A stretch of DNA of 64,000 nucleotides, from the NCBI RefSeq assembly GCF_900609055.1, contig NZ_UXAW01000090.1, positions 1 to 64,000 on the forward strand, given 5' to 3'. Numbering within the stretch: position 1 is the first letter of the stretch; each line of letters starts with the position of its first letter. The notes beneath the pieces are model-generated. The model made no database searches. It was not told the DNA's origin and saw only the letters and a program-made list of their open reading frames with translations. A program made the translations under genes and the position numbers. Shown one piece after another: positions 1 through 64,000 of the stretch. The DNA is from Pseudogemmobacter humi (lineage in GTDB: Bacteria; Pseudomonadota; Alphaproteobacteria; Rhodobacterales; Rhodobacteraceae).

Positions 1-238
1 GCAGGCTCTCCACAAACCCTGTCGTTTGACGTGGCGGCAGCCCGAACAACACCTTGATCGAGAGGCAGAATTGTATGGCCGCCGCAGAAAACCTCTCAGG
101 GTGACCCGCCTGGCCGCCCGGGACCGCGAACCAGGCCATCTCAGGGTCAAACCATACCATCAGCGAGCCACGACGCTTCAAGGCTCGACTGTAGCTCGAC
201 CAGTTCGTCGTGCGGAAAAGAGGGATCGGTTTGCTCAT
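1..238 (-). CDS. IS5-family transposase, N-terminal part
   Basis: This is the N-terminal 79 codons of a transposase that continues beyond the window. Translation of the minus strand from ATG at 238 gives MSKPIPLFRTTNWSSYSRAL, followed by KRRGSLMVWFDPEMAW and, further on, LPPRQTTGFVES. These are the hallmark N-terminal stretches of IS5/IS903-group DDE transposases. The catalytic DDE residues lie in the unseen part. The reading frame is intact over the visible length, so the element could still be active, but this cannot be judged from here. Confidence 0.85.
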   Translation of the reverse strand, partial: MSKPIPLFRTTNWSSYSRALKRRGSLMVWFDPEMAWFAVPGGQAGHPERFSAAAIQFCLSIKVLFGLPPRQTTGFVESL

Positions 239-287
239 GGGGCCAACCTAACCCCCGGACTCACAAACATGAATCCGTAGGTCACAG

Positions 288-305
288 GGATAGCGCAACA
301 AAGCC
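288..305. repeat. Terminal inverted repeat of the IS element
   Basis: The outer 18 bp of the element read GGCTTTGTTGCGCTATCC from 305 inward on the minus strand. This matches the general form of IS903-group ends. The flank from 306 (ggttatcgg) would be one copy of a 9-bp target duplication if the insertion was simple. Confidence 0.7.
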
Positions 306-509
306 GGTTATCGGCTAAGAAAGGCGAGAGCAGCAGCATTGGCCATTTCTGGGGCAACTGCCTCACAAATCGGTGCCTGGACTGGGCATGCGAGCCTCTC
401 AGAGATCGCCCATTACACCAAACAGGCAGACCAGAAAGGGATTCTGGGGGCGAATAAAGAACGCGAGATGGGAAACCGTGTTAAAAAGTTTCCAAAATCT
501 CCGGAATAA
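306..509 (+). pseudogene. Tyrosine recombinase (integrase), C-terminal remnant
   Basis: The plus strand has an open frame from 306 to a TAA at 507-509 encoding GYRLRKARAAALAISGATAS, then QIGAWTGHASLSEIAHYTKQAD and a short tail. This is the end of a phage/island-type tyrosine recombinase catalytic domain. It holds the box-II arginine (in YRLRK, where most relatives have HGLRK), the TGH motif and the tyrosine nucleophile (codon 414-416, in HYTKQ). Everything upstream is replaced by the insertion sequence, so the gene is broken. Its 3' end lies 30 bp from the 3' end of the tRNA-Arg gene, the usual position of an integrase at a tRNA attachment site. It is probably a relic of an integrated element. 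Confidence 0.8.
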
Positions 510-539
510 TATCCTAAAATTAGCATGTTAGGAGAGTAT

Positions 540-616
540 TGGCGCACCCGACAGGATTCGAACCTGTGACCTCTGCCTTCGGAGGGCAGCACTCTATCCA
601 GCTGAGCTACGGGTGC
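540..616 (-). tRNA. tRNA-Arg (anticodon CCG)
   Basis: The minus strand folds into a 77-nt cloverleaf. The acceptor arm GCACCCG pairs with CGGGTGC, followed by G and an encoded CCA. The D arm is GCTCAGCTGGATAGAGT, the anticodon loop is CTCCGAA (anticodon CCG), and the T arm contains GGTTCGAATCC. CCG decodes CGG arginine codons. The gene is downstream of sufS in the same direction. Its 3' end faces the integrase remnant, as expected if it served as an attB site. Confidence 0.96.
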
Positions 617-657
617 GTCGTGCGCTCTCTTAGCCGTTCCGCCGGGGCGCTGCAAGC

Positions 658-1881
658 TCAGGCGAAGAGCTCGTGGCAAAATTCCAGGGCTTCGACCAGG
701 GCGTCGACCTCGGCCTCGGTGTTGTAGAGGCCGAAGGAGGCGCGGCAGGTCGCCCCTACCCGAAACCGCTCCATCAGCGGCATGGCGCAATGGGTGCCGG
801 CGCGCACCGCGATGCCCTTTTTGTCGAGCACGGTCGAGATATCATGCGCATGGGCCGCACCTTGCAGCGTAAAGCTGAAAATCGCCCCCTTATCAGGCGC
901 GTCGCCCTGAATGTTCAGCCAGTTCAGCCCGGAGAGACGCTGGCGGGCATAGTCGCGCAGCCGGGTTTCATGTGCTGCGATATTCGCCATCCCGAGGCCC
1001 GTCAGGTAGTCCAGCGCGACACCGAGGCCGATCTGGTTGACGATGCCGGGTGTGCCGGCCTCGAATTTCATTGGCGGATCGGCCCAGGTGACGCGCTCGC
1101 GCGAGACTTCACGGATCATGTCGCCGCCGCCGAGGAAGGGGCGCATCTCCTCCATCCGCTCGCGGCGGATGAAGATCCCGCCGGAACCGCTTGGTCCGTA
1201 TAGTTTATGCCCGGTGATCGCGTAGAAATCGCAGCCCAGAGCCGCCACATCCACCGGCATATGAACCGAGGCCTGGCTGCCGTCGACCAGCACCGGAACG
1301 CCCTGCCCGGCCGCCGCCCGGCAGATCGCGCCGACATCGACCACCGTGCCGGTGACGTTCGACATATGGCTGATCGCCACCAGCTTCGTGCGCGGCCCGA
1401 TCGCGTCGATCACCGCCTGGGGATCGAGCACACCCTTGTCGTCGCAATCGACCCATTTCAGCACCACACCCTGACGCTCGCGCAGGAAATGCCAGGGCAC
1501 GATATTGGCGTGATGTTCCAGGATCGAGAGCACGATCTCATCCCCGGCTTGCAGCCGCGGCGCGGCCCAGGCGTAGGAGACCAGGTTGATCCCCTCGGTC
1601 GCGCCCGAGGTGAAGACGATCTCCTCCTCGGAAGGCGCGTTCAGAAAGCGAGCGATCTTGCCGCGAATGGCCTCATACTTCTCGGTCGCCAGATTGGAAA
1701 GGTAGTGCAAGCCACGGTGAACATTGGCATATTCCATCGAATAGGCCTCGGTGATCGCGTCGATCACCGCCCGCGGCTTCTGCGCCGAGGCGCCGTTGTC
1801 GAGATAGACCAGCGGCCGGTCGTTCACCTTGCGCGACAGGATCGGAAAATCGGCGCGGATCCGGGCGATATCATAGGCCAT
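658..1881 (-). CDS. sufS: Cysteine desulfurase SufS (class II)
   Basis: SufS is a PLP enzyme that takes sulfur from L-cysteine and hands it as persulfide to the SufBCD scaffold for Fe-S cluster assembly. The 407-residue protein has the usual length. The PLP-binding lysine is K226 in [10 protein letters not shown]. The catalytic cysteine is C365 in RAGTHCAMP, the class II context. The cofactor-stacking histidine lies in EHHAN near 123-124. It is the last gene of the minus-strand suf operon and overlaps the preceding YIP1-like gene by 11 bp. No SufE or SufU partner gene is visible next to it. An IscS-type desulfurase sits near the front of the same operon. Confidence 0.95.
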
Positions 1882-2458
1882 GGGTCAGCGCCTCCGGGTC
1901 GATGAACAGGGAAAGCAGGAAGGACAGGATCACCAGCGCCGCGACCAGCGTCAGCACCACGCCGAGGAAGACACCGCCGACCGAGCGGAAGCCGTGAACC
2001 TCAGCCGTGAAATTGCTGAGAAATACGAAGAAAACCCCGATCGCCAGATAACTGACCAGCAGCGCGACCGGCGGCAGAAGCAGAACGAGCAGGATCTGCG
2101 CGATCTGCAAGGCCATCATCACGGCCTGGAGCCAGGCCATGGCGAGAATGGCGTCGGTGAAACTGCCCTGCCCGCCGCGCCAGCGTCCGACCTGCCAGAG
2201 CAGGAAGGCGGCGGCGAACAGCACCGCAAGCTGCACTCCGGCGGTCATGAACGGGCTGCCGAACAGCCGCAGCGCCAGCGCCTGATCGGCGGGCGCCATC
2301 ATACGGATGCTCAGATGGATCAGCATGGTCGAGGCCACCGCCATCAGCACCAGCGCCACCGCCTCGCCGCCTTTGGGAAGCGGCAGATCAAGAATGCGCC
2401 GCATCCCCGCGCGGGGATTGCGGAAAGTCAGAACGAGCGTGTCGGTCAGGAAGGGCAT
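1871..2458 (-). CDS. YIP1-family inner-membrane protein (downstream copy)
   Basis: This 195-residue protein has about five hydrophobic segments separated by short loops. It begins with a soluble stretch (FRNPRAGMRRILDLPLPKGGE) typical of bacterial YIP1-domain proteins. The function of these proteins in bacteria is not established. Its ATG overlaps the stop of the upstream gene in an ATGA arrangement, and its end overlaps the start of sufS, so it is translationally embedded in the suf operon. The pair of adjacent YIP1-like genes suggests an ancient duplication or a two-subunit membrane partner, which is inference. Confidence 0.75.
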   Translation of the reverse strand: MPFLTDTLVLTFRNPRAGMRRILDLPLPKGGEAVALVLMAVASTMLIHLSIRMMAPADQALALRLFGSPFMTAGVQLAVLFAAAFLLWQVGRWRGGQGSFTDAILAMAWLQAVMMALQIAQILLVLLLPPVALLVSYLAIGVFFVFLSNFTAEVHGFRSVGGVFLGVVLTLVAALVILSFLLSLFIDPEALTHGL

Positions 2459-2973
2459 CAGCGCATCGCCTCACGCAGCAGACGGAACCAGAGCCAGAGG
2501 AAGGCGAGCGCGATCAGCCCGCCCACCACGTTCACCGCTGCCCCGGGCCCCCTGAACCCGGCCAACAGGCCCTGGAACAGCATCAGGGGCGCCGTGCACA
2601 AAAGCGCCCAGAACAGCGAAAGCCGCGCCGCATAGGGGCTGATCCGGCGGCCCATGACGCGCAACGCGAGCGCCGAAAGCATCGCGATACCGTAGAAGAT
2701 CAGCGGCACCACGAAGAGGAAGACGAAAAGATTGATCCCCATCAGCGCCTGAAGGCCCGGCACCTGATCAAGCGGCTGGCCGGTCTGTTCGGCATGGGTC
2801 AGCGCCAGATACGCCTCGCGCGACAGCCGGGGCCATTGCGCGACGAAGAACAGGAAACAGGCCGCCAGCAGCGTCACCAGCGCGCGATCCTCGCGAATAC
2901 CGTCGCCGAGCTTGCGGCGAAGCACGGCGCCTGGATGGCGCCATGTCTGGGCGATATCTGTGGTGACGGACAT
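2458..2973 (-). CDS. YIP1-family inner-membrane protein (upstream copy)
   Basis: This 171-residue membrane protein starts with TWRHPGAVLRRKLGDGIRED. That lead resembles the one in the following gene (a short soluble segment with a pattern of the type FRNPRA or WRHPGA) and is followed by four to five hydrophobic segments. It lies 27 bp after sufD and overlaps the next YIP1-like gene by 1 bp. The position inside the suf operon is seen in related Rhodobacteraceae. A role in Fe-S assembly is only implied by location. Confidence 0.72.
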   Translation of the reverse strand: MSVTTDIAQTWRHPGAVLRRKLGDGIREDRALVTLLAACFLFFVAQWPRLSREAYLALTHAEQTGQPLDQVPGLQALMGINLFVFLFVVPLIFYGIAMLSALALRVMGRRISPYAARLSLFWALLCTAPLMLFQGLLAGFRGPGAAVNVVGGLIALAFLWLWFRLLREAMR

Positions 2974-3000
2974 TTTCCTGCCTTTACAATCTTCTGCGCC

Positions 3001-4283
3001 TCAGTCTTCCATCGCGCCGAGCATAAGCTCCAGCCGGTGGAGGATGTCCCCGGCAATCGCCTCGTCCTCGATCTCGGCCAAGGCTTCGGCGAGGAAGGCC
3101 AGCACCAGCAGCGATTGCGCCTTCGCCTTCGGCACGCCGCGCGATTGCAGATAGAACAAGGCGGTCTCGTCGATGGCACCCGAGGTCGAGCCATGGCTGC
3201 ACTTCACATCGTCGGCGTAGATTTCCAGCTCGGGCTTGGCAAGGAAATTGCTGTCCTCGTCCAGCAGCAGACTCTGGCTGATCTGATAGCCGTCGGTCTT
3301 CTGCGCGCCCTGTTTCACCAGGATCTTACCCTGAAAGACGCCGGTCGCGCCGTTCCTGAGCACCTTTTTGTAGACCTGGCGGCTCTCGCAGCGCTCTCCG
3401 GCATGGGTGACGAAGATGGTGTCGTCCTGGAGGAAGGCCGCGCCCTCGCCCATCACCGCCCCGGCGACATGGGCCACGCCGTCGTCGCCGTTCAGCTCCA
3501 GGATGACCTCGTTGCGGGTCAGGCGACCGCTGGCGGTCAGGGTGAAGCTCTTGACCAGCGCCTCTTCCTCAAGCCGGGCGAAGAGATGCGTCACGCAGCG
3601 GCGATCATGGTCGCGGCCCTGAGTGCGGATGTGGTGAAAGTGTCCGCCCGCCGCGACATCGACCTCAAGCACGGTATTGTAGCGCGCCGCGACCGCGCCG
3701 CTCTCCAGCAGGGTGAATTCGGCCCCGGATTCCACCTTCACGCAATGATGGAGGATCGCATCGGAACCCTCGGATTCGTGCCGATAAATCAGCGCAACGG
3801 GCTTCTCTGCCCTGCCCGTCACCCGGATCAAAAGCCCGTCCGTCGCGAAAGCGGTGTTCATCGCCGCAAGCGGGCGTTCCACCGGCACCTGGCCGCGCGT
3901 CTCCAACTGGCCGTAAAGGCCCTGCGCCCAGTGGATATCCTTCGCCCCCGCCGTGGCGAGGCGCTCGATCTCGACCCCGGCCAGAGCGAGATCGTCCGAG
4001 GCGGCCGCGTCGAACACACCATCGGTAAACACCACCTTCAGCCGCTCGATCGGGGCGAAAGCCGGGGTCTGCGCCGGAACCGGCGCGGCCGCAGGCGTCG
4101 CCGCCGCGGTCAGCACTGCGGGATCGGTATAGCGCCAGTATTCGTCGCGCTTCACCGGCAGGCCCATGGCGGTCAGCCGCGCCAGCGCCGCCGCCCGGGG
4201 CTCGGCAGTCCAGCCTTTGTGCTCAAGGTTAAGCCCGGCGATCCGCGCCGCCAGCGCATCCTGTTTCGCCTGAAGCACCGCCA

Positions 4284-4284
<1 letters not shown>
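3001..4284 (-). CDS. sufD: Fe-S cluster assembly scaffold protein SufD
   Basis: SufD pairs with SufB and SufC in the SufBC2D complex and is needed for iron entry during cluster assembly. The 427-residue protein shows the family's beta-helix core. It also has the conserved C-terminal region with SHGSTSGAIDETALFYLQSRG, including the histidine in KCSHGSTSG. ATG at 4284 overlaps the SufC stop (TGATG). A GTG codon immediately upstream could start one residue earlier. The N-terminus is divergent, as is usual for SufD. Confidence 0.93.
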
Positions 4285-5039
<755 letters not shown>

Positions 5040-5050
5040 TTCTTCTCTCC

Positions 5051-5641
5051 TCAGACCGGCTGGAGCAGCGCCCGCGCATAGGCGCGCAGCCGGTCCGGTG
5101 TCAGTTGAACGGGTTCAAGGTCGAACCGGGCCATACGCCCGATCATCTCGGTCGGCCGCGCGATTTCCCCGGCCTTGTGATAGGCCGGGCGCGGCAGGTA
5201 ATCGTCGAAGAACAGCACCACCGGGCGGGTGATGCGATAAGCGACGGTCAGAAAACAGGCCAGCCGGAACCGGCCGTCAACCAGCACCACATCGGGATGC
5301 GAAAAGCCCGGCAAGTCCCAGACCTGCAAGGCATAATCCGGCCAGCGTCGAAAGCCGGCCTCATCCGCCGGATGACCCCATTCCTTCGTCGGGCCGATGT
5401 CGGCGTGGTGGATATGCACCGGAGCGGGATGCGCCGCGAACCAGTCGCGCATCATCCCGGCCCAGGCGGCATCGGATTCCACCGACCAGACCGTGGCGCC
5501 GGCTTCTGCCGCCAGCAGCGTCGAGCCGCCCGAGCCGTATTCCAGCACCACCCGCGCAGTTGCGCAGGCCTGGCCCCAGGCACGGGCCTCCGCCTCGGGC
5601 ATGGTCAATGCCGGGCGCCGGAGGGCCGCCGTCTCAGCCAA
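5051..5641 (-). CDS. Class I methyltransferase-fold protein in the suf operon
   Basis: The protein contains [18 protein letters not shown], a glycine-rich SAM-binding-type motif, followed by WSVESDAAW (the acidic end of strand 2) and later [14 protein letters not shown]. This is the pattern of a small methyltransferase-fold family common in Rhodobacteraceae. No substrate can be named. The chosen start is TTG at 5641, overlapping the stop of the ybjQ-like remnant (TTGGCTGA). The alternative is ATG at 5602, directly before PEAEARAW. Neither has a convincing ribosome-binding site. It sits 11 bp before sufC. Confidence 0.62.
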
Positions 5642-5819
5642 GGCGCACCGCCGTGCCCGTTTCCTGCTCACAGACAGCCGAACGGGTGCCCGGGATGTCG
5701 CGGATGCCCGCGAACAGATCGCGGAAGATATCGGTGCCAAGGATCGCCTCGCCGGTGACGATCCAAGGATAGCCGGTGATGGCCCGGCCCTCGACCGAGG
5801 GCGTGGTGGTCACGATCAT
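5634..5819 (-). pseudogene. YbjQ-family protein with an internal deletion
   Basis: This is a 61-codon frame starting [20 protein letters not shown] and continuing through [22 protein letters not shown]. It matches the N-terminal half of the YbjQ/UPF0145 family (about 105 residues, a putative heavy-metal-binding fold). After residue 46 the family sequence breaks off. The last residues, GTAVRLG, resemble the end of full-length members (SGTAV near the C-terminus). This suggests that the middle was lost in frame, or that the end is coincidental. It is probably not functional. It lies between sufB and the methyltransferase-like gene, downstream of a tandem palindrome repeat. Confidence 0.6.
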
Positions 5820-5832
5820 ATCCGCTCTCCCA

Positions 5833-5876
5833 CAAATTCCTTCGAAGGAATTTGCAAAAATCTTTGAAGATTTTTG
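5833..5876. repeat. Tandem pair of 22-bp palindromes (family 1, copy 1)
   Basis: Two 22-bp palindromes abut, at 5833-5854 and 5855-5876. Each starts with CAAA and ends with TTTG around a CTTCGAAG or CTTTGAAG core. The pair begins 3 bp after the sufB stop codon and separates sufB from the ybjQ-like remnant. Related pairs occur at 21177-21220 and 33631-33675. They would form two consecutive hairpins in RNA and may act as a partial terminator or mRNA 3'-end stabiliser. Confidence 0.8.
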
Positions 5877-5879
5877 CCG

Positions 5880-7397
<1,518 letters not shown>

Positions 7398-7410
7398 CTC
7401 AGCTCCATCC

Positions 7411-8457
7411 TCATGCGGCCCGCGCGCGAGCCTTCGCATATCCTTTGGTCCACGCCTCCGCGAACCGCAGGACATCTTCTTCGCTCACGCCCGGACCGAT
7501 CGAGATCCTGACCATCTGCCCGGCCTCGTCGGCGCCGAAACCCATGGCGCCCAGCACTTTCGAGGTCCGGACCTTGCCGCTGGAACAGGCCGATCCCGCG
7601 GAAACCGCGAAGCCCGCCAGATCCATCGCCATGACCTGGGTTTCCCCGCGCCAGCCCGGAGCGATCACGCAAAGCGTATTGGGCAGCCGTTCGGCACCCT
7701 TCCCTACCGAGATAATCCCGTTCGATCCGGCAAACAATGCTGATTCTAGAATATTTCTAATCCGTGCGACATCTTCCCACAGCCCGTCGGCCAGATCCCG
7801 CGCCGCGGCCTCAGATGCCGCCGCCATTCCCGCAATGGCGATCAGGTTTTCGGTCCCTGCCCGGCGCCCCATCTCCTGGCCGCCGCCGCGCAGCTGCGCC
7901 GGCAGATCCAGTCCCTGGCGCAGGAAAACCGCCCCCACTCCGCGCGGCCCGCCGAATTTATGCGCGCTGGCGATGCCGAACTGCACGCCCAGCCAGTTGA
8001 ACGCCAGAGGCAGCTTGCCGAGGCCTTGCGTCAGATCGCTGACCGCCAGCCCCTCGGGCAGGTGCTGCACCACGCCGGTCTCGGAATTGGCGATCTGAAG
8101 CGCGCTCCGCCCCGGATCCGCCACCGTCACCCGGCCTGCTGCATCCACCGGCAAAACCGGATCGCACCAGGCCAGCACGGCCTCGTGCTCGACCGGCGCG
8201 CAGACGAGGCCCCGCCCCGCGCAGACCAGCGCCGCCGCCTCGGTCGCGCCCGAGGTGAAGACGATATCCGCCCCCTCGGCCCCGAAAGCCGCCGCGATCT
8301 GCGCCCGCGATTTCTCCAGCAGCGCCTTCGCCGCCCGCCCCTCGGCATGGACCGAGGACGGATTGCCCACCACATCCATCGCCGCAATCATCGCGGCGCG
8401 GGCCTTGGGCCGCAAAGGCGCGGTGGCATTCCAGTCGAGATAAAGCCGATCAGCCAT
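7411..8457 (-). CDS. Cysteine desulfurase, IscS/NifS type (class I)
   Basis: This second desulfurase of the operon would supply persulfide sulfur from cysteine. The 348-residue protein is short for IscS but carries the PLP residues. H91 is in APVEHEAV, Q144 in SDLTQGLGK and the PLP lysine K167 in IASAHKFGG. The mobile-loop cysteine C291 is in [10 protein letters not shown], the class I context. Internal gaps relative to IscS explain the length. Its ATG lies inside a dispersed repeat that also provides an upstream GAGGA. The 99-bp gap to iscR holds two hairpins. In this lineage an iscS-like gene next to iscR but without iscU is usual. Confidence 0.88.
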
Positions 8458-8527
8458 TTTCTGTCCGCAAATATCCTCGGGGGGAGCCCGCAGCATGGCT
8501 GCGGGCGCGGGGGGCAGACAGCCCCCC
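8456..8527 (-). repeat. Composite repeat (family 2, half copy) with two hairpins, iscR to desulfurase
   Basis: Two perfect hairpins lie between iscR and the desulfurase: 8486-8506 (8-bp stem GCCCGCAG/CTGCGGGC) and 8509-8527 (GGGGGGC/GCCCCCC around AGACA). Reading on the minus strand they are followed by CCCCCCGAGGATATTTGC and GACAGAAAATG. The same order of modules occurs at 15311-15420 and 42294-42417. Here the final ATG is the desulfurase start codon and GAGGA its likely ribosome-binding site. The hairpins could attenuate or uncouple expression of downstream genes relative to iscR; that is inference. Confidence 0.7.
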
Positions 8528-8556
8528 GGCGCGGCCTGCCACCGGCAAAACCCCGG

Positions 8557-9033
8557 TCATTCCTCGTCCACCACGCGAAACAGGTTCGGCACCGCCGGAC
8601 AGGGCGTCAGATCGTTGCGGATCACGTCGGAAAGCCGGGCCTGATGCAGGAACACATAGACATTCGCCGAAAGGCTCTGCCACAGCCGGTTGGTCAGCGA
8701 CTGCGCCCTTGTGCCAGACGAGCCGCCCGTGGCCCCTGCCCCGGTATGCATCGCATCGACGGTCTCCTCCACCGCCTGCAACACTTCGCTGACCCGGATC
8801 GCATCGGGGCTGCGCGCCAGCCGATAGCCGCCGCCGGGGCCGCGCACCGCCTCGACCAGCCCCGCCCGGCGCAGCTTGACGAAAAGCTGCTCCAGATAGG
8901 GCAGCGAGATGTCCTGCCGTTTCGAGATCTCGGCCAGCGAGACCAGATCGTCGTCGTCCTTCGATCTCGCCTCGGTCAGCGCCAGATCGGCCAGCGCCAC
9001 CATCGCGTAGCGGCCCTTGGTAGAAAGTTTCAT
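8557..9033 (-). CDS. iscR: Rrf2-family Fe-S regulator IscR (single-cysteine type)
   Basis: This 158-residue winged-helix repressor controls the operon. The N-terminal MKLSTKGRYAMVALADLAL, the helix-turn-helix around SLAEISKRQDISLPYLEQLF (32-51) and the wing VRGPGGGYRLAR (63-74) are canonical for IscR. The three cluster-binding cysteines of E. coli-type IscR are missing: the loop 92-112 has none, and the only cysteine is C145. Rhodobacter sphaeroides IscR is known to lack these cysteines yet bind a cluster in a different way. The gene leads the operon, and its promoter overlaps a palindromic operator, so it likely represses itself and the whole suf set. Confidence 0.93.
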   Translation of the reverse strand: MKLSTKGRYAMVALADLALTEARSKDDDDLVSLAEISKRQDISLPYLEQLFVKLRRAGLVEAVRGPGGGYRLARSPDAIRVSEVLQAVEETVDAMHTGAGATGGSSGTRAQSLTNRLWQSLSANVYVFLHQARLSDVIRNDLTPCPAVPNLFRVVDEE

Positions 9034-9157
9034 TCGATCCCCTCCCGCGCCCGCCGGGGGCGCCGCCGCGCGAGAGCGGCCTTTTCAAGCAATTCCATTG
9101 ACGCCGCAGCCTGCGGACATTACCTCAGATCCGGTCGCAGGGGCCTTGCCAGTGCCC

Positions 9158-9195
9158 TTTAGAACCATTCTAAAATATCCGGGCGTTTCCGTCAA
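9158..9195 (-). promoter_or_regulatory. iscR/suf promoter with overlapping IscR-type operator
   Basis: On the minus strand, TTGACG (9190-9195) and TAGAAT (9167-9172) are separated by exactly 17 bp, a near-consensus sigma-70 promoter. A perfect palindrome, TTTAGAA-N3-TTCTAAA (9158-9174), covers the -10 box. Its place matches the Fe-S-responsive motif predicted upstream of iscR-suf operons in Rhodobacterales. A repressor bound here would block RNA polymerase. The leader to the iscR ATG is about 125 nt. The hydrolase gene starts divergently at 9227. Confidence 0.85.
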
Positions 9196-9226
9196 GTTTC
9201 TGCCCCGGTCAAATCAGGCGAGACCT

Positions 9227-9886
9227 ATGCCCGAAGTCATCTTTGCCGGCCCCGACGGGCGCCTCGAAGGCCGTTACCATCCGCAGAAAGAGCGCGACGC
9301 CCCGATCGCCATCATCCTGCACCCGCATCCCGCTTATGGCGGAACGATGAACAACAAGGTGGTCTACAACCTGCATTATGCCTTTCACAACCTCGGCTTC
9401 AATGTGCTGCGGTTCAATTTCCGCGGCGTCGGAAGGTCGCAGGGCGAATATGATCAGGGCATCGGCGAGCTGTCGGACGCCGCTTCGGCGCTGGATTATC
9501 TGCAAAGCATGAACCAGAACGCCAAGCATTGCTGGGTGGCGGGCTTCTCCTTCGGGGCCTGGATCGGCATGCAGCTTCTGATGCGCCGCCCCGAGATCAC
9601 CGGCTTCGTCTCGGTGGCGCCGCCGGCGAACATGTATGATTTCACCTTCCTCGCGCCCTGCCCGTCTTCCGGGCTGATCATCAACGGCTCCAGCGACAAG
9701 GTGGCGCCGCCGAAGGACACCCGCACGCTGGTCTCGAAACTGCACGAGCAGAAGGGGATCACCATCACCCATACCGAGATCGAGGGCGCCGATCACTTCT
9801 TCAAGGACGAAGAGGCGCATATGAAGCCGATGATCGACACGGTGAGCGATTACGTCCGCCGCCGGATGACCGAAAGCAGCCGCTGA
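9227..9886 (+). CDS. Alpha/beta-hydrolase fold protein
   Basis: This 219-residue serine-hydrolase-like protein begins MPEVIFAGPDGRLEGRYHPQ. It has HPHPAYGG (oxyanion region), FNFRGVGRSQGEYD and the nucleophile elbow GFSFGAW, with D in NGSSDKVAPP and H in GADHFFK completing a triad. It belongs to the widespread family of short dienelactone-hydrolase-like proteins whose substrate is unknown. It is divergent from iscR, with a 193-bp shared gap containing the IscR operator. Whether IscR also affects this gene cannot be told. The next gene overlaps its stop by one base. Confidence 0.85.
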   Translation: MPEVIFAGPDGRLEGRYHPQKERDAPIAIILHPHPAYGGTMNNKVVYNLHYAFHNLGFNVLRFNFRGVGRSQGEYDQGIGELSDAASALDYLQSMNQNAKHCWVAGFSFGAWIGMQLLMRRPEITGFVSVAPPANMYDFTFLAPCPSSGLIINGSSDKVAPPKDTRTLVSKLHEQKGITITHTEIEGADHFFKDEEAHMKPMIDTVSDYVRRRMTESSR

Positions 9887-10149
9887 TGTCGTTCATCCAG
9901 GACCTGGCCGACACGCTGGCGCGCGACGTGCTGGAGGCCCAGGCCGAACTCGGCGACGACCGGTTCTACGAACAGGTCGGCCGGGTTCTGCTGGCGGCGT
10001 CGCCCACCCTGCAAGAGGCGTTCATGACCTCGATCCGCATCCGGCTGGCCGAGGCGCGCGGGCGCGACTTCCTGAACCGCGCGCTGAAAGCCGGACGCGA
10101 GGGCGCCGCGGCCCCCGACGCGCCGCCCGATGTGAGCCTCGGGCATTGA
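9886..10149 (+). CDS. Small conserved hypothetical protein
   Basis: This 87-residue, mostly helical, acidic-then-basic protein has no recognisable catalytic motif. It starts at the ATG that overlaps the hydrolase stop (TGATG) and ends in an overlap with the TTG start of the HD-domain gene. Its place between two overlapping genes supports it as real. I do not recognise its function. Confidence 0.65.
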   Translation: MSFIQDLADTLARDVLEAQAELGDDRFYEQVGRVLLAASPTLQEAFMTSIRIRLAEARGRDFLNRALKAGREGAAAPDAPPDVSLGH

Positions 10150-10742
10150 CCATCCCGGACGGCGAACGTCTGGCGCGGCAGTTCGCCTTCCTGACCGAGG
10201 CCGACCGGCTGAAATCGGTGCTGCGGGCGAACCTGCTCTGCGACGCCTCGCGGCAGGAGAATTCCGGCGAGCATTCCTGGCACCTGGCGCTCTACGCCAT
10301 GGTGCTGGCCGATCAGGCGCCCGAAGGGGTGCGGATCGACCGGGTGATCCGCATGCTGATCCTGCACGATCTGGTCGAGATCGACGTGGGCGACGTGCCG
10401 ATCCATTCCGCCAACGGCACCGCCCATGGCAGCCCCGACATCTGCGCCGCCGAGGCAAAGGCCGCCGAGCGTATCTTCGGCCTGTTGCCCGGGGATCAGG
10501 CCAGCGCCTTCCGCGCGCTCTGGGATGAGTTCGAGGCGGCAGAGACCCCGGATGCGGTCTTTGCCAAAAGCCTCGACCGGCTTCAGCCGGTGATGCAGAA
10601 CCTGGCCGGCGGCGGCGGCACCTGGACCACCTACGGCGTCACCTGGGCACAGCTTGAGGCGCGGGTGGGCGCGAAGATCGCCCGCGGCGCGCCGCGGCTG
10701 TGGGACTGGGTGAAGGAAAAGGCCCGACCCTGGTTCGGCTGA
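10146..10742 (+). CDS. HD-domain phosphohydrolase (YfbR-like)
   Basis: This 198-residue protein has H in GEHSWHLALYAMVLAD, HD in LILHDLVEIDVGD, and a late D in AKSLDRLQPV, the metal ligands of HD-superfamily enzymes. The layout fits 5'-deoxynucleotidase YfbR and its relatives (HD_3 type), which remove phosphate from deoxynucleoside monophosphates. The exact substrate here is unproven. Translation starts at TTG 10146, overlapping the upstream TGA (TTGA), so it is probably translationally coupled. A large perfect inverted repeat follows 9 bp after the stop. Confidence 0.8.
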   Translation: MTIPDGERLARQFAFLTEADRLKSVLRANLLCDASRQENSGEHSWHLALYAMVLADQAPEGVRIDRVIRMLILHDLVEIDVGDVPIHSANGTAHGSPDICAAEAKAAERIFGLLPGDQASAFRALWDEFEAAETPDAVFAKSLDRLQPVMQNLAGGGGTWTTYGVTWAQLEARVGAKIARGAPRLWDWVKEKARPWFG

Positions 10743-10751
10743 GCCCCTGGC

Positions 10752-10830
10752 GCTCATCAGCCCTTACGGGCTTCTTCGCTGCGTCCACGGCGCCGTCTGC
10801 CAGCGAAGAAGCCCGTAAGGGCTGATGAGC
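10752..10830. repeat. 30-bp perfect inverted repeat around a 19-nt loop
   Basis: Arms 10752-10781 and 10801-10830 are exact reverse complements over 30 bp. The arms themselves contain the small palindrome AGCCCTTACGGGCT. The structure could form a long hairpin in RNA or a cruciform in DNA, and it sits between the HD-domain gene and icd. It may be a terminator or a small non-autonomous element. A degraded relative with some of the same segments (GCCCTTACGGGC, GCGAAGA, GATGAGCGG) lies at about 57315-57375. Confidence 0.9.
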
Positions 10831-10941
10831 GGCCCGCAAATCCGCGGTAAATTCGGTATACCTTCGCATACCATCTTTCCCGGCCCCGTGGTTTCCGCTA
10901 TAGGGCCCCCAGGCGAATCCCAAACTCCGAGAGGGCAAGAG

Positions 10942-12153
10942 ATGACCAAAATCAAGGTGGCGAACCCCGTCGTCGAGATGGACGGCGACGAGATGACGCG
11001 CATCATCTGGGACTTCATCAAGAAGAAACTGATCCTGCCCTATCTGGACATCGACCTGCTCTACTACGATCTGGGCATCGAAGAGCGCGACCGCACAAAC
11101 GATCAGATCACCATCGACGCCGCCAACAAGACCAAAGAGGTCGGCGTGGCGGTGAAATGCGCGACCATCACCCCCGACGAGGCCCGGGTCGAGGAATTCG
11201 GCCTGAAGGAAATGTGGAAATCGCCCAACGGCACCATCCGCAACATCCTCGGCGGCGTGATCTTCCGCGAGCCGATCATCTGCCAGAACGTGCCGCGTCT
11301 GGTGCCGCATTGGACGAAGCCGATCGTCGTCGGCCGCCACGCCTTCGGCGATCAGTATCGCGCCACCGATTTCCGCTTCCCCGGCAAGGGGAAACTCACG
11401 ATGAAATTCGTCGGCGAAGACGGCACCGTCATCGAGAAGGACGTGTTCTCGGCCCCCGCCGCCGGCGTGGCCATGGGGATGTACAACCTCGACCAGTCGA
11501 TCATCGACTTCGCCCGCGCTTCGCTGAACTACGGTCTCGTGCGCAATGTGCCGGTCTATCTTTCGACCAAGAACACCATCCTCAAGGCCTATGACGGCCG
11601 CTTCAAGGATCTGTTCCAGCAGATCTTCGACGAGGAATTCGCCGATAAATTCAAGGCCGCCGGCCTGACCTACGAACACCGGCTGATCGACGACATGGTG
11701 GCCTCGGCGCTGAAATGGTCGGGCGGCTATGTCTGGGCCTGCAAGAACTACGACGGCGACGTGCAGTCCGACATCGTGGCCCAGGGCTTCGGCTCGCTCG
11801 GCCTGATGACGAGCGTTCTGATGACGCCCGACGGCAGGATCGTCGAGGCCGAGGCCGCCCACGGCACCGTCACCCGCCACTACCGCGAGCATCAGAAGGG
11901 CAAGGAGACCTCGACCAACTCCATCGCCTCGATCTACGCCTGGACCGGCGGGCTGAAGCATCGCGCCAAGCTGGACGGCAACGAGCAGCTCCTGAAGTTC
12001 GCCGAAACGCTGGAGAAAGTGACCGTGCAGACCGTCGAGGACGGCTTCATGACCAAGGATCTCGCGCTGCTGGTCGGGCCGGATCAGAAATGGCTCACCA
12101 CCATGGGCTATCTGGAAAAGGTCGACGAATATCTGAACAAGGCGCTGGCCTGA
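10942..12153 (+). CDS. icd: NADP-dependent isocitrate dehydrogenase
   Basis: This TCA-cycle enzyme converts isocitrate to 2-oxoglutarate and makes NADPH. The 403-residue protein is of the homodimeric eukaryote-like type ([20 protein letters not shown] at the N-terminus, not the E. coli type). The substrate-binding residues lie in KSPNGTIRN. The metal aspartates lie in [20 protein letters not shown] with D in NYDGDVQSD, and the NADP-binding segment is [20 protein letters not shown] 10942 follows GAGAGGGCAAGAG. It is a single gene with its own terminator at 12187-12212. Confidence 0.96.
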
Positions 12154-12177
12154 TCGGCAAGGCGCTGGCCTGACCGG
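12138..12177. repeat. 20-bp tandem duplication over the icd stop codon
   Basis: The 20-bp unit caaggcgctggcctgatcgg (12138-12157) is repeated at 12158-12177 with one mismatch (tcgg versus ccgg at the end). The first copy encodes the last residues and stop of icd. The second is untranslated. It looks like a recent slippage duplication. Confidence 0.85.
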
Positions 12178-12186
12178 ATCGAAAGC

Positions 12187-12212
12187 AAAGGCCGGGGCGT
12201 TCCCCGGCCTTT
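12187..12212 (+). terminator. Intrinsic terminator of icd
   Basis: An 11-bp stem AAAGGCCGGGG/CCCCGGCCTTT with a CGTT loop is followed by GTCTTTG. It begins 33 bp after the icd stop. Confidence 0.85.
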
Positions 12213-12414
12213 GTCTTTGCGCCGGGGAGGCTGTCCGCCCCGTTCCGCAAAGGAATGGCGCAGGTGCCGCCCCGCTCCGTCACGCAAGACACTGCCGACC
12301 CGGATGGCATACGAAACGGCGGCGGCAGGCCCGGCGGGCAACCGCCGCGCCCCGCTCACCCGCCCTTGCCGGACGCACAGCCGCCAGGGCCAGGCAAACA
12401 CCTGCACCACACCG

Positions 12415-12431
12415 GAACAGAACAACTGTTC
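12415..12431. promoter_or_regulatory. Possible operator of the XRE regulator
   Basis: A GAACAG-N5-CTGTTC inverted repeat lies 26 bp before the chosen start of the XRE-family gene. Its position would suit autoregulation. The remainder of the gap 12213-12456 shows no gene or clear promoter. Confidence 0.35.
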
Positions 12432-12456
12432 GTGGCGTTCTGTCAAGGGCTGCGGG

Positions 12457-12726
12457 ATGCCTGCCCGGATGGAACGACGCAACGAACGGCTGACCGCTGC
12501 CTTCGCCGCAGCCCTCTCGGAGCGGCGGGAAGCCCTCGGCCTCACTCAGGAAGAGCTTGCCGCACGGGCCGATGTCTCGGCGCGCTTCATCTCTTTTCTG
12601 GAAACCGGCCGCCGCCAGCCCTCGCTTTCCGCGCTGCTGGCGCTGAGTGACGGGCTCGGGATCACCCTGACCGATCTGGCGACCGCGACCGAACGGCACT
12701 ACCGCAGCACTGCGGAGCAAAGCTGA
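12457..12726 (+). CDS. XRE-family helix-turn-helix regulator
   Basis: This 89-residue DNA-binding protein consists almost only of a lambda-repressor-type HTH: ERREALGLTQEELAARADVS, then ARFISFLETGRRQPSLSALLALSDGLG. ATG 12457 is preceded by AAGGG. ATG 12469 is also possible. The frame is open further upstream, but that sequence lacks coding character. It is 43 bp before the YitT gene and could regulate it. The target is unknown. Confidence 0.8.
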   Translation: MPARMERRNERLTAAFAAALSERREALGLTQEELAARADVSARFISFLETGRRQPSLSALLALSDGLGITLTDLATATERHYRSTAEQS

Positions 12727-12769
12727 TCCCCCTTGCGGATCGCCGCCAAACCGGCGCAGAAACCGCGTC

Positions 12770-13372
12770 ATGACCGATCCCAACCGCCATTCCCGGTTTG
12801 AAGACGCCCAGGGCCTGATCTTCGGCACGCTGATGTGCGCGCTCGGGCTGCAATTCCTGCAACATGCGGGCTTTCTGACCGGGCAGACCGCGGGGCTGGC
12901 GCTCCTGATCTCCTATATCGGCGGCTACGGTTTCGGCCCGGTGTTCTTCGTGATCAACCTGCCGTTCTACTGGCTCGGCTATCGCCGCTTCGGGCTGGCC
13001 TTCACCGTGAAAAGCCTGATCGCGGTGGCGCTGCTGTCCGCCATGGCGCAGATCATGCCGCAGTATCTGAGCTTCGACAATTTGCACCCGCTGCTCGCGG
13101 GCATCCTGTTCGGCTTCGTCACCGGCGCCGGGCTGCTGGCGCTGTTCCGCCACGGCTCCAGCCTCGGCGGCATCGGCATCCTCGCGCTGATGGTGCAGGA
13201 CCGCAGCGGCTTTCGCGCCGGCTGGCTTCAGATGGGTTTCGACATCGCGCTGTTCGTGCTGGCGCTGATCTGGATCCCCCTCGACCGGGTGCTCTGGTCG
13301 CTTCCCGGGATGGTGATCCTGAACCTCGTTCTGGCGATCAACCACCGCCGCGACCGCTATATCGCACTTTGA
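12770..13372 (+). CDS. YitT-family membrane protein
   Basis: This 200-residue integral membrane protein has five to six hydrophobic segments and the family motifs HAGFLTGQTAGLALLISY and LFRHGSSLGGIGILALMVQ (a glycine-rich half-repeat). YitT/DUF161 proteins are inner-membrane proteins of unclear transport role. The usual soluble C-terminal DUF2179 domain is absent, so this is the short form. The start ATG 12770 lies shortly after the XRE gene. Confidence 0.8.
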   Translation: MTDPNRHSRFEDAQGLIFGTLMCALGLQFLQHAGFLTGQTAGLALLISYIGGYGFGPVFFVINLPFYWLGYRRFGLAFTVKSLIAVALLSAMAQIMPQYLSFDNLHPLLAGILFGFVTGAGLLALFRHGSSLGGIGILALMVQDRSGFRAGWLQMGFDIALFVLALIWIPLDRVLWSLPGMVILNLVLAINHRRDRYIAL

Positions 13373-13439
13373 CCGCGCCAGACTCGCCAAATCCATATTC
13401 TTCCTGTATCTGCGGCCTCACAGCAAACAGGACGCCCCT

Positions 13440-15257
13440 ATGGACCTTCGCAATATTGCGATCATCGCCCACGTTGACCATGGCAAGACCACGCTGGTCG
13501 ACGAACTTCTGAAACAATCCGGCACCTTCCGCGAAGGCCAGGCAACGACCGAACGCGCGATGGATTCGAACGACATCGAACGCGAACGCGGCATCACCAT
13601 CCTCGCCAAGGCGACCTCGGTCGAATGGCAGGGGATGCGGATCAACATCGTCGACACCCCCGGCCACGCCGATTTCGGCGGCGAGGTGGAGCGGATTCTG
13701 TCGATGGTCGATGGCGTCTGTCTGCTGGTGGACGCGGCCGAGGGCCCGATGCCGCAGACAAAATTCGTGTTGGCCAAGGCGCTCGCGCTCGGGCTGCGCC
13801 CGATCGTGGTGCTGAACAAGGTCGACAAGCCCGATGCCGAGCCCGAGCGCGCGCTGAACGAGGTCTTCGATCTGTTCGCCAATCTCGGCGCCTCTGACGA
13901 GCAGCTCGATTTTCCGCATCTCTACGCCTCGGGCCGTTCGGGCTGGGCGGACGAGAGCCTCGACGGGCCGCGCAAGGATCTCACGGCGCTGTTCTCGCTG
14001 ATCGTGAAACATGTGCCGGCGCCGAAACAACTCGCGCGCCAGGCCGAGCCGTTCACCATGCTGGCGACCACGCTCTCGGCCGACCCCTATCTGGGGCGCA
14101 TCCTCACCGGCCGGGTCGAAAGCGGCCGGATCGCCGCCGGGGCGCAGCTCAAGGCGCTGTCGCGCGACGGCGAGCGGATCGAGCAGTTCCGCGTGACCAA
14201 GATCCTCGCCTTCCGCGGCCTCGGTCAGCAGCCGATCGACGAGGCGATCGCGGGCGACATCGTGACGCTCGCCGGCATGACCAAAGCCACCGTGGCCGAC
14301 ACGCTCTGCGCGCCCGAGGTCGAGACCGCGCTGCCCGCCCAGCCCATCGACCCGCCGACCATCACTGTCACCTTCGGGATCAACGACAGCCCACTGGCGG
14401 GGCGCGACGGCAACAAGGTGCAAAGCCGGGTGATCCGCGAGCGCCTCATGCGCGAGGCCGAGCAGAATGTCGCGATCAAGGTCGCCGACACCCCCGGCGG
14501 CGAAGCGTTCGAGGTCTCCGGCCGCGGCGAACTCCAGATGGGCGTGCTGATCGAGAACATGCGCCGCGAAGGTTTTGAGCTCTCGATCTCGCGCCCGCGG
14601 GTGATCTTCCGCGAGGAAGACGGCCAGCGGTTGGAGCCGGTCGAGGAGGTCATCGTCGATGTCGATGACGAATTCTCCGGCGCGGTGATCGACAAGCTGA
14701 CCGGCGAGCGCAAGGGCGATCTGGTCGAGATGAAGCCCGCGGGCGTCGGCAAGACCCGGATCGTCGCCCATGTGCCCTCGCGCGGGCTGATCGGCTATCA
14801 CGGCCAGTTCCTGACCGACACCCGCGGCACCGGCGTGCTGAACCGCATCTTCCACGGCTGGGTGGCGCATAAAGGTCCGATCCAGGGCCGCCGCCAGGGG
14901 GTGCTGATCTCGATGGAGAACGGCGTCACAGTGGCCTATGCGCTCTGGAACCTGGAGGAACGCGGCAAGCTGTTCCTCGGGCCCCAGGAGCAGGTCTATA
15001 CCGGGATGCTGATCGGCGAGCATTCGCGCGACAACGATCTGGAAGTGAACCCGCTGAAGGGCAAGAAACTGACCAACGTCCGCGCCTCCGGCACCGACGA
15101 GGCGGTGCGGCTGACCCCGCATCTGCGTTTCTCGCTGGAAGAGGCGATCGCCTATATCCAGGACGACGAACTGGTCGAAGTGACGCCGAAGATCATCCGG
15201 CTGCGCAAACGTCACCTCGACCCGCATGAGCGCAAACGCGCAAGCCGCACGGAATGA
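13440..15257 (+). CDS. typA: Ribosome-associated translational GTPase TypA/BipA
   Basis: This translational GTPase related to EF-G helps ribosome assembly and stress adaptation. The 605-residue protein has G1 HVDHGKTTL near 12-20, ERERGITI, G3 [14 protein letters not shown] and G4 NKVDKPDA. Elongation-factor domains II and III and the BipA-specific C-terminal domain follow ([20 protein letters not shown]). The length matches the family. The gene stands alone with a strong terminator at 15263-15287. Confidence 0.96.
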
Positions 15258-15262
15258 ACGAA

Positions 15263-15287
15263 AAACGGCGCCTCATGGGCGCCGTTT
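15263..15287 (+). terminator. Intrinsic terminator of typA
   Basis: A 10-bp stem AAACGGCGCC/GGCGCCGTTT with a TCATG loop is followed by CTCTTTAT. It starts 6 bp after the typA stop. Confidence 0.88.
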
Positions 15288-15310
15288 CTCTTTATGGCTT
15301 CCGTCGGAGC

Positions 15311-15420
15311 GGGGGCTGTCTGCCCCCGCACCCCCGAGGATATTTTCAGACAGAAAATGAAAGCAGCACTTTCCTATATTTTCTGTCTCTAAATATCCCG
15401 GGGTCCGGGGCAGAGCCCCG
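15311..15420. repeat. Composite palindromic repeat (family 2, full copy)
   Basis: The element contains GGGGGCTGTCTGCCCCC, then CCCCCGAGGATATTTTC and GACAGAAAATG. After a variable loop it has a mirror arm ATTTTCTGTCTCTAAATATCC and a GGGG-rich end. The inner arms are 15338-15358 and 15378-15398. The element fills the gap between convergent typA and uvrA. A second full copy is at 42294-42417 and a half copy at 8456-8527. Confidence 0.82.
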
Positions 15421-15431
15421 GCGGCCGGCCC

Positions 15432-18284
15432 CTATTCCGCCGCCAGCCGTTTCGCCTTCAGCATCGGCCCCAGATAGCGGCCGGTGTGGCTGGAGTCGGC
15501 CTTCGCCACCGCCTCGGGTGTGCCGGTGGCCACGATCCGCCCGCCGCCGTCTCCGCCTTCGGGGCCGATGTCCACGATCCAGTCGGCGGTCTTGATCACG
15601 TCGAGATTGTGCTCGATCACCACCACGGTATTGCCCTGCTCGACCAGGGAATGCAGCACTTCCAGCAGTTTGCGCACATCCTCGAAATGCAGTCCAGTGG
15701 TCGGCTCGTCGAGGATGTAGAGCGTGCGCCCGGTCGCGCGGCGCGACAACTCCTTCGAGAGCTTCACCCTTTGCGCCTCGCCGCCCGAGAGTGTGGTCGC
15801 CTGCTGTCCCACCTTGATGTAACCGAGCCCCACCTCGCAGAGCGCATCCATCTTTTCGCGGATCGCGGGCACCGCCTGGAAGAAGTCGCGCGCATCCTCG
15901 CAGGTCATTTCAAGAACATCGGCGATGCTCTTGTTCCTGAACTTGATTTCCAGCGTCTCGCGGTTGTAGCGGCGGCCCTTGCAGGTCTCGCAGGTGACAT
16001 AGACATCGGGCAGGAAATGCATCTCGATCTTGATCACGCCGTCGCCTTGGCAGGCCTCGCAGCGCCCGCCCTTGACGTTGAACGAGAACCGCCCCGGCCC
16101 GTAACCGCGCGCCTTCGATTCCGGCAGCCCGGCATACCAGTCACGGATATGGGTGAAGGCGCCGGTGTAAGTGGCCGGATTGGAACGCGGAGTCCGCCCG
16201 ATGGGGCGCTGGTCGATGTCGATCACCTTGTCGAGATGCTCGAAGCCTTTGATCGTTTCGCAGGGGGCGGGCGTCTCATGCGCGCCGTTCAGCTTCATCG
16301 CGGCGGTCTTGTAGAGCGTCTCGATGGTCAGCGTCGATTTGCCGCCGCCGGAGACGCCGGTCACGCAGACGAAGGTGCCGAGCGGGAAATCCACCGTCAC
16401 GTCATGCAGGTTGTTCCCCGAAGCCTTTACCACGGTGAGCTTTTTGCCGTTCCCCTTGCGCCGGACTTTCGGCACCGCGATCTCGCGCGCGCCGGAAAGA
16501 TACTGGCCGGTCAGGCTGGCGGGATCGGCGAGGATCTCGGAGGGCGTCCCGCGCGCCACCACCCGGCCACCATGGACACCGGCACCGGGCCCCATGTCGA
16601 AAACATAATCCGCCTCGCGGATCGCATCCTCGTCATGTTCCACCACCAGCACGGTATTGCCCTGATCGCGCAACCCTTTCAGCGTGCCGAGCAGCCGGTC
16701 GTTGTCACGCTGGTGCAACCCGATCGAGGGCTCATCCAGAACGTAGAGCACGCCGGTCAGGCCCGAGCCGATCTGGCTCGCCAGCCGGATCCGCTGGCTC
16801 TCGCCGCCGGAAAGCGTGCCGGCATTCCGGGCCATCGTCAGATAGTTCAGTCCGACATTCACAAGAAATCCAAGCCTTTCGCGGATTTCCTTCAGAATGG
16901 CGCGGGCGATTTCGTTCTGCTGGCCGGTCAGAGACCCGGGCACGGTGGCGATCCAGTCGTAGCTTTCCTGGATCGACTTTTCGACAACCTGGCCGATATG
17001 CAGCCCGGCGATCTTCACCGCCAGAGCCTCGGGTTTCAGCCGGTAGCCGCCGCAGGCGGAACAGGGCCGGTTGTTCTGGTAACGCTCCATCTCCTCGCGC
17101 GACCAGGAGCTGTCGGTCTCGCGGTAGCGGCGCTCCATATTGGGGACGATCCCCTCGAAAAGACGGCGCACTTTGTAGACGCGGCCGCCCTCGTCATAGG
17201 TGAAGTCGATCTCCTCTCCCTTTGATCCGTAAAGGAAAAGCGACTTCACGCTTTCCGGCAGGTCGCGCCATCTGGTCTTTTTGTCGAAGCCGTAATGTTT
17301 GGCGAGGCAATCCACCGTCTGGGTGAAATAGGCCGATTTCGATTTCGCCCAGGGCGCGATGGCGCCCTGAAGGATCGACAGGCTCTGGTCGGGAACCACC
17401 AGCCGCTCGTCGAAGAACAGCTCCACCCCCAGCCCGTCGCAGCTCGGGCAGGCGCCGAAGGGTGCGTTGAAGGAAAACAGCCGCGGCTCGATCTCGGCGA
17501 TGGTGAAGCCCGAAACCGGACAGGCGAATTTCTCGGAATAGGTCTTCCGTTCGGCCGTCTCGTCGGCCATTTCGATCACCGCGATCCCGTCGGCGAGGTT
17601 CAGCGCGGTGCGGAAAGAATCCGCCAGCCGCGTCTCCAGCCCCTCGCGCACCACGATCCGGTCGACCACCACGTCGATGTTGTGGCGGAATTTCTTGTCC
17701 AGAACGGGCGGCTCTTCCAGGTCGTGGAATTCGCCGTTCACCTTGACGCGCTGGAAGCCTTGTTTACGAAGCTCCAGGAATTCCTTCTTATATTCGCCCT
17801 TGCGGTCGCGCACGATGGGGGCCAGCAGATAGGCGCGGGTGCCCTCCGGCATCGCCATCACCGCATCCACCATATCCTGCACCTGCATCGCGGTGATCGG
17901 CAGGCCGGTCGCCGGCGAGTAAGGCGTTCCCACCCGCGCGAACAGCAGACGCAGATAATCGTAGATCTCGGTGACCGTCCCCACGGTCGAGCGCGGGTTC
18001 TTCGAGGTGGTCTTCTGCTCGATGGAGATCGCGGGCGACAGGCCCGAGATATGATCCACATCGGGCTTGCCCATCATGTCGAGGAACTGCCGCGCATAGG
18101 CCGACAGGCTTTCGACATAGCGCCGCTGCCCCTCGGCATAGATCGTGTCGAAGGCGAGCGAGGACTTGCCCGAGCCCGACAGCCCGGTGATCACCACCAG
18201 CTGGTCGCGCGGGATGTCGAGATCGACGCCTTTGAGGTTGTGCTCGCGCGCGCCGCGCACCTCGATGAACTTCTGCTCCGTCAT
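15432..18284 (-). CDS. uvrA: Excinuclease ABC subunit A
   Basis: UvrA is the damage-sensing ATPase of nucleotide excision repair and loads UvrB at lesions. The 950-residue protein has two ABC modules: [16 protein letters not shown] near the N-terminus and [16 protein letters not shown] at about 640. The signatures [16 protein letters not shown] and [15 protein letters not shown] are present, as are zinc-binding pairs CSACGG and [17 protein letters not shown] 18284 starts the family N-terminus ([18 protein letters not shown]). The longer upstream frame has no coding similarity. An SOS box lies 69 bp upstream. Confidence 0.97.
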
Positions 18285-18352
18285 CACCACACCCCGGGAA
18301 CTGCCGGCACCAGAGATAGGGCAAATCCCCGCCACATCCAACCGCATTTTGC

Positions 18353-18367
18353 GAACGAAGCAGGAAC
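18353..18367 (-). promoter_or_regulatory. LexA (SOS) box of uvrA
   Basis: In the uvrA direction the sequence is GTTC-CTGCTTC-GTTC, an exact GTTC-N7-GTTC. This is the direct-repeat LexA site described for Rhodobacter sphaeroides, unlike the E. coli palindrome. It lies 69 bp upstream of the uvrA ATG and 86 bp from the divergent psuG ATG, so it could influence either gene. uvrA is the expected SOS target. Confidence 0.85.
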
Positions 18368-18452
18368 GATACACGGGCGCGCGATTTCCTGCCCTCTTGC
18401 GATGCCCCCGCCGCTGGCAGACAACGGGGCCAGACCGAGAGAGGTTCCCGCC

Positions 18453-19370
18453 ATGACCACGCTTCCGATCCGCTTCTCGCCCGAAGTGGCGCGCGCCCGC
18501 GATCAGGGCAGCGCGCTGGTGGCGCTGGAATCGACCATCATCACCCACGGCATGCCATGGCCGCAGAACCTGGAGACCGCCGGGCGGGTGGAACAGGCGG
18601 TGCGCGAGGCGGGCGCCGTCCCCGCCACCATCGCCGTCCTGGAGGGGCGGATCCATATCGGGCTGACCGGGGCGGAACTGAGGGGCCTCGCGCAGGTGCA
18701 GGGGGTCGCGAAACTCTCGCGTGCCGATCTGGCGGCCTGCCTTGCCTCGGGCGGCAGCGGCGCGACCACGGTGGCGGCGACGATGATCTGCGCCCGCGCC
18801 GCCGGGATCCGGGTCTTCGCCACCGGCGGGATCGGCGGGGTGCATCGCGGCGCCGCCGAGAGTTTCGACATTTCCGCCGATCTTCAGGAACTGGCGCAGA
18901 CGCCGGTGACGGTGGTCGCCGCCGGGCCCAAGGCGGTGCTCGATCTGCCGAAGACGCTGGAATATCTGGAAACCATGGGCGTTCCGGTGATCGCCTTCGG
19001 CCAGGACGAGCTTCCGGCCTTCTGGTCGCGCACATCGGGGCTGAAGGCGCCGCTCAGGATGGACGAGCCGGCGCAGATCGCCGCCGCGCACCGGATGCGC
19101 GAAGCACTCGGCCTGCCCGGGGGCCAGCTGGTGGCCAATCCGGTCCCGGCGGCGGACGAGATCGCGCAGCATGAGATCGCTCCCTGGATCGCGGCCGCGC
19201 TGGCCGAGGCCGGCGCCCGGGGCATCTCTGCCAAGGCGGTCACGCCGTTTCTTTTGCAGCATATATACGAGGCGAGCGCGGGCCGTTCGCTGGCCACCAA
19301 CATCGCGCTGGTGCTCAACAATGCGCGTCTTGCGGCGCGGATCGCAAAAGACCTCGTGATGAACCCATGA
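18453..19370 (+). CDS. psuG: Pseudouridine-5'-phosphate glycosidase
   Basis: PsuG cleaves the C-C glycosidic bond of pseudouridine 5'-phosphate to uracil and ribose 5-phosphate. The 305-residue protein has the family segments [52 protein letters not shown] (metal and substrate residues) and [20 protein letters not shown]. No pseudouridine kinase (PsuK) gene lies next to it, so the kinase step must be encoded elsewhere or be missing. It is divergent from uvrA. A short 7-bp hairpin overlaps the stop codon. Confidence 0.93.
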
Positions 19371-19397
19371 AAAGCATGGCTTTTCTCTGATCGGCCA

Positions 19398-19427
19398 TTG
19401 CGCGGGCGGGGCGGCGCCCCCTAGATT
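19398..19427 (+). promoter_or_regulatory. Candidate promoter of the DUF502 gene
   Basis: TTGCGC (19398-19403) and TAGATT (19422-19427) are spaced by 18 bp in the short gap after psuG. The start codon is at 19449, giving a leader of roughly 15 nt that includes AGGGAGAG. Confidence 0.42.
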
Positions 19428-19448
19428 GAGCCGGTCCAGGGAGAGCTC

Positions 19449-20129
19449 ATGTCCGATCCGATCCACCCCCGCCGAAGTTTCCTCGCCGGTCTGCGCGCCA
19501 GCTTTCTGACCGGGCTGGTCGTCGTCCTGCCGATCGGGCTGACGCTCTATCTGGTCTGGGCGGTGATCGGCTGGATCGACGGCTGGATCCTGCCGCTGAT
19601 CCCCGCCAGCTACCGCCCCGATGCCATGCTGCGCTACTACCTCGGGCCGGAATACGAATTCCCGGTGCGCGGTGTGGGCGTGCTGGTGTTTCTGGTGTTC
19701 ACGATCTGCGTGGGCTGGATCGCCAAGGGGCTGATCGGCCGCTCGGTGATCCGCAAGGGCGAGGATCTGGTCGACCGGATGCCGGTGGTGCGCTCGGTTT
19801 ACGGCGCGATCAAACAGGTGGCCGAGACCTTCTTCAACAAGAAAGAAACCAGCTTCGACAAGGCCTGTCTGGTGGAGTTCCCCCGGCCCGGCACCTGGGC
19901 GCTCGGCTTTCTCTCGACCCGGCCCAAGGGAGAGCTGGCGCGCAAACTCGCGGATATGGGCGAGGAGATGTCGGCGGTGTTCATCGGCCTGACGCCGTTC
20001 ACCAGCGGGGTGCTGCTGTTCGTGCCGACCAGGGAACTGGTGATCCTGGAGGAAACCGGGATCGACGATGCCGCCAAGCTGATCGTCTCGGGCGGCCTCG
20101 TCTATCCGGTGCCCAAGGATCCGCGCTGA
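19449..20129 (+). CDS. DUF502-family inner-membrane protein
   Basis: This 226-residue protein has two N-terminal transmembrane helices (about 14-40 and 68-93). A conserved soluble region follows: [20 protein letters not shown], then VAETFFNK, and later [23 protein letters not shown]502 proteins are common in proteobacteria and of unknown function, so no activity is assigned. The AGGGAGAG before the ATG supports the start. The gene is convergent with the patatin gene, with only 6 bp between them. Confidence 0.85.
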
Positions 20130-20135
20130 CCGCTC

Positions 20136-21152
20136 TCAGCCGAACAGGGCCGCCAGATCGGCCGAGCTGCGCTTGCCGATCTGATCGCCGCATTCCGCGA
20201 GGAACCTGTCCGCTGCCGCCCGCCCCGCCCCGAACAGACGTTCGATCAGCGCGCGCGAGGGCTGGAGTTTGGACGCCGCCGTCAGCCCGTTCATCAGCCC
20301 GTCGTCGAGGATCATATGCACCCGCACGTCCTTCATCTGGCCGGGGACGATGCGGCCCCCGGCGATCAGCCGTTTGACGAAGGCAATCGCGCGCAACTCT
20401 GACAGCAGCGTCGCGTTGAAGCTGATCTCATTCACCCGGTTCTGGATTTCCAGCGGGGTCTGGGGCACCTCTTCGCGCCGCAAAGGGTTGACATGGACGA
20501 TCAGGATGTCGTCGGGCAGATCATGGTCGTAAAGCGGCCAGAGCGAGGGATTGCCGGCGAAACCGCCGTCCCAATAGCTCTCGTCGCCGATCCCGACCGC
20601 CTGAAAGACCGAAGGCAGCGCGGCCGAGGCCAGCAGCGCCTCGGGCGTGATCTCCTGCCCCGCGAAGACCCGCGCCTTGCCGCTGCGCACATTGGTGGCG
20701 CCGATGAACAGCCGCGGCGCCTCTTCGGCGCAGACATGGGCAAAATTCAGATCGCGCACCACCGGCTCCAGCGGATTGCGCCAGGCCGCGCCCCAGGCGT
20801 AGGGCGAGTAGAACTGCGACGCGACGGCCTGTGGGCTGAACGGCAGCATGGCCGCGGCAGCGTCCTGCGCCATCTGCAGCGCGGGCATCAGATGGTGGAA
20901 CCAGGGCAGCAGCAGGCGGAAATCACCGATATCGGCGATGTCGTCCCACAGCCGGCGCAGCCGCTTGCGCGCGCCTTCGCGCCCGCCCGCGACAAGCCCG
21001 GCCTTCAGCGCCGCGCCGTTCAGCGCCCCGGCCGAAGTGCCGCTGATCGCGGCGATCTCCGGCCCCTCCTCTTCCAGCAGCCGGTCGAGCACCCCCCAGG
21101 TGAAGGCGCCATGCGCGCCGCCGCCCTGAAGCGCCAGCGAGATTTTCGTCAT
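20136..21152 (-). CDS. Patatin-like phospholipase
   Basis: This is a 338-residue lipid acyl hydrolase with a Ser-Asp dyad. The oxyanion hole is QGGGAHGAF (10-17), the nucleophile S40 is in GTSAG and the aspartate D195 is in YWDGGFAGNP. The N-terminus shows no signal peptide, so it probably acts inside the cell. In polyester-storing relatives similar proteins sit near PHB genes. Here the upstream neighbour in the same direction is a 3-hydroxybutyrate dehydrogenase, which fits but does not prove a link to PHB or membrane-lipid turnover. ATG 21152 fits the family start. Confidence 0.88.
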   Translation of the reverse strand: MTKISLALQGGGAHGAFTWGVLDRLLEEEGPEIAAISGTSAGALNGAALKAGLVAGGREGARKRLRRLWDDIADIGDFRLLLPWFHHLMPALQMAQDAAAAMLPFSPQAVASQFYSPYAWGAAWRNPLEPVVRDLNFAHVCAEEAPRLFIGATNVRSGKARVFAGQEITPEALLASAALPSVFQAVGIGDESYWDGGFAGNPSLWPLYDHDLPDDILIVHVNPLRREEVPQTPLEIQNRVNEISFNATLLSELRAIAFVKRLIAGGRIVPGQMKDVRVHMILDDGLMNGLTAASKLQPSRALIERLFGAGRAAADRFLAECGDQIGKRSSADLAALFG

Positions 21153-21176
21153 GCCGCCCCCTTCCCCTGCGCGGCA

Positions 21177-21220
21177 CAATTTTCTTCAAAGAAAATTGCA
21201 AATTCCTTCACAGGAATTTG
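21177..21220. repeat. Tandem pair of 22-bp palindromes (family 1, copy 2)
   Basis: Units 21177-21198 (CTTCAAAG core) and 21199-21220 (CTTCACAG core) abut exactly, as in copy 1. Each begins CAA and ends TTG. They lie 22 bp after the stop of the 3-hydroxybutyrate dehydrogenase gene and before the patatin start. Confidence 0.8.
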
Positions 21221-21242
21221 GCGGCCCGCCCGGCGGTTCATG

Positions 21243-22028
21243 TCACAACGCCGTCCAGCCGCCGTCGACGGAAATGGTCGTCCCCGTCACCTGGGCCGCG
21301 TAATCAGAGCACAGCCAGACCACCGTGCCGCCGATCTGTTCGGTGGTGGCGAACTGGCCCGAGGGCTGGCGTTGCAGCATCACCTCGCGGATCACGGTCT
21401 CGCGATCCATGTTGTGGACCTTCATCTGATCCGGGATCTGCGATTCGATCAGCGGCGTCAGCACATAGCCCGGGCAGACCGCGTTGCAGGTGATTCCCTG
21501 CCCCGCCGTCTCCAGCCCCACCGCTTTGGTCATCCCCACCACCCCGTGTTTGGCCGAGACATAGGCGGATTTATAGGGCGAGGCCGTCAGCCCATGCGCC
21601 GAGGCGATGTTGATGATCCGGCCCCAGCCCGCCGCCCGCATCCCCGGCAGCGCCGCGGCGGTGGTGTGGAAGGCCGAGTTCAGGTTGATCGCGATGATCC
21701 GGTTCCAGACCTCGACCGGGAATTCCTCGATCGGCGCCACATGCTGGATGCCGGCATTGTTGACGAGGATGTCGCAGCCGCCCATCTGCGCAACGGCCTC
21801 ATCGATCAGCGCCCGCGCCTGCGCCCCGTCCGACAGATCGGCCTGGATATAGCGCGCGCTGACCCCGAATCGCTCGCCGAAAGACCTCGCGAGGTCGTGA
21901 TCCTCGTCGCGATTCGTGAAGCTGTTCAGCACGACATCCGCCCCGGCCTTCGCCAGTTCCTCGGCCACGCCGAGACCGATTCCCGAATTCGATCCGGTCA
22001 CCACCGCGCGTTTGCCCTTCAGATTCAT
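21243..22028 (-). CDS. bdhA: 3-hydroxybutyrate dehydrogenase (SDR family)
   Basis: This short-chain dehydrogenase interconverts (R)-3-hydroxybutyrate and acetoacetate with NAD in PHB/ketone-body use. The 261-residue protein has the cofactor motif TGSNSGIGLG (11-20), NNAG (90-93) and the catalytic S143, Y156 and K160 (YKSAYVSAKHG). The segments SAHGLTASPYKSAY and CPGYVLTPLIESQI are characteristic of this enzyme. ATG 22028 was chosen over a 7-codon longer start because the SDR N-terminus follows it. A terminator-ended transcript candidate lies 90 bp upstream. Confidence 0.92.
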   Translation of the reverse strand: MNLKGKRAVVTGSNSGIGLGVAEELAKAGADVVLNSFTNRDEDHDLARSFGERFGVSARYIQADLSDGAQARALIDEAVAQMGGCDILVNNAGIQHVAPIEEFPVEVWNRIIAINLNSAFHTTAAALPGMRAAGWGRIINIASAHGLTASPYKSAYVSAKHGVVGMTKAVGLETAGQGITCNAVCPGYVLTPLIESQIPDQMKVHNMDRETVIREVMLQRQPSGQFATTEQIGGTVVWLCSDYAAQVTGTTISVDGGWTAL

Positions 22029-22117
22029 GCTGCGCCCTCCATGCTGCATCTGCGCGGAAAGACTATCCGCTCACGCGGCGAATGCCAGCGCCGACGGACC
22101 AGGGGCAGCGAAAGGGC

Positions 22118-22193
22118 AAAAAAAACGCCGGCTCAAGGCCGGCGTTAAGTCGTTGAGGCAGGTTTCATACAGGCAAGAAACCTATCGAGCAGT
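22118..22193 (-). ncRNA. Candidate small RNA with two hairpins and intrinsic terminator
   Basis: On the minus strand a promoter (-35 TTGGCC 22223-22228, 17 bp, -10 TATATA 22200-22205) predicts a start near 22193. The transcript would contain a perfect 7-bp hairpin AGGTTTC/GAAACCT with a 10-nt loop (22160-22183). It would end in a 9-bp GC-rich stem (22124-22146) followed by eight U residues (22118-22125). The predicted length is about 76 nt. No open reading frame of note is inside. It could be a free small RNA, or a leader with termination before bdhA (start 22028). I do not recognise the family. Confidence 0.6.
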
Positions 22194-22199
22194 AAGTTC

Positions 22200-22228
22200 T
22201 ATATAGTCCTCTCTTTGCCGATGGCCAA
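22200..22228 (-). promoter_or_regulatory. Promoter of the small RNA candidate
   Basis: TTGGCC and TATATA are spaced by 17 bp on the minus strand. The -10 hexamer is strong for this GC-rich genome. It is back to back with the plus-strand promoter at 22238-22266, which supports two divergent transcripts from this gap. Confidence 0.55.
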
Positions 22229-22237
22229 GCTAAAAGT

Positions 22238-22266
22238 TTGAAAAGGCACGATCTGGCGCATAGGGT
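22238..22266 (+). promoter_or_regulatory. Candidate promoter of the peptide-binding protein gene
   Basis: TTGAAA (22238-22243) and TAGGGT (22261-22266) have 17-bp spacing, giving a leader of about 32 nt to the ATG at 22305. Confidence 0.45.
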
Positions 22267-22304
22267 CGCCGCCAGACCCAGGCCAGAGGCGGATCGTTTC
22301 CAGA

Positions 22305-24125
22305 ATGCGTGTGAATGTCCCGGCGAGTGTGAAGACTCTCTGCACCTGCCTTGCGGTTGTGCTGGCGGCTCTCTCCGCGCAGGCCGAGCCGCGGCACGGT
22401 ATAGCTATGTATGGCGAGCCCGCCCTCCCCCCGGATTTTGTGTCTTTGCCGCAGGTGAACCCTGATGCGCCGAAGGGCGGAACCATCACTCTGGCGCTGC
22501 CCGGGGGGTTCGACAGCCTCAATCCGTTCATCACCGCAGGACAGCCCGCGACCGGGATCAGCCCCCTCGTGGTCGAGACTCTGATGGGCCGGAATTACGA
22601 CGAGCCCTTCACCCTTTACGGCCTGCTCGCCGAATCGGTCGGGACCGACGATTCGCGCAGTTACGCGGAATTTACCCTGCGTGAGGAGGCGCGGTTCTCG
22701 GACGGCTCGCCCGTCACGGTCGAGGACGTGCTCTGGTCGTTCGAGACCCTCGGCACCATCGGCAATCCGCGCTACCACGCCGCGTGGAAGAAGATCGCGA
22801 AAGCCGAGCAGACCGGCCCGCGCTCGGTGCGCTTCACCTTCTCGGCCGAGGACCGCGAGCTGCCGCTGATTCTCGGGCTGCGTCCGGTGCTGAAAAAGGC
22901 GCAATGGGAGGGCCGCGATTTCGAGGCCACCACTTTCGACGCGCCGATCGGCTCCGGCCCCTATGTGGTGGAACGGCTTGAGCCCGGCAGCCGCATCACC
23001 TTCCGCCGCAACCCCGACTGGTGGGGCAAGGATCTGCCCTTCAACCGCGGCCAGTGGAATTTCGACGAGATCCGCTACGATTATTTCGCCAACCCGCAGG
23101 CGATTTTCGAGGCGTTCAAGGCCGGGCACGTCACCAGCTACCGCGAGACCAATCCGGCGAAATGGGCGGTGAACTACGATTTCCCGGCGGTGCGCGCGGG
23201 CGATGTGGTGCTCTCCGAGATCCCCCACAGCCGCCCCTCGGGGATCGAGGGTTTCGTCTTCAACACCCGCGATCCGAAATTCGCCGACTGGCGGGTGCGC
23301 GAGGCGCTGATCCGCGCCTTCGATTTCGATTTCATCAACCAGGTGATGAACGGCGGCGTGCAACCGCGGATCCGCTCGTATTTCTCGAACTCGCCTTTGG
23401 GGATGGAGCCCGGCACCCCCGCTTCGGGCCGCGAGCTGGAATTGCTGCACCCCTTCGCGGACAGCCTGCTGCCGGGCGTGATCGAGGGCTACAGCCTGCC
23501 GGAGTTCAAAGACCGCGCCAGCGCCCGCCGCCACCTGCGCGAGGCGGCGGCGCTTCTGGAAGACGCCGGCTGGCAGGTGGGCGAGGACGGCGTTTTGCGC
23601 GATGCCGCAGGCCAGCCGTTCCGGTTCGAGATCCTGCTTTCCGTCGGCCAGGACGAGATGGCCGCCGTCGCCGCGATCTGGGTCGAGGCGCTGAAACCGC
23701 TTGGGATCGACGCCCGCGTCTCGATGATCGACGCCGCCCAGATGCGTGAGCGCACCAAAACCTACGCTTTCGAGGTGACGCATTACATCCGCTCGCTCTC
23801 GCTCTCGCCCGGGAACGAGCAGATCCTCTACTGGGGCTCAAACGGCGTGACCGAGCCCGGCACCGGCAACTGGATGGGGATGGATGTCCCCGCCGCCGAT
23901 GCGATGATCGCCGCCCTGCTGAAAAGCCGCGGGCCGGAGGAGTTCACCGCCGCGGTGCGCGCGCTGGACCGGATTCTGACCGCCGGGCGCTATGTGGTGC
24001 CGGTCTGGTATGCGGATCGCGCGAGGCTTGCCCACCGAAAAGAGTTGAAATATCCTGAAAACACTCCTCTCTACGGGGATTGGCTCGGATTCCAGCCCGA
24101 TATCTGGTGGTATCAGGAAGAATGA
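22305..24125 (+). CDS. Extracellular solute-binding protein, family 5 (oligopeptide/microcin C type)
   Basis: This 606-residue periplasmic binding protein begins with a signal peptide (about residues 1-28, cleaved near SAQA-EPRHG). The family 5 signatures are GGTITLALPGGFDSLNPFI, VTVEDVLWSFETLG and the C-terminal PVWYADRARLAHR. The N-terminal HGIAMYGEPALP and the large size resemble YejA, the binding protein of the YejABEF microcin C/peptide importer. The matching permease and ATPase genes do not follow; an entericidin-like gene does. It is thus an orphan here, or its transporter lies elsewhere. Confidence 0.88.
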   Translation: MRVNVPASVKTLCTCLAVVLAALSAQAEPRHGIAMYGEPALPPDFVSLPQVNPDAPKGGTITLALPGGFDSLNPFITAGQPATGISPLVVETLMGRNYDEPFTLYGLLAESVGTDDSRSYAEFTLREEARFSDGSPVTVEDVLWSFETLGTIGNPRYHAAWKKIAKAEQTGPRSVRFTFSAEDRELPLILGLRPVLKKAQWEGRDFEATTFDAPIGSGPYVVERLEPGSRITFRRNPDWWGKDLPFNRGQWNFDEIRYDYFANPQAIFEAFKAGHVTSYRETNPAKWAVNYDFPAVRAGDVVLSEIPHSRPSGIEGFVFNTRDPKFADWRVREALIRAFDFDFINQVMNGGVQPRIRSYFSNSPLGMEPGTPASGRELELLHPFADSLLPGVIEGYSLPEFKDRASARRHLREAAALLEDAGWQVGEDGVLRDAAGQPFRFEILLSVGQDEMAAVAAIWVEALKPLGIDARVSMIDAAQMRERTKTYAFEVTHYIRSLSLSPGNEQILYWGSNGVTEPGTGNWMGMDVPAADAMIAALLKSRGPEEFTAAVRALDRILTAGRYVVPVWYADRARLAHRKELKYPENTPLYGDWLGFQPDIWWYQEE

Positions 24126-24159
24126 ACCGGAACCGGGTCTGGCAGAAGGCAGGCAGAGC

Positions 24160-24279
24160 ATGAAGAAACTGATCCTCATCGGCGTAATTCTCGCCGCACT
24201 CGCAGGGTGCAACACGGTCGCGGGCGTGGGCGACGACGTCTCGGGCGGCGCGCGCACGGTCCAGGGCTGGCTGGGCTGA
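24160..24279 (+). CDS. Entericidin-like small lipoprotein
   Basis: This 39-residue peptide has a basic start (MKKLILIGVILAALAGCNTV), a hydrophobic stretch and a lipobox LAGC with the lipidated cysteine at 17. A short glycine-rich tail ends in GGARTVQGWLG. The pattern fits the EcnA/EcnB family of small envelope lipoproteins. GCAGAGC precedes the ATG with weak Shine-Dalgarno character. It lies 34 bp after the binding-protein gene and may be cotranscribed. Its function is unknown; E. coli entericidins have been linked to stationary-phase lysis. Confidence 0.78.
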   Translation: MKKLILIGVILAALAGCNTVAGVGDDVSGGARTVQGWLG

Positions 24280-24341
24280 GGGCGCACGCCGGGGGCTGAA
24301 CGCTTGCCAAGGCAGGCGGGGCGGCTTATCCCGGGGGCGTC

Positions 24342-25826
24342 ATGGCGCATTACGATCCCTCGCGTTTCAACCTGGCGGCGCATGTTCTTGCGGCCGGTTC
24401 CGCCACGCCCGACAAGGTGGCGCTGGCGATCCTGACGCTGACCGGCGCCGAACGCTGGAGCTATGCGCGGCTGCTGCGCGCCGTTCTCGGCTGCGGCGGC
24501 TGGCTCTTGTCGCGCGGGCTGACGCCCGGCGACCGGCTGCTGATCCGGCTGGGAAACAGCCCGGGCTATCCGGTGCTTTACCTCGGCGCCATCGCCGCCG
24601 GGATCGTGCCGGTGGCCACCTCGCCCCTTCTGACCACGCCCGAGATCACCCGGATGGCGGCGCGCATCCGGGCAAAAGCGGTCGTGGCCGATCCCGGCAT
24701 CGCTCTGCCTCAGGATTGCACCCCCTGGCCCGCTGATCTTGCCGCCTGGGAACAGGCCGCGCCCTGCGGATGGCATTTCGCAGATGCCGACCGCGAGGCC
24801 TATATCGTCTTCACCTCGGGCACCTCGGCCACGCCGCTCGCGGTGCGCCATGCGCATCGCGCGATCATGGGCCGCGCGCCGATGCACGCGGCCTGGGAGG
24901 GGCTGACGCCTTCCGACCGGCTTCTGCATTCCGGAGCCTTCAACTGGACCTATACGATGGGCACCGGGCTCATCGATCCCTGGACGGTCGGCGCGACCGC
25001 GCTGATCGCCGCGCCCTCGGTCGCGACCGAGCACCTCGGGCTGGTGCTGCGCCGCCATGACGCGACGATCTTCGCCTCGGTTCCCACCGTGTTCCGCCGG
25101 TTGTTGCGCGGCGAGATGCCCGGCCTGCCCCGGCTGCGCCACGCGCTTTCCGCGGGCGAAGCCCTGCCCCAGGATCTGCGCCGCGCCTGGCAGGAGAAGA
25201 CCGGCACCGATATCCACGAAGCCTTCGGGATGAGCGAGATTTCCACCTTTCTCTCCGGCAGCCCCACCCGGCCCGCGCCCGAGGGCACCTCGGGCTTCCC
25301 GCAACCCGGCCGCCGCATCGCCGTGCTCTCGGACGCGGGCGAGCCGCTGCCGCCAGGCGAGATCGGCCGCCTCGCGGTCGCGACCAGCGACCCCGGCCTG
25401 ATGCTGTCTTACGAGGGCGAGGCGCCGCCCTCGGGCAAATGGTTCACCAGCGGCGATCTGGTGCATCAGGACCATCGCGGCGCGATCCACTACCACGGCC
25501 GCGCCGACGAGATGATGAACCCCGGCGGCATCCGCATCAGCCCGCGCGAGGTCGAAGCCGCGCTTTCCGCCCTGCCCGGCGTCAGCGATCTGGCGGTGGC
25601 CGAGGTCGAACCCGCCCCCGGCACCCGCATCGTCGCGTGCTTTTACGCAGGCCAGCCTGTGCCGGAGAGCACCGCGAATGAATTTGCGGCCGCCCGGCTC
25701 GCGCGCTACAAATGTCCGCGCGCCTGGATCCATACCGAGGAGATCCCGCGCGGGCCGACCGGCAAGGTGATCCGCCGCCGCCTCATGGCCCTGTTTCAGG
25801 AACAGCTTTCGAAAGCCGACAGATGA
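24342..25826 (+). CDS. AMP-dependent acyl/aryl-CoA synthetase-like protein
   Basis: This 494-residue member of the adenylate-forming family activates a carboxylic acid as an acyl-AMP and then a CoA thioester. The core motifs are A5-like EAFGMSEIS, A7-like WFTSGDLVHQD, A8 GRADEMMNPGGIRISPREVE and the catalytic lysine motif PRGPTGKVIRR near the C-terminus. The A3 phosphate loop reads FTSGTSATPLAVRH, so the usual PK pair is altered (PL). The substrate is unknown; the closest style is the benzoate-CoA-ligase group. Its stop overlaps the FrnE-like start (ATGA). Confidence 0.82.
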   Translation: MAHYDPSRFNLAAHVLAAGSATPDKVALAILTLTGAERWSYARLLRAVLGCGGWLLSRGLTPGDRLLIRLGNSPGYPVLYLGAIAAGIVPVATSPLLTTPEITRMAARIRAKAVVADPGIALPQDCTPWPADLAAWEQAAPCGWHFADADREAYIVFTSGTSATPLAVRHAHRAIMGRAPMHAAWEGLTPSDRLLHSGAFNWTYTMGTGLIDPWTVGATALIAAPSVATEHLGLVLRRHDATIFASVPTVFRRLLRGEMPGLPRLRHALSAGEALPQDLRRAWQEKTGTDIHEAFGMSEISTFLSGSPTRPAPEGTSGFPQPGRRIAVLSDAGEPLPPGEIGRLAVATSDPGLMLSYEGEAPPSGKWFTSGDLVHQDHRGAIHYHGRADEMMNPGGIRISPREVEAALSALPGVSDLAVAEVEPAPGTRIVACFYAGQPVPESTANEFAAARLARYKCPRAWIHTEEIPRGPTGKVIRRRLMALFQEQLSKADR

Positions 25827-26482
25827 CCTCGCCCGCCCCCCGGCTGCCCGTCCGGCTGGATATCTTTTCCGACCCGGTCTGCCCCTGGTGCCATGTCGGC
25901 AAGCTCAATCTCGACCGCGCGCTGGCCGATCATCCCGGCCATCCGTTCCAGGTCGAGTGGCATCCGTTCCAGCTCAACCCCGACATGCCGCCGGGCGGTC
26001 TGGGCAAACGCGCCTGGCTGGAACAGAAATTCGGCGGCAAGGAACGGGTCGATGCGGTGCATGAGCGGCTGCGCGAAGCCGCCCGCGCCGCCGGGGTCGA
26101 ACTGGACCCCGACCGCCCCGCGCGCATCCCCAATACGCTCGACGCCCACCGCCTGATCCACTGGGCCGGGATCGAGCACCGCCAGAACGAGATCGTCACC
26201 GCTTTGTTCCGCGCCTATTGGGACGAGGGCCGCGACATCGGCGAGCATGCCACGCTTGCCGACATCGCCGCGGACAACGGTATGGAGCGCGACGCCGTGC
26301 TGCGGCTGCTCGCCTCGGAGGCCGACGCCTCGGATCTGATCGCCCGCGACCAGGACGCCCGCCAGAAGGGTGTCACTTCCGTGCCCACCTTCCTCATCGC
26401 CCGCCACTATGTCGTGACCGGCGCGCAGCCGCCCGAACTCTGGGCGGATGTCATCAAAGACCTGAACAAGACGGATTCATGA
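25823..26482 (+). CDS. DsbA-family oxidoreductase (FrnE-like)
   Basis: This 219-residue cytoplasmic thioredoxin-fold protein has CPWC at 20-23 (DIFSDPVCPWCHVGK) and the FrnE-type helical insert. The cis-proline segment is KGVTSVPTFLIARHYVVTG. FrnE-like proteins act as disulfide isomerases or reductases in the cytoplasm. ATG 25823 overlaps the ligase stop and its own stop overlaps the MFS start, so the three genes form one tightly coupled unit. The longer frame upstream is inside the ligase gene. Confidence 0.9.
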   Translation: MTSPAPRLPVRLDIFSDPVCPWCHVGKLNLDRALADHPGHPFQVEWHPFQLNPDMPPGGLGKRAWLEQKFGGKERVDAVHERLREAARAAGVELDPDRPARIPNTLDAHRLIHWAGIEHRQNEIVTALFRAYWDEGRDIGEHATLADIAADNGMERDAVLRLLASEADASDLIARDQDARQKGVTSVPTFLIARHYVVTGAQPPELWADVIKDLNKTDS

Positions 26483-27699
26483 CCGAACAATACCACGCCC
26501 GGCCAAAGCTGGGCCAGGCGGAGTTCATCGCGCTGATCGCGATGCTCTTCGCCACCATCGCACTTTCGATCGACGCCATGCTGCCGGCAATCTCGGATAT
26601 CGGCCGGCTCCTGTCGCCCGAGGCGCCGAACCGCGCCATGCTGATCATCGGCGCCTTCTTCCTCGGCATGGGGCTGGGCACCTTCGTCTCGGGCCCGCTG
26701 TCCGACGCCTACGGCCGCAAGTCGATCATGATGCTGGGTGGCGGGGTCTACTGCGCCGCCTCGCTGGCATGCTATTTCGCCGGTTCGCTTGAGATGCTGA
26801 TCGTCGCCCGGGTGATCCAGGGCATCGGCGCCGCCGGGCCGCGCACCGTGTCGCTCGCCATGGTGCGCGACATGTATCGCGGCCGCGAGATGGCCAGGAT
26901 CATGTCCTTCGCGATGATGGTCTTCATGGTCGCCCCGGCCATCGCACCGCTGGTCGGCCAGGCCATCATCGACATCGCCGACTGGCATGCGATCTTCCTT
27001 GCCTTCGTGCTGTTCTCGCTGACCAGCCTCGTCTGGCTCGGCCTGCGCCAGCCCGAGACCCTGGCGCGCCCCGACCGCATCCCGCTGAGCCCGCGCACGC
27101 TGCTCGCGTCGGCACAGGACATGTTCTCGCACCGGATCGTGGTGGTGACAATCCTGATCCAGGCGCTGGTGATGGCGGTGCTGGTCTCGCTCCTGTCCTC
27201 GATCGCACCGATCTTCGAGCAGCATTTCGACCGCGGCGTCGAATTCCCCTACTGGTTCGCGATGGCCGCGGTGTTCTCGGCAGTGGGGTCGTTCACCAAT
27301 GCGAAACTGGTGATGACTGTGGGGATGCGCCGGGTGATCACCATCACCTTCGCCGCGGTGCTGGCGGTCTCGGTCGCGACGCTTGGCTGCCTGACCTGGG
27401 GCGACCTCAGCCCCACGGCCGATTTCGCGCTGTTCATGATCTGGATGACCAGCCTGTTCTGCATGATGAGCCTGACCATGGGCAATCTGAACGCCCTCGC
27501 GATGGAGCCGGTCGGCCATATCGCGGGCTTCGCCGCCTCGATCATGGCGGGCCTGTCGACCGTGCTCTCGGTGATCATCGCCACCCCGGTCAGCCAGGCC
27601 TTCGACGGCTCATACCTGCCGCTGGTGCTGGGCGCGGTGATCTTCCTCGGCCTTGCGCTGGCGCTGATGGCGCTGACCCGCAAGCCGCTTTCATCCTGA
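26479..27699 (+). CDS. MFS multidrug efflux transporter, Bcr/CflA type
   Basis: This 406-residue membrane protein has about 12 transmembrane helices. The MFS motif A variant is SGPLSDAYGRKSIMMLG after helix 2, and the drug-antiporter motif RVIQGIGAAGPRTVSLAMVRD is in helix 4 to 5. Bcr/CflA members export drugs such as bicyclomycin or chloramphenicol by proton antiport. The actual substrate here is unknown. It is translationally coupled to the FrnE-like gene. Its last codons and stop lie within a dispersed repeat (27688-27721). Confidence 0.87.
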   Translation: MTEQYHARPKLGQAEFIALIAMLFATIALSIDAMLPAISDIGRLLSPEAPNRAMLIIGAFFLGMGLGTFVSGPLSDAYGRKSIMMLGGGVYCAASLACYFAGSLEMLIVARVIQGIGAAGPRTVSLAMVRDMYRGREMARIMSFAMMVFMVAPAIAPLVGQAIIDIADWHAIFLAFVLFSLTSLVWLGLRQPETLARPDRIPLSPRTLLASAQDMFSHRIVVVTILIQALVMAVLVSLLSSIAPIFEQHFDRGVEFPYWFAMAAVFSAVGSFTNAKLVMTVGMRRVITITFAAVLAVSVATLGCLTWGDLSPTADFALFMIWMTSLFCMMSLTMGNLNALAMEPVGHIAGFAASIMAGLSTVLSVIIATPVSQAFDGSYLPLVLGAVIFLGLALALMALTRKPLSS

Positions 27700-27721
27700 C
27701 CCAAATACCCCCGCCGGAGGC
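27688..27721. repeat. Dispersed 32-34-bp repeat (family 3, copy 1)
   Basis: The segment containing ATCCTGACCCAAATACCCCC and CGCCGGAGGC is identical at 37107-37140 (opposite orientation) and, over 32 bp, at 52075-52106. Here the repeat supplies the last codons and TGA of the MFS transporter gene. Confidence 0.9.
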
Positions 27722-27747
27722 ATCCGGCGGATCAGGGCGCGCGGGGT

Positions 27748-27763
<16 letters not shown>
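27711..27763. terminator. Two hairpins between convergent MFS and mfd genes
   Basis: CCGCCGGA/TCCGGCGG with a GGCA loop (27711-27730) is followed by GGCGCGCGG/CCGCGCGCC (27736-27763). The second hairpin spans the mfd stop codon. Neither has a clear U-tract on the plus strand. Convergence of the flanking genes suggests a two-way terminator. Confidence 0.5.
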
Positions 27764-31193
<3,430 letters not shown>

Positions 31194-31194
<1 letters not shown>

Positions 31195-31718
31195 CAGTAA
31201 AGAATCGAATGGCTGAGGTTGCGCCACATCCCGAACATCGATGTGACCAGAATCGCGAACATCCCCACCACCTGCACCATCCGCCGCAGAAGCAGCAACT
31301 GCTGGTAAAGCCCCGCGCCCAGATCCTCGCCGCCCTCGATCTTCAGCGCGGTGCGCAGCGACAGCCAGGCCACCGGCAGCATCCAGACCGTCAGGAAGAA
31401 CACCGCCTGGGCGAATTCCACCCAATACCAGAAGGCCAGCAGCGTCAGCACCGTGAAGAAAAACGCCAGCCCGAAGAACAGCGGCGCCGCGGCGGTTCGG
31501 GTGATCGCCAGCATGCGGCGCGCGTTGATCGAGGCCAGCGTCTCGACATCGAGCTGCGCCTGGCCGCCCTGGCGGCGCGCGCGCTGGATCATGTCATAGG
31601 GCACACCCAGCACCCAATGGCTTACCGAGGACCACAGCACGGCCAGCGCGACCCAATACCAGAGGTTCGAGAAGGATCGCAGGTCGATCACTTCGGAAAC
31701 GATACGGTAAAGGTCCAC
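31194..31718 (-). CDS. Conserved multi-spanning membrane protein upstream of mfd
   Basis: This 174-residue protein has about four hydrophobic segments and a GTG start at 31718. It begins with DLYRIVSEVIDLRSFSNLWY and includes WVLGVPYDMIQRARRQGGQA. In Rhodobacteraceae similar proteins are sometimes labelled component of SufBCD complex; I see nothing in the sequence to support that role. The stop overlaps the mfd ATG. The AAGGAA before the GTG is a reasonable ribosome-binding site. Confidence 0.75.
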
Positions 31719-31926
31719 GCCCGGATGTTCCTTTCTGGCAGCACATGGTCCGCGGGATCATGGCCGTCTGCGCTTGAGGCCCGGCCCTTTCCATGGCAGG
31801 CAAGAAGACGGGCCGCAAGCCCCTCCGACTCTCAAGACACCGCGACTCCTGAAATGTTGCGCGCAGCCTCCGGCGATCCGGCCCGCGCGCGACGCCCGAC
31901 AGGGGCAAGCCAGACAGGTTTCAACG

Positions 31927-32925
31927 ATGCAGCCGATCCATGCGCCCTTCCCCGCCACCCGCCTGCGCCGCCTGCGCAAAAGCCCGGCCCTGCGCGCGCT
32001 GACGCAGGAGAACCTGCTGAGCGCGGGCAATCTGATCTGGCCGGTGTTCATCCGCGAGGGCGAAGGGATCGAAGAGCCGGTCGCCTCGCTGCCCGGGGTG
32101 AACCGGCTGTCCCTCGACCGGCTGCTCGGGCGCGCGGAAGAGGCGCTGGCGCTCGGCATTCCGGCGATCTGCCTGTTTCCCTACACCGACCAGTCCTTGC
32201 GCACCGAGGGCTGCGAAGAGGCCTGGAGCCCCGACAACCTGACCAACCGCGCGATCCGGGCGCTCAAGCGCGAACTGCCGGAGCTGGCGGTGATGACCGA
32301 TATCGCGCTCGACCCCTATAACGCCAACGGGCATGACGGTTTCGTGCGCGAGGGCGTGATCGTGAACGACGAGACGGTGGCGGCGCTGGTGAAGATGGCG
32401 CTGGCCCAGGCCGAGGCGGGGGCGGATATCCTCGGGCCGTCCGACATGATGGACGGCAGGATCGGCGCGATCCGCCAGGCGCTGGAGGCCGCGGGACACA
32501 AGGATGTGGCGATCATGTCCTATGCCGCGAAATACGCCAGCGCCTTCTACGGCCCGTTCCGCGATGCGGTGGGCGCCAGCGCGCGGCTGACGGGCGACAA
32601 GAAGACCTATCAGATGAACCCGGCGAACAGCGACGAGGCCCTGCGGCTGGTCGCGCGCGACCTGTCCGAGGGCGCGGATATGGTGATGGTGAAGCCGGGG
32701 ATGCCCTATCTCGACATCTGCCGCCGGGTGAAGGACGCCTTCGGGGCGCCGACCTTCGCCTATCAGGTCTCGGGCGAATATGCGATGATCCGGGCCGCGG
32801 CGCTGAACGGCTGGATCGACGGCGAAAAGGCGATGGCCGAGAGCCTGATGGCTTTCCGCCGCGCGGGCTGCGACGGGATCCTCACCTATTTCGCGCCGGA
32901 AATGGCCCGGCTGCTGAGGGCGTGA
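31927..32925 (+). CDS. hemB: Delta-aminolevulinic acid dehydratase (porphobilinogen synthase)
   Basis: HemB joins two 5-aminolevulinate molecules to porphobilinogen, the common step of haem, bacteriochlorophyll and cobalamin synthesis. The 332-residue protein has Schiff-base lysines K202 (SYAAKYAS) and K256 (MVKPGMPY). The region that binds catalytic zinc through three cysteines in other HemBs reads DIALDPYNANGHDG (125-138), with A127, D129 and D137 in place of cysteines. It is therefore a non-zinc enzyme like that reported for R. capsulatus. It is divergent from the membrane protein upstream of mfd. Confidence 0.96.
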   Translation: MQPIHAPFPATRLRRLRKSPALRALTQENLLSAGNLIWPVFIREGEGIEEPVASLPGVNRLSLDRLLGRAEEALALGIPAICLFPYTDQSLRTEGCEEAWSPDNLTNRAIRALKRELPELAVMTDIALDPYNANGHDGFVREGVIVNDETVAALVKMALAQAEAGADILGPSDMMDGRIGAIRQALEAAGHKDVAIMSYAAKYASAFYGPFRDAVGASARLTGDKKTYQMNPANSDEALRLVARDLSEGADMVMVKPGMPYLDICRRVKDAFGAPTFAYQVSGEYAMIRAAALNGWIDGEKAMAESLMAFRRAGCDGILTYFAPEMARLLRA

Positions 32926-32981
32926 CGCGTGCGCCCCGCGCGCGAAACCCCGCCGATCACCGGGGCCTGTCTGAGAAACAC

Positions 32982-33010
32982 ATGACAAAGCCTTCGGATC
33001 ACGCTAGATT
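32982..33010 (+). promoter_or_regulatory. Promoter of the SYLF lipoprotein gene
   Basis: ATGACA (32982-32987) and TAGATT (33005-33010) are spaced by 17 bp, 52 bp upstream of the ATG at 33062. The leader contains a GGGGC/GCCCC hairpin. Confidence 0.55.
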
Positions 33011-33061
33011 TTGCGTCAATGGGGCCGCAGAGCCCCGGATGCAGGCAAAAAGGGCAGTATC

Positions 33062-33619
33062 ATGAACAGGATCTCACGACGCACGTTGCTGGCCGGGGCC
33101 GGTTCCGCGGCGTTTCTGACCGCGGCCTGCGGCAATGGCGTGGGCTCGAACGGCGCGGCGCAGATCGACGCCAGGGTCGATGCCACGCAGAACTATCTTT
33201 TCGGCCATTATCCCGGCACCCGGGATCTGGCCTCGCGGGCAAGCGGCGTGCTCTACATGCCGCTGATGACCGAGGCGGGCCTCGTCTGGGGCGGCGCCTT
33301 CGGCCGCGGCGCGCTCAGGATCCAGGGCGCCACGGTGGATTATTATTCCGCCACCAAGGCCAGCGTGGGCTTGCAGATCGGCGCGCAGCAATATGCCCAT
33401 GCGCTGTTCTTCATGACCCCGGCCGCGCTGGAGGAATTCCGCCGCTCGACCGGCTGGGCGGCGGCGGCCGATCTGCGCTATGCCACCCCCGAGGAAGGCG
33501 CCACCATCGGCAAGGCCACCACCGAGATGGAGCCGGTGATCGCGCTGGTCTTCGGCCAGCAGGGGCTGATCGCCGGGGCGACGCTGGCGGGGGTGAAATA
33601 CACAAGGATCATCCCCTGA
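33062..33619 (+). CDS. SYLF/YSC84-domain lipoprotein
   Basis: This 185-residue exported protein has a twin-arginine-like signal (ISRRTLLAGAGSAAFLTAAC) with a lipobox cysteine at 21-22. The SYLF-type core follows: SGVLYMPLMTEAGLVWGGAFG, VDYYSATKASVGLQIGAQQY and ALVFGQQGLIAGATLAGVKY. SYLF domains bind lipids or membranes, and the bacterial role is unclear. It is monocistronic with its own promoter and ends next to a palindrome pair. Confidence 0.85.
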   Translation: MNRISRRTLLAGAGSAAFLTAACGNGVGSNGAAQIDARVDATQNYLFGHYPGTRDLASRASGVLYMPLMTEAGLVWGGAFGRGALRIQGATVDYYSATKASVGLQIGAQQYAHALFFMTPAALEEFRRSTGWAAAADLRYATPEEGATIGKATTEMEPVIALVFGQQGLIAGATLAGVKYTRIIP

Positions 33620-33630
33620 CCACCAGGGCT

Positions 33631-33675
33631 CCGAAATCTTCGAAGATTTCGGGCCGATTTCTTCAAAGGAACCGG
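33631..33675. repeat. Tandem pair of 22-bp palindromes (family 1, copy 3, partly decayed)
   Basis: The first unit 33631-33652 is a perfect 22-bp palindrome starting CCGAAATC with a CTTCGAAG core. The second, 33654-33675, keeps the CTTCAAAG core and the CCG/CGG ends but its arms have diverged. The pair ends 2 bp before the stop of the convergent dehydrogenase gene. Confidence 0.75.
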
Positions 33676-33677
33676 AG

Positions 33678-34544
33678 TCAGCGCGGCAGGCGGCGGATCA
33701 GGCTTGAGGTGTCGTTCCGCCCCCCGCCCATGTTCTGCACATCCTTGTAGAACTGATCGACCAGCGCCGTGACCGGCAGGCTGGCGCCGATCTGGTCGGC
33801 GGTCTCCAGACAGATCTTCAGATCCTTGCGCATCCAGTCCACCGCGAAGCCGAAATCGAACCTGTCGGCCAGCATGGTCTTATGGCGGTTGACCATCTGC
33901 CAGCTTCCCGCCGCGCCCTGCGAGATCACCTCGACCACCGCCTCGCCGTCGAGCCCCGCCCGGCTGCCGAAGGCCAAAGCCTCGGACAGCCCCTGCATCA
34001 GCCCGGCGATGCAGATCTGGTTCATCATCTTGGCAAGCTGCCCCGCGCCGCTGTCGCCGATCCGGCGGCAGATCCTTGCATAGGCGGCGATGACCGGCTC
34101 GGCCCGGGCGTAATCGGCTTCCGTCCCGCCGCACATCACCGAGAGCACGCCGTTCTCGGCCCCCGCCTGGCCGCCCGAGACCGGCGCGTCGATGAATCCC
34201 CGGCCGCTTTGCGCCAGCACCTCCGCCAGTTCGCGCGTCACCTGGGCCGAGACCGTGGTGTGATCGACGAAAACCGCGCCCTTTGCCAGGCCCGCAAAGG
34301 CCCCCTCCGCCCCGAGGCAGACCTCGCGCAGATCGTCATCGTTGCCGACGCAGGCCATGACGAATTCCGCGCCTTCCGCCGCCGCGCGCGCCGATTCCGC
34401 CACCCGGCCGGAAAACCGGGCCGCCCAGGCCCCGGCCCGCGCGGGCGAGCGGTTCCACACCGTCACCTCATGGCCCTTCGCCGCCAGATGGCCCGCCATC
34501 GGAAAGCCCATCACCCCGAGCCCCAGAAACGCCACCTTTGCCAT
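33678..34544 (-). CDS. NAD(P)-dependent beta-hydroxyacid dehydrogenase
   Basis: This 288-residue member of the 3-hydroxyisobutyrate dehydrogenase/GLYR family oxidises a beta-hydroxyacid or reduces a semialdehyde. It has the Rossmann motif FLGLGVMGFPMAGHL (residues 5-19), the substrate motif DAPVSGGQAGAENGVLSVM and the catalytic lysine in GAGQLAKMMNQI. The VDWMRKDLKI region is family typical. The substrate cannot be fixed (tartronate semialdehyde, 3-hydroxyisobutyrate or glyoxylate are possible). It is divergent from the penicillin-acylase-family gene. Confidence 0.88.
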   Translation of the reverse strand: MAKVAFLGLGVMGFPMAGHLAAKGHEVTVWNRSPARAGAWAARFSGRVAESARAAAEGAEFVMACVGNDDDLREVCLGAEGAFAGLAKGAVFVDHTTVSAQVTRELAEVLAQSGRGFIDAPVSGGQAGAENGVLSVMCGGTEADYARAEPVIAAYARICRRIGDSGAGQLAKMMNQICIAGLMQGLSEALAFGSRAGLDGEAVVEVISQGAAGSWQMVNRHKTMLADRFDFGFAVDWMRKDLKICLETADQIGASLPVTALVDQFYKDVQNMGGGRNDTSSLIRRLPR

Positions 34545-34630
34545 GCCCTGCTCCTTGCGCCGTGAATTGCCCTTCGGTCCGGGATGGACTAGGACCTGTT
34601 TCGATTGCGGACGTCAAGAACAGGCCCCTG

Positions 34631-37105
34631 ATGCTCACCCTCTTTCGCTGGATGCTGCGTCTTCTGACCGGGGCGCTGGTGCTCGCGGGCGTGGCCCTCG
34701 TCATCGGCTACTGGTTCCTGTCGCGCTCGCTGGTCGATTATAACGAGGACTTCACGCTTGCGGGCATCACCGCCCCGGTCGAGGTGGTCAGGAACAACGA
34801 CAGCGTGCCGCATATCTTCGGCCGGAACGACCGCGACACCTGGTTCGCGCTCGGGTTTGTCCATGCCCAGGACCGGCTCTGGCAGATGACCATGCTGCGC
34901 CGCACCGCGCAGGGGCGGCTCTCGGAGATCTTCGGCCCGCGCACGCTGGCGGTGGACGAACTGGCGCGGCGGCTCGATCTTTACGGGCTGGCGCTGGAAT
35001 CGGTGAAGGTGCAGGACGCGCAGACGCTGGCCGCGCTGGAAGCCTATTCCGCGGGGGTGAACGCCTGGATCGAACAGGTGAACTCGGGCGCGCGCGGGCG
35101 CGGTGCGCCGGAATTCTGGCTGTTCGAGCCGGAGATTTCTGCCTGGGCCCCGGCGGATTCCATTGCGGTGATGAAGCTGATGGCGCTGCAACTGACCGGC
35201 CAGGCCCAGAACGAGGTCCTGCGTGCGCGGCTCTCGCTGGCGCTGCCGCCCGAGCGGCTGGCCGATATCCTGCCCGAGGATCCGGGCAAGGGCATCACCT
35301 CGCCCAGCTACGCCAGCCTGATCCCCGGCGCGCTGCCCGAGGGTGAGCCGGTCGATTTCGCCCTTGGTCCCTTCTCGCCGCTGCTTGACCCCGCGCTTGC
35401 GGGCGCCTCGAACGCCTGGGCGGCGGTGCCGGGGCGCTCGGCTGCTGGCGGCGCGCTGCTCGCGAACGATCCGCATCTGGGCTTCACCGCGCCGACGATC
35501 TGGTATCTCGCGCGGCTGGAGCTGGAATCCGGCGGCGTGATCGGCGGCACCATTCCGGGGATTCCGGCGATCCTTGTCGGGCGCTCGGAGCAGATGGGAT
35601 GGGGGCTGACCACGGCCTATCTCGACGACCAGGACATCGTGATCGAGAAGCTGAACCCGGAAAACCCCGAGGAATATCTGCTGCCGGGCGGCGGTTACGA
35701 GAAATTCACCACCCGCCAGACCGTGGTGATGGTCAAAGGCGGCGAGCCGCTGACCCTGACGCTCCGCTGGTCGCGAAACGGCCCGGTGCTGTCGGGGCGG
35801 CAATACGATCTGCAATCCATCACCCCGGCAGGCCATGTCGCGGCTTTGTCCTGGACCGCGCTTTCCGCGGCAGACACTTCGATGACCGCGGCGATCCGGG
35901 TGATGACATCAGGATCCGTCGCCGAGGCGATCGAGGCCGGGCGGCTGCATGTGGCGCCGGCGCAGAACCTGATGCTGGCCGGCCCCGACGGCATCGCTTT
36001 GCAACTGATCGGCGCCATGCCCGCGCGCGACCCGGAGCACCCCGGCCAGGGCCGCATCCCCGCCCCCGGCTGGCTGGATGCGACCGGCTTCAAGGGCATC
36101 TTCCCCTATGAGGACAACCCGCGTTTCGTGAACCCCGAAGAGGGCATCCTCGGCAATACCAACAACAAGACGGTGGACCGGCCCTTCCCGCATCACGTCA
36201 GCTTCACCTGGGGCGATACGCAGCGCATCCAGGCCTGGCTCGCACTGATCCGCACCCGCGAGGTCCATACCCGCGAGAGCTTCATGGAGGCGCAGCTCGA
36301 TACGGTAAACCCGACCGCGCGCCTCTTGCTGCCGCTGATCGGCGCCGATCTGTGGTTCACCGGCGAGGCCGCGCCCGAGGGCACGCCCGGGCATTTCCGC
36401 CAGCGCGCGCTGGATCTGCTGGCGAAATGGAACGGCGAGATGAGCGAGCATCTGCCCGAGCCGCTGATCGCCGAGGCCTGGCTGCGCGCTTTGATGGACC
36501 GGCTGATCCAGGACGAGCTTGGGCCGCTGGCCACGAATTTCAGCCGCCCCGATCCGGTGTTCATCGAACGGGTTTACCGAGATGTCGGCGGCGCCGCGAA
36601 ATGGTGCGACGTGGTGCAGTCGGCCCCGGTCGAGACCTGCACCGACATGGCGCGGATGGCGCTGGACGAGGCGCTGATCCGGCTGGCCGAGACCTATGGG
36701 CCGAATATGGAAAGCTGGCGGTGGGGCGATGCGCATCAGGCCACGCATGACCATCCGGTGCTGGGCGAGGTTCCGCTTCTGAAATGGTTCGTCAACATCC
36801 GCCAGTCGACCAGCGGCGGCGACGATACGCTGATGCGGGGCCGCACGAAGGGCTCGGGGCCGAATCCCTTCCTCAACGTCCATGGCGCGGGTTATCGCGG
36901 GGTCTATGATTTCGCCGACCCCGACAGTTCGATCTTCATCACCGCGACCGGCCAGTCGGGCCATCCGCTCTCGCGCCATTACGACGATCTGGGCGAATTG
37001 TGGCGGCGCGGCGAATATATCCCGATGAGCCTCGATCCCGATCTGGCCCATGCGGCCGCAGCGGGGGTGATGATGCTGACGCCGCTTGCGGGCGGGGCGG
37101 AGTGA
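34631..37105 (+). CDS. Penicillin-acylase-family (Ntn) amidohydrolase
   Basis: This 824-residue hydrolase has one N-terminal membrane segment (about 9-32), and the rest is presumably periplasmic. The family matures by self-cleavage before a serine. That serine is S260 in ALAGASNAWAAVPG, followed by GGALLANDPHLGF. Earlier conserved parts are DSVPHIFGRNDRDTWFALGF and VHAQDRLWQM. Relatives hydrolyse beta-lactam side chains or acyl-homoserine lactones; the substrate here is unknown. ATG 34631 was chosen because the membrane segment follows. The ORF extends upstream without support. Confidence 0.9.
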   Translation: MLTLFRWMLRLLTGALVLAGVALVIGYWFLSRSLVDYNEDFTLAGITAPVEVVRNNDSVPHIFGRNDRDTWFALGFVHAQDRLWQMTMLRRTAQGRLSEIFGPRTLAVDELARRLDLYGLALESVKVQDAQTLAALEAYSAGVNAWIEQVNSGARGRGAPEFWLFEPEISAWAPADSIAVMKLMALQLTGQAQNEVLRARLSLALPPERLADILPEDPGKGITSPSYASLIPGALPEGEPVDFALGPFSPLLDPALAGASNAWAAVPGRSAAGGALLANDPHLGFTAPTIWYLARLELESGGVIGGTIPGIPAILVGRSEQMGWGLTTAYLDDQDIVIEKLNPENPEEYLLPGGGYEKFTTRQTVVMVKGGEPLTLTLRWSRNGPVLSGRQYDLQSITPAGHVAALSWTALSAADTSMTAAIRVMTSGSVAEAIEAGRLHVAPAQNLMLAGPDGIALQLIGAMPARDPEHPGQGRIPAPGWLDATGFKGIFPYEDNPRFVNPEEGILGNTNNKTVDRPFPHHVSFTWGDTQRIQAWLALIRTREVHTRESFMEAQLDTVNPTARLLLPLIGADLWFTGEAAPEGTPGHFRQRALDLLAKWNGEMSEHLPEPLIAEAWLRALMDRLIQDELGPLATNFSRPDPVFIERVYRDVGGAAKWCDVVQSAPVETCTDMARMALDEALIRLAETYGPNMESWRWGDAHQATHDHPVLGEVPLLKWFVNIRQSTSGGDDTLMRGRTKGSGPNPFLNVHGAGYRGVYDFADPDSSIFITATGQSGHPLSRHYDDLGELWRRGEYIPMSLDPDLAHAAAAGVMMLTPLAGGAE

Positions 37106-37106
37106 C

Positions 37107-37140
37107 GCCTCCGGCGGGGGTATTTGGGTCAGGATGAAAG
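37107..37140. repeat. Dispersed 32-34-bp repeat (family 3, copy 2)
   Basis: This is the same unit as at 27688-27721 in inverted orientation, starting 2 bp after the stop of the penicillin-acylase-family gene. Confidence 0.9.
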
Positions 37141-37149
37141 GCGCAAGGC

Positions 37150-37482
37150 TCAGTTTGGTTCGCGGTCAGTCGCGATCCACAGGATGCCGGCGCCGACGGC
37201 GATAGCGGCGGGCGTGACGCCAGGCTGCCAGTAAAGCTCCATCAGCCCGTCGCCGAAGCCCCGGGTATGGTCGAAATGCGGTTTGAACAGGCCCGGGAGC
37301 CAGCAGGCGGCGAAGGTGAGACAGGCCAGCCCGCGCCCGACGCGCGCGGCCAGCCCGGTCGCCAGCGCCCGCGGCAGGGCCGCCAGCGCGCATTGCAGGA
37401 ACAGCGCGCGCGCGCCCCAGGTCGCGCTCAGGCCGGGCGTCGCGGCAGAGTCCCGCCCGCGCGGATGAAATATCCGCGCCAA
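37150..37482 (-). CDS. Possible small membrane protein
   Basis: This is a 110-codon frame starting at TTG 37482. It has two hydrophobic stretches (ALFLQCALAALPRAL and LACLTFAACWLPGLF) and a C-terminal helix GVTPAAIAVGAGILWIA. It lies after hflX in the same direction, next to a dispersed repeat. The composition looks like a genuine membrane protein, but no family is recognised and the TTG start has no clear ribosome-binding site. The true start could be further downstream. Confidence 0.4.
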   Translation of the reverse strand: MARIFHPRGRDSAATPGLSATWGARALFLQCALAALPRALATGLAARVGRGLACLTFAACWLPGLFKPHFDHTRGFGDGLMELYWQPGVTPAAIAVGAGILWIATDREPN

Positions 37483-37554
37483 CCGCCCGCAAGGAACATA
37501 AATGCCCGCCGGTGTCGAGCCCGAAGCCGGGCGCTGCGGTCCTGAGCGCCTGCC

Positions 37555-38823
37555 TCAGCCCCGCAGCGCGTGCCATTGCTTTTCCTGGCGTTCCGTCCAC
37601 AGCACGTCCAGATCCCAGCCGTCCTCGGTCTGGCTTTCCGCGGTGACGATGCCCTGCTCATGCGCCCAGGCCCGTTTGCGGCCCTCGGCGAAGCCGAGCG
37701 TCAGCCGGGCCGCGCTTTTTTCCGGGGCGAGCGCGGCGGAGACCGCCAGCAGCAATTCCTCCACCCCCTCGCCGGTCAGGGCCGAGACCGCGAAGACCCC
37801 GGGCCGGGTCCCGGCCTGGGTCAGCAGCCCCTCGCGCGCCGAGGGTTCCACCAGGTCGAGCTTGTTCCAGACCTCGAATTTCGGCGTGACGCGGTTCACG
37901 CCGAGGCCGGAGAGGATGTCCTCGACATCGGCCGCCTGTTCCGCGGTCTCGGGATGCGAGATATCGCGCACATGCAGGATCAGATCGGCCGACAGCACCT
38001 CTTCGAGCGTGGCGCGAAAGGCGGCGACCAGCTGCGTCGGCAGGTCCGAGATGAAGCCCACGGTGTCCGACAGGATCACCTTGCGCCCCGCGCCTTGCGC
38101 CGCAGGCAGCACCACGCCGCGCATGGTCGGGTCGAGCGTGGCGAAGAGCATGTCCTTCGCCAGCACTTCGGCCCCGGTCACCCGGTTGAACAGGGTGGAT
38201 TTTCCGGCATTGGTATAGCCGACCAAAGCCACCACCGGGAACGGGATGCGGGCGCGGGCGGCGCGGTGCAGCTCGCGCGTTCTGACCACCTTTTCAAGCT
38301 GGCGGCGCAGGCGGATCGCCTGTTCGTCGATGGCGCGGCGGTCGTTTTCCTTCTGCGTCTCACCCGGGCCGCCGACGAAGCCGAAACCGCCGCGCTGACG
38401 CTCCAGGTGGGTCCAGGCCCGCACGAGGCGGGTGCGCTGGTAGTTCAGCGCGGCGAGTTCCACCTGCAACACCCCCTCGCGGGTGCGGGCGCGGTCGGCG
38501 AAGATCTCCAGGATCAGGCTGGTGCGGTCGAGGAGTTTCACCTTCCACTCGCGTTCCAGATTGCGCTGCTGCACTGGCGTGACCGGGCCGTCGACCAGCA
38601 CGAGGCCGATGTTCTCTGCCCTGATCCGCACGCCCAGCTCTTCGATCCGGCCGGCGCCGAACAGCATGCCGGGATGGAGCCGGGGCACCCGCACCACCTC
38701 GGACCAGATCACGTCGAGTTCGGGCAAAGCCCCGGCGAGGCTGACCGCCTCGGCCAGACCGTGTTCGGGCAGGCGGCGGCCGGGCCGGCTGCGGATGTCT
38801 GGATGCAGCACGATGGCGCGCAT
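37555..38823 (-). CDS. hflX: Ribosome-associated GTPase HflX
   Basis: HflX is a GTPase that splits stalled or heat-damaged ribosomes. The 422-residue protein has the HflX N-domain (GAGRIEELGVRI, VLVDGPVTPVQQRNLE), the glycine-rich linker RGGFGFVGGPGETQKENDRR, G1 GYTNAGKSTLFN, G3 SDTVGFISDLPTQLV and G4 WNKLDLVEP. ATG 38823 has no good ribosome-binding site. The frame stays open upstream to the hfq stop ([20 protein letters not shown]), so a longer form with a non-ATG start is possible. It directly follows hfq, as in many proteobacteria. Confidence 0.93.
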   Translation of the reverse strand: MRAIVLHPDIRSRPGRRLPEHGLAEAVSLAGALPELDVIWSEVVRVPRLHPGMLFGAGRIEELGVRIRAENIGLVLVDGPVTPVQQRNLEREWKVKLLDRTSLILEIFADRARTREGVLQVELAALNYQRTRLVRAWTHLERQRGGFGFVGGPGETQKENDRRAIDEQAIRLRRQLEKVVRTRELHRAARARIPFPVVALVGYTNAGKSTLFNRVTGAEVLAKDMLFATLDPTMRGVVLPAAQGAGRKVILSDTVGFISDLPTQLVAAFRATLEEVLSADLILHVRDISHPETAEQAADVEDILSGLGVNRVTPKFEVWNKLDLVEPSAREGLLTQAGTRPGVFAVSALTGEGVEELLLAVSAALAPEKSAARLTLGFAEGRKRAWAHEQGIVTAESQTEDGWDLDVLWTERQEKQWHALRG

Positions 38824-38918
38824 CTTCTGCGCGGCGGTGGCATGCGCGGCTCCGCGCTGCGCCCGGCGATCCAGGGGCAGCGGGATCAGATCGTCTTCGT
38901 CGTCGTCAGGGGCGTTTA

Positions 38919-39152
38919 TCAGTCTTCGCCTTCATAGAGGTTGATCGGCGCACCAGGCATGATGGTCGAGATCGCGTGTTTATAGACCAGCTGCGACTGG
39001 CCATCCCGGCGCAGAAGCACGCAGAAATTGTCGAACCAGGTGATCACACCCTGGAGTTTGACCCCGTTGATCAGGAAGATCGTCACCGGAACCTTCGCCT
39101 TGCGGACGTGGTTCAGGAAGGCGTCCTGGAGGTTCTGTTTGTCGCCAGCCAT
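38919..39152 (-). CDS. hfq: RNA chaperone Hfq
   Basis: Hfq is a hexameric Sm-like protein that pairs small RNAs with mRNAs. The 77-residue protein is the short alphaproteobacterial form: Sm1 ([20 protein letters not shown]) and Sm2 ([15 protein letters not shown], including the YKHA RNA-binding motif), with a short acidic tail ending EGED. ATG 39152 was chosen because [18 protein letters not shown] is the family start; the long upstream frame is not coding. It is followed by hflX. Confidence 0.96.
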
Positions 39153-39252
39153 TGTTTTGTTTTGCCTTGCGCTTGCCGCTTCGCCGCGGTCTTTGAGAGG
39201 ATCGGCCAAAGGCCGCAGGCCCCCGGCAGGCTTCGCCCGCCGTGACGGATGG

Positions 39253-39281
39253 ATAATAGGGCGGATACGGGCAGTTTCCAG
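39253..39281 (-). promoter_or_regulatory. Candidate hfq promoter
   Basis: On the minus strand TATTAT (39253-39258) lies 17 bp downstream of CTGGAA (39276-39281). The -10 is good and the -35 weak. The leader would be about 95 nt. Confidence 0.35.
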
Positions 39282-39293
39282 ATGAGAAATAGC

Positions 39294-39314
39294 GAAACCC
39301 CGGCGCAGGGTTTC
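39294..39314 (-). terminator. Possible terminator of the trk operon
   Basis: A 7-bp stem GAAACCC/GGGTTTC lies 33 bp after the trkH stop. On the minus strand it is followed by GCTATTTCTC. It is a weak U-tract, so termination may be partial. Confidence 0.45.
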
Positions 39315-39346
39315 CGGCCCCCGACCTGGTGTTGCGTAAATGCCCG

Positions 39347-40879
39347 CTATCGGCGCCAGTTGGCGGGAACCAGCAGCGCGATCAGGGCCAGGGTCTCCAG
39401 CCGGCCCAGCACCATCGCCAGCCCCAGAATCAGCTTCGCCCCTGCGCCGAGCGGCGCCCAGGCCACCGGCACATCGCCCGCCACCGCCGCCAGCGGGCCG
39501 GTGGTGGTCAGGGCCGAGATGCACAGCACCAGCGCCTCGGTGAAACCGATCCCCGTCAGCGTCAGCGCCGCGGTGACCAGCGCCACCGACAGCGCGAAGA
39601 GCATGAAGAAGATCCAGGCATACCAGGCCCCCTCGCCCGCCAGCCGCCGCGCCGCCGCGCCGCTGCCCACCGAACTGGGGTGGACGATCTTCTCCAGCTC
39701 GCGCCGGCCCTGGAGCAGCAGCGCCCAGACCCTGAGCAGCGTCACGCCCCCCGCCGTGGTCGCCACGCCGCCGCCGGTGATCGCAAGCCCCATCAGCAAC
39801 AGCCCGGGCGAGCCCATCCCCGCCCAGTCCCGGGCCGAGATCCACCACTGGCTCTCATAGCCGGTGGTGGTCAGGAACGAGGCGGCAGTGAACAGGGACC
39901 CCCAGAAGGCGCGGGCCAGACCGGCAAGGCTCTCGCCCTCGCCCGTCGCCGCATCCGCCGCCAGATGGCGCAGCAGCAGAACCACCACCACCAGCGCGAT
40001 CAGCGCAAGGCCGAGGCGGATCTCGGGATCGTCGCGCAGCCGGCCCTGGCGCTGCCCCGGCAACGGCAGCGGCATCAGGCGGCGGCTGAGCGCCAGCAGC
40101 ATGAAGCCGCAGAGCAGCGCCTCGCCCGCAAGACCCGAGCCCGCGACCGCCCCGCCCCCGGTCATCGCCACGCCGCTGGTCGACAATGTGCCCATGGCAT
40201 GGGTCAGCGCGACCAGCCCGTCCTCGTTCGCGACCAGAAGCCCCAGCCAGAGCGCGAAGGTCAGCCCGGCATAGACCGGCCAGATGGCGCCCGCGCAACG
40301 CGCCAGCCGCTCGCGCGGATCGCCCGTCCCGCCGCCCGCGCGGCCCTGGGCGGTGTTGTGGCCCGGCAGGCTGCCCGAGATCACCTCGCTGCCGCCAAGG
40401 TTCAGCGGCGCCAGTACCGCATAGGCCGCGAGCAGCACGAAGAACCCGCCCAGCCAGCCCGCCATCGCCCGCCACAGATGGACCGCGGGCGGCAGGCGCG
40501 CGGGATCGTAAAGCGTGGCGCCGGTGGTGGTGAAGGCCGAGACCATCTCGAACCACAGATCCATCCCGCCGCTGTCGCGCAGGATCCAGGTCAGCGGCAA
40601 CGCGAAGGCCAGCGGCAAGAGCGCATAGGCCCCCGCCAGCGCGGCAAGCTGGCTGTGCGCCGTCTGGCGGCGGGGCTGCGCGCGGGTGACGATGGCCAGC
40701 ATCGCGGTCAGCACCATCAGCAGCAGCCCCGAATAGAAGAAGGCCTGGGCAGTGTGGGGATCGCGCGTCATGGCCGCATGCGCGGCGGGCACCAGCGCCA
40801 TCAGCGCCACCACGCCGAGCGCCAGCACCAGCAGCGGCAGGTCGCGCATCCAGGCCATGATCCCGGTTCGCCCGCGCAT
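39347..40879 (-). CDS. trkH: Potassium uptake membrane subunit TrkH
   Basis: This ion-conducting subunit of the Trk K+ system is 510 residues long with about ten or more transmembrane segments. Pore-loop selectivity regions are visible: [36 protein letters not shown] and [12 protein letters not shown], the four degenerate T-x-G filters of the SKT superfamily. Its ATG overlaps the trkA stop (ATGA). It works with TrkA, which binds nucleotides and gates the channel. Confidence 0.93.
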
Positions 40880-42255
40880 CAGAAGAAGTCGATCGAGACC
40901 TGGAACAGGCGCTCGACCTCGGGGATGTCTTTGGTCAGCGCGAAGATCGCCACCACGTCGCCCGGCTCGATCCGCATCGCGGGTTCGGGTTTCAGCACCC
41001 GGTCGCCCTTCATCACGCCGCCGACCAGCACGCCCTCGGGGAAGGCGATCTCGCGGATCAGCCGGCCGGAGATCGGCGAGGTCGACAGAACCTGGGCCTC
41101 GATCATCTCGGCCTCGCCGTCGCCGATGGAATAGACCGCACGCACGCGGCCATGGCGGATGTGGCGCAGGATCGAACTGACGGTGGTGGCGCGCGGGTTG
41201 ATATAGGCGTCGATGTCGAGGGGCGCCATCAAAGGCGCCAGCGTCGGATCGTTCACCAGCGCGATCGTCAGCGGACAGCCCGCCTGTTTGGCGCGCACCG
41301 CGACCAGCAGATTGGTCTTGTCGTCATCGGTGACCGCCAGCACCGCATCGGCGCGGCCGACCCCGGCCTCGGCCAGCAGATCCATGTTCATCCCGTCGCC
41401 ATTCAGCACGATGGTGCGCGACAACGCATCGGCCGCGGTCTCGGCGGTGGCGCGGTCCTTCTCGATCATCCGCACCCTGACCCGCCCGGAGCGCGCCTCC
41501 AGCACCCGGGCGACCGTCAGCCCGACATTGCCGCCGCCGATAATGACCACGCGCTCCTGCTTGTGGCTCTTCTTGCCGAAGATCTCCAGGCTGCGCGGCA
41601 CGTCTCCGGCATGGGTGAAGAGATAGATCTGATCCTCTTCCAGAAGCTGGTCGTTCGGATCGGGCGCGAACAGCCGCCCCTCGCGCCGCACGCCGACCAC
41701 GATGGCGCGGAGCGTGGGGAACAGATCGTTGAGCTGGCGCAAAGGGGTGTTCAACACCGGACATTCCGCGCTGAGTTGCAGCCCCAGAAGCTGGGCCCGG
41801 CCCTGCATGAAGACTTCGGTGTCAAAGGTCTCGGGCGCGGCGAGCCGTTGCAGCGCCGCCTCGGCCACCTCCAGCTCGGGGCTGATGATGACGTCGATCG
41901 CCAGCCGGTCGGTGTTGTAAAGGTCGGAATAGCCGGTCTCCAGATAGCTCTGGGCGCGGATGCGGGCGATGCGGCGGGTGACGTTGAAGGCGGCCTGGGC
42001 GATCTGACAGGTGACCATGTTCACCTCGTCGGAATGGGTGGCGGCGATCACCATATCGGCATCGCGCGCGCCCGCTTTCTCCAGCACGTCCGGGTGGCTG
42101 GCGAAGCCGACCACACCCTGGACGTCCAGCGTCTCGGTGGCGCGGCGCACCAGTTCGGCATTGATGTCGACGATGGTGACATCGTTCTTCTCGCCCGCCA
42201 GCTGGCGGGCGATCTGCCAGCCGACCTGGCCCGCACCGCAGATGATGACCTTCAT
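40879..42255 (-). CDS. trkA: Trk system potassium regulatory subunit TrkA
   Basis: This cytoplasmic NAD(H)/ATP-binding gating protein of TrkH has 458 residues. It contains two RCK modules: N-half KVIICGAGQVGWQIARQLAG with TVVDIN-type acidic end (IVDIN) and C-half VVIIGGGNVGLTVARVLEA, each followed by a TrkA-C domain. It overlaps trkH. The gene is downstream of the ntr cluster, the common alphaproteobacterial order. A composite repeat separates it from ntrX. Confidence 0.95.
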   Translation of the reverse strand: MKVIICGAGQVGWQIARQLAGEKNDVTIVDINAELVRRATETLDVQGVVGFASHPDVLEKAGARDADMVIAATHSDEVNMVTCQIAQAAFNVTRRIARIRAQSYLETGYSDLYNTDRLAIDVIISPELEVAEAALQRLAAPETFDTEVFMQGRAQLLGLQLSAECPVLNTPLRQLNDLFPTLRAIVVGVRREGRLFAPDPNDQLLEEDQIYLFTHAGDVPRSLEIFGKKSHKQERVVIIGGGNVGLTVARVLEARSGRVRVRMIEKDRATAETAADALSRTIVLNGDGMNMDLLAEAGVGRADAVLAVTDDDKTNLLVAVRAKQAGCPLTIALVNDPTLAPLMAPLDIDAYINPRATTVSSILRHIRHGRVRAVYSIGDGEAEMIEAQVLSTSPISGRLIREIAFPEGVLVGGVMKGDRVLKPEPAMRIEPGDVVAIFALTKDIPEVERLFQVSIDFF

Positions 42256-42293
42256 CGCAAAACTCCCGAGGTGGCGATCACTGACCGGCCGCC

Positions 42294-42417
42294 GGGGGCG
42301 CTTCGCCCCCCGGACCCCCAGAGGATATTTTCAGACAGAAAATAGGGGAGCGCAGCTTATGCTCATTTTCTGTCTCTAAATATCCCACGGGGGTCCGGGG
42401 GTGTGAAACCCCCGGCG
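42294..42417. repeat. Composite palindromic repeat (family 2, second full copy)
   Basis: A GGGGGCGCTTCGCCCCC hairpin is followed by CCCCCAGAGGATATTTTC and GACAGAAAAT (arm 42323-42343). After a variable loop come the mirror arm ATTTTCTGTCTCTAAATATCC (42365-42385) and GGGGGTCCGGGGG. It fills the ntrX-trkA gap. Confidence 0.82.
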
Positions 42418-42431
42418 CTCTCAACTGGCGA

Positions 42432-43844
42432 TCAGGCCTCGCTTTCTTCCGTCTCATCCTCGAAATGCGCGCCGCGGGCGCCGGATTTGGAGCTTGTCAC
42501 CACGCCGAGGCTTTTCAGTTTGCGGTGCAGCGCCGAGCGTTCCATTCCGACGAAATTCGCGGTGCGGCTGATGTTGCCGCCGAAGCGGTTGATCTGGGTC
42601 AGCAGATATTCGCGCTCGAAGAGTTCCCGCGCCTCGCGCAGCGGCAGCGTCGCCACCGCACCGCCCAGCACCATGCTTTCCGCTCCCGAGGGCGCGCCTT
42701 CGGCGCCGGGCAGTTCCCGCGCCTCGATGGCGCCGCCGTTCTCGCCGAGGATCAGCACCCGCTCGATCATGTTCCTGAGCTGGCGGACATTGCCGGGCCA
42801 GGGCATGGTCTGAAGCATGGCCTCGGCATCGGACGAGATATTGCGCGCGGGCAGGCCCTGGCTGCGATGGAAGTAATCGACGAAATGGCGCGCGAGTTCG
42901 GGAATGTCGTCGCGGCGTTCCGACAAGGGCGGCACCGGGATCGGTACCACATTGAGCCGGTCGTAGAGTTCCTGGCGGAAGCGCCCGGTGCGGATCTCGG
43001 CCGGCAGATCGCGCGAGGTCGAGGAGATCACCCGCAGATCGACGCGCACCTTGTCGGTGCCGCCCGCGCGGGTGAACTGCTGCTCGGTCAGCACGCGCAG
43101 GATCTTGGACTGGGTGCCGGTGGGCATGTCGCCCACCTCGTCGAAATAGACCACGCCGCCATGGGCCTGTTCCAGCAGGCCCGGCTCGACCCCGCGCTCG
43201 GGCGTTTCGCGGCCGAAGAGCACCTCCTCCATTCGCTCGGGCTCGATCGTGGCCGACGAGACCGAGACGAAGGGCGCCGCGGCGCGGTTTGAATTGGCAT
43301 GGATATAGCGCGCCGCCAGTTCCTTGCCCGATCCCGGCTGGCCGGTCAGCATCACCCGACCGTTGGACTTCGTGACCTTTTCCAGCTGTGATTTCAGCGC
43401 CTTGAAGGCCGGGCTTGACCCGATCATCTCGGAGGAGGCCACATCGCGGCGCCTGAGTTCGTGGTTCTCGCGGCGCAGGCGCGAGGTCTCCATCGCGCGG
43501 GCCACCACCAGGGTCAGCTGGTCGATGTTGAAGGGCTTCTCGATGAAATCGTAAGCGCCCTGTTTGATCGCCGCCACCGCGATCTCGATATTGCCATGGC
43601 CCGAGATGATGATCACCGGCACGTCGGGGTTGTCGCGTTTGACGGTCCTGAGAATGTCGATCCCATCCATCCGGCTGTCTTTCAGCCAGATGTCGAGGAT
43701 CATCAGAGCGGGCGGTTCCGCGTTGATTTCGTTGATACATTCGTCGGAATTACCGGCGAGGCGCACGCTATAGCCTTCGTCCTTCAGGATATCGCCGATC
43801 AGTTCACGAATATCCTTTTCGTCGTCGACGATCAGAATGCTCAT
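42432..43844 (-). CDS. ntrX: Nitrogen-related response regulator NtrX
   Basis: This is the partner of NtrY. The 470-residue protein has a receiver domain with phosphorylation site D51 (LMILDIWLKD) and an AAA+ ATPase domain with Walker A GQPGSGKE and Walker B VVYFDEVGDM. A Fis-type HTH (NISRTANFVGMERSALHRKL) completes it. The GAFTGA sigma-54 contact loop is absent (LFGRETPERGVEPGLLEQAH). ATG 43844 gives the family start MSILIVDDEKDIREL. It follows ntrY after 1 bp. NtrYX controls nitrogen, redox or envelope genes in this group. Confidence 0.94.
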   Translation of the reverse strand: MSILIVDDEKDIRELIGDILKDEGYSVRLAGNSDECINEINAEPPALMILDIWLKDSRMDGIDILRTVKRDNPDVPVIIISGHGNIEIAVAAIKQGAYDFIEKPFNIDQLTLVVARAMETSRLRRENHELRRRDVASSEMIGSSPAFKALKSQLEKVTKSNGRVMLTGQPGSGKELAARYIHANSNRAAAPFVSVSSATIEPERMEEVLFGRETPERGVEPGLLEQAHGGVVYFDEVGDMPTGTQSKILRVLTEQQFTRAGGTDKVRVDLRVISSTSRDLPAEIRTGRFRQELYDRLNVVPIPVPPLSERRDDIPELARHFVDYFHRSQGLPARNISSDAEAMLQTMPWPGNVRQLRNMIERVLILGENGGAIEARELPGAEGAPSGAESMVLGGAVATLPLREARELFEREYLLTQINRFGGNISRTANFVGMERSALHRKLKSLGVVTSSKSGARGAHFEDETEESEA

Positions 43845-43845
43845 C

Positions 43846-46161
43846 TCAGCCTCCATGCCCGGAAGGGCTTGTGTTCGGCGCCCCGGCGGGGGCGGCATTG
43901 GCCTGGCCCTGAGGGCCAAGATTGCGTCCCATGCGGCGCCGCGCGAGCCGCGGCAGCCGGATCTCGGCCAGCGCGCCGGGATGGGAATTTCCGTCGAACA
44001 CCGGCGCGTCGTGCAAAGACAGCGTGCCGCCGTGTTCCTCGATGATCTTCTTGACGATGGGCAGCCCGAGGCCGGTTCCCTTGGCGCGGGTGGTCACATA
44101 GGGCTCGAACAGGCGCGCGCGGTCCTCGGGCAGGCCGGTGCCGTTGTCGGCGATGCGGATCACGCTGTCGTTCCCGTCGCTGTCCATGGTGATGCGGATC
44201 TCGGGCTCATAGCCTGCGGGCGCACCGTTTTCCATAAGGGTTTCCGTGGCTTCTCCGGCGTTCTTGATCAGATTGGTGAGCGCCTGGCTGATCATCGTCG
44301 CATCCAGATCCATCAGCAGCGGCCCGGGCGGTATTTCGGCGCTGAAACGCACCCCGGGCTGGCCTGCGCGTTGCAGCGTGACCGCATCGCGCAGGACCGC
44401 GACCAGATCGGTTTCGCGCCGGTCCGGCTCGGGCATGCGGGCGAATTTGGAGAACTCGTCGACGATGCGGCGCAGATCGTTGGTCTGGCGGACGATCACA
44501 TCGGTCAGGCTTTCCAGCTCGTCCACATCCTGCACCTGTTTGCGGAACTTGCGCTTCACCCGCTCGGCCGAGAGCGCGATCGGGGTCAGCGGGTTCTTGA
44601 TCTCATGCGCGATGCGGCGCGCCACGTCGCCCCAGGCCGCCATCCGCTGCGCGGTGACCAGATCGGTCACATCGTCGAAGGCGACGACATAGCCCTCCAG
44701 CCCCTCGCCGCTGCGCCGTTCCGACAGGCGCACCAGCAGGCTCTCGATCTGGCCGCGGCGCGTCAGGCGGATCTCTTCCTGCGCCATCGGGCCGGGCTCT
44801 TCCCGAAGGCGCCGGAACAGATCGGCGAATTCGGGAACCAGATCCTCCAGCGGCTGCCCGGCGCTTTCGCCGGCCAGATCGAGCACCCGCACCGCCGCGC
44901 GGTTGACGAAATCGACCCGCCCCCCGGGGTCGAGACCGATCACCCCGGCGGTGACGTTCGACAGCACCGAATCGAACAGCCGGCGGCGCTCCTCGGTCTC
45001 GGCGTGGCTGGCGACCAGCGCCACCCGCTGGCCCTTGAGCTGCCGGGTCATGCGGTTGAAGATCCGCCCCAGCATGGCGATTTCGTCGTCGCCCTGTTCC
45101 TCGGGCACCTGGACATCCAGATCGCCGTCGCCCACGCGCTGCGCCGCGCCCGTCAGCCGCCCCACCGGACGCGCGAGCCGCTCGGCGAACCACAGCCCCA
45201 GCCAGATCGCGGCGAGGATCAGGATCAGCGCGAAGCCCAGATAGATCAGCCCGAAGTTGAGCAGCAGCTTGCCGCGCTCGGATTCGAGCTGGTTGTAGAT
45301 CCGCACCGTCTCGGTGGTCTCATCCAGCAAGGACAGCAGCCGCCCGTCCACCTCGCGGCTGACATAGAGATAGCGGTCGGCATAGGCCGGCAGCCAGATC
45401 AGCGCGCGGAATTCGTTGCTCTGCCAGTCGGGGATCAGCACCACCTCGCCCTGCCGCGCCAGCGCCAGATCGTCGGGGGAAACCGCCTCGAAGCCGAACA
45501 GATAGGACCGCTCGCCCCGGGTTTTCAACTGGCCGGTGCCGTCGATCAGATAGGCCTCTTTCAGCCCGCGCTGGATCGCCTCCTGGCCTTTGGCCAGCAG
45601 CGGGCGAAGCTGGTCGTCGCGCAAAAAGACGCTTTGTTCGCGCGCGGCGTTCAGGAAACCGGCCAGCGCCAGCGAATCCTGGGAGAGGCTGGCGCGCTGT
45701 TCGCCCTCATAGGCCTGGGCGGCGGACAGCGAGGAGCCGACCACCGAACGCACCCGTTCCGAAAACCAGCCCTCAAGCCCGAGATTGACCGAGAGCACCG
45801 CGAAAACCGCGACAAGAATCGTCGGCACCAGCGCCATGCCGGCGAAGACCCCGGTCAGCCGCATATGCAGCTGCGATCCGGCCGAGCGGCGGCGGCGTTC
45901 CGCCAGCATCCGCATGATCCTGGCCAGCACCAGCGCCGCGATCAGCAGCACATAGACCAGATCCGCCAGCAGGATCAGCCGCAGAGCCGGAGAGCCGGTG
46001 GATTGATTCAGTGGCCCGAGCAGCAGGAAGGTCGCCACCACCAGCACCGGCCCGAGAAAGACGAGGCCAAGCGTCACCGCGGTCTGAATCCGCCGCTGGC
46101 GGCGCAAACGCGACATTCTGGCCCAGACATCCCGGCTTAGCGCCCGACCCGTTGCTGACAT
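43846..46161 (-). CDS. ntrY: Sensor histidine kinase NtrY
   Basis: This 771-residue membrane sensor kinase has three N-terminal transmembrane helices (about 28-50, 60-84, 101-126), a large periplasmic region and a fourth helix (about 297-318). HAMP, PAS (VTAGVIGLDPGGRVDFVNRA), HisKA with the phosphorylated histidine in [16 protein letters not shown], and HATPase with NLIKNAGEA and TGLGLPIVKKIIEEHGG follow. It phosphorylates NtrX, encoded next. AAGGG precedes the ATG. Confidence 0.95.
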   Translation of the reverse strand: MSATGRALSRDVWARMSRLRRQRRIQTAVTLGLVFLGPVLVVATFLLLGPLNQSTGSPALRLILLADLVYVLLIAALVLARIMRMLAERRRRSAGSQLHMRLTGVFAGMALVPTILVAVFAVLSVNLGLEGWFSERVRSVVGSSLSAAQAYEGEQRASLSQDSLALAGFLNAAREQSVFLRDDQLRPLLAKGQEAIQRGLKEAYLIDGTGQLKTRGERSYLFGFEAVSPDDLALARQGEVVLIPDWQSNEFRALIWLPAYADRYLYVSREVDGRLLSLLDETTETVRIYNQLESERGKLLLNFGLIYLGFALILILAAIWLGLWFAERLARPVGRLTGAAQRVGDGDLDVQVPEEQGDDEIAMLGRIFNRMTRQLKGQRVALVASHAETEERRRLFDSVLSNVTAGVIGLDPGGRVDFVNRAAVRVLDLAGESAGQPLEDLVPEFADLFRRLREEPGPMAQEEIRLTRRGQIESLLVRLSERRSGEGLEGYVVAFDDVTDLVTAQRMAAWGDVARRIAHEIKNPLTPIALSAERVKRKFRKQVQDVDELESLTDVIVRQTNDLRRIVDEFSKFARMPEPDRRETDLVAVLRDAVTLQRAGQPGVRFSAEIPPGPLLMDLDATMISQALTNLIKNAGEATETLMENGAPAGYEPEIRITMDSDGNDSVIRIADNGTGLPEDRARLFEPYVTTRAKGTGLGLPIVKKIIEEHGGTLSLHDAPVFDGNSHPGALAEIRLPRLARRRMGRNLGPQGQANAAPAGAPNTSPSGHGG

Positions 46162-46225
46162 AACCCTTCAACATCTTGTGGGCAGAGCCGGATGCGACCG
46201 GGTTGCCACGCTTGATGTTGCGGTT

Positions 46226-47602
46226 TTACATCAGTTTGCGGCGCCGTGTCACGCGAATATCCAGGTCGGTGATCTTCTTGCGCAAAGTATTGCGATTGAT
46301 CCCGAGAAGATCGGCGCATCTGGCCTGGTTTCCGGCGGTGGCGTCCAGCGCGATCTCGATCAGCGGCATTTCCACCTCGCGCAGGATGCGCTGCCAGACG
46401 CCGGGCGGCGGCAACTGGCCGCCATGCAAATCGAAATAGCGTTGCAGATGGCGCGCGACGGTGGCCGAGAGTTTCTCGCCCTCACCGGCGCCGCGCGAGG
46501 GTTCCGCCACCGGCAGCTGGCCCAGAACGGCGGCCACCTCGGCGCGGCTGATCTCGGGATCGGCCGAGGTCACCATCAGCCGGCGGATGGCGTTTTCAAG
46601 CTGGCGCACGTTGCCCGGCCAGGCATGGCTGCGGATCATCTCGCGCGCATCGGGCGCAAGCTGGCGCGGGGTGCCCGACTCGCGCTCGGCCCGGGCGATG
46701 AAATGCTCGGCCAGGAGCGGAATGTCCTCGACCCGCTCGCGCAGGGCGGGCACATGCAGGATGACGCCGCCCAGACGGTAGTAAAGATCCTGCCGGAAGC
46801 GGCCCGTCTCCATCCGCGCGGTCAGATCGGCCTGGCTCGTCGCCATGATCCGGGGCGCCTTGCCCGACATCGCCTCGGCCTGGATCAGATCGAGCAGCCG
46901 CACCACCCGGGCCTGGGCATCCTCGTCGTAATCGCCGATCTCGTCGAAGACCAGCGAGCCGCCGCGCGCCCGCGCCAAGAGCGAGGACGGCCCCTCGACC
47001 CCTTGCAGATCCCCGGCCTGAGCCAGGGTGAAGGGCAGATTGCGCCGGTCGGAGAAGTCGTGGATCGCGCGGGCGAGCAGGCTTTTGCCGGTGCCCGATT
47101 CCCCGGTGATCAGCACGGGGATATCGGTGTTCATCACCCGCGCCACCAGCCGGTACAGCGCCTGCATCGAGGGGGTGCGTCCGACCAGCGGCAGCTCTCC
47201 GGTCTCGCGCGTGGCGGGGGCGGCGGGCGCGGCGCGGCGCTTCTGTTCCAGCGCGCGCGCCGAGCGTTTCATCAGATCGGGCAGGTCGAAGGGTTTCGGC
47301 AGATAGTCGAAAGCCTCAGCCTCGGCGGCCTGGATCGCGGTCATGATCGTGTTCTGCGCCGAGATCACGATCACCGGCAGGCCCGGCCGCAGCCGGCCGA
47401 TCCGCGGCAGCGCGTCCAGCCCGTTGCCGTCGGGCATGATCACATCCGAGATCACCAGGTCGCCCTTGCCCTCTTCGACCCACCGCATCAGCGTCATCAG
47501 GCTTGATGTCGCATGGACCTTGCAGCCCGCCCGGGTCAGCGCCTGGGTCAGAACCGTGCGGATCGTGCGATCGTCGTCCGCGACCAGAACCGTGCCATCC
47601 AT
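46226..47602 (-). CDS. ntrC: Nitrogen assimilation response regulator NtrC (GAFTGA-less)
   Basis: NtrC activates nitrogen-limitation genes when phosphorylated by NtrB. The 458-residue protein has receiver D53 ([12 protein letters not shown]), an AAA+ domain with [15 protein letters not shown] and SLVFDEIGD, and a Fis HTH ([20 protein letters not shown]). The sigma-54 contact motif GAFTGA is missing; that region reads [20 protein letters not shown]. This matches R. capsulatus NtrC, which activates the housekeeping RNA polymerase instead of the sigma-54 form. It lies 3 bp after ntrB. Confidence 0.95.
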
Positions 47603-47605
47603 GAT

Positions 47606-48700
47606 CTACCCTTTCTTCTGTTCCTTCGGCGCCAGCGGCAGCGAGAGCCGGAACACCGTGCGTCCCGGCACCGAATCGACCGAGATCCAGCCCTCGTGGT
47701 CGGCGACGATTTTCGAGACCAGCGCGAGGCCGAGCCCGGTGCCGTTCTCGCGCCCAGAGACGAAGGGATCGAACACTTCGGCGGCGATGTCGGGCGGCAG
47801 GCCCGGCCCGTCGTCCTGGATCTCGATGTTCAGCGGCAGCGCGGCCTGGCTGCCATCCTTGCGGCGCATCCGCAGGCTGAGGTCGTAGAAGCTGCGCAGC
47901 CGGATGGTGCCGCCTTTGGGGCCCGCCGCCTCGGCCGCGTTGCGGATCAGGTTGAGAAACACCTGCATCAGCTGATCCGGGTCGGCGTAAGTCGGCGGCA
48001 GCGAGGGGTCGTAATCCTCCAGGATCTGCATATGCGAGGCGAAACCGACGAGGCCCGAGCGCCGCGCGCGGTCCAGCGCGTCGTGGACATTGACCGCGCG
48101 CCGCTCGGGCGGGCGCAGATTGCCGAACTGCTCGACCTGTTCCAGCAGCTTCACGATCCGCCGGGTTTCCTCGACGATCAGATCGGTCATCTCGCGGTCT
48201 TCCGCCGTCAGCGTCATCGACAGAAGCTGCGCCGCGCCGGAAATCCCGGCGAGCGGGTTCTTGATCTCATGCGCCAGCATCTCGGCCATGCCGATCGCCG
48301 ATTTCGCCGCGGTCTTGGATGCCCCTGCCCGGCCCAGCCGGTCGGCGATCTCGCGGGGGCTGAGCAGCATCAGGATGGTGCCCGGATTGTCGTGCATCGG
48401 CGCCAGATGGATCTCGCATTGCACCGGCGCGCGCTCTCCGCTGGTCACATCGGCGTCGTTGATCTTCATCGGCGCCTGGTTGGCGCGGGCGCGGGCAAAA
48501 GCCTCTTCCATCGGGGCGTCGATGGCCAGGCGGTCCAGCACCGGCTGGCCATGCAGCGACCTGGCCGAGGCGTTCAGGAAGGCTTCGGCCTGGGGATTGG
48601 CCTCCTGGATGCAGCCGTCCGGCCCGATCAGCAGCGCCGGCAGCGGCAGCGAGGCCCAGATCACCCCCGGCACCGGATAAGGCGCGCGCCAGCGGCTCAT
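47606..48700 (-). CDS. ntrB: Nitrogen sensor histidine kinase NtrB
   Basis: This 364-residue cytoplasmic kinase/phosphatase is controlled by PII proteins. It contains a PAS domain ([20 protein letters not shown]), HisKA with the phospho-histidine in [16 protein letters not shown], and HATPase with NLIRNAAEA and [19 protein letters not shown]. No transmembrane segment is present. Its ATG overlaps the dusB stop (ATGA), and it is 3 bp from ntrC. Confidence 0.95.
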
Positions 48701-49692
48701 GCGGCTTCCTCCGCTTCCGCGAACGCGCGCAGGATCAGGCGTTTGACCTGTTCCGGCTCGGTCGCGGTCAGCACCGCCTCACGCGCATGATCGAGGCCCG
48801 CGGCCTCCAGATACCAGCCGAGGTGCTTCCTCGCACAGCGCAGCCCCAGTTCGCGGCCGTAGAAGCCGAGCATCTCGTCGTAATGCGCAACGATCATCTC
48901 GCCCCGCGCGCGCCCCTCGGGGATCACCGGCGCGGGCGTGCCGTAAAGTTCATGCGCGATCTCGGCCAGCCGCCAGGGCCGCCCCTGCGCGCCCCGCCCC
49001 ACCATCACCCCGTCGGCGCCGCTCTGGTCCAGCGCCGCGCGGGCGCTGGCCGCGTCCTGGATGTCGCCATTCGCGATCACCGGGATCGTCACCGCCTCTT
49101 TCACCGCCCGGATCGCGCGCCAGTCGGCGCTTCCCTTGTAGAACTGGCAGCGGGTGCGGCCATGGATCACCACCATCCGAACCCCCGCCCCCTCGGCGCG
49201 GCGCGCGAGGTCGGGCGCGTTCAGATTGCTCTCGTCCCAGCCGAGCCGGGTCTTCAGCGTGACCGGCACCTGCACCGCGCCGACCACCGCCCCGATCAGC
49301 CGCAAAGCCAGATCCGGGTCTTTCAGGAGCGCCGAGCCGCAGAGCCCCGTCGTCACCCGTTTCGACGGGCAGCCCATGTTGATGTCGATGATCTGCGCGC
49401 CCTGGCCCTCGCACCATTTCGCCGCCTCGGCCATCAGCGCGGGGTCGCGCCCGGCAAGCTGAACGCTGGTCGCGACCTCGCCGAAGCCAAGCTCGGCCCG
49501 GGCCCGCGCCTCGGGCCGCGCGCGCAGCACCTCGTCCGAGGCCACCATTTCCGAGACGACAAGCCCCGCGCCGAAGGATCCGACCAGCCGGCGGTTCGGC
49601 AGATCGGTGATTCCGGCCAGCGGCGCCAGCAGAACCGGGGGCGAGAGCCGGAAAGGTCCGAGGTTCAGGTCCAATGGCGTTTCCTTGAGCAT
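48697..49692 (-). CDS. dusB: tRNA-dihydrouridine synthase DusB (NifR3)
   Basis: This flavin enzyme reduces uridine in the tRNA D-loop. The 331-residue protein has [15 protein letters not shown] at the N-terminus, [20 protein letters not shown] with the catalytic cysteine after [19 protein letters not shown] (tRNA/FMN contacts) and ANGDIQD. Historically it was called nifR3 in Rhodobacter because it heads the ntrBC operon, the order seen here. ATG 49692 was chosen over a longer frame with no similarity. The 217-bp upstream gap contains AT-rich sequence near 49780-49800 that may hold its promoter. Confidence 0.94.
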
Positions 49693-49847
49693 GTGAAAGG
49701 CGTAACCGCCGCCCCTGCCCGCCCGAAAGCGGTTCAGAGGCAAGGCGCGGCGCAGATCTGCCCTTTAAACGGGCACCGCACAATATTTAAGCACTTATGC
49801 CCGTTTTCGCAGCGGATTGACAGCGCCCCGCCTTCCCGCCGCCCCGA

Positions 49848-49876
49848 TTGTCAGCCGGGGCGCTCTGGCATAGAAA
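49848..49876 (+). promoter_or_regulatory. Promoter of ispDF
   Basis: TTGTCA (49848-49853) and TAGAAA (49871-49876) are spaced by exactly 17 bp. The predicted start gives a leader of about 27 nt to the GTG at 49910, with AAGGG as ribosome-binding site. Confidence 0.6.
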
Positions 49877-49909
49877 GCGCCGACCCGCTTTCCCGCCGCA
49901 AGGGCCGCC

Positions 49910-51073
49910 GTGCCGCAGATCCCGCCAGATGCCAGCACCATCCTCGTGGTGATCACCGCCGCCGGGCGCGGCACCCGCGCGGGCGACGGGCCGCCCAAGC
50001 AATGGCGCGACCTTGGCGGCAAGCCGGTGCTCGCCCATACGCTGGCGGCCTTCGCGGGCCTGCCGGTGGTGCTGACCATCCACCCCGAGGACCGCGCTCT
50101 GGCCGAGGCCATCGCCCCCGGCGTGCCGCTGGTCGAGGGCGGGCGGACGCGGGCGGAATCGATCCGCAACGCCTTGGAGGCCATGGCCGGGAAAGGCTTC
50201 ACCCGGGTGCTGATCCATGACGGCGCGCGCCCGCTGACCAGCCCCGCACTGATCGCCCGGCTGATCGCCGCGCTCGATGAGGCCCCGGCGGCCGCCCCCG
50301 CGCTCGCGGTGACCGATGCGCTCTGGCGCGGGCGCGACGGGCGGGTCATGGGCCTTCAGCCGCGAGACGGGCTCTTTCGCGCCCAGACCCCGCAGGCGTT
50401 CCATTTCGACGCCATTCTCGCCGCGCATCGCGCCGACCGTCAGGGCACGGCGGCCGACGATGTGGAGCTCGCCCGCGCCGCCGGGCTTGACGTGCTGATC
50501 GTCGGCGGCGAGGAAGACAATCTGAAACTGACCTTCCCCGGCGATTTCGCCCGCGCCGAAGCCATTCTCGCGCGCAGAACAGGAGCCCCCGCCATGGATG
50601 TCCGCATGGGCAACGGCTACGATGTCCACGCCTTCACCGAAGGCGATCATGTCTGGCTCTGCGGCGTGAAGATCGCGCATGACCGCGGCCTTCTCGGCCA
50701 TTCCGACGCCGATGTGGGCATGCACGCGCTGACCGATGCGATCTACGGCGCGCTGGCCATGGGCGATATCGGCCGGCATTTCCCGCCCTCGGACCCTCAG
50801 TGGAAGGGCGCCGCCAGCCATATTTTCCTGTCGCATGCGGTGAAATCCGCCGCCGGTCAGGGGTATCGGATCGGCAACTGCGACGTGACGCTGGTCTGCG
50901 AGCGCCCGAAGATCGGACCACATGCCGCAGCGATGCAAGAGGCGCTCGCGCGTATCATCGGCTGCGATCCCGCCCGCATCAGCGTCAAGGCCACCACCTC
51001 CGAGCGCCTCGGCTTCACCGGGCGCGAGGAAGGGATCGCCGCCCTCGCAACCGCAGTTCTGGTGAAAGAATGA
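49910..51073 (+). CDS. ispDF: Bifunctional IspD/IspF isoprenoid enzyme
   Basis: The two enzymes act at steps three and five of the MEP isoprenoid pathway. Residues about 1-223 are the cytidylyltransferase ([42 protein letters not shown]). Residues about 228-387 are the cyclodiphosphate synthase ([10 protein letters not shown] with metal residues D and [41 protein letters not shown]). The fusion is common in alphaproteobacteria. The start is GTG at 49910 with AAGGG upstream. The stop overlaps pgpA (ATGA). Confidence 0.95.
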
Positions 51074-51582
51074 TAAATCTGACCGCAACCTTCTTCGGCA
51101 TCGGCCATCTGCGCCCGGCATCCGGCACCTGGGCCTCGCTCGCCGCCGTGGTGCTGGCGGTTCTCGCCTTTCAGGCGGGGCTGGCGCTGGCGGTGCCGGT
51201 CGCCGCCGTCCTCGCCACGCTGGCGGGTTTCTGGGCGGTGCCGCTCTATCTGCGCGGACGCGACGACAGCGACCCCTCCGAAGTGGTGATCGACGAGGTG
51301 GCGGGCCAGTGGATCGCGATCAGCTTCACCGTGATTCCGCTCTGGCGCCACGGGGCGGAGCTCGGCTTCTTCTCGGGCGCCTGGCCGGGCTGGGTCGCGC
51401 CCTTCCTGCTGTTTCGCCTGTTCGACATCTGGAAACCTTGGATCATCGGCCGGGCCGACCGGCGCGGCGACGCGGCTGGCGTCATGCTCGACGACATCAT
51501 CGCGGGTTTCTTCGCCGGCATTACCTCGGTCCTGCTTGCGGGCCTCTATCATGCGGTGCTGGAACCATGGCTCCTGACCTGA
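51070..51582 (+). CDS. pgpA: Phosphatidylglycerophosphatase A
   Basis: PgpA dephosphorylates phosphatidylglycerophosphate to phosphatidylglycerol at the inner membrane. The 170-residue membrane protein has [18 protein letters not shown], the acidic [16 protein letters not shown] and the late [20 protein letters not shown], then [14 protein letters not shown], all family motifs. It is coupled to ispDF by overlap and overlaps the following CinA-type gene by 16 bp. Confidence 0.92.
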
Positions 51583-52064
51583 CCCTCGCCACTGAGGTGC
51601 TCGACGCCGCGCGGCACGCAGCCGCGCGGATCGCCACCGCCGAAAGCTGCACCGGCGGCATGGTCGCGGCGGCGCTGACCGATGTGCCGGGCTCGTCGGA
51701 CGTGGTGGACCGCGGCTTCGTCACCTATTCCAACGAGGCCAAACAGGAGATGCTCGGCGTCGCCAAAGCCACGCTCGACGCTTATGGCGCGGTCAGCGAA
51801 CAGGTCGCGCGCGAGATGGCCGAGGGCGCGCTCGCGCATTCGCGCGCCACGCTGGCGGTCTCGGTCACCGGCATCGCCGGACCGGGAGGCAGCGGGTTCA
51901 AGCCCGAGGGCCGGGTCTGTTTCGGCCTCGCCCAGGCCGGCCGCCCCACCCGCACCGGGACCCTGGACTTCGGCGCCCCCGGCCGCGCCGAGGTGCGCCG
52001 CCAGAGCACGCTCCACGCGCTGCGCCTGCTTCTCGCCGCCCTGCAACCGCGGGCCCTGGCCTGA
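51567..52064 (+). CDS. CinA C-terminal-type nicotinamide-nucleotide amidohydrolase
   Basis: This 165-residue stand-alone CinA domain (PncC type) deamidates nicotinamide mononucleotide to nicotinate mononucleotide in pyridine-nucleotide recycling. The visible motifs are [36 protein letters not shown] and [16 protein letters not shown]. The N-terminal CinA pyrophosphatase domain is absent. ATG 51567 lies inside pgpA. The ispDF-pgpA-cinA set is a common alphaproteobacterial cluster. Confidence 0.9.
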
Positions 52065-52074
52065 CCCTGCCGTC

Positions 52075-52106
52075 TTCATCCTGACCCAAATACCCCCGCC
52101 GGAGGC
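52075..52106. repeat. Dispersed 32-bp repeat (family 3, copy 3)
   Basis: These 32 bp are identical with the copies at 27688-27721 and 37107-37140. The repeat begins 11 bp after the CinA-type gene and sits between convergent genes. Confidence 0.9.
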
Positions 52107-52130
52107 AGGCGCGGGAACCGCGCCGCTCTT

Positions 52131-52583
52131 TCAGCGCGCGCCGTAAAGCTCGGCGGCCCGGCGCTCGAAGGCCCGCACGATCCGCTGCATCGCTTCGTTG
52201 AACACCAGCCCGATCACCCCTTGCAGGATCGCATTGCGGAACTCGAAATCCACGAAGAAATCCACCTCGCAGCCGCCCGCCTCCAGATCGCGGAACGCCC
52301 AGCCCGATCGCATATAGCGGAACGGCCCGTCGAGATATTCGGTCAGGATCCGGCTCTCGGCGGGCAAAAGCGTCACCCGGCTGCCGAACCGCTCGCGAAA
52401 CACCTTGAACGAGATCACCAGATCCGCCTCGATCACCTCGCCGCCCTCGACCGGGCTGCGCGAGCGGATCCGCGCCGCGGCGTTCCACGGCAGGAATTTC
52501 GGATAGCTTTCCACATCGGCGACCAGCGCGAACATCTCGCCGGCGCTATAGGGCAGCTTTCGGGTTTCTTGATGCTTCGGCAT
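52131..52583 (-). CDS. COQ10/RatA-like START-domain protein
   Basis: This 150-residue protein has the polyketide-cyclase/START fold. It begins [20 protein letters not shown], then PKFLPWNAA, and has [20 protein letters not shown] and [19 protein letters not shown]. The family includes mitochondrial COQ10, which binds and delivers ubiquinone, and E. coli RatA, which was labelled a ribosome-association toxin. In alphaproteobacteria a quinone-binding role is more likely. No antitoxin-like RatB gene is adjacent. It is often found near lipA, and lipA is 2 kb away here. Confidence 0.85.
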
Positions 52584-52763
52584 TGTCAGGCTCGGTCGGA
52601 CACCCGCCCCATGTCGCGCGGGTGCGCCGCGATTTCAAGCCCGAAGCGTCTCCCGCGCGCAGCCGCCGCAACCCCCGCCGCAGCCCTCACCGCCGCCTGC
52701 GCGATTTTCCTTTCCCCGCCGGGCCGGATCGGCGAAAAAGACTGTCTCAGCCCCGGAGCCGCC

Positions 52764-53306
52764 ATGCCAGACCGCCCCTATGTGATCGATCAGATGATCA
52801 GCGCCAAGGCGATCGCCGCCCGGATCGAGGCGCTGGCGCGCGAGATCACCGAAGCCTTCCGCGGCACCGACAAGCTGGTGGTTGTCGGTCTGCTGCGCGG
52901 CTCTTTCGTCTTCATCGCCGATCTGGTGCGCGAGATCGACCTGCCGGTCGAGGTGGATTTCCTGGAGGCCTCGTCTTACGGCGACGGCACGCAATCCTCG
53001 CGCGAGGTGCGCATCCTCAAGGATCTGCGCGGCCAGATCCAGGGCCGCGACGTGCTGGTGGTCGAGGATATCGTCGATACCGGCTTCACCCTCACCCACG
53101 TCAAACACCTGCTTGAAAGCCGAGAGCCGCGCCGGCTGGAGATCTGCGCGCTGCTCGACAAACCCTCGCGCCGCGAGGTGCCGATCAGGGCGACCTGGAC
53201 CGGCTTCGAGATTCCCGACGAATTCGTCGTCGGCTACGGCATCGACTTTGCGCAACGCAACCGCAACCTGCCCTATATCGGCAAGGTGCGGTTCCTGGAC
53301 GGGTAG
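52764..53306 (+). CDS. hpt: Hypoxanthine phosphoribosyltransferase
   Basis: Hpt salvages hypoxanthine (and guanine) to the nucleotide with PRPP. The 180-residue protein has [20 protein letters not shown], the flexible loop near [12 protein letters not shown], the PRPP motif [14 protein letters not shown] and the C-terminal [22 protein letters not shown], all canonical. ATG 52764 fits the family start. The 180-bp gap upstream (52584-52763) shows no gene. A small membrane-protein gene starts 5 bp after it. Confidence 0.95.
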
Positions 53307-53311
53307 ACGGC

Positions 53312-53482
53312 ATGGATCCGATGCGCTGGCTGTTGCGCGCGAAACGCTGGGCGGCACATCCGCCGCCGATGCGCCGGGTGCTTCTGGTGCTGGGCGTGAT
53401 CGCGGCCTGTCTGGCGCTCGCGGCGTTTGAGTGGATCTGGGGCTGGCCCGCCTGGCTGACCGTGAACCGCATGCGGCCCTGA
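53312..53482 (+). CDS. Small conserved membrane protein after hpt
   Basis: This 56-residue frame begins MDPMRWLLRAKRWAAHPPPM. One hydrophobic helix, RRVLLVLGVIAACLALAAF, is followed by an aromatic tail WIWGWPAWLTVNRM. The WLLRAKRWA-HPPP-R-V/LVLG layout is familiar from short Rhodobacteraceae proteins of unknown function next to hpt. It starts 5 bp after the hpt stop and is probably cotranscribed. It is below the usual length cut-off and easily missed. Confidence 0.72.
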   Translation: MDPMRWLLRAKRWAAHPPPMRRVLLVLGVIAACLALAAFEWIWGWPAWLTVNRMRP

Positions 53483-53545
53483 CAAACCCTGCCTTCGCGG
53501 GTACTCTGGCCGGGCCTGCAAGCGACACGCCAGCCGGAGGGAACC

Positions 53546-54424
53546 ATGCGCCTTGTCCTCGCCGCTCTCGTCCTGATCGCCGCCGGGGCCGCGGCCTTCC
53601 TCTGGATCACCCGGCCGCGCCCGCTGGATGCCGCGGACCTCGCCGGGCTCGAAGGCGATGCGGCGCGCGGCGCGCAGGTCTTCCTCGCCACCGGCTGCGC
53701 ATCCTGCCACAAGGCGCCGGGTGCCGCGCCCGAGGCGGAACTGGTGCTTTCGGGCGGCCAGGAATTCCCCTCGGATTTCGGCACATTCCTCGCGCCGAAC
53801 ATCAGCCAGCACCCTGAGCAGGGGATCGGCGCCTGGTCGCTGCACGATCTCGCGAATGCCATGATGCGCGGCGTCTCGCCCGCGGGCGAGCATTATTACC
53901 CCGCCCTGCCCTATGCCTCTTACGCGAAGATGCGGCTCCAGGACGTGGCCGATCTCTACGCCTATATGCGGACCCTGCCCGCCGATCCGACCCCGAGCCA
54001 GCCGCATCGCCTCGGCTTTCCGTTCAACCAGCGCCTTGCGCTTGGCGGCTGGAAGCTCCTGTTCCTGAACACCGACTGGGCGCTGGCGGGCGATCTGCCG
54101 GAGCCGGCGGCGCGCGGGCGCTATATCGTCGAGGCGATGGCGCATTGCGGCGAATGCCATACGCCACGCAACCTGCTCGGCGGGATGGACCGCGGGCGCT
54201 GGCTGACCGGGGCGCCGAACCCCTCGGGGCGCGGCCGGATCCCGGGCGTCACGCCCGGGGAACTCGGCTGGAGCGCGGATGAGATCGTCGAATATCTGAC
54301 CTCGGGCTTCACCCCCGACTACGATTCGGCGGGCGGCCATATGGTCGCGGTGATCGAAAACCTCGCCCGCCTGCCGGTGGAAGACCGCGAGGCCGTCGCC
54401 GCCTATCTGCTGGCCCTGCCCTGA
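53546..54424 (+). CDS. Dihaem c-type cytochrome
   Basis: This 292-residue exported cytochrome has an N-terminal signal/anchor (residues 1-22). Two haem-binding sites, CASCH (51-55) and CGECH (200-204), define two cytochrome c domains. A PNISQHPEQGIGAWSLHDLA segment and GVSPAGEHYYPALPYASYAK (likely carrying a haem-ligand methionine region) resemble cytochrome subunits of membrane-bound alcohol or aldehyde dehydrogenases. No dehydrogenase gene is adjacent, so its electron donor is unknown. A GGAGGGAACC precedes the ATG. Confidence 0.9.
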   Translation: MRLVLAALVLIAAGAAAFLWITRPRPLDAADLAGLEGDAARGAQVFLATGCASCHKAPGAAPEAELVLSGGQEFPSDFGTFLAPNISQHPEQGIGAWSLHDLANAMMRGVSPAGEHYYPALPYASYAKMRLQDVADLYAYMRTLPADPTPSQPHRLGFPFNQRLALGGWKLLFLNTDWALAGDLPEPAARGRYIVEAMAHCGECHTPRNLLGGMDRGRWLTGAPNPSGRGRIPGVTPGELGWSADEIVEYLTSGFTPDYDSAGGHMVAVIENLARLPVEDREAVAAYLLALP

Positions 54425-54427
54425 GCC

Positions 54428-55375
54428 TCAGCCGCCCAGCTTTTCCAGCCGCGCCGCGCGCAGCCGGGCGAAATCCGACCCGGCATGGTAGGAGGATCGC
54501 GTCAGCGGCGTCGCCGAAACCATCAGGAAGCCCTTGTTCCAGGCCGATTTCTCGTAACCCGCGAATTCCTCGGGCGTGATGAAGGCCGCCACGCGGTGAT
54601 GCTTCGGCGTCGGTTGCAGATACTGGCCGATGGTCAGGAAGTCGATGTCGGCCGAGCGCATGTCGTCCATCACCTGATGCACCTGCTGGCGCTCTTCGCC
54701 CAGCCCCACCATGATCCCCGATTTGGTGAACATCGTGGGATCCAGTTCCTTCACCCGCTGCAACAGCCGCAGGCTGTGGAAATAGCGCGCGCCGGGGCGG
54801 ACCTCATGGTAGAGGCCCGGCACCGTCTCAAGATTGTGGTTGAACACATCGGGCCGCGCCTCGACCACCTTTTCCAGCGCAGAAGGCGCGCATTTCAGGA
54901 AATCGGGCGTCAGCACCTCGATCGTGGTCGCGGGCGAGCGGTGGCGGATCGCGCGGATGGTCTGGGCGAAATGCTCGGCGCCGCCGTCCTCCAGATCGTC
55001 GCGGTCGACGGAGGTCACCACCACATGCGCAAGGCCCAGCTTCGAGACCGCATGGGCCACCCGCCCCGGCTCGAACGCATCGAGGTTTTGCGGCTTGCCG
55101 GTCGCCACGTTGCAGAAGGTGCAGCCGCGGGTGCAGATCTCGCCCATGATCATCATGGTGGCATGGCCCTGCGACCAGCATTCGCCGACATTGGGGCAGC
55201 CCGCTTCCTCGCAGACCGTCACCAGGCGGTTTTCCTTCATGATGTCGCGGGTCTTGCGGTAGCCGTCCGAGGTGGGTGCCTTGACCCGGATCCAGGACGG
55301 TTTCTTCGGCTGCGCCTGATCGGGGCGATGCGCCTTTTCCGGGTGTCGCTGATCGGGGATCTTCAGATCGCGCAT
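54428..55375 (-). CDS. lipA: Lipoyl synthase LipA
   Basis: This radical-SAM enzyme inserts two sulfurs into octanoyl groups to make lipoate for 2-oxoacid dehydrogenases. The 315-residue protein has the sacrificial cluster motif [12 protein letters not shown] (CX4CX5C) and the radical-SAM motif CTRGCTFC, then [15 protein letters not shown] and [11 protein letters not shown]. The terminal [10 protein letters not shown] contains the conserved serine motif. ATG 55375 gives the known N-terminus. Cluster supply from the suf operon in this window is needed for this enzyme. Confidence 0.96.
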
Positions 55376-55566
55376 GGGCGGGCCCTTGTGGTTTTTCCCC
55401 CTGACGCGGGGCACCCGCAAAACATAGGCCGATCCCGGCGCCAAGGCAACGGACAGAGCATCGCAGTCTTTCCCCGCGCCACCCCGGCGGGGCATTGCCT
55501 CCTGCATCGACCGCGCATCGGCGGAAACCGTTCCGGTCGCAGGCGCTGGCCGCGCAGAGTGAATCA

Positions 55567-55590
55567 AAGGGGCCGCAGATGCGGCCCCTT
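55567..55590 (-). terminator. Hairpin terminator after the DUF6456 gene
   Basis: A perfect 10-bp stem AAGGGGCCGC/GCGGCCCCTT with an AGAT loop lies 5 bp after the stop codon at 55596. U-tracts are short in both directions. Confidence 0.6.
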
Positions 55591-55595
55591 TTCCG

Positions 55596-56807
55596 TCAGC
55601 CGATCAGCGGGCCCGAGCGGCCATAGGTCTCGTCGTAGTGGCGGCGCAGGCGCAGCAGCGCGATCCGCAGCACGATCTTGCCCGAACGCGCGGCCCAGCC
55701 CATGCGGCGCTCGGCACTTTCGACACCTTCCAGAAAGCAGCAGACCCGCAGCGCGATATCGCCCAGGCCCGGCCCCAGATCGCGCAAAGCCGCCGCCACC
55801 CGGTCGCGCGCGCGGCCCGGCCCTTCGGCCAGCCCCGAATTCGCGCGAAAGCCGCCGCGGTCGCCGCCGGTCAGGAATTTCTCCCAGTTCTGCGCCACCC
55901 GAGGCCCCATCTGGGCCAGTTCGAAATCCTCGCGCAGCCGCTCGGCCGCCTCGACCAGATCGGCACTCAGGAAGAACTGGCCGTTCTTCTCGCGCCGCCG
56001 CCCCAGCACCGCGACCGGGCTTTCGGCCAGGTTGTAGCGGGTGCGGCGCGGCCCCTCTTCGTCCGCCACCTCGCGCTCGCCCCAGATCCGGTGCTGGTCG
56101 GCGAAGGGCTGGGCGGCCTCGGCCATGCCGCCGGCCGCGCGGCCGTCCTCGTCCATCATGCGCTTCAGCGCCGCGCGGCCGCCCTGGGTGATCTCATAGG
56201 TCGAGATCCGCCCGGTCTTGCGACATGAGATCCAGTCCTTGAGGCAGAAGGCCTGGGCGATCTCGCGATCCAGCACCGCGGTCTTCGCCGCGCGCCCGTC
56301 GGGGAATTCGCGCAGCACCACCGCCTTTTCCATATCGCTGGCGAAGGCGAGCACCGCGCCCGGCTCGGCCAGACGGCGCAGGATCCGCCGCCCCTCCTCG
56401 CGCAGCCGGGTCTCGTCGGGCAGGGACGGCGCCGCGGGCGCCTTCACGGGCCGGGGCACGGCCTGGAACGAAGGGGAACGGGGAGAGATATGAGCTGTCA
56501 TTCCGGTGGGATCCTCTGAGCCGGCGGGAAATTCTGGCCGGCGCGCCGCATGACTGAGCCGGTCGAGCGCCGAATCCATCAGCGGATCGTCGCGGCGGCC
56601 CTCATAGCGGCGCACCTGGCGCAGCACGGTCGAGGCATGCAAACCCCGGTCCCGCGCCAGCGCCCTGAGCGATTTCCCCTCTTCGGTATGGCCGAGATAC
56701 AGCCTGACCCGTTCGGGCAGCCAGTCCGGCAAAGCCAGGGCAGCGGGAGCCAGGACTGTGGGGGCCAGCGGGGCTGGTCTTGTCTCATATCTGACTGACT
56801 GGTCCAT
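55596..56807 (-). CDS. DUF6456 helix-turn-helix DNA-binding protein
   Basis: This protein of about 403 residues has an N-terminal HTH ([20 protein letters not shown], then [15 protein letters not shown]), a variable linker and a C-terminal DUF6456 domain ([26 protein letters not shown], then [20 protein letters not shown]). The domain is found in alphaproteobacterial regulators of unknown target. Start choice is open: ATG 56807 with GGA at a suitable distance was chosen over ATG 56816 and GTG 56843. The AT-rich upstream region holds palindromic elements. The gene is divergent from the DUF6477 gene. Confidence 0.78.
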
Positions 56808-56861
56808 GTTTTCCATCAGAACATCCGGCCGAAGCGTCTGCACAACCTAAGGGGGATTTGG

Positions 56862-56904
56862 TTACTCAGATCTTAACTGTTTACGATCTGTGCATAATCG
56901 TAAC
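56862..56904. promoter_or_regulatory. Regulatory region between DUF6456 and DUF6477 genes
   Basis: TTAC-N7-TTAAC (56862-56877) differs at one position from the CtrA consensus TTAA-N7-TTAAC. It is followed by a perfect palindrome TTACGAT-N9-ATCGTAA (56882-56904). A DnaA-box-like TTATGCACA (one mismatch) is inside the palindrome on the minus strand. The region is far more AT-rich than its surroundings, as expected of a control region. The binding proteins are unproven. Confidence 0.45.
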
Positions 56905-57008
56905 CAAAACCTAAACAGTGGCGAAGCGTCCGAACGCCCGTGCAAAACGAAACGCAACGCAAGGTTGTGCCCCTCTAAGACTATGCGCCCCGACTGAATG
57001 AGGTTCGC

Positions 57009-57302
57009 ATGTCCGACTTCCGCACCCTCCTGGCCGAGATGCGCCGCCCCGGTATCCTGATGCGCGCCGTGCGCTTCGGTCTTGCCGATTATCAGCGCCA
57101 GCACATGCTCAAACGGCTGGCGCCCGAAGAGACCCGGCCCGAACGCATCCTGCCGCGGCTGTTTGAAACCGAGGCGCGGCTTGAGGAAACCCGCCAGCGG
57201 GGGGATGCGAATTACTCGATCCGGGATCATATCGAGGTGCTGGTGACGCTGGTGGCCGAGACCCGGGCCTGGTATCGCCCGACCGCCGTCCAGGCCGGAT
57301 AG
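57009..57302 (+). CDS. DUF6477 small protein
   Basis: This 97-residue, arginine-rich, helical protein (LAEMRRPGILMRAVRFGLAD, then YQRQHMLKRLAPEETRPERI) belongs to a small family found in Rhodobacteraceae with no known function. ATG 57009 follows TGAGG. It is divergent from the DUF6456 regulator, an association that may be conserved. Confidence 0.75.
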   Translation: MSDFRTLLAEMRRPGILMRAVRFGLADYQRQHMLKRLAPEETRPERILPRLFETEARLEETRQRGDANYSIRDHIEVLVTLVAETRAWYRPTAVQAG

Positions 57303-57388
57303 CGGCCCCGCGGGGGCTCTTCCGCCCTTACGGGCGTCATCGCCGGCGAAGAGGTCTGTGAAGACCGATGAGCGGACCCCGCGCGAAG

Positions 57389-57420
57389 GAAAAAGCCCCG
57401 CTCTGTTGCCAGAGCGGGGC
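57389..57420 (-). terminator. Intrinsic terminator of the MttB homologue gene
   Basis: On the minus strand an 11-bp stem GCCCCGCTCTG/CAGAGCGGGGC with a 4-nt loop is followed by UUUUUCC. It starts 24 bp after the stop at 57444. Confidence 0.88.
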
Positions 57421-57443
57421 CGGTTGTTTCCGCTATGGAAACC

Positions 57444-58985
57444 TCAGATGAAAGCGTCGGGCATTTCCGCTTTGCGCTCTGCCACGAAAGCATCAAGCGC
57501 CTCGCGTTTCGCCTCGTCCAGCGCCGGGGGCACGTAATCGGCCAGCATCTTCTTCACCCGCACCGAGGCCAGCTGCGCGGTGTCGCGCCCGCCTTCCTCT
57601 TCCCAGGTCTCGAAGGGTTTGTAATCCAGCACTTCGGTGCGCCAGAACGCGGTCTTGAAATTGGCCTGGGTATGGGCACAGCCGAGGTAATGGCCACCCG
57701 GACCCACTTCGCGGATCGCGTCCATGGCCTGCGCGTTCTCATCGACCGCGACGCCCCGCGCCAGCCCGTGCAGCGTGCCGAGCTGGTCGGCATCCATCAC
57801 GAATTTCTCGTAAGACGACACCAGACCGCCTTCCAGCCAGCCGCAGGCATGCAGCATGAAGTTCACCCCGGCGGTGAGCCCCATGTTCAGGCTGTTCGCG
57901 GTCTCATAGGCGGCCTGGGCATCGGGCAGTTTCGAGCCGCAGAACGAGCCCGCCGAGCGGTAGGGCAGCCCCAGACGGCGCACCAGTTGCCCGGCGCCCC
58001 AGGTGATATGGGCGGCCTCGGGCGTCCCGAAGGTGGGCGCCCCCGAGTTCATGTCGATCGAGGTCACGAAAGCCCCGGCGATCACCGGCGCACCGGCGCG
58101 CACCAGTTGGCTATAGGCCACCCCCGCCAGCACCTCGGCCAGCACCTGGGTCAGCGTGCCCGCCACCGTCACCGGCGCCATCGCGCCGCCGACGATGAAG
58201 GGCGAGATGATCGCCGCCTGGTTCGCCGCCGCATAGACCTCAAGCGCGCCCATCATGATGCCATCGAAGGTCAGCGGCGAGTTGATGTTGATCAGCGAGG
58301 TCATCACCGTGTTCTGATCGACGAAATCGTCGCCGAACAGGATCTTCGACATCGCAACCGAATCCGCCGCCCGCGACGGCTCGGTCACCGAGCCCATATA
58401 GGGCTTGTCCGAAAGCGTCATATGGGCCAGCAGCATGTCGAGATGGCGCTTGTTCACCGGCACGTCGGTCGGCTCGCAGACCGTCCCGCCGGAATGGTGC
58501 AGCCATTTCGACATATAGCCGAGCTTCACGAAATTGCGGAAATCCTCGATGGTGGCGTAACGCCGCCCGCCCTCGGCGTCGCGCACGAAGGGCGGGCCGT
58601 AGACCGGGGCCAGCACCAGATTGCGACCGCCGATTTCGACATTGCGCCCGGGGTTGCGGGCGTGCTGGGTAAAGCTCGCGGGCGCGGTGGAACAGAGCTT
58701 GCGCGCAAGGCCGCGCGGGATATGCACCCTTTCGCCCTTCACATCGGCACCCGCCGCGCGCCAGCGGTCCAGCGCGGCCGGGTTTTCCACGAAATTCACG
58801 CCGATCTCTTCCAGAACGGTCTCGGCGTTGTATTCGATGATCTGAAGCGCCTCTTCGTTCAGCACCTCGAAATTCGGAATGTTGCGGGTGATGAACTTCG
58901 CGGTCTCGAAGCTCACCGCGGTGCGTTCGGCCCTGCGAGCCGCGCCGCCGCCACGCGCCCGGCGGCCTTCGATCACTTCCGACAT
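57444..58985 (-). CDS. MttB-superfamily methyltransferase (non-pyrrolysine)
   Basis: This 513-residue member of the trimethylamine methyltransferase family shows the family segments EEALQIIEYNAETVLEEIGV and GGTVCEPTDVPVNKRHLDML. In true MttB an amber codon encodes pyrrolysine. Here the frame is continuous with no amber codon, so it is a non-Pyl homologue, like MtgB and its relatives that demethylate quaternary amines such as glycine betaine. No corrinoid protein or reductive activase gene is nearby. AGGAGG lies 5 nt before the ATG, a very strong ribosome-binding site. Confidence 0.9.
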   Translation of the reverse strand: MSEVIEGRRARGGGAARRAERTAVSFETAKFITRNIPNFEVLNEEALQIIEYNAETVLEEIGVNFVENPAALDRWRAAGADVKGERVHIPRGLARKLCSTAPASFTQHARNPGRNVEIGGRNLVLAPVYGPPFVRDAEGGRRYATIEDFRNFVKLGYMSKWLHHSGGTVCEPTDVPVNKRHLDMLLAHMTLSDKPYMGSVTEPSRAADSVAMSKILFGDDFVDQNTVMTSLININSPLTFDGIMMGALEVYAAANQAAIISPFIVGGAMAPVTVAGTLTQVLAEVLAGVAYSQLVRAGAPVIAGAFVTSIDMNSGAPTFGTPEAAHITWGAGQLVRRLGLPYRSAGSFCGSKLPDAQAAYETANSLNMGLTAGVNFMLHACGWLEGGLVSSYEKFVMDADQLGTLHGLARGVAVDENAQAMDAIREVGPGGHYLGCAHTQANFKTAFWRTEVLDYKPFETWEEEGGRDTAQLASVRVKKMLADYVPPALDEAKREALDAFVAERKAEMPDAFI

Positions 58986-59146
58986 GTCATCCTCCTGAAC
59001 GGCTTTCCGACCCTGAAATAAACCCCAGGGCAGAGGATCCGCCTGGTGTTTACGTCACTTTTACGCGGAAACCGACATTTGCCGCCGCCGGAACCGACAC
59101 CGGCACGGCGGAATCGACGAAATCGCGGCCAGAACCGTCGGAAGAG

Positions 59147-59176
59147 TTGACAGATGAGAATGATTTGCATTTACAT
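59147..59176 (+). promoter_or_regulatory. sitA promoter with Fur/Mur-type box
   Basis: TTGACA (59147-59152) is a perfect -35, and a -10 lies at about 59170-59176. A 19-bp segment 59156-59174 (GAGAATGATTTGCATTTAC) matches 14 of 19 positions of the classic Fur box. It fills the space between the boxes, so a bound Fur/Mur repressor would block the promoter. Mur control of sit genes by manganese is known in Rhodobacter. Confidence 0.7.
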
Positions 59177-59203
59177 GTGATCGCGCAACAGCAGGAGATC
59201 GCG

Positions 59204-60112
59204 ATGCCCCGCCCCCTTCTTCGTCTTTTAGGCACTGCCGCGCTTGCCGCGCTGATCGCCGCCCCGGCGCTGGCCCGGACCGGGGAGCGGATGAAGGTGG
59301 TCACCACTTTCACGGTGCTGGCCGATATGGCGCGCAATGTGGCCGGCGACGCGGCCGAGGTGGTCTCGATCACCAAACCCGGGGCCGAAATCCATGGCTA
59401 CGAGCCCACCCCGCGCGATCTGGTCGGCGTCCAGGACGCGGATCTGATTCTCTGGAACGGGCTGAACCTGGAATTGTGGTTCGCGGGCTTTCTGGAAAAC
59501 CTGGGCGATGTGCCCTCGGTCACCATCAGCGACGGGATCGTCCCGATCGCGATCTCTTCGGGCAGCTATGAGGGCAAGGCCAATCCCCATGCCTGGATGG
59601 GGCTCGACAACGCGTTGATCTATATCGACAATATCGCAGATGCCTTCGCGGAACACGACCCGGAGAACGCCGCAGCCTACAAGGCCAATGCCGAAAGCTA
59701 CAAGGCCGAGCTGCGCGCCGCCATCGGGCCATTGCGCGAGCGCGTGCAGGCGATCCCCGAGGACCGGCGCTGGCTGGTGACCTGCGAGGGCGCTTTCAGC
59801 TATCTGGCCCGCGATTTCGGCATGCACGAGCTTTATCTCTGGCCGATGAACGCCGATCAGATGGGCACGCCGCAGCAGGTGCGCGCGGTGATCGACGGCG
59901 TGCGCGGGCAGGAGATCCCGGTGGTGTTCTGCGAAAGCACCGTCAACACCGCCCCCGCCAAACAGGTCGCCCGCGAGACCGGCGCCCGCTACGGCGGCGA
60001 ATTGTATGTCGACAGCCTGTCCGAACCCGACGGCCCGGTGCCGACCTATCTCGATCTGCTGAAAGTCACGGCGGAAACCATCGCCGCCGGGCTTGAGGGC
60101 GAGGGTAACTGA
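59204..60112 (+). CDS. sitA: Manganese/iron ABC transporter substrate-binding protein SitA
   Basis: This 302-residue periplasmic binding protein of the cluster A-I metal family has a signal peptide in residues 1-24 (APALA-RTGER). The four metal ligands of the Mn/Fe subgroup can be read: H64 (AEIHGYEPTP), H129 (KANPHAWMG), E195 (TCEGAFSYLA) and D270 (ELYVDSLSE). The absence of a histidine-rich loop argues against a ZnuA role. ATG 59204 has AGGAG upstream. The longer frame starts inside the promoter and is rejected. Confidence 0.93.
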   Translation: MPRPLLRLLGTAALAALIAAPALARTGERMKVVTTFTVLADMARNVAGDAAEVVSITKPGAEIHGYEPTPRDLVGVQDADLILWNGLNLELWFAGFLENLGDVPSVTISDGIVPIAISSGSYEGKANPHAWMGLDNALIYIDNIADAFAEHDPENAAAYKANAESYKAELRAAIGPLRERVQAIPEDRRWLVTCEGAFSYLARDFGMHELYLWPMNADQMGTPQQVRAVIDGVRGQEIPVVFCESTVNTAPAKQVARETGARYGGELYVDSLSEPDGPVPTYLDLLKVTAETIAAGLEGEGN

Positions 60113-60133
60113 GAACGCGTCTCAAAAGCACTT

Positions 60134-60159
60134 CTCTGCCGCGCATCGCCGTGGCAGAG
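60134..60159 (+). other. Intercistronic hairpin between sitA and sitB
   Basis: A CTCTGCC/GGCAGAG 7-bp stem lies in the 78-bp gap after sitA. There is no U-tract. It may protect the sitA part of the mRNA and so raise binding-protein levels over the transporter; that is inference. Confidence 0.45.
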
Positions 60160-60190
60160 TTCGCCTGAACCGGCAAAAGCCAGGAGCATC

Positions 60191-61087
60191 ATGTCAGATC
60201 CGCAGCACAATCCGGGGCAGGACGCAGGCGAGGATCCCGGCGGCGGCATCTTCGCCCGCGACGTGACCGTCACTTACCGCAACGGCCTGACCGCCCTGCG
60301 CCAGGCCAGTTTCCAGATCCCGAAGGGCACCGTCACCGCGCTGGTCGGGGTGAACGGCGCCGGAAAATCCACCCTGTTCAAGGCGATCATGGGCTTCGTG
60401 CCGCTCGCGCGCGGCGAGATCCGGCTTCTGGGCCTGCCGGTGAAAGAGGCGCTGAAGCAGAACCTCGTCGCCTATGTGCCCCAGGCCGAGGAGGTGGACT
60501 GGTCTTTCCCCGTCCTCGTCGAGGATGTGGTGATGATGGGGCGCTACGGCCATATGGGCTTTCTGCGCCGCCCGCGCGCCGAAGACCGCGCCGCGGTCGA
60601 GGCCGCGCTTTCGCGGGTGAACATGCTTGAATACCGCCACCGCCAGATCGGCGAGCTTTCGGGCGGCCAGAAGAAGCGCGTCTTCCTCGCCCGCGCGCTG
60701 GCCCAGGACGGGCGGGTGATCCTGCTGGACGAGCCCTTCACCGGCGTCGATGTCAGGACCGAGGAGCAGATCATCCGGCTGCTCGGCGAGTTGCGCGACG
60801 AGGGCCGGGTGATGCTGGTCTCGACCCACAACCTCGGCTCGGTGCCCGAGTTCTGCGACCGGGTGGTGCTGGTGCGCGGCACGGTGCTGGCCCATGGCCC
60901 GACCGCCGCCACCTTCACCCATGACAATCTGGAGAAGGCCTTCGGCGGCGTCTTGCGCCGCTTCACACTGGGCGGCGACGTGCTGCATGACGACGACGAC
61001 CCGCGCCGGATCTCGATCCTGACCGATGACGAGCGCCCCCTGGTGCAATACGGCGAGCGCACCCGCACCCGCGAGGACGGCGAATGA
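60191..61087 (+). CDS. sitB: Manganese/iron ABC transporter ATPase SitB
   Basis: This 298-residue ABC ATPase has Walker [10 protein letters not shown] near 54-62, the Q-loop in [11 protein letters not shown], signature [17 protein letters not shown] and Walker [13 protein letters not shown] with H-loop STHNLG. A charged C-terminal tail follows. AGGAG precedes the ATG. The stop overlaps sitC (ATGA). Confidence 0.94.
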
Positions 61088-61941
61088 CGCTGCTGGAGCC
61101 TTTCGCCTATGGCTATATGACCAATGCGATGTGGGTCTCGGCGCTGGTCGGCGGGGTCTGCGGGTTTCTTTCGGCTTACCTGATGCTGAAAGGCTGGTCG
61201 CTGATCGGCGATGCGCTTTCGCATTCGGTGGTGCCGGGCGTCGCGGGTGCGTATCTCCTGGGCCTGCCGTTCGCGCTTGGCGCCTTTCTGTCGGGCGGGC
61301 TGGCGGCGGCGGCGATGCTGTTCCTGTCCGACCGCTCGGGCCTCAAACCCGATGTGGTGATCGGGCTGATCTTCACCTCGTTCTTCGGGCTGGGGCTGTT
61401 CATGGTCTCGCTCAATCCGATGGCGATCTCGGTCCAGACCATCACCATGGGCAATATCCTCGCCATCACGCCCGAGGACACGCTGCAACTGGCGATCATC
61501 GGTTTCGTCTCGCTGGCGGTGCTGCTGGCGAAATGGAAGGATCTGATGGTGGTGTTCTTCGACGAGAGCCATGCGCGCTCCATCGGTCTGCGACCGGGGC
61601 TGCTGAAAGCGGTGTTCTTCGTCCTGCTCTCGGCCTGCGTGGTGGCGGCGATGCAGACGGTGGGGGCGTTTCTGGTGATCGCGCTGGTCGTCACCCCCGG
61701 CGCCACCGCTTACCTGCTCTGCGACCGCTTTCCGCGGCTGATCGCGCTCTCGGTCGCCATCGGCGCGGGGACGAGCTTCCTTGGCGCCTATATCAGCTAT
61801 TTCCTCGACGGAGCGACCGGCGGGATCATCGTCTGCCTGCAAACGCTGATCTTCCTCGTGGTCTTCGTGCTGGCGCCGAAACACGGGCTGCTGGCGGCGC
61901 GCAGGCGCGCGGCCGAGGCGCTGGCAGAGGACGCGCCATGA
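61084..61941 (+). CDS. sitC: Manganese/iron ABC transporter permease SitC
   Basis: This 285-residue permease of the ABC-3 family has about eight to nine transmembrane helices. The family segment [20 protein letters not shown] is near the N-terminus, and [20 protein letters not shown] is in the second half. It overlaps sitB and sitD by 4 bp each, so the three are coupled. Confidence 0.93.
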
Positions 61942-62798
61942 TCGAGACCCTGCTGACCCCGTTCCAGTTTCCGTTCATGCGCGACGCCTTCCTGATCGCG
62001 GCTCTGGTCGCGCCGCCCTGCGCGCTTCTGTCGTGCTTTCTGGTGCTGAAGGGCCAGGCGCTGATGGGCGATGCGGTCAGCCATGCGGTGCTGCCGGGCA
62101 TCGTTCTGGCCTATGTCGGGGGCTTTCCGCTGATCCTCGGCGCCTTCGGCGCGGGGATGTTCACCGCCATCGCCACCGGCTGGCTGGCCCAGAACAGCCG
62201 GGTGAAACAGGATACGGTGATGGGCGTGGTGTTCTCCGGCATGTTCGGGCTGGGGATCGTGCTCTACACCTCGATCGAGAGCGACGCCCATCTCGACCAT
62301 ATCCTGTTTGGCAACATGCTGCGGATCTCGGGCGCGGATCTGTGGAACGCCGGGCTGATCTCGGCCTTCGTCAGCGCGGCGCTGATCCTGAAATGGAAGG
62401 ATCTGATGCTGCATGCCTTCGATCCGGCCCAGGCGAAAGCCTCGGGGCTGCGGGTCGGGCTGCTGCATTACGGGCTGCTGACGCTTTTGTCGCTGACCAT
62501 CGTCGCCACGCTGTCGGCGACCGGGCTGATCCTTGCCGTGGGGCTGCTGATCGCCCCCGGAGCCATCGCCTTCCTCATGGTGCGCCGGTTCGGGGCGATG
62601 CTGGTGGTCGCGACCCTCGCCTGTCTGAGCGCGATGATCCTCGGCGTCTGGCTCAGCTTCTGGCTGGATTCCTCGCCCGCGGCGACGATCATCCTCGTGC
62701 TGACGGCGATGTTCCTGATCGCCTTCCTGCGCCGCAGCCTTCAGATCCGGGCACAGAGCCGTCGGGAAGACCGGTCCGGGGCCGCTGCGCCGCGCTGA
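61938..62798 (+). CDS. sitD: Manganese/iron ABC transporter permease SitD
   Basis: This is the second 286-residue ABC-3 permease, paralogous to SitC: QALMGDAVSHAVLPGIVLAY and TGLILAVGLLIAPGAIAFLM correspond to the SitC segments. The pair should form the heteromeric channel used by SitA and SitB. It is the last gene of the operon, followed by a GC hairpin at 62827-62843. Confidence 0.93.
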   Translation: MIETLLTPFQFPFMRDAFLIAALVAPPCALLSCFLVLKGQALMGDAVSHAVLPGIVLAYVGGFPLILGAFGAGMFTAIATGWLAQNSRVKQDTVMGVVFSGMFGLGIVLYTSIESDAHLDHILFGNMLRISGADLWNAGLISAFVSAALILKWKDLMLHAFDPAQAKASGLRVGLLHYGLLTLLSLTIVATLSATGLILAVGLLIAPGAIAFLMVRRFGAMLVVATLACLSAMILGVWLSFWLDSSPAATIILVLTAMFLIAFLRRSLQIRAQSRREDRSGAAAPR

Positions 62799-62826
62799 CG
62801 CGCGCCGGCGGCCCCGGACGGAGGCC

Positions 62827-62843
62827 GGGGGGCAAAGCCCCCC
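62827..62843. terminator. GC hairpin between sitD and the GapR gene
   Basis: GGGGGGC-AAA-GCCCCCC is followed by CGGACCCCC. It has the same first module as family 2 repeats but lacks the GGATATTT part. It lies between the convergent sitD and GapR genes and may act as a two-way terminator. Confidence 0.55.
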
Positions 62844-62860
62844 GGACCCCCACCGGCCGC

Positions 62861-63106
62861 TTACTGCATCCCGAGCGCGGACATATAGACTTCGAGGATC
62901 GCATCCTCTTCCTGGCGCTCCTGCGCGTCTTTCTTGCGCAGCGAGACGATCTTGCGGATCGCCTTGGTGTCGAACCCGCGGCCCTTGATCTCGGCGTAGA
63001 TCTCTTTGATCTGATCGCCGATATCCTTCTTCTCGGCCTCGAATTGCTCGATCCGCTCGATGAACTGACGCAGTTCATCGGCGGTGACGTTGAAGGCATC
63101 ATTCAT
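62861..63106 (-). CDS. gapR: GapR-family nucleoid-associated protein (DUF2312)
   Basis: This 81-residue coiled-coil protein includes [20 protein letters not shown] and [20 protein letters not shown], then [17 protein letters not shown]. The match is to DUF2312/UPF0335, of which Caulobacter GapR binds overtwisted DNA ahead of forks and polymerases and helps topoisomerases. The length and the basic [10 protein letters not shown] region are typical. It is monocistronic here. Confidence 0.93.
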
Positions 63107-63241
63107 CTTCTGCTCTCCGGTTTGCCTCGGGGGCCAGATAACGCGGCCCGGCCCCGGCTTTCAAGACGGAGTTGCGGGGCCGGGCTTGCAAGCGCAATCG
63201 CCACGGGTTAGCCAGCGGGCAAAGCAAAAGGGGGCCGCGCC

Positions 63242-63457
63242 ATGGAAATCCTGATCTGGACCGGAGCCCTGATCTCGCTTCTCGGCCTCGGGGGGCTGGT
63301 GTGGTGCGTGCTGCGCGGGCTGAAGATCCGCCGCTCGGGCGCCGATGAGGCGAGGATGCGCAGCGAACTCCAGCGCCTTTTCGCGGTGAATTTCGCGGCC
63401 CTCGGCGTCTCGGCGCTCGGGCTGGCGCTGGTGGTGGCGGGGATCGCTCTCGGCTGA
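63242..63457 (+). CDS. Small conserved membrane protein
   Basis: This 71-residue protein has two hydrophobic helices (about 4-24 and 48-69) with a charged loop between (RGLKIRRSGADEARMRSELQ). No function is recognised. Its short size, clear two-helix design and conserved look (LQRLFAVNFAALGVSALGLA) suggest a genuine Rhodobacteraceae membrane protein. The start ATG has GGGGGCC upstream. Confidence 0.7.
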   Translation: MEILIWTGALISLLGLGGLVWCVLRGLKIRRSGADEARMRSELQRLFAVNFAALGVSALGLALVVAGIALG

Positions 63458-63479
63458 CGCCCGCTTCCGGGCGCCTTTG

Positions 63480-64000
63480 TCAGGCCACCGCGCCGCGGCC
63501 TTTCGAGACCAGCTCGTCCAGCACCGGATGCGGCGTCCAGACATCGCCCTCGGACTGCCAGCGCCGCAGATCGGCGCGCAGCACCATAGGCCCGCGCCTT
63601 GCGGCCTGATACATCGGCCCGCCGCGCCAGCGCGGGAAACCATGGCCCTGGATCAGGATATGGTCGATATCCGAGGGCCGCAGCGCCACCCCCGCCGCGA
63701 GCAGCCGGTAACCCTCGTTCGCCATGGCCGCGAGCCAGCGGTGCCGAACCTCGTCTCCGGTCATCGCCCGCATCGTGCCGCTGACGCCCGTATCGGTCAG
63801 TTCCGGCGGGACTTCGCCGAAATCCTCAAGCGCCCTCGCGATCAGCCGCACCGGCACCCCGCTTTGCGCCATCAGCGCCAGCGCCCGCCGCCCGGCCGCC
63901 GTCACCGCCCGGCCGATCCCGACCGGACCGCCGGTCAGCACCGGCGGCAGGCCCAGATGCCGCAGAAGCCGGATCGCGGTGGCGACCTGCCCCGGCGCGG
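63480..64000 (-). CDS. FadB/FadJ-like 3-hydroxyacyl-CoA dehydrogenase, C-terminal part
   Basis: The last 173 codons of a gene continue beyond the right window edge. The frame is open to position 64000. Family features are the end of the NAD-binding domain (PVLTGGPVGIGRAV) and the C-terminal 3HCDH domain repeat with VALRPSDIDHILIQGHGFPR, then WRGGPMYQAARRG. The latter is the hallmark close of multifunctional beta-oxidation proteins. The enoyl-CoA hydratase part would lie outside. ATG 63941 is internal and not the start. Confidence 0.85.
   Translation of the reverse strand, partial: APGQVATAIRLLRHLGLPPVLTGGPVGIGRAVTAAGRRALALMAQSGVPVRLIARALEDFGEVPPELTDTGVSGTMRAMTGDEVRHRWLAAMANEGYRLLAAGVALRPSDIDHILIQGHGFPRWRGGPMYQAARRGPMVLRADLRRWQSEGDVWTPHPVLDELVSKGRGAVA

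Follow-up and report, generated by a model that had tools for sequence, protein, structure and literature searches.

Introduction

In Paracoccus aminophilus, the prophage vB_PamS_Pami3, an element of siphovirus type with a size of 35 kb, is given in a survey table as residing at tRNA-Arg(CCG) (PMC6536676). As far as the table goes, it resembles the locus described here in its tyrosine-type integration at this tRNA gene; our locus differs in keeping the integrase tail and the tRNA side only, and the likeness concerns the attachment site (PMC6536676). The nearest annotated phage relative of an intact homologue of our integrase (L031, genome G011) is the integrase of Rhodobacter phage RcapNL, a distant one that was compared by protein sequence only (42.6 % identity over 95 % of L031). 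The described counterpart of the insertion sequence (IS) at our locus is ISPam1 of P. aminophilus, which has the inverted repeat in common with it and is 87 % identical in DNA sequence over 303 bp, whereas our copy is cut by a contig end and is found without a duplicated target.

Two published cases are close to the arrangement as a whole. In E. coli C an IS5 copy, placed in the IS903 sub-group by the authors, was found in a 62-kb deletion without a duplication, and, at a large duplication in a laboratory strain of Pseudomonas fluorescens, a copy of IS481 had brought along four adjacent bases which had earlier been taken for its duplication (PMC11708052). The IS5 case, as described there, resembles our locus in having the IS at a deletion end without a duplication, the IS481 case in flank bases that moved together with the IS; both stem from laboratory evolution, whereas here 9–10 bases and comparative evidence are concerned (PMC11708052). 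Our locus is quite probably a decayed prophage end at tRNA-Arg(CCG), capped by an IS that brought a donor flank with it. Within this reading, the carry-over of the flank from a copy near guaA would be the less certain part.

Organisation of the contig end

The DNA analysed, called the window in the following, comprises bases 1–64,000 of contig C117 in the draft genome of Pseudogemmobacter humi (143 contigs). Base 1 is the contig end, and nothing to the left of it is readable. Bases 1–305 (minus strand) represent the left, transposase-start end of an IS5-family element with its terminal inverted repeat at about 291–305. The first 79 codons of the transposase at 2–238 (minus strand), which run off the contig, match PF13737 (DDE_Tnp_1_5, E 3.3e-19); together with the likeness to ISPam1 this places the element in the IS903 group. 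Full-length elements of this group have about 1050 bp and two ends; here the contig begins inside the element. To the right follow nine bases, GGTTATCGG (306–314), and the end of a tyrosine integrase gene of prophage type, namely 64 C-terminal codons and the stop, with the signature LRK...WTGH...HYTKQAD (315–509, plus strand). The attachment gene tRNA-Arg(CCG) occupies 540–616 on the minus strand with its 3' end at 540 (ARAGORN; Rfam RF00005), and comparison with the 17-bp repeats of two relatives suggests that its 3' end at 540–556 served as the att core.

A sequence-only reading of this region had described an open frame at 306–509 as the end of a tyrosine recombinase which stops 30 bp from the 3' end of tRNA-Arg(CCG), its 5' part being replaced exactly at the inverted repeat of an IS5/IS903-type element. 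The open frame with the motifs that we take to be LRK, TGH and Y, the distance of 30 bp to the tRNA and the IS end at 305, with the transposase start on the minus strand, are all confirmed. However, integrase sequence is recognisable from 315 and not from 306, and nine foreign-looking bases lie between it and the IS.

The integrase relic and its relatives

The tail, counted as 68 residues in the earlier reading, does match an integrase profile, but under the curated cut-off: searched alone against PF00589 (Phage_integrase) it reaches E 0.0025 and 18 bits, compared with a gathering score of 27.1. This may be expected because the query has only 67 residues, for which no PHROG match was obtained either. 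Its identity is settled by its relatives. A protein search in 13 genomes of the genus, its own included, revealed full-length frames of 363 aa (G011), 361 aa (G004) and 364 aa (G003), to which the tail is 92, 83 and 80 % identical, respectively. An identity of 92 % over 63 residues to the end of the 363-aa frame excludes a chance resemblance, and this homologue (L031) scores above the cut-off of PF00589 (E 1.1e-11, 45.2 bits) and matches PHROG integrase families with E 1.1e-27. Judged by this kinship, bases 315–509 are a genuine tyrosine integrase relic.

Furthermore, a scan of GTDB genomes yielded seven loci, 43–79 % identical to the query, in Pseudogemmobacter, Paracoccus and other Rhodobacterales. 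Six of them carry tRNA-Arg(CCG) beside the integrase in the arrangement of the window, 9–39 bp past the stop codon, and the remaining one has the 3' part of this tRNA only. One of the six (L085) contains an internal stop in the integrase and a frame of 137 aa, yet a single tblastn piece spans residues 10–354. An integrase scrap with a frameshift and a length of about 70 residues is also found at the same tRNA on pPAN3 of P. pantotrophus (L030, 7968–8184; tRNA-Arg at 8226–8302). The weaker matches L019, L021, L023 and L025–L029 were left out of the homologue comparison, and L080 and L082, which are the loci L032 and L033, were counted once. With the full integrase as query, the own genome gave the tail and three further matches of 25–34 % identity, which are taken as putative paralogues; the 5' half of the integrase was not found in this assembly.

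The C-terminal catalytic boxes of tyrosine recombinases are H-x-x-R, H and Y. In the window tail the arginine, the second histidine and the tyrosine are present; the first histidine is replaced, and this position falls inside the nine bases that are unlike all ten aligned homologues. The 64 codons after the nine bases differ from L031 in 6 of 64 residues, with a dN of 0.068 and a dS of 1.50, and look selected. Because the earlier catalytic boxes are absent, the relic is presumably inactive.

Attachment site and parent element

A direct repeat of the tRNA 3' end at the far side of the integrase was found in two of the three relatives tested. The copy of P. onubensis (G014) has 17 bp, is directly oriented and is placed at a distance of 39.9 kb from the tRNA on the side of the integrase (E 1.8e-4); that of P. 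hibiscisoli (G015), also of 17 bp, is found at 45.1 kb (E 2.6e-4). The third relative, G011, has no exact repeat of more than 11 bp within 59.8 kb; two longer inexact repeats (18 and 14 bp) do not cover the tRNA 3' end. The attR/attL repeat that had been anticipated is thus present in two relatives, but in the own assembly no second copy of the core with 0–1 mismatches exists besides the tRNA itself, and with two mismatches there are five sites as against four for a control pattern.

The interval between the repeats of P. onubensis contains genes for a portal protein (PF04860, E 2.3e-91), a terminase and a primase of D5 type (a match was obtained for 6 of 10 scanned ORFs), and that of P. hibiscisoli a lambda-family portal gene (PF05136, E 1.4e-92; 3 of 6 scanned ORFs with a match, one of them below the curated cut-off). 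Since the 17-bp copies enclose portal genes in two Paracoccus genomes, the parent element of the relic was most likely a prophage; this term is drawn from the relatives because the own prophage is not visible at all. The kinship of the tail and the repeats in two of three relatives bear out the earlier proposal of a former integration site at tRNA-Arg(CCG) that was cut by an IS903-type element, and the integrated element would likewise have lain on the left side of the tRNA, where the contig ends.

On this left side, nine genomes of the genus were read. The integrase described here occurs in two of them (G011 and G004), and other recombinase-like frames of tyrosine/serine type were seen by eye in G003 and G012 (L149, 84–1004; L150, 1–1500); within the 0.7–1.5 kb inspected by eye in G002, G005, G006, G007 and G009 a recombinase was not apparent. 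None of the nine genomes revealed the former left neighbour of tRNA-Arg(CCG). With the other recombinases of G003 and G012, this side of the tRNA has the appearance of a shared integration hotspot. To the left of the intact integrase of G011 an nSTAND3 gene and a DUF3223/AAA gene are located (L205, 10447–14497, minus strand), presumably cargo of a kind often found in defence loci.

The bases between the IS and the integrase

At the three codons that adjoin the IS, all ten homologues aligned have Ala-His-Gly and the window has Gly-Tyr-Arg, so that all three codons at 306–314 differ. L035, which stands outside the ten as it was not picked by the script, reads AHGLRK in its frame, and the decayed scrap of P. 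pantotrophus has Ala-Pro-Gly at box II. As all ten homologues carry Ala-His-Gly and the remaining tail has the look of a sequence under selection, the nine bases, and with them the tyrosine at box II, probably do not derive from the integrase. The tyrosine in YRLRK had been regarded as the possible mark of an atypical parental integrase; this was rejected, the nine bases being placed between the IS and the integrase and the homologues agreeing on histidine.

The same IS end is also found in contigs C29, C138 and C53. In C29 it is followed by GGTTATCGGC, ten bases identical to 306–315 of the window, and then by sequence downstream of guaA, a gene recognised by eye in its reading frame. Window positions 217–315 are identical to the terminal 99 bases of C29, and the next base differs (T versus G), while C138 shares positions 207–305. 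At the guaA site, G009 as one of twelve relatives reads GTCGATAACA without an IS; in three (G011, G012 and G002) the bases are similar in part, and in the remaining eight they are different. The bases flanking the IS may therefore be native at guaA; given the similar bases of G009 at a site without an IS, the direction would be from guaA to the integrase. Behind the donor-flank step stands a single match of 10 bases, which involves the ends of two contigs in a draft assembly. On C29 (L009), upstream of guaA and beside tRNA-Val(TAC) at 7532–7607, a frame on the plus strand from 7696 has an integrase-like start, as judged by eye, and runs into other sequence; it is perhaps a second integrase scrap.

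A 9-bp target duplication around the window copy was not found. An IS end directly followed by CCGATAACC, the expected partner duplication, does not occur in exact form in the own assembly, and the single match with one mismatch (C18) is not an IS end. Five right-hand ends that were read (C85, C131, C140, C15 and C136) carry other flanks, and there is no duplication pair among the four left and five right ends read; the IS fragments C7, C84, C94, C123, C16, C126 and C109 were left out of this flank reading. That the assembly contains the partner IS end, followed by the complement of ggttatcgg, was thus rejected. With neither a partner duplication nor a duplication pair among the ends read, the junction does not represent a simple insertion of which both sides are visible; a simple insertion with ggttatcgg as the duplicated target, as proposed before, is also at variance with the lack of an integrase 5' half and with the presence of ggttatcgg as the flank of the guaA copy. 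The right-hand ends of C140 and C136 (L046, L050) have six outward bases in common (GCGCCG) and then diverge.

Flank sharing among IS ends

The comparison of flanks comprised 73 IS ends of eight sources, with four of the 24 listed ends in G004, one of the 22 in G009 and all ends of G003 and G005 (four) left out; one of the 73 is a probable chance match in G000 (L046, position 210) which enters the control pairs only. At least eight flank bases are shared by 3 of 133 pairs of the same end in the same genome and by none of 2495 control pairs, of which three reach the maximum of six bases. As control pairs never exceed six bases, chance is a very improbable source of a 10-base match. Of the three high-sharing pairs, two represent both ends of one site pair in G009, leaving two independent cases.

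In this G009 case (L162, L160, L164, L172) the left target copy is TATCCAGGT, and the right copy, GATCCAGGT, equals the duplicated target of another IS copy; the two targets are alike by themselves at 8 of 9 bases. The IS seems to be located in a phage terminase-like gene which was joined by eye (right fragment PF20441, E 0.0079, below the cut-off; left fragment without a Pfam match). That a copy of a duplicated target reads as the flank of another IS copy may be a weaker second case of carry-over; it may also reflect target preference plus one point change. Among the 20 ends read in G004 no flank sharing beyond five bases was seen, which argues against a general rule.

Ordinary 9-bp duplications occur in the same set, with three pairs in G004 and one pair each in G009 and on pAMI4 of P. 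aminophilus. In G011, both ends were read at four places (L131, L138, L209 and L211; the ends of L209 are about 2 kb apart) without a target duplication being found; the same applies to the ISPam1 copy on pAMI8 and to the copy of P. versutus, and these cases also speak against a general rule. Of the two ISPam1 copies read, L037 has a 9-bp duplication and L230 has none.

Origin of the junction

Three things are observed: an integrase tail, full integrases related to it at the same tRNA, and the end of an IS903-group element in the place of the missing gene part. The plain reading of these is prophage loss with an IS at the deletion end. A phage integrase would have joined attP to the terminal ~17 bp of tRNA-Arg(CCG) by recombination, keeping the tRNA whole; later the remaining prophage would have disappeared together with attR and roughly 290 codons from the start of the integrase, and an IS copy would have closed the deletion end. 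Less certainly, this copy may have come from the insertion near guaA and carried 9–10 adjoining bases with it, GGTTATCGGC being the donor flank.

Simple insertion, adjacent deletion, replicative inversion and recombination between IS copies each leave a target at one end of the IS and its complement at the opposite end, so by reasoning none of them gives the same nine bases on two ends of the same side. These single-event schemes were rejected on this ground, as they do not lead to two left ends with identical nine bases and different continuations. Two other schemes would do so. In one of them, donor flank that was not removed from the non-transferred strand (the 5' end of the IS) would fill the nine-base target gap and replace the duplication; exactly nine bases are predicted, and the tenth base, C, would match by chance. 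In the other, break-repair synthesis would copy the IS on the guaA side together with its flank and, from a short match (GGC) onwards, continue with the integrase as template; here any length is predicted. More generally, it is a tentative and rather doubtful proposition that an IS903-group element can carry the nine flank bases of its old site to a new one, in place of a target duplication, where it closes a large deletion.

A simpler account would be an IS insertion or an IS-adjacent deletion in an integrase, atypical or decaying, that natively had GGTTATCGG at box II, the match at guaA being due to chance or target preference. It draws on the 9-bp duplications made by the IS903 group (ISPam1 copy L037; PMC3281130) and on adjacent deletions, for which IS903-type elements are known (PMC11708052), as well as on the two G009 targets alike at 8 of 9 bases and on the relic of P. 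pantotrophus, which at the same tRNA is also without the histidine. However, the ten of ten Ala-His-Gly homologues with a selected-looking remainder oppose a native GGTTATCGG, and the limit of six shared bases among control flanks opposes a chance match, which makes this account quite improbable. The integrase tail might also not truly follow GGTTATCGGC, C117 having been joined to the wrong IS-flank path during assembly. The site indeed lies at a contig end inside a repeat, and the ends of C29 and C138 each share exactly 99 bases with C117. De Bruijn assemblers with k = 99 leave contig ends that overlap by 99 bases. However, the overlaps branch after base 315 (T versus G), as though the two continuations were both part of the assembly graph, and no bubble would be expected to merge the paths of C117 and C29 because their continuations never rejoin; we consider an artefact of this kind unlikely.

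For the parent element, a genomic island or another integrative element has to be weighed against a phage. G011 speaks for an island, since the two ORFs scanned to the left of its integrase are of STAND/AAA type and not phage structural genes, and no att repeat was found there. The portal and terminase genes between the att repeats of P. onubensis, the portal gene of P. hibiscisoli and the nearest annotated relatives among phage records, which are phage integrases, argue against it, and we give an island origin a low probability. The preferred reading remains a decayed prophage end at tRNA-Arg(CCG) with an IS at its deletion end.

Significance

In the relic an ordinary prophage remnant and a common IS meet at an attachment site of a known kind; it adds one case to this phage attachment site and explains away the apparently odd integrase. 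The carry-over of the flank would be a testable oddity, as yet unproven and suggested by comparison of sequences. If it is true, the new joint would be a birthmark that names the donor copy, here the one at guaA, and IS copies would hold a readable record of their origin. Missing target duplications would then gain one more cause beside recombination and adjacent deletion, and the fate of the donor flank in DDE transposition would become directly testable in a common IS group.
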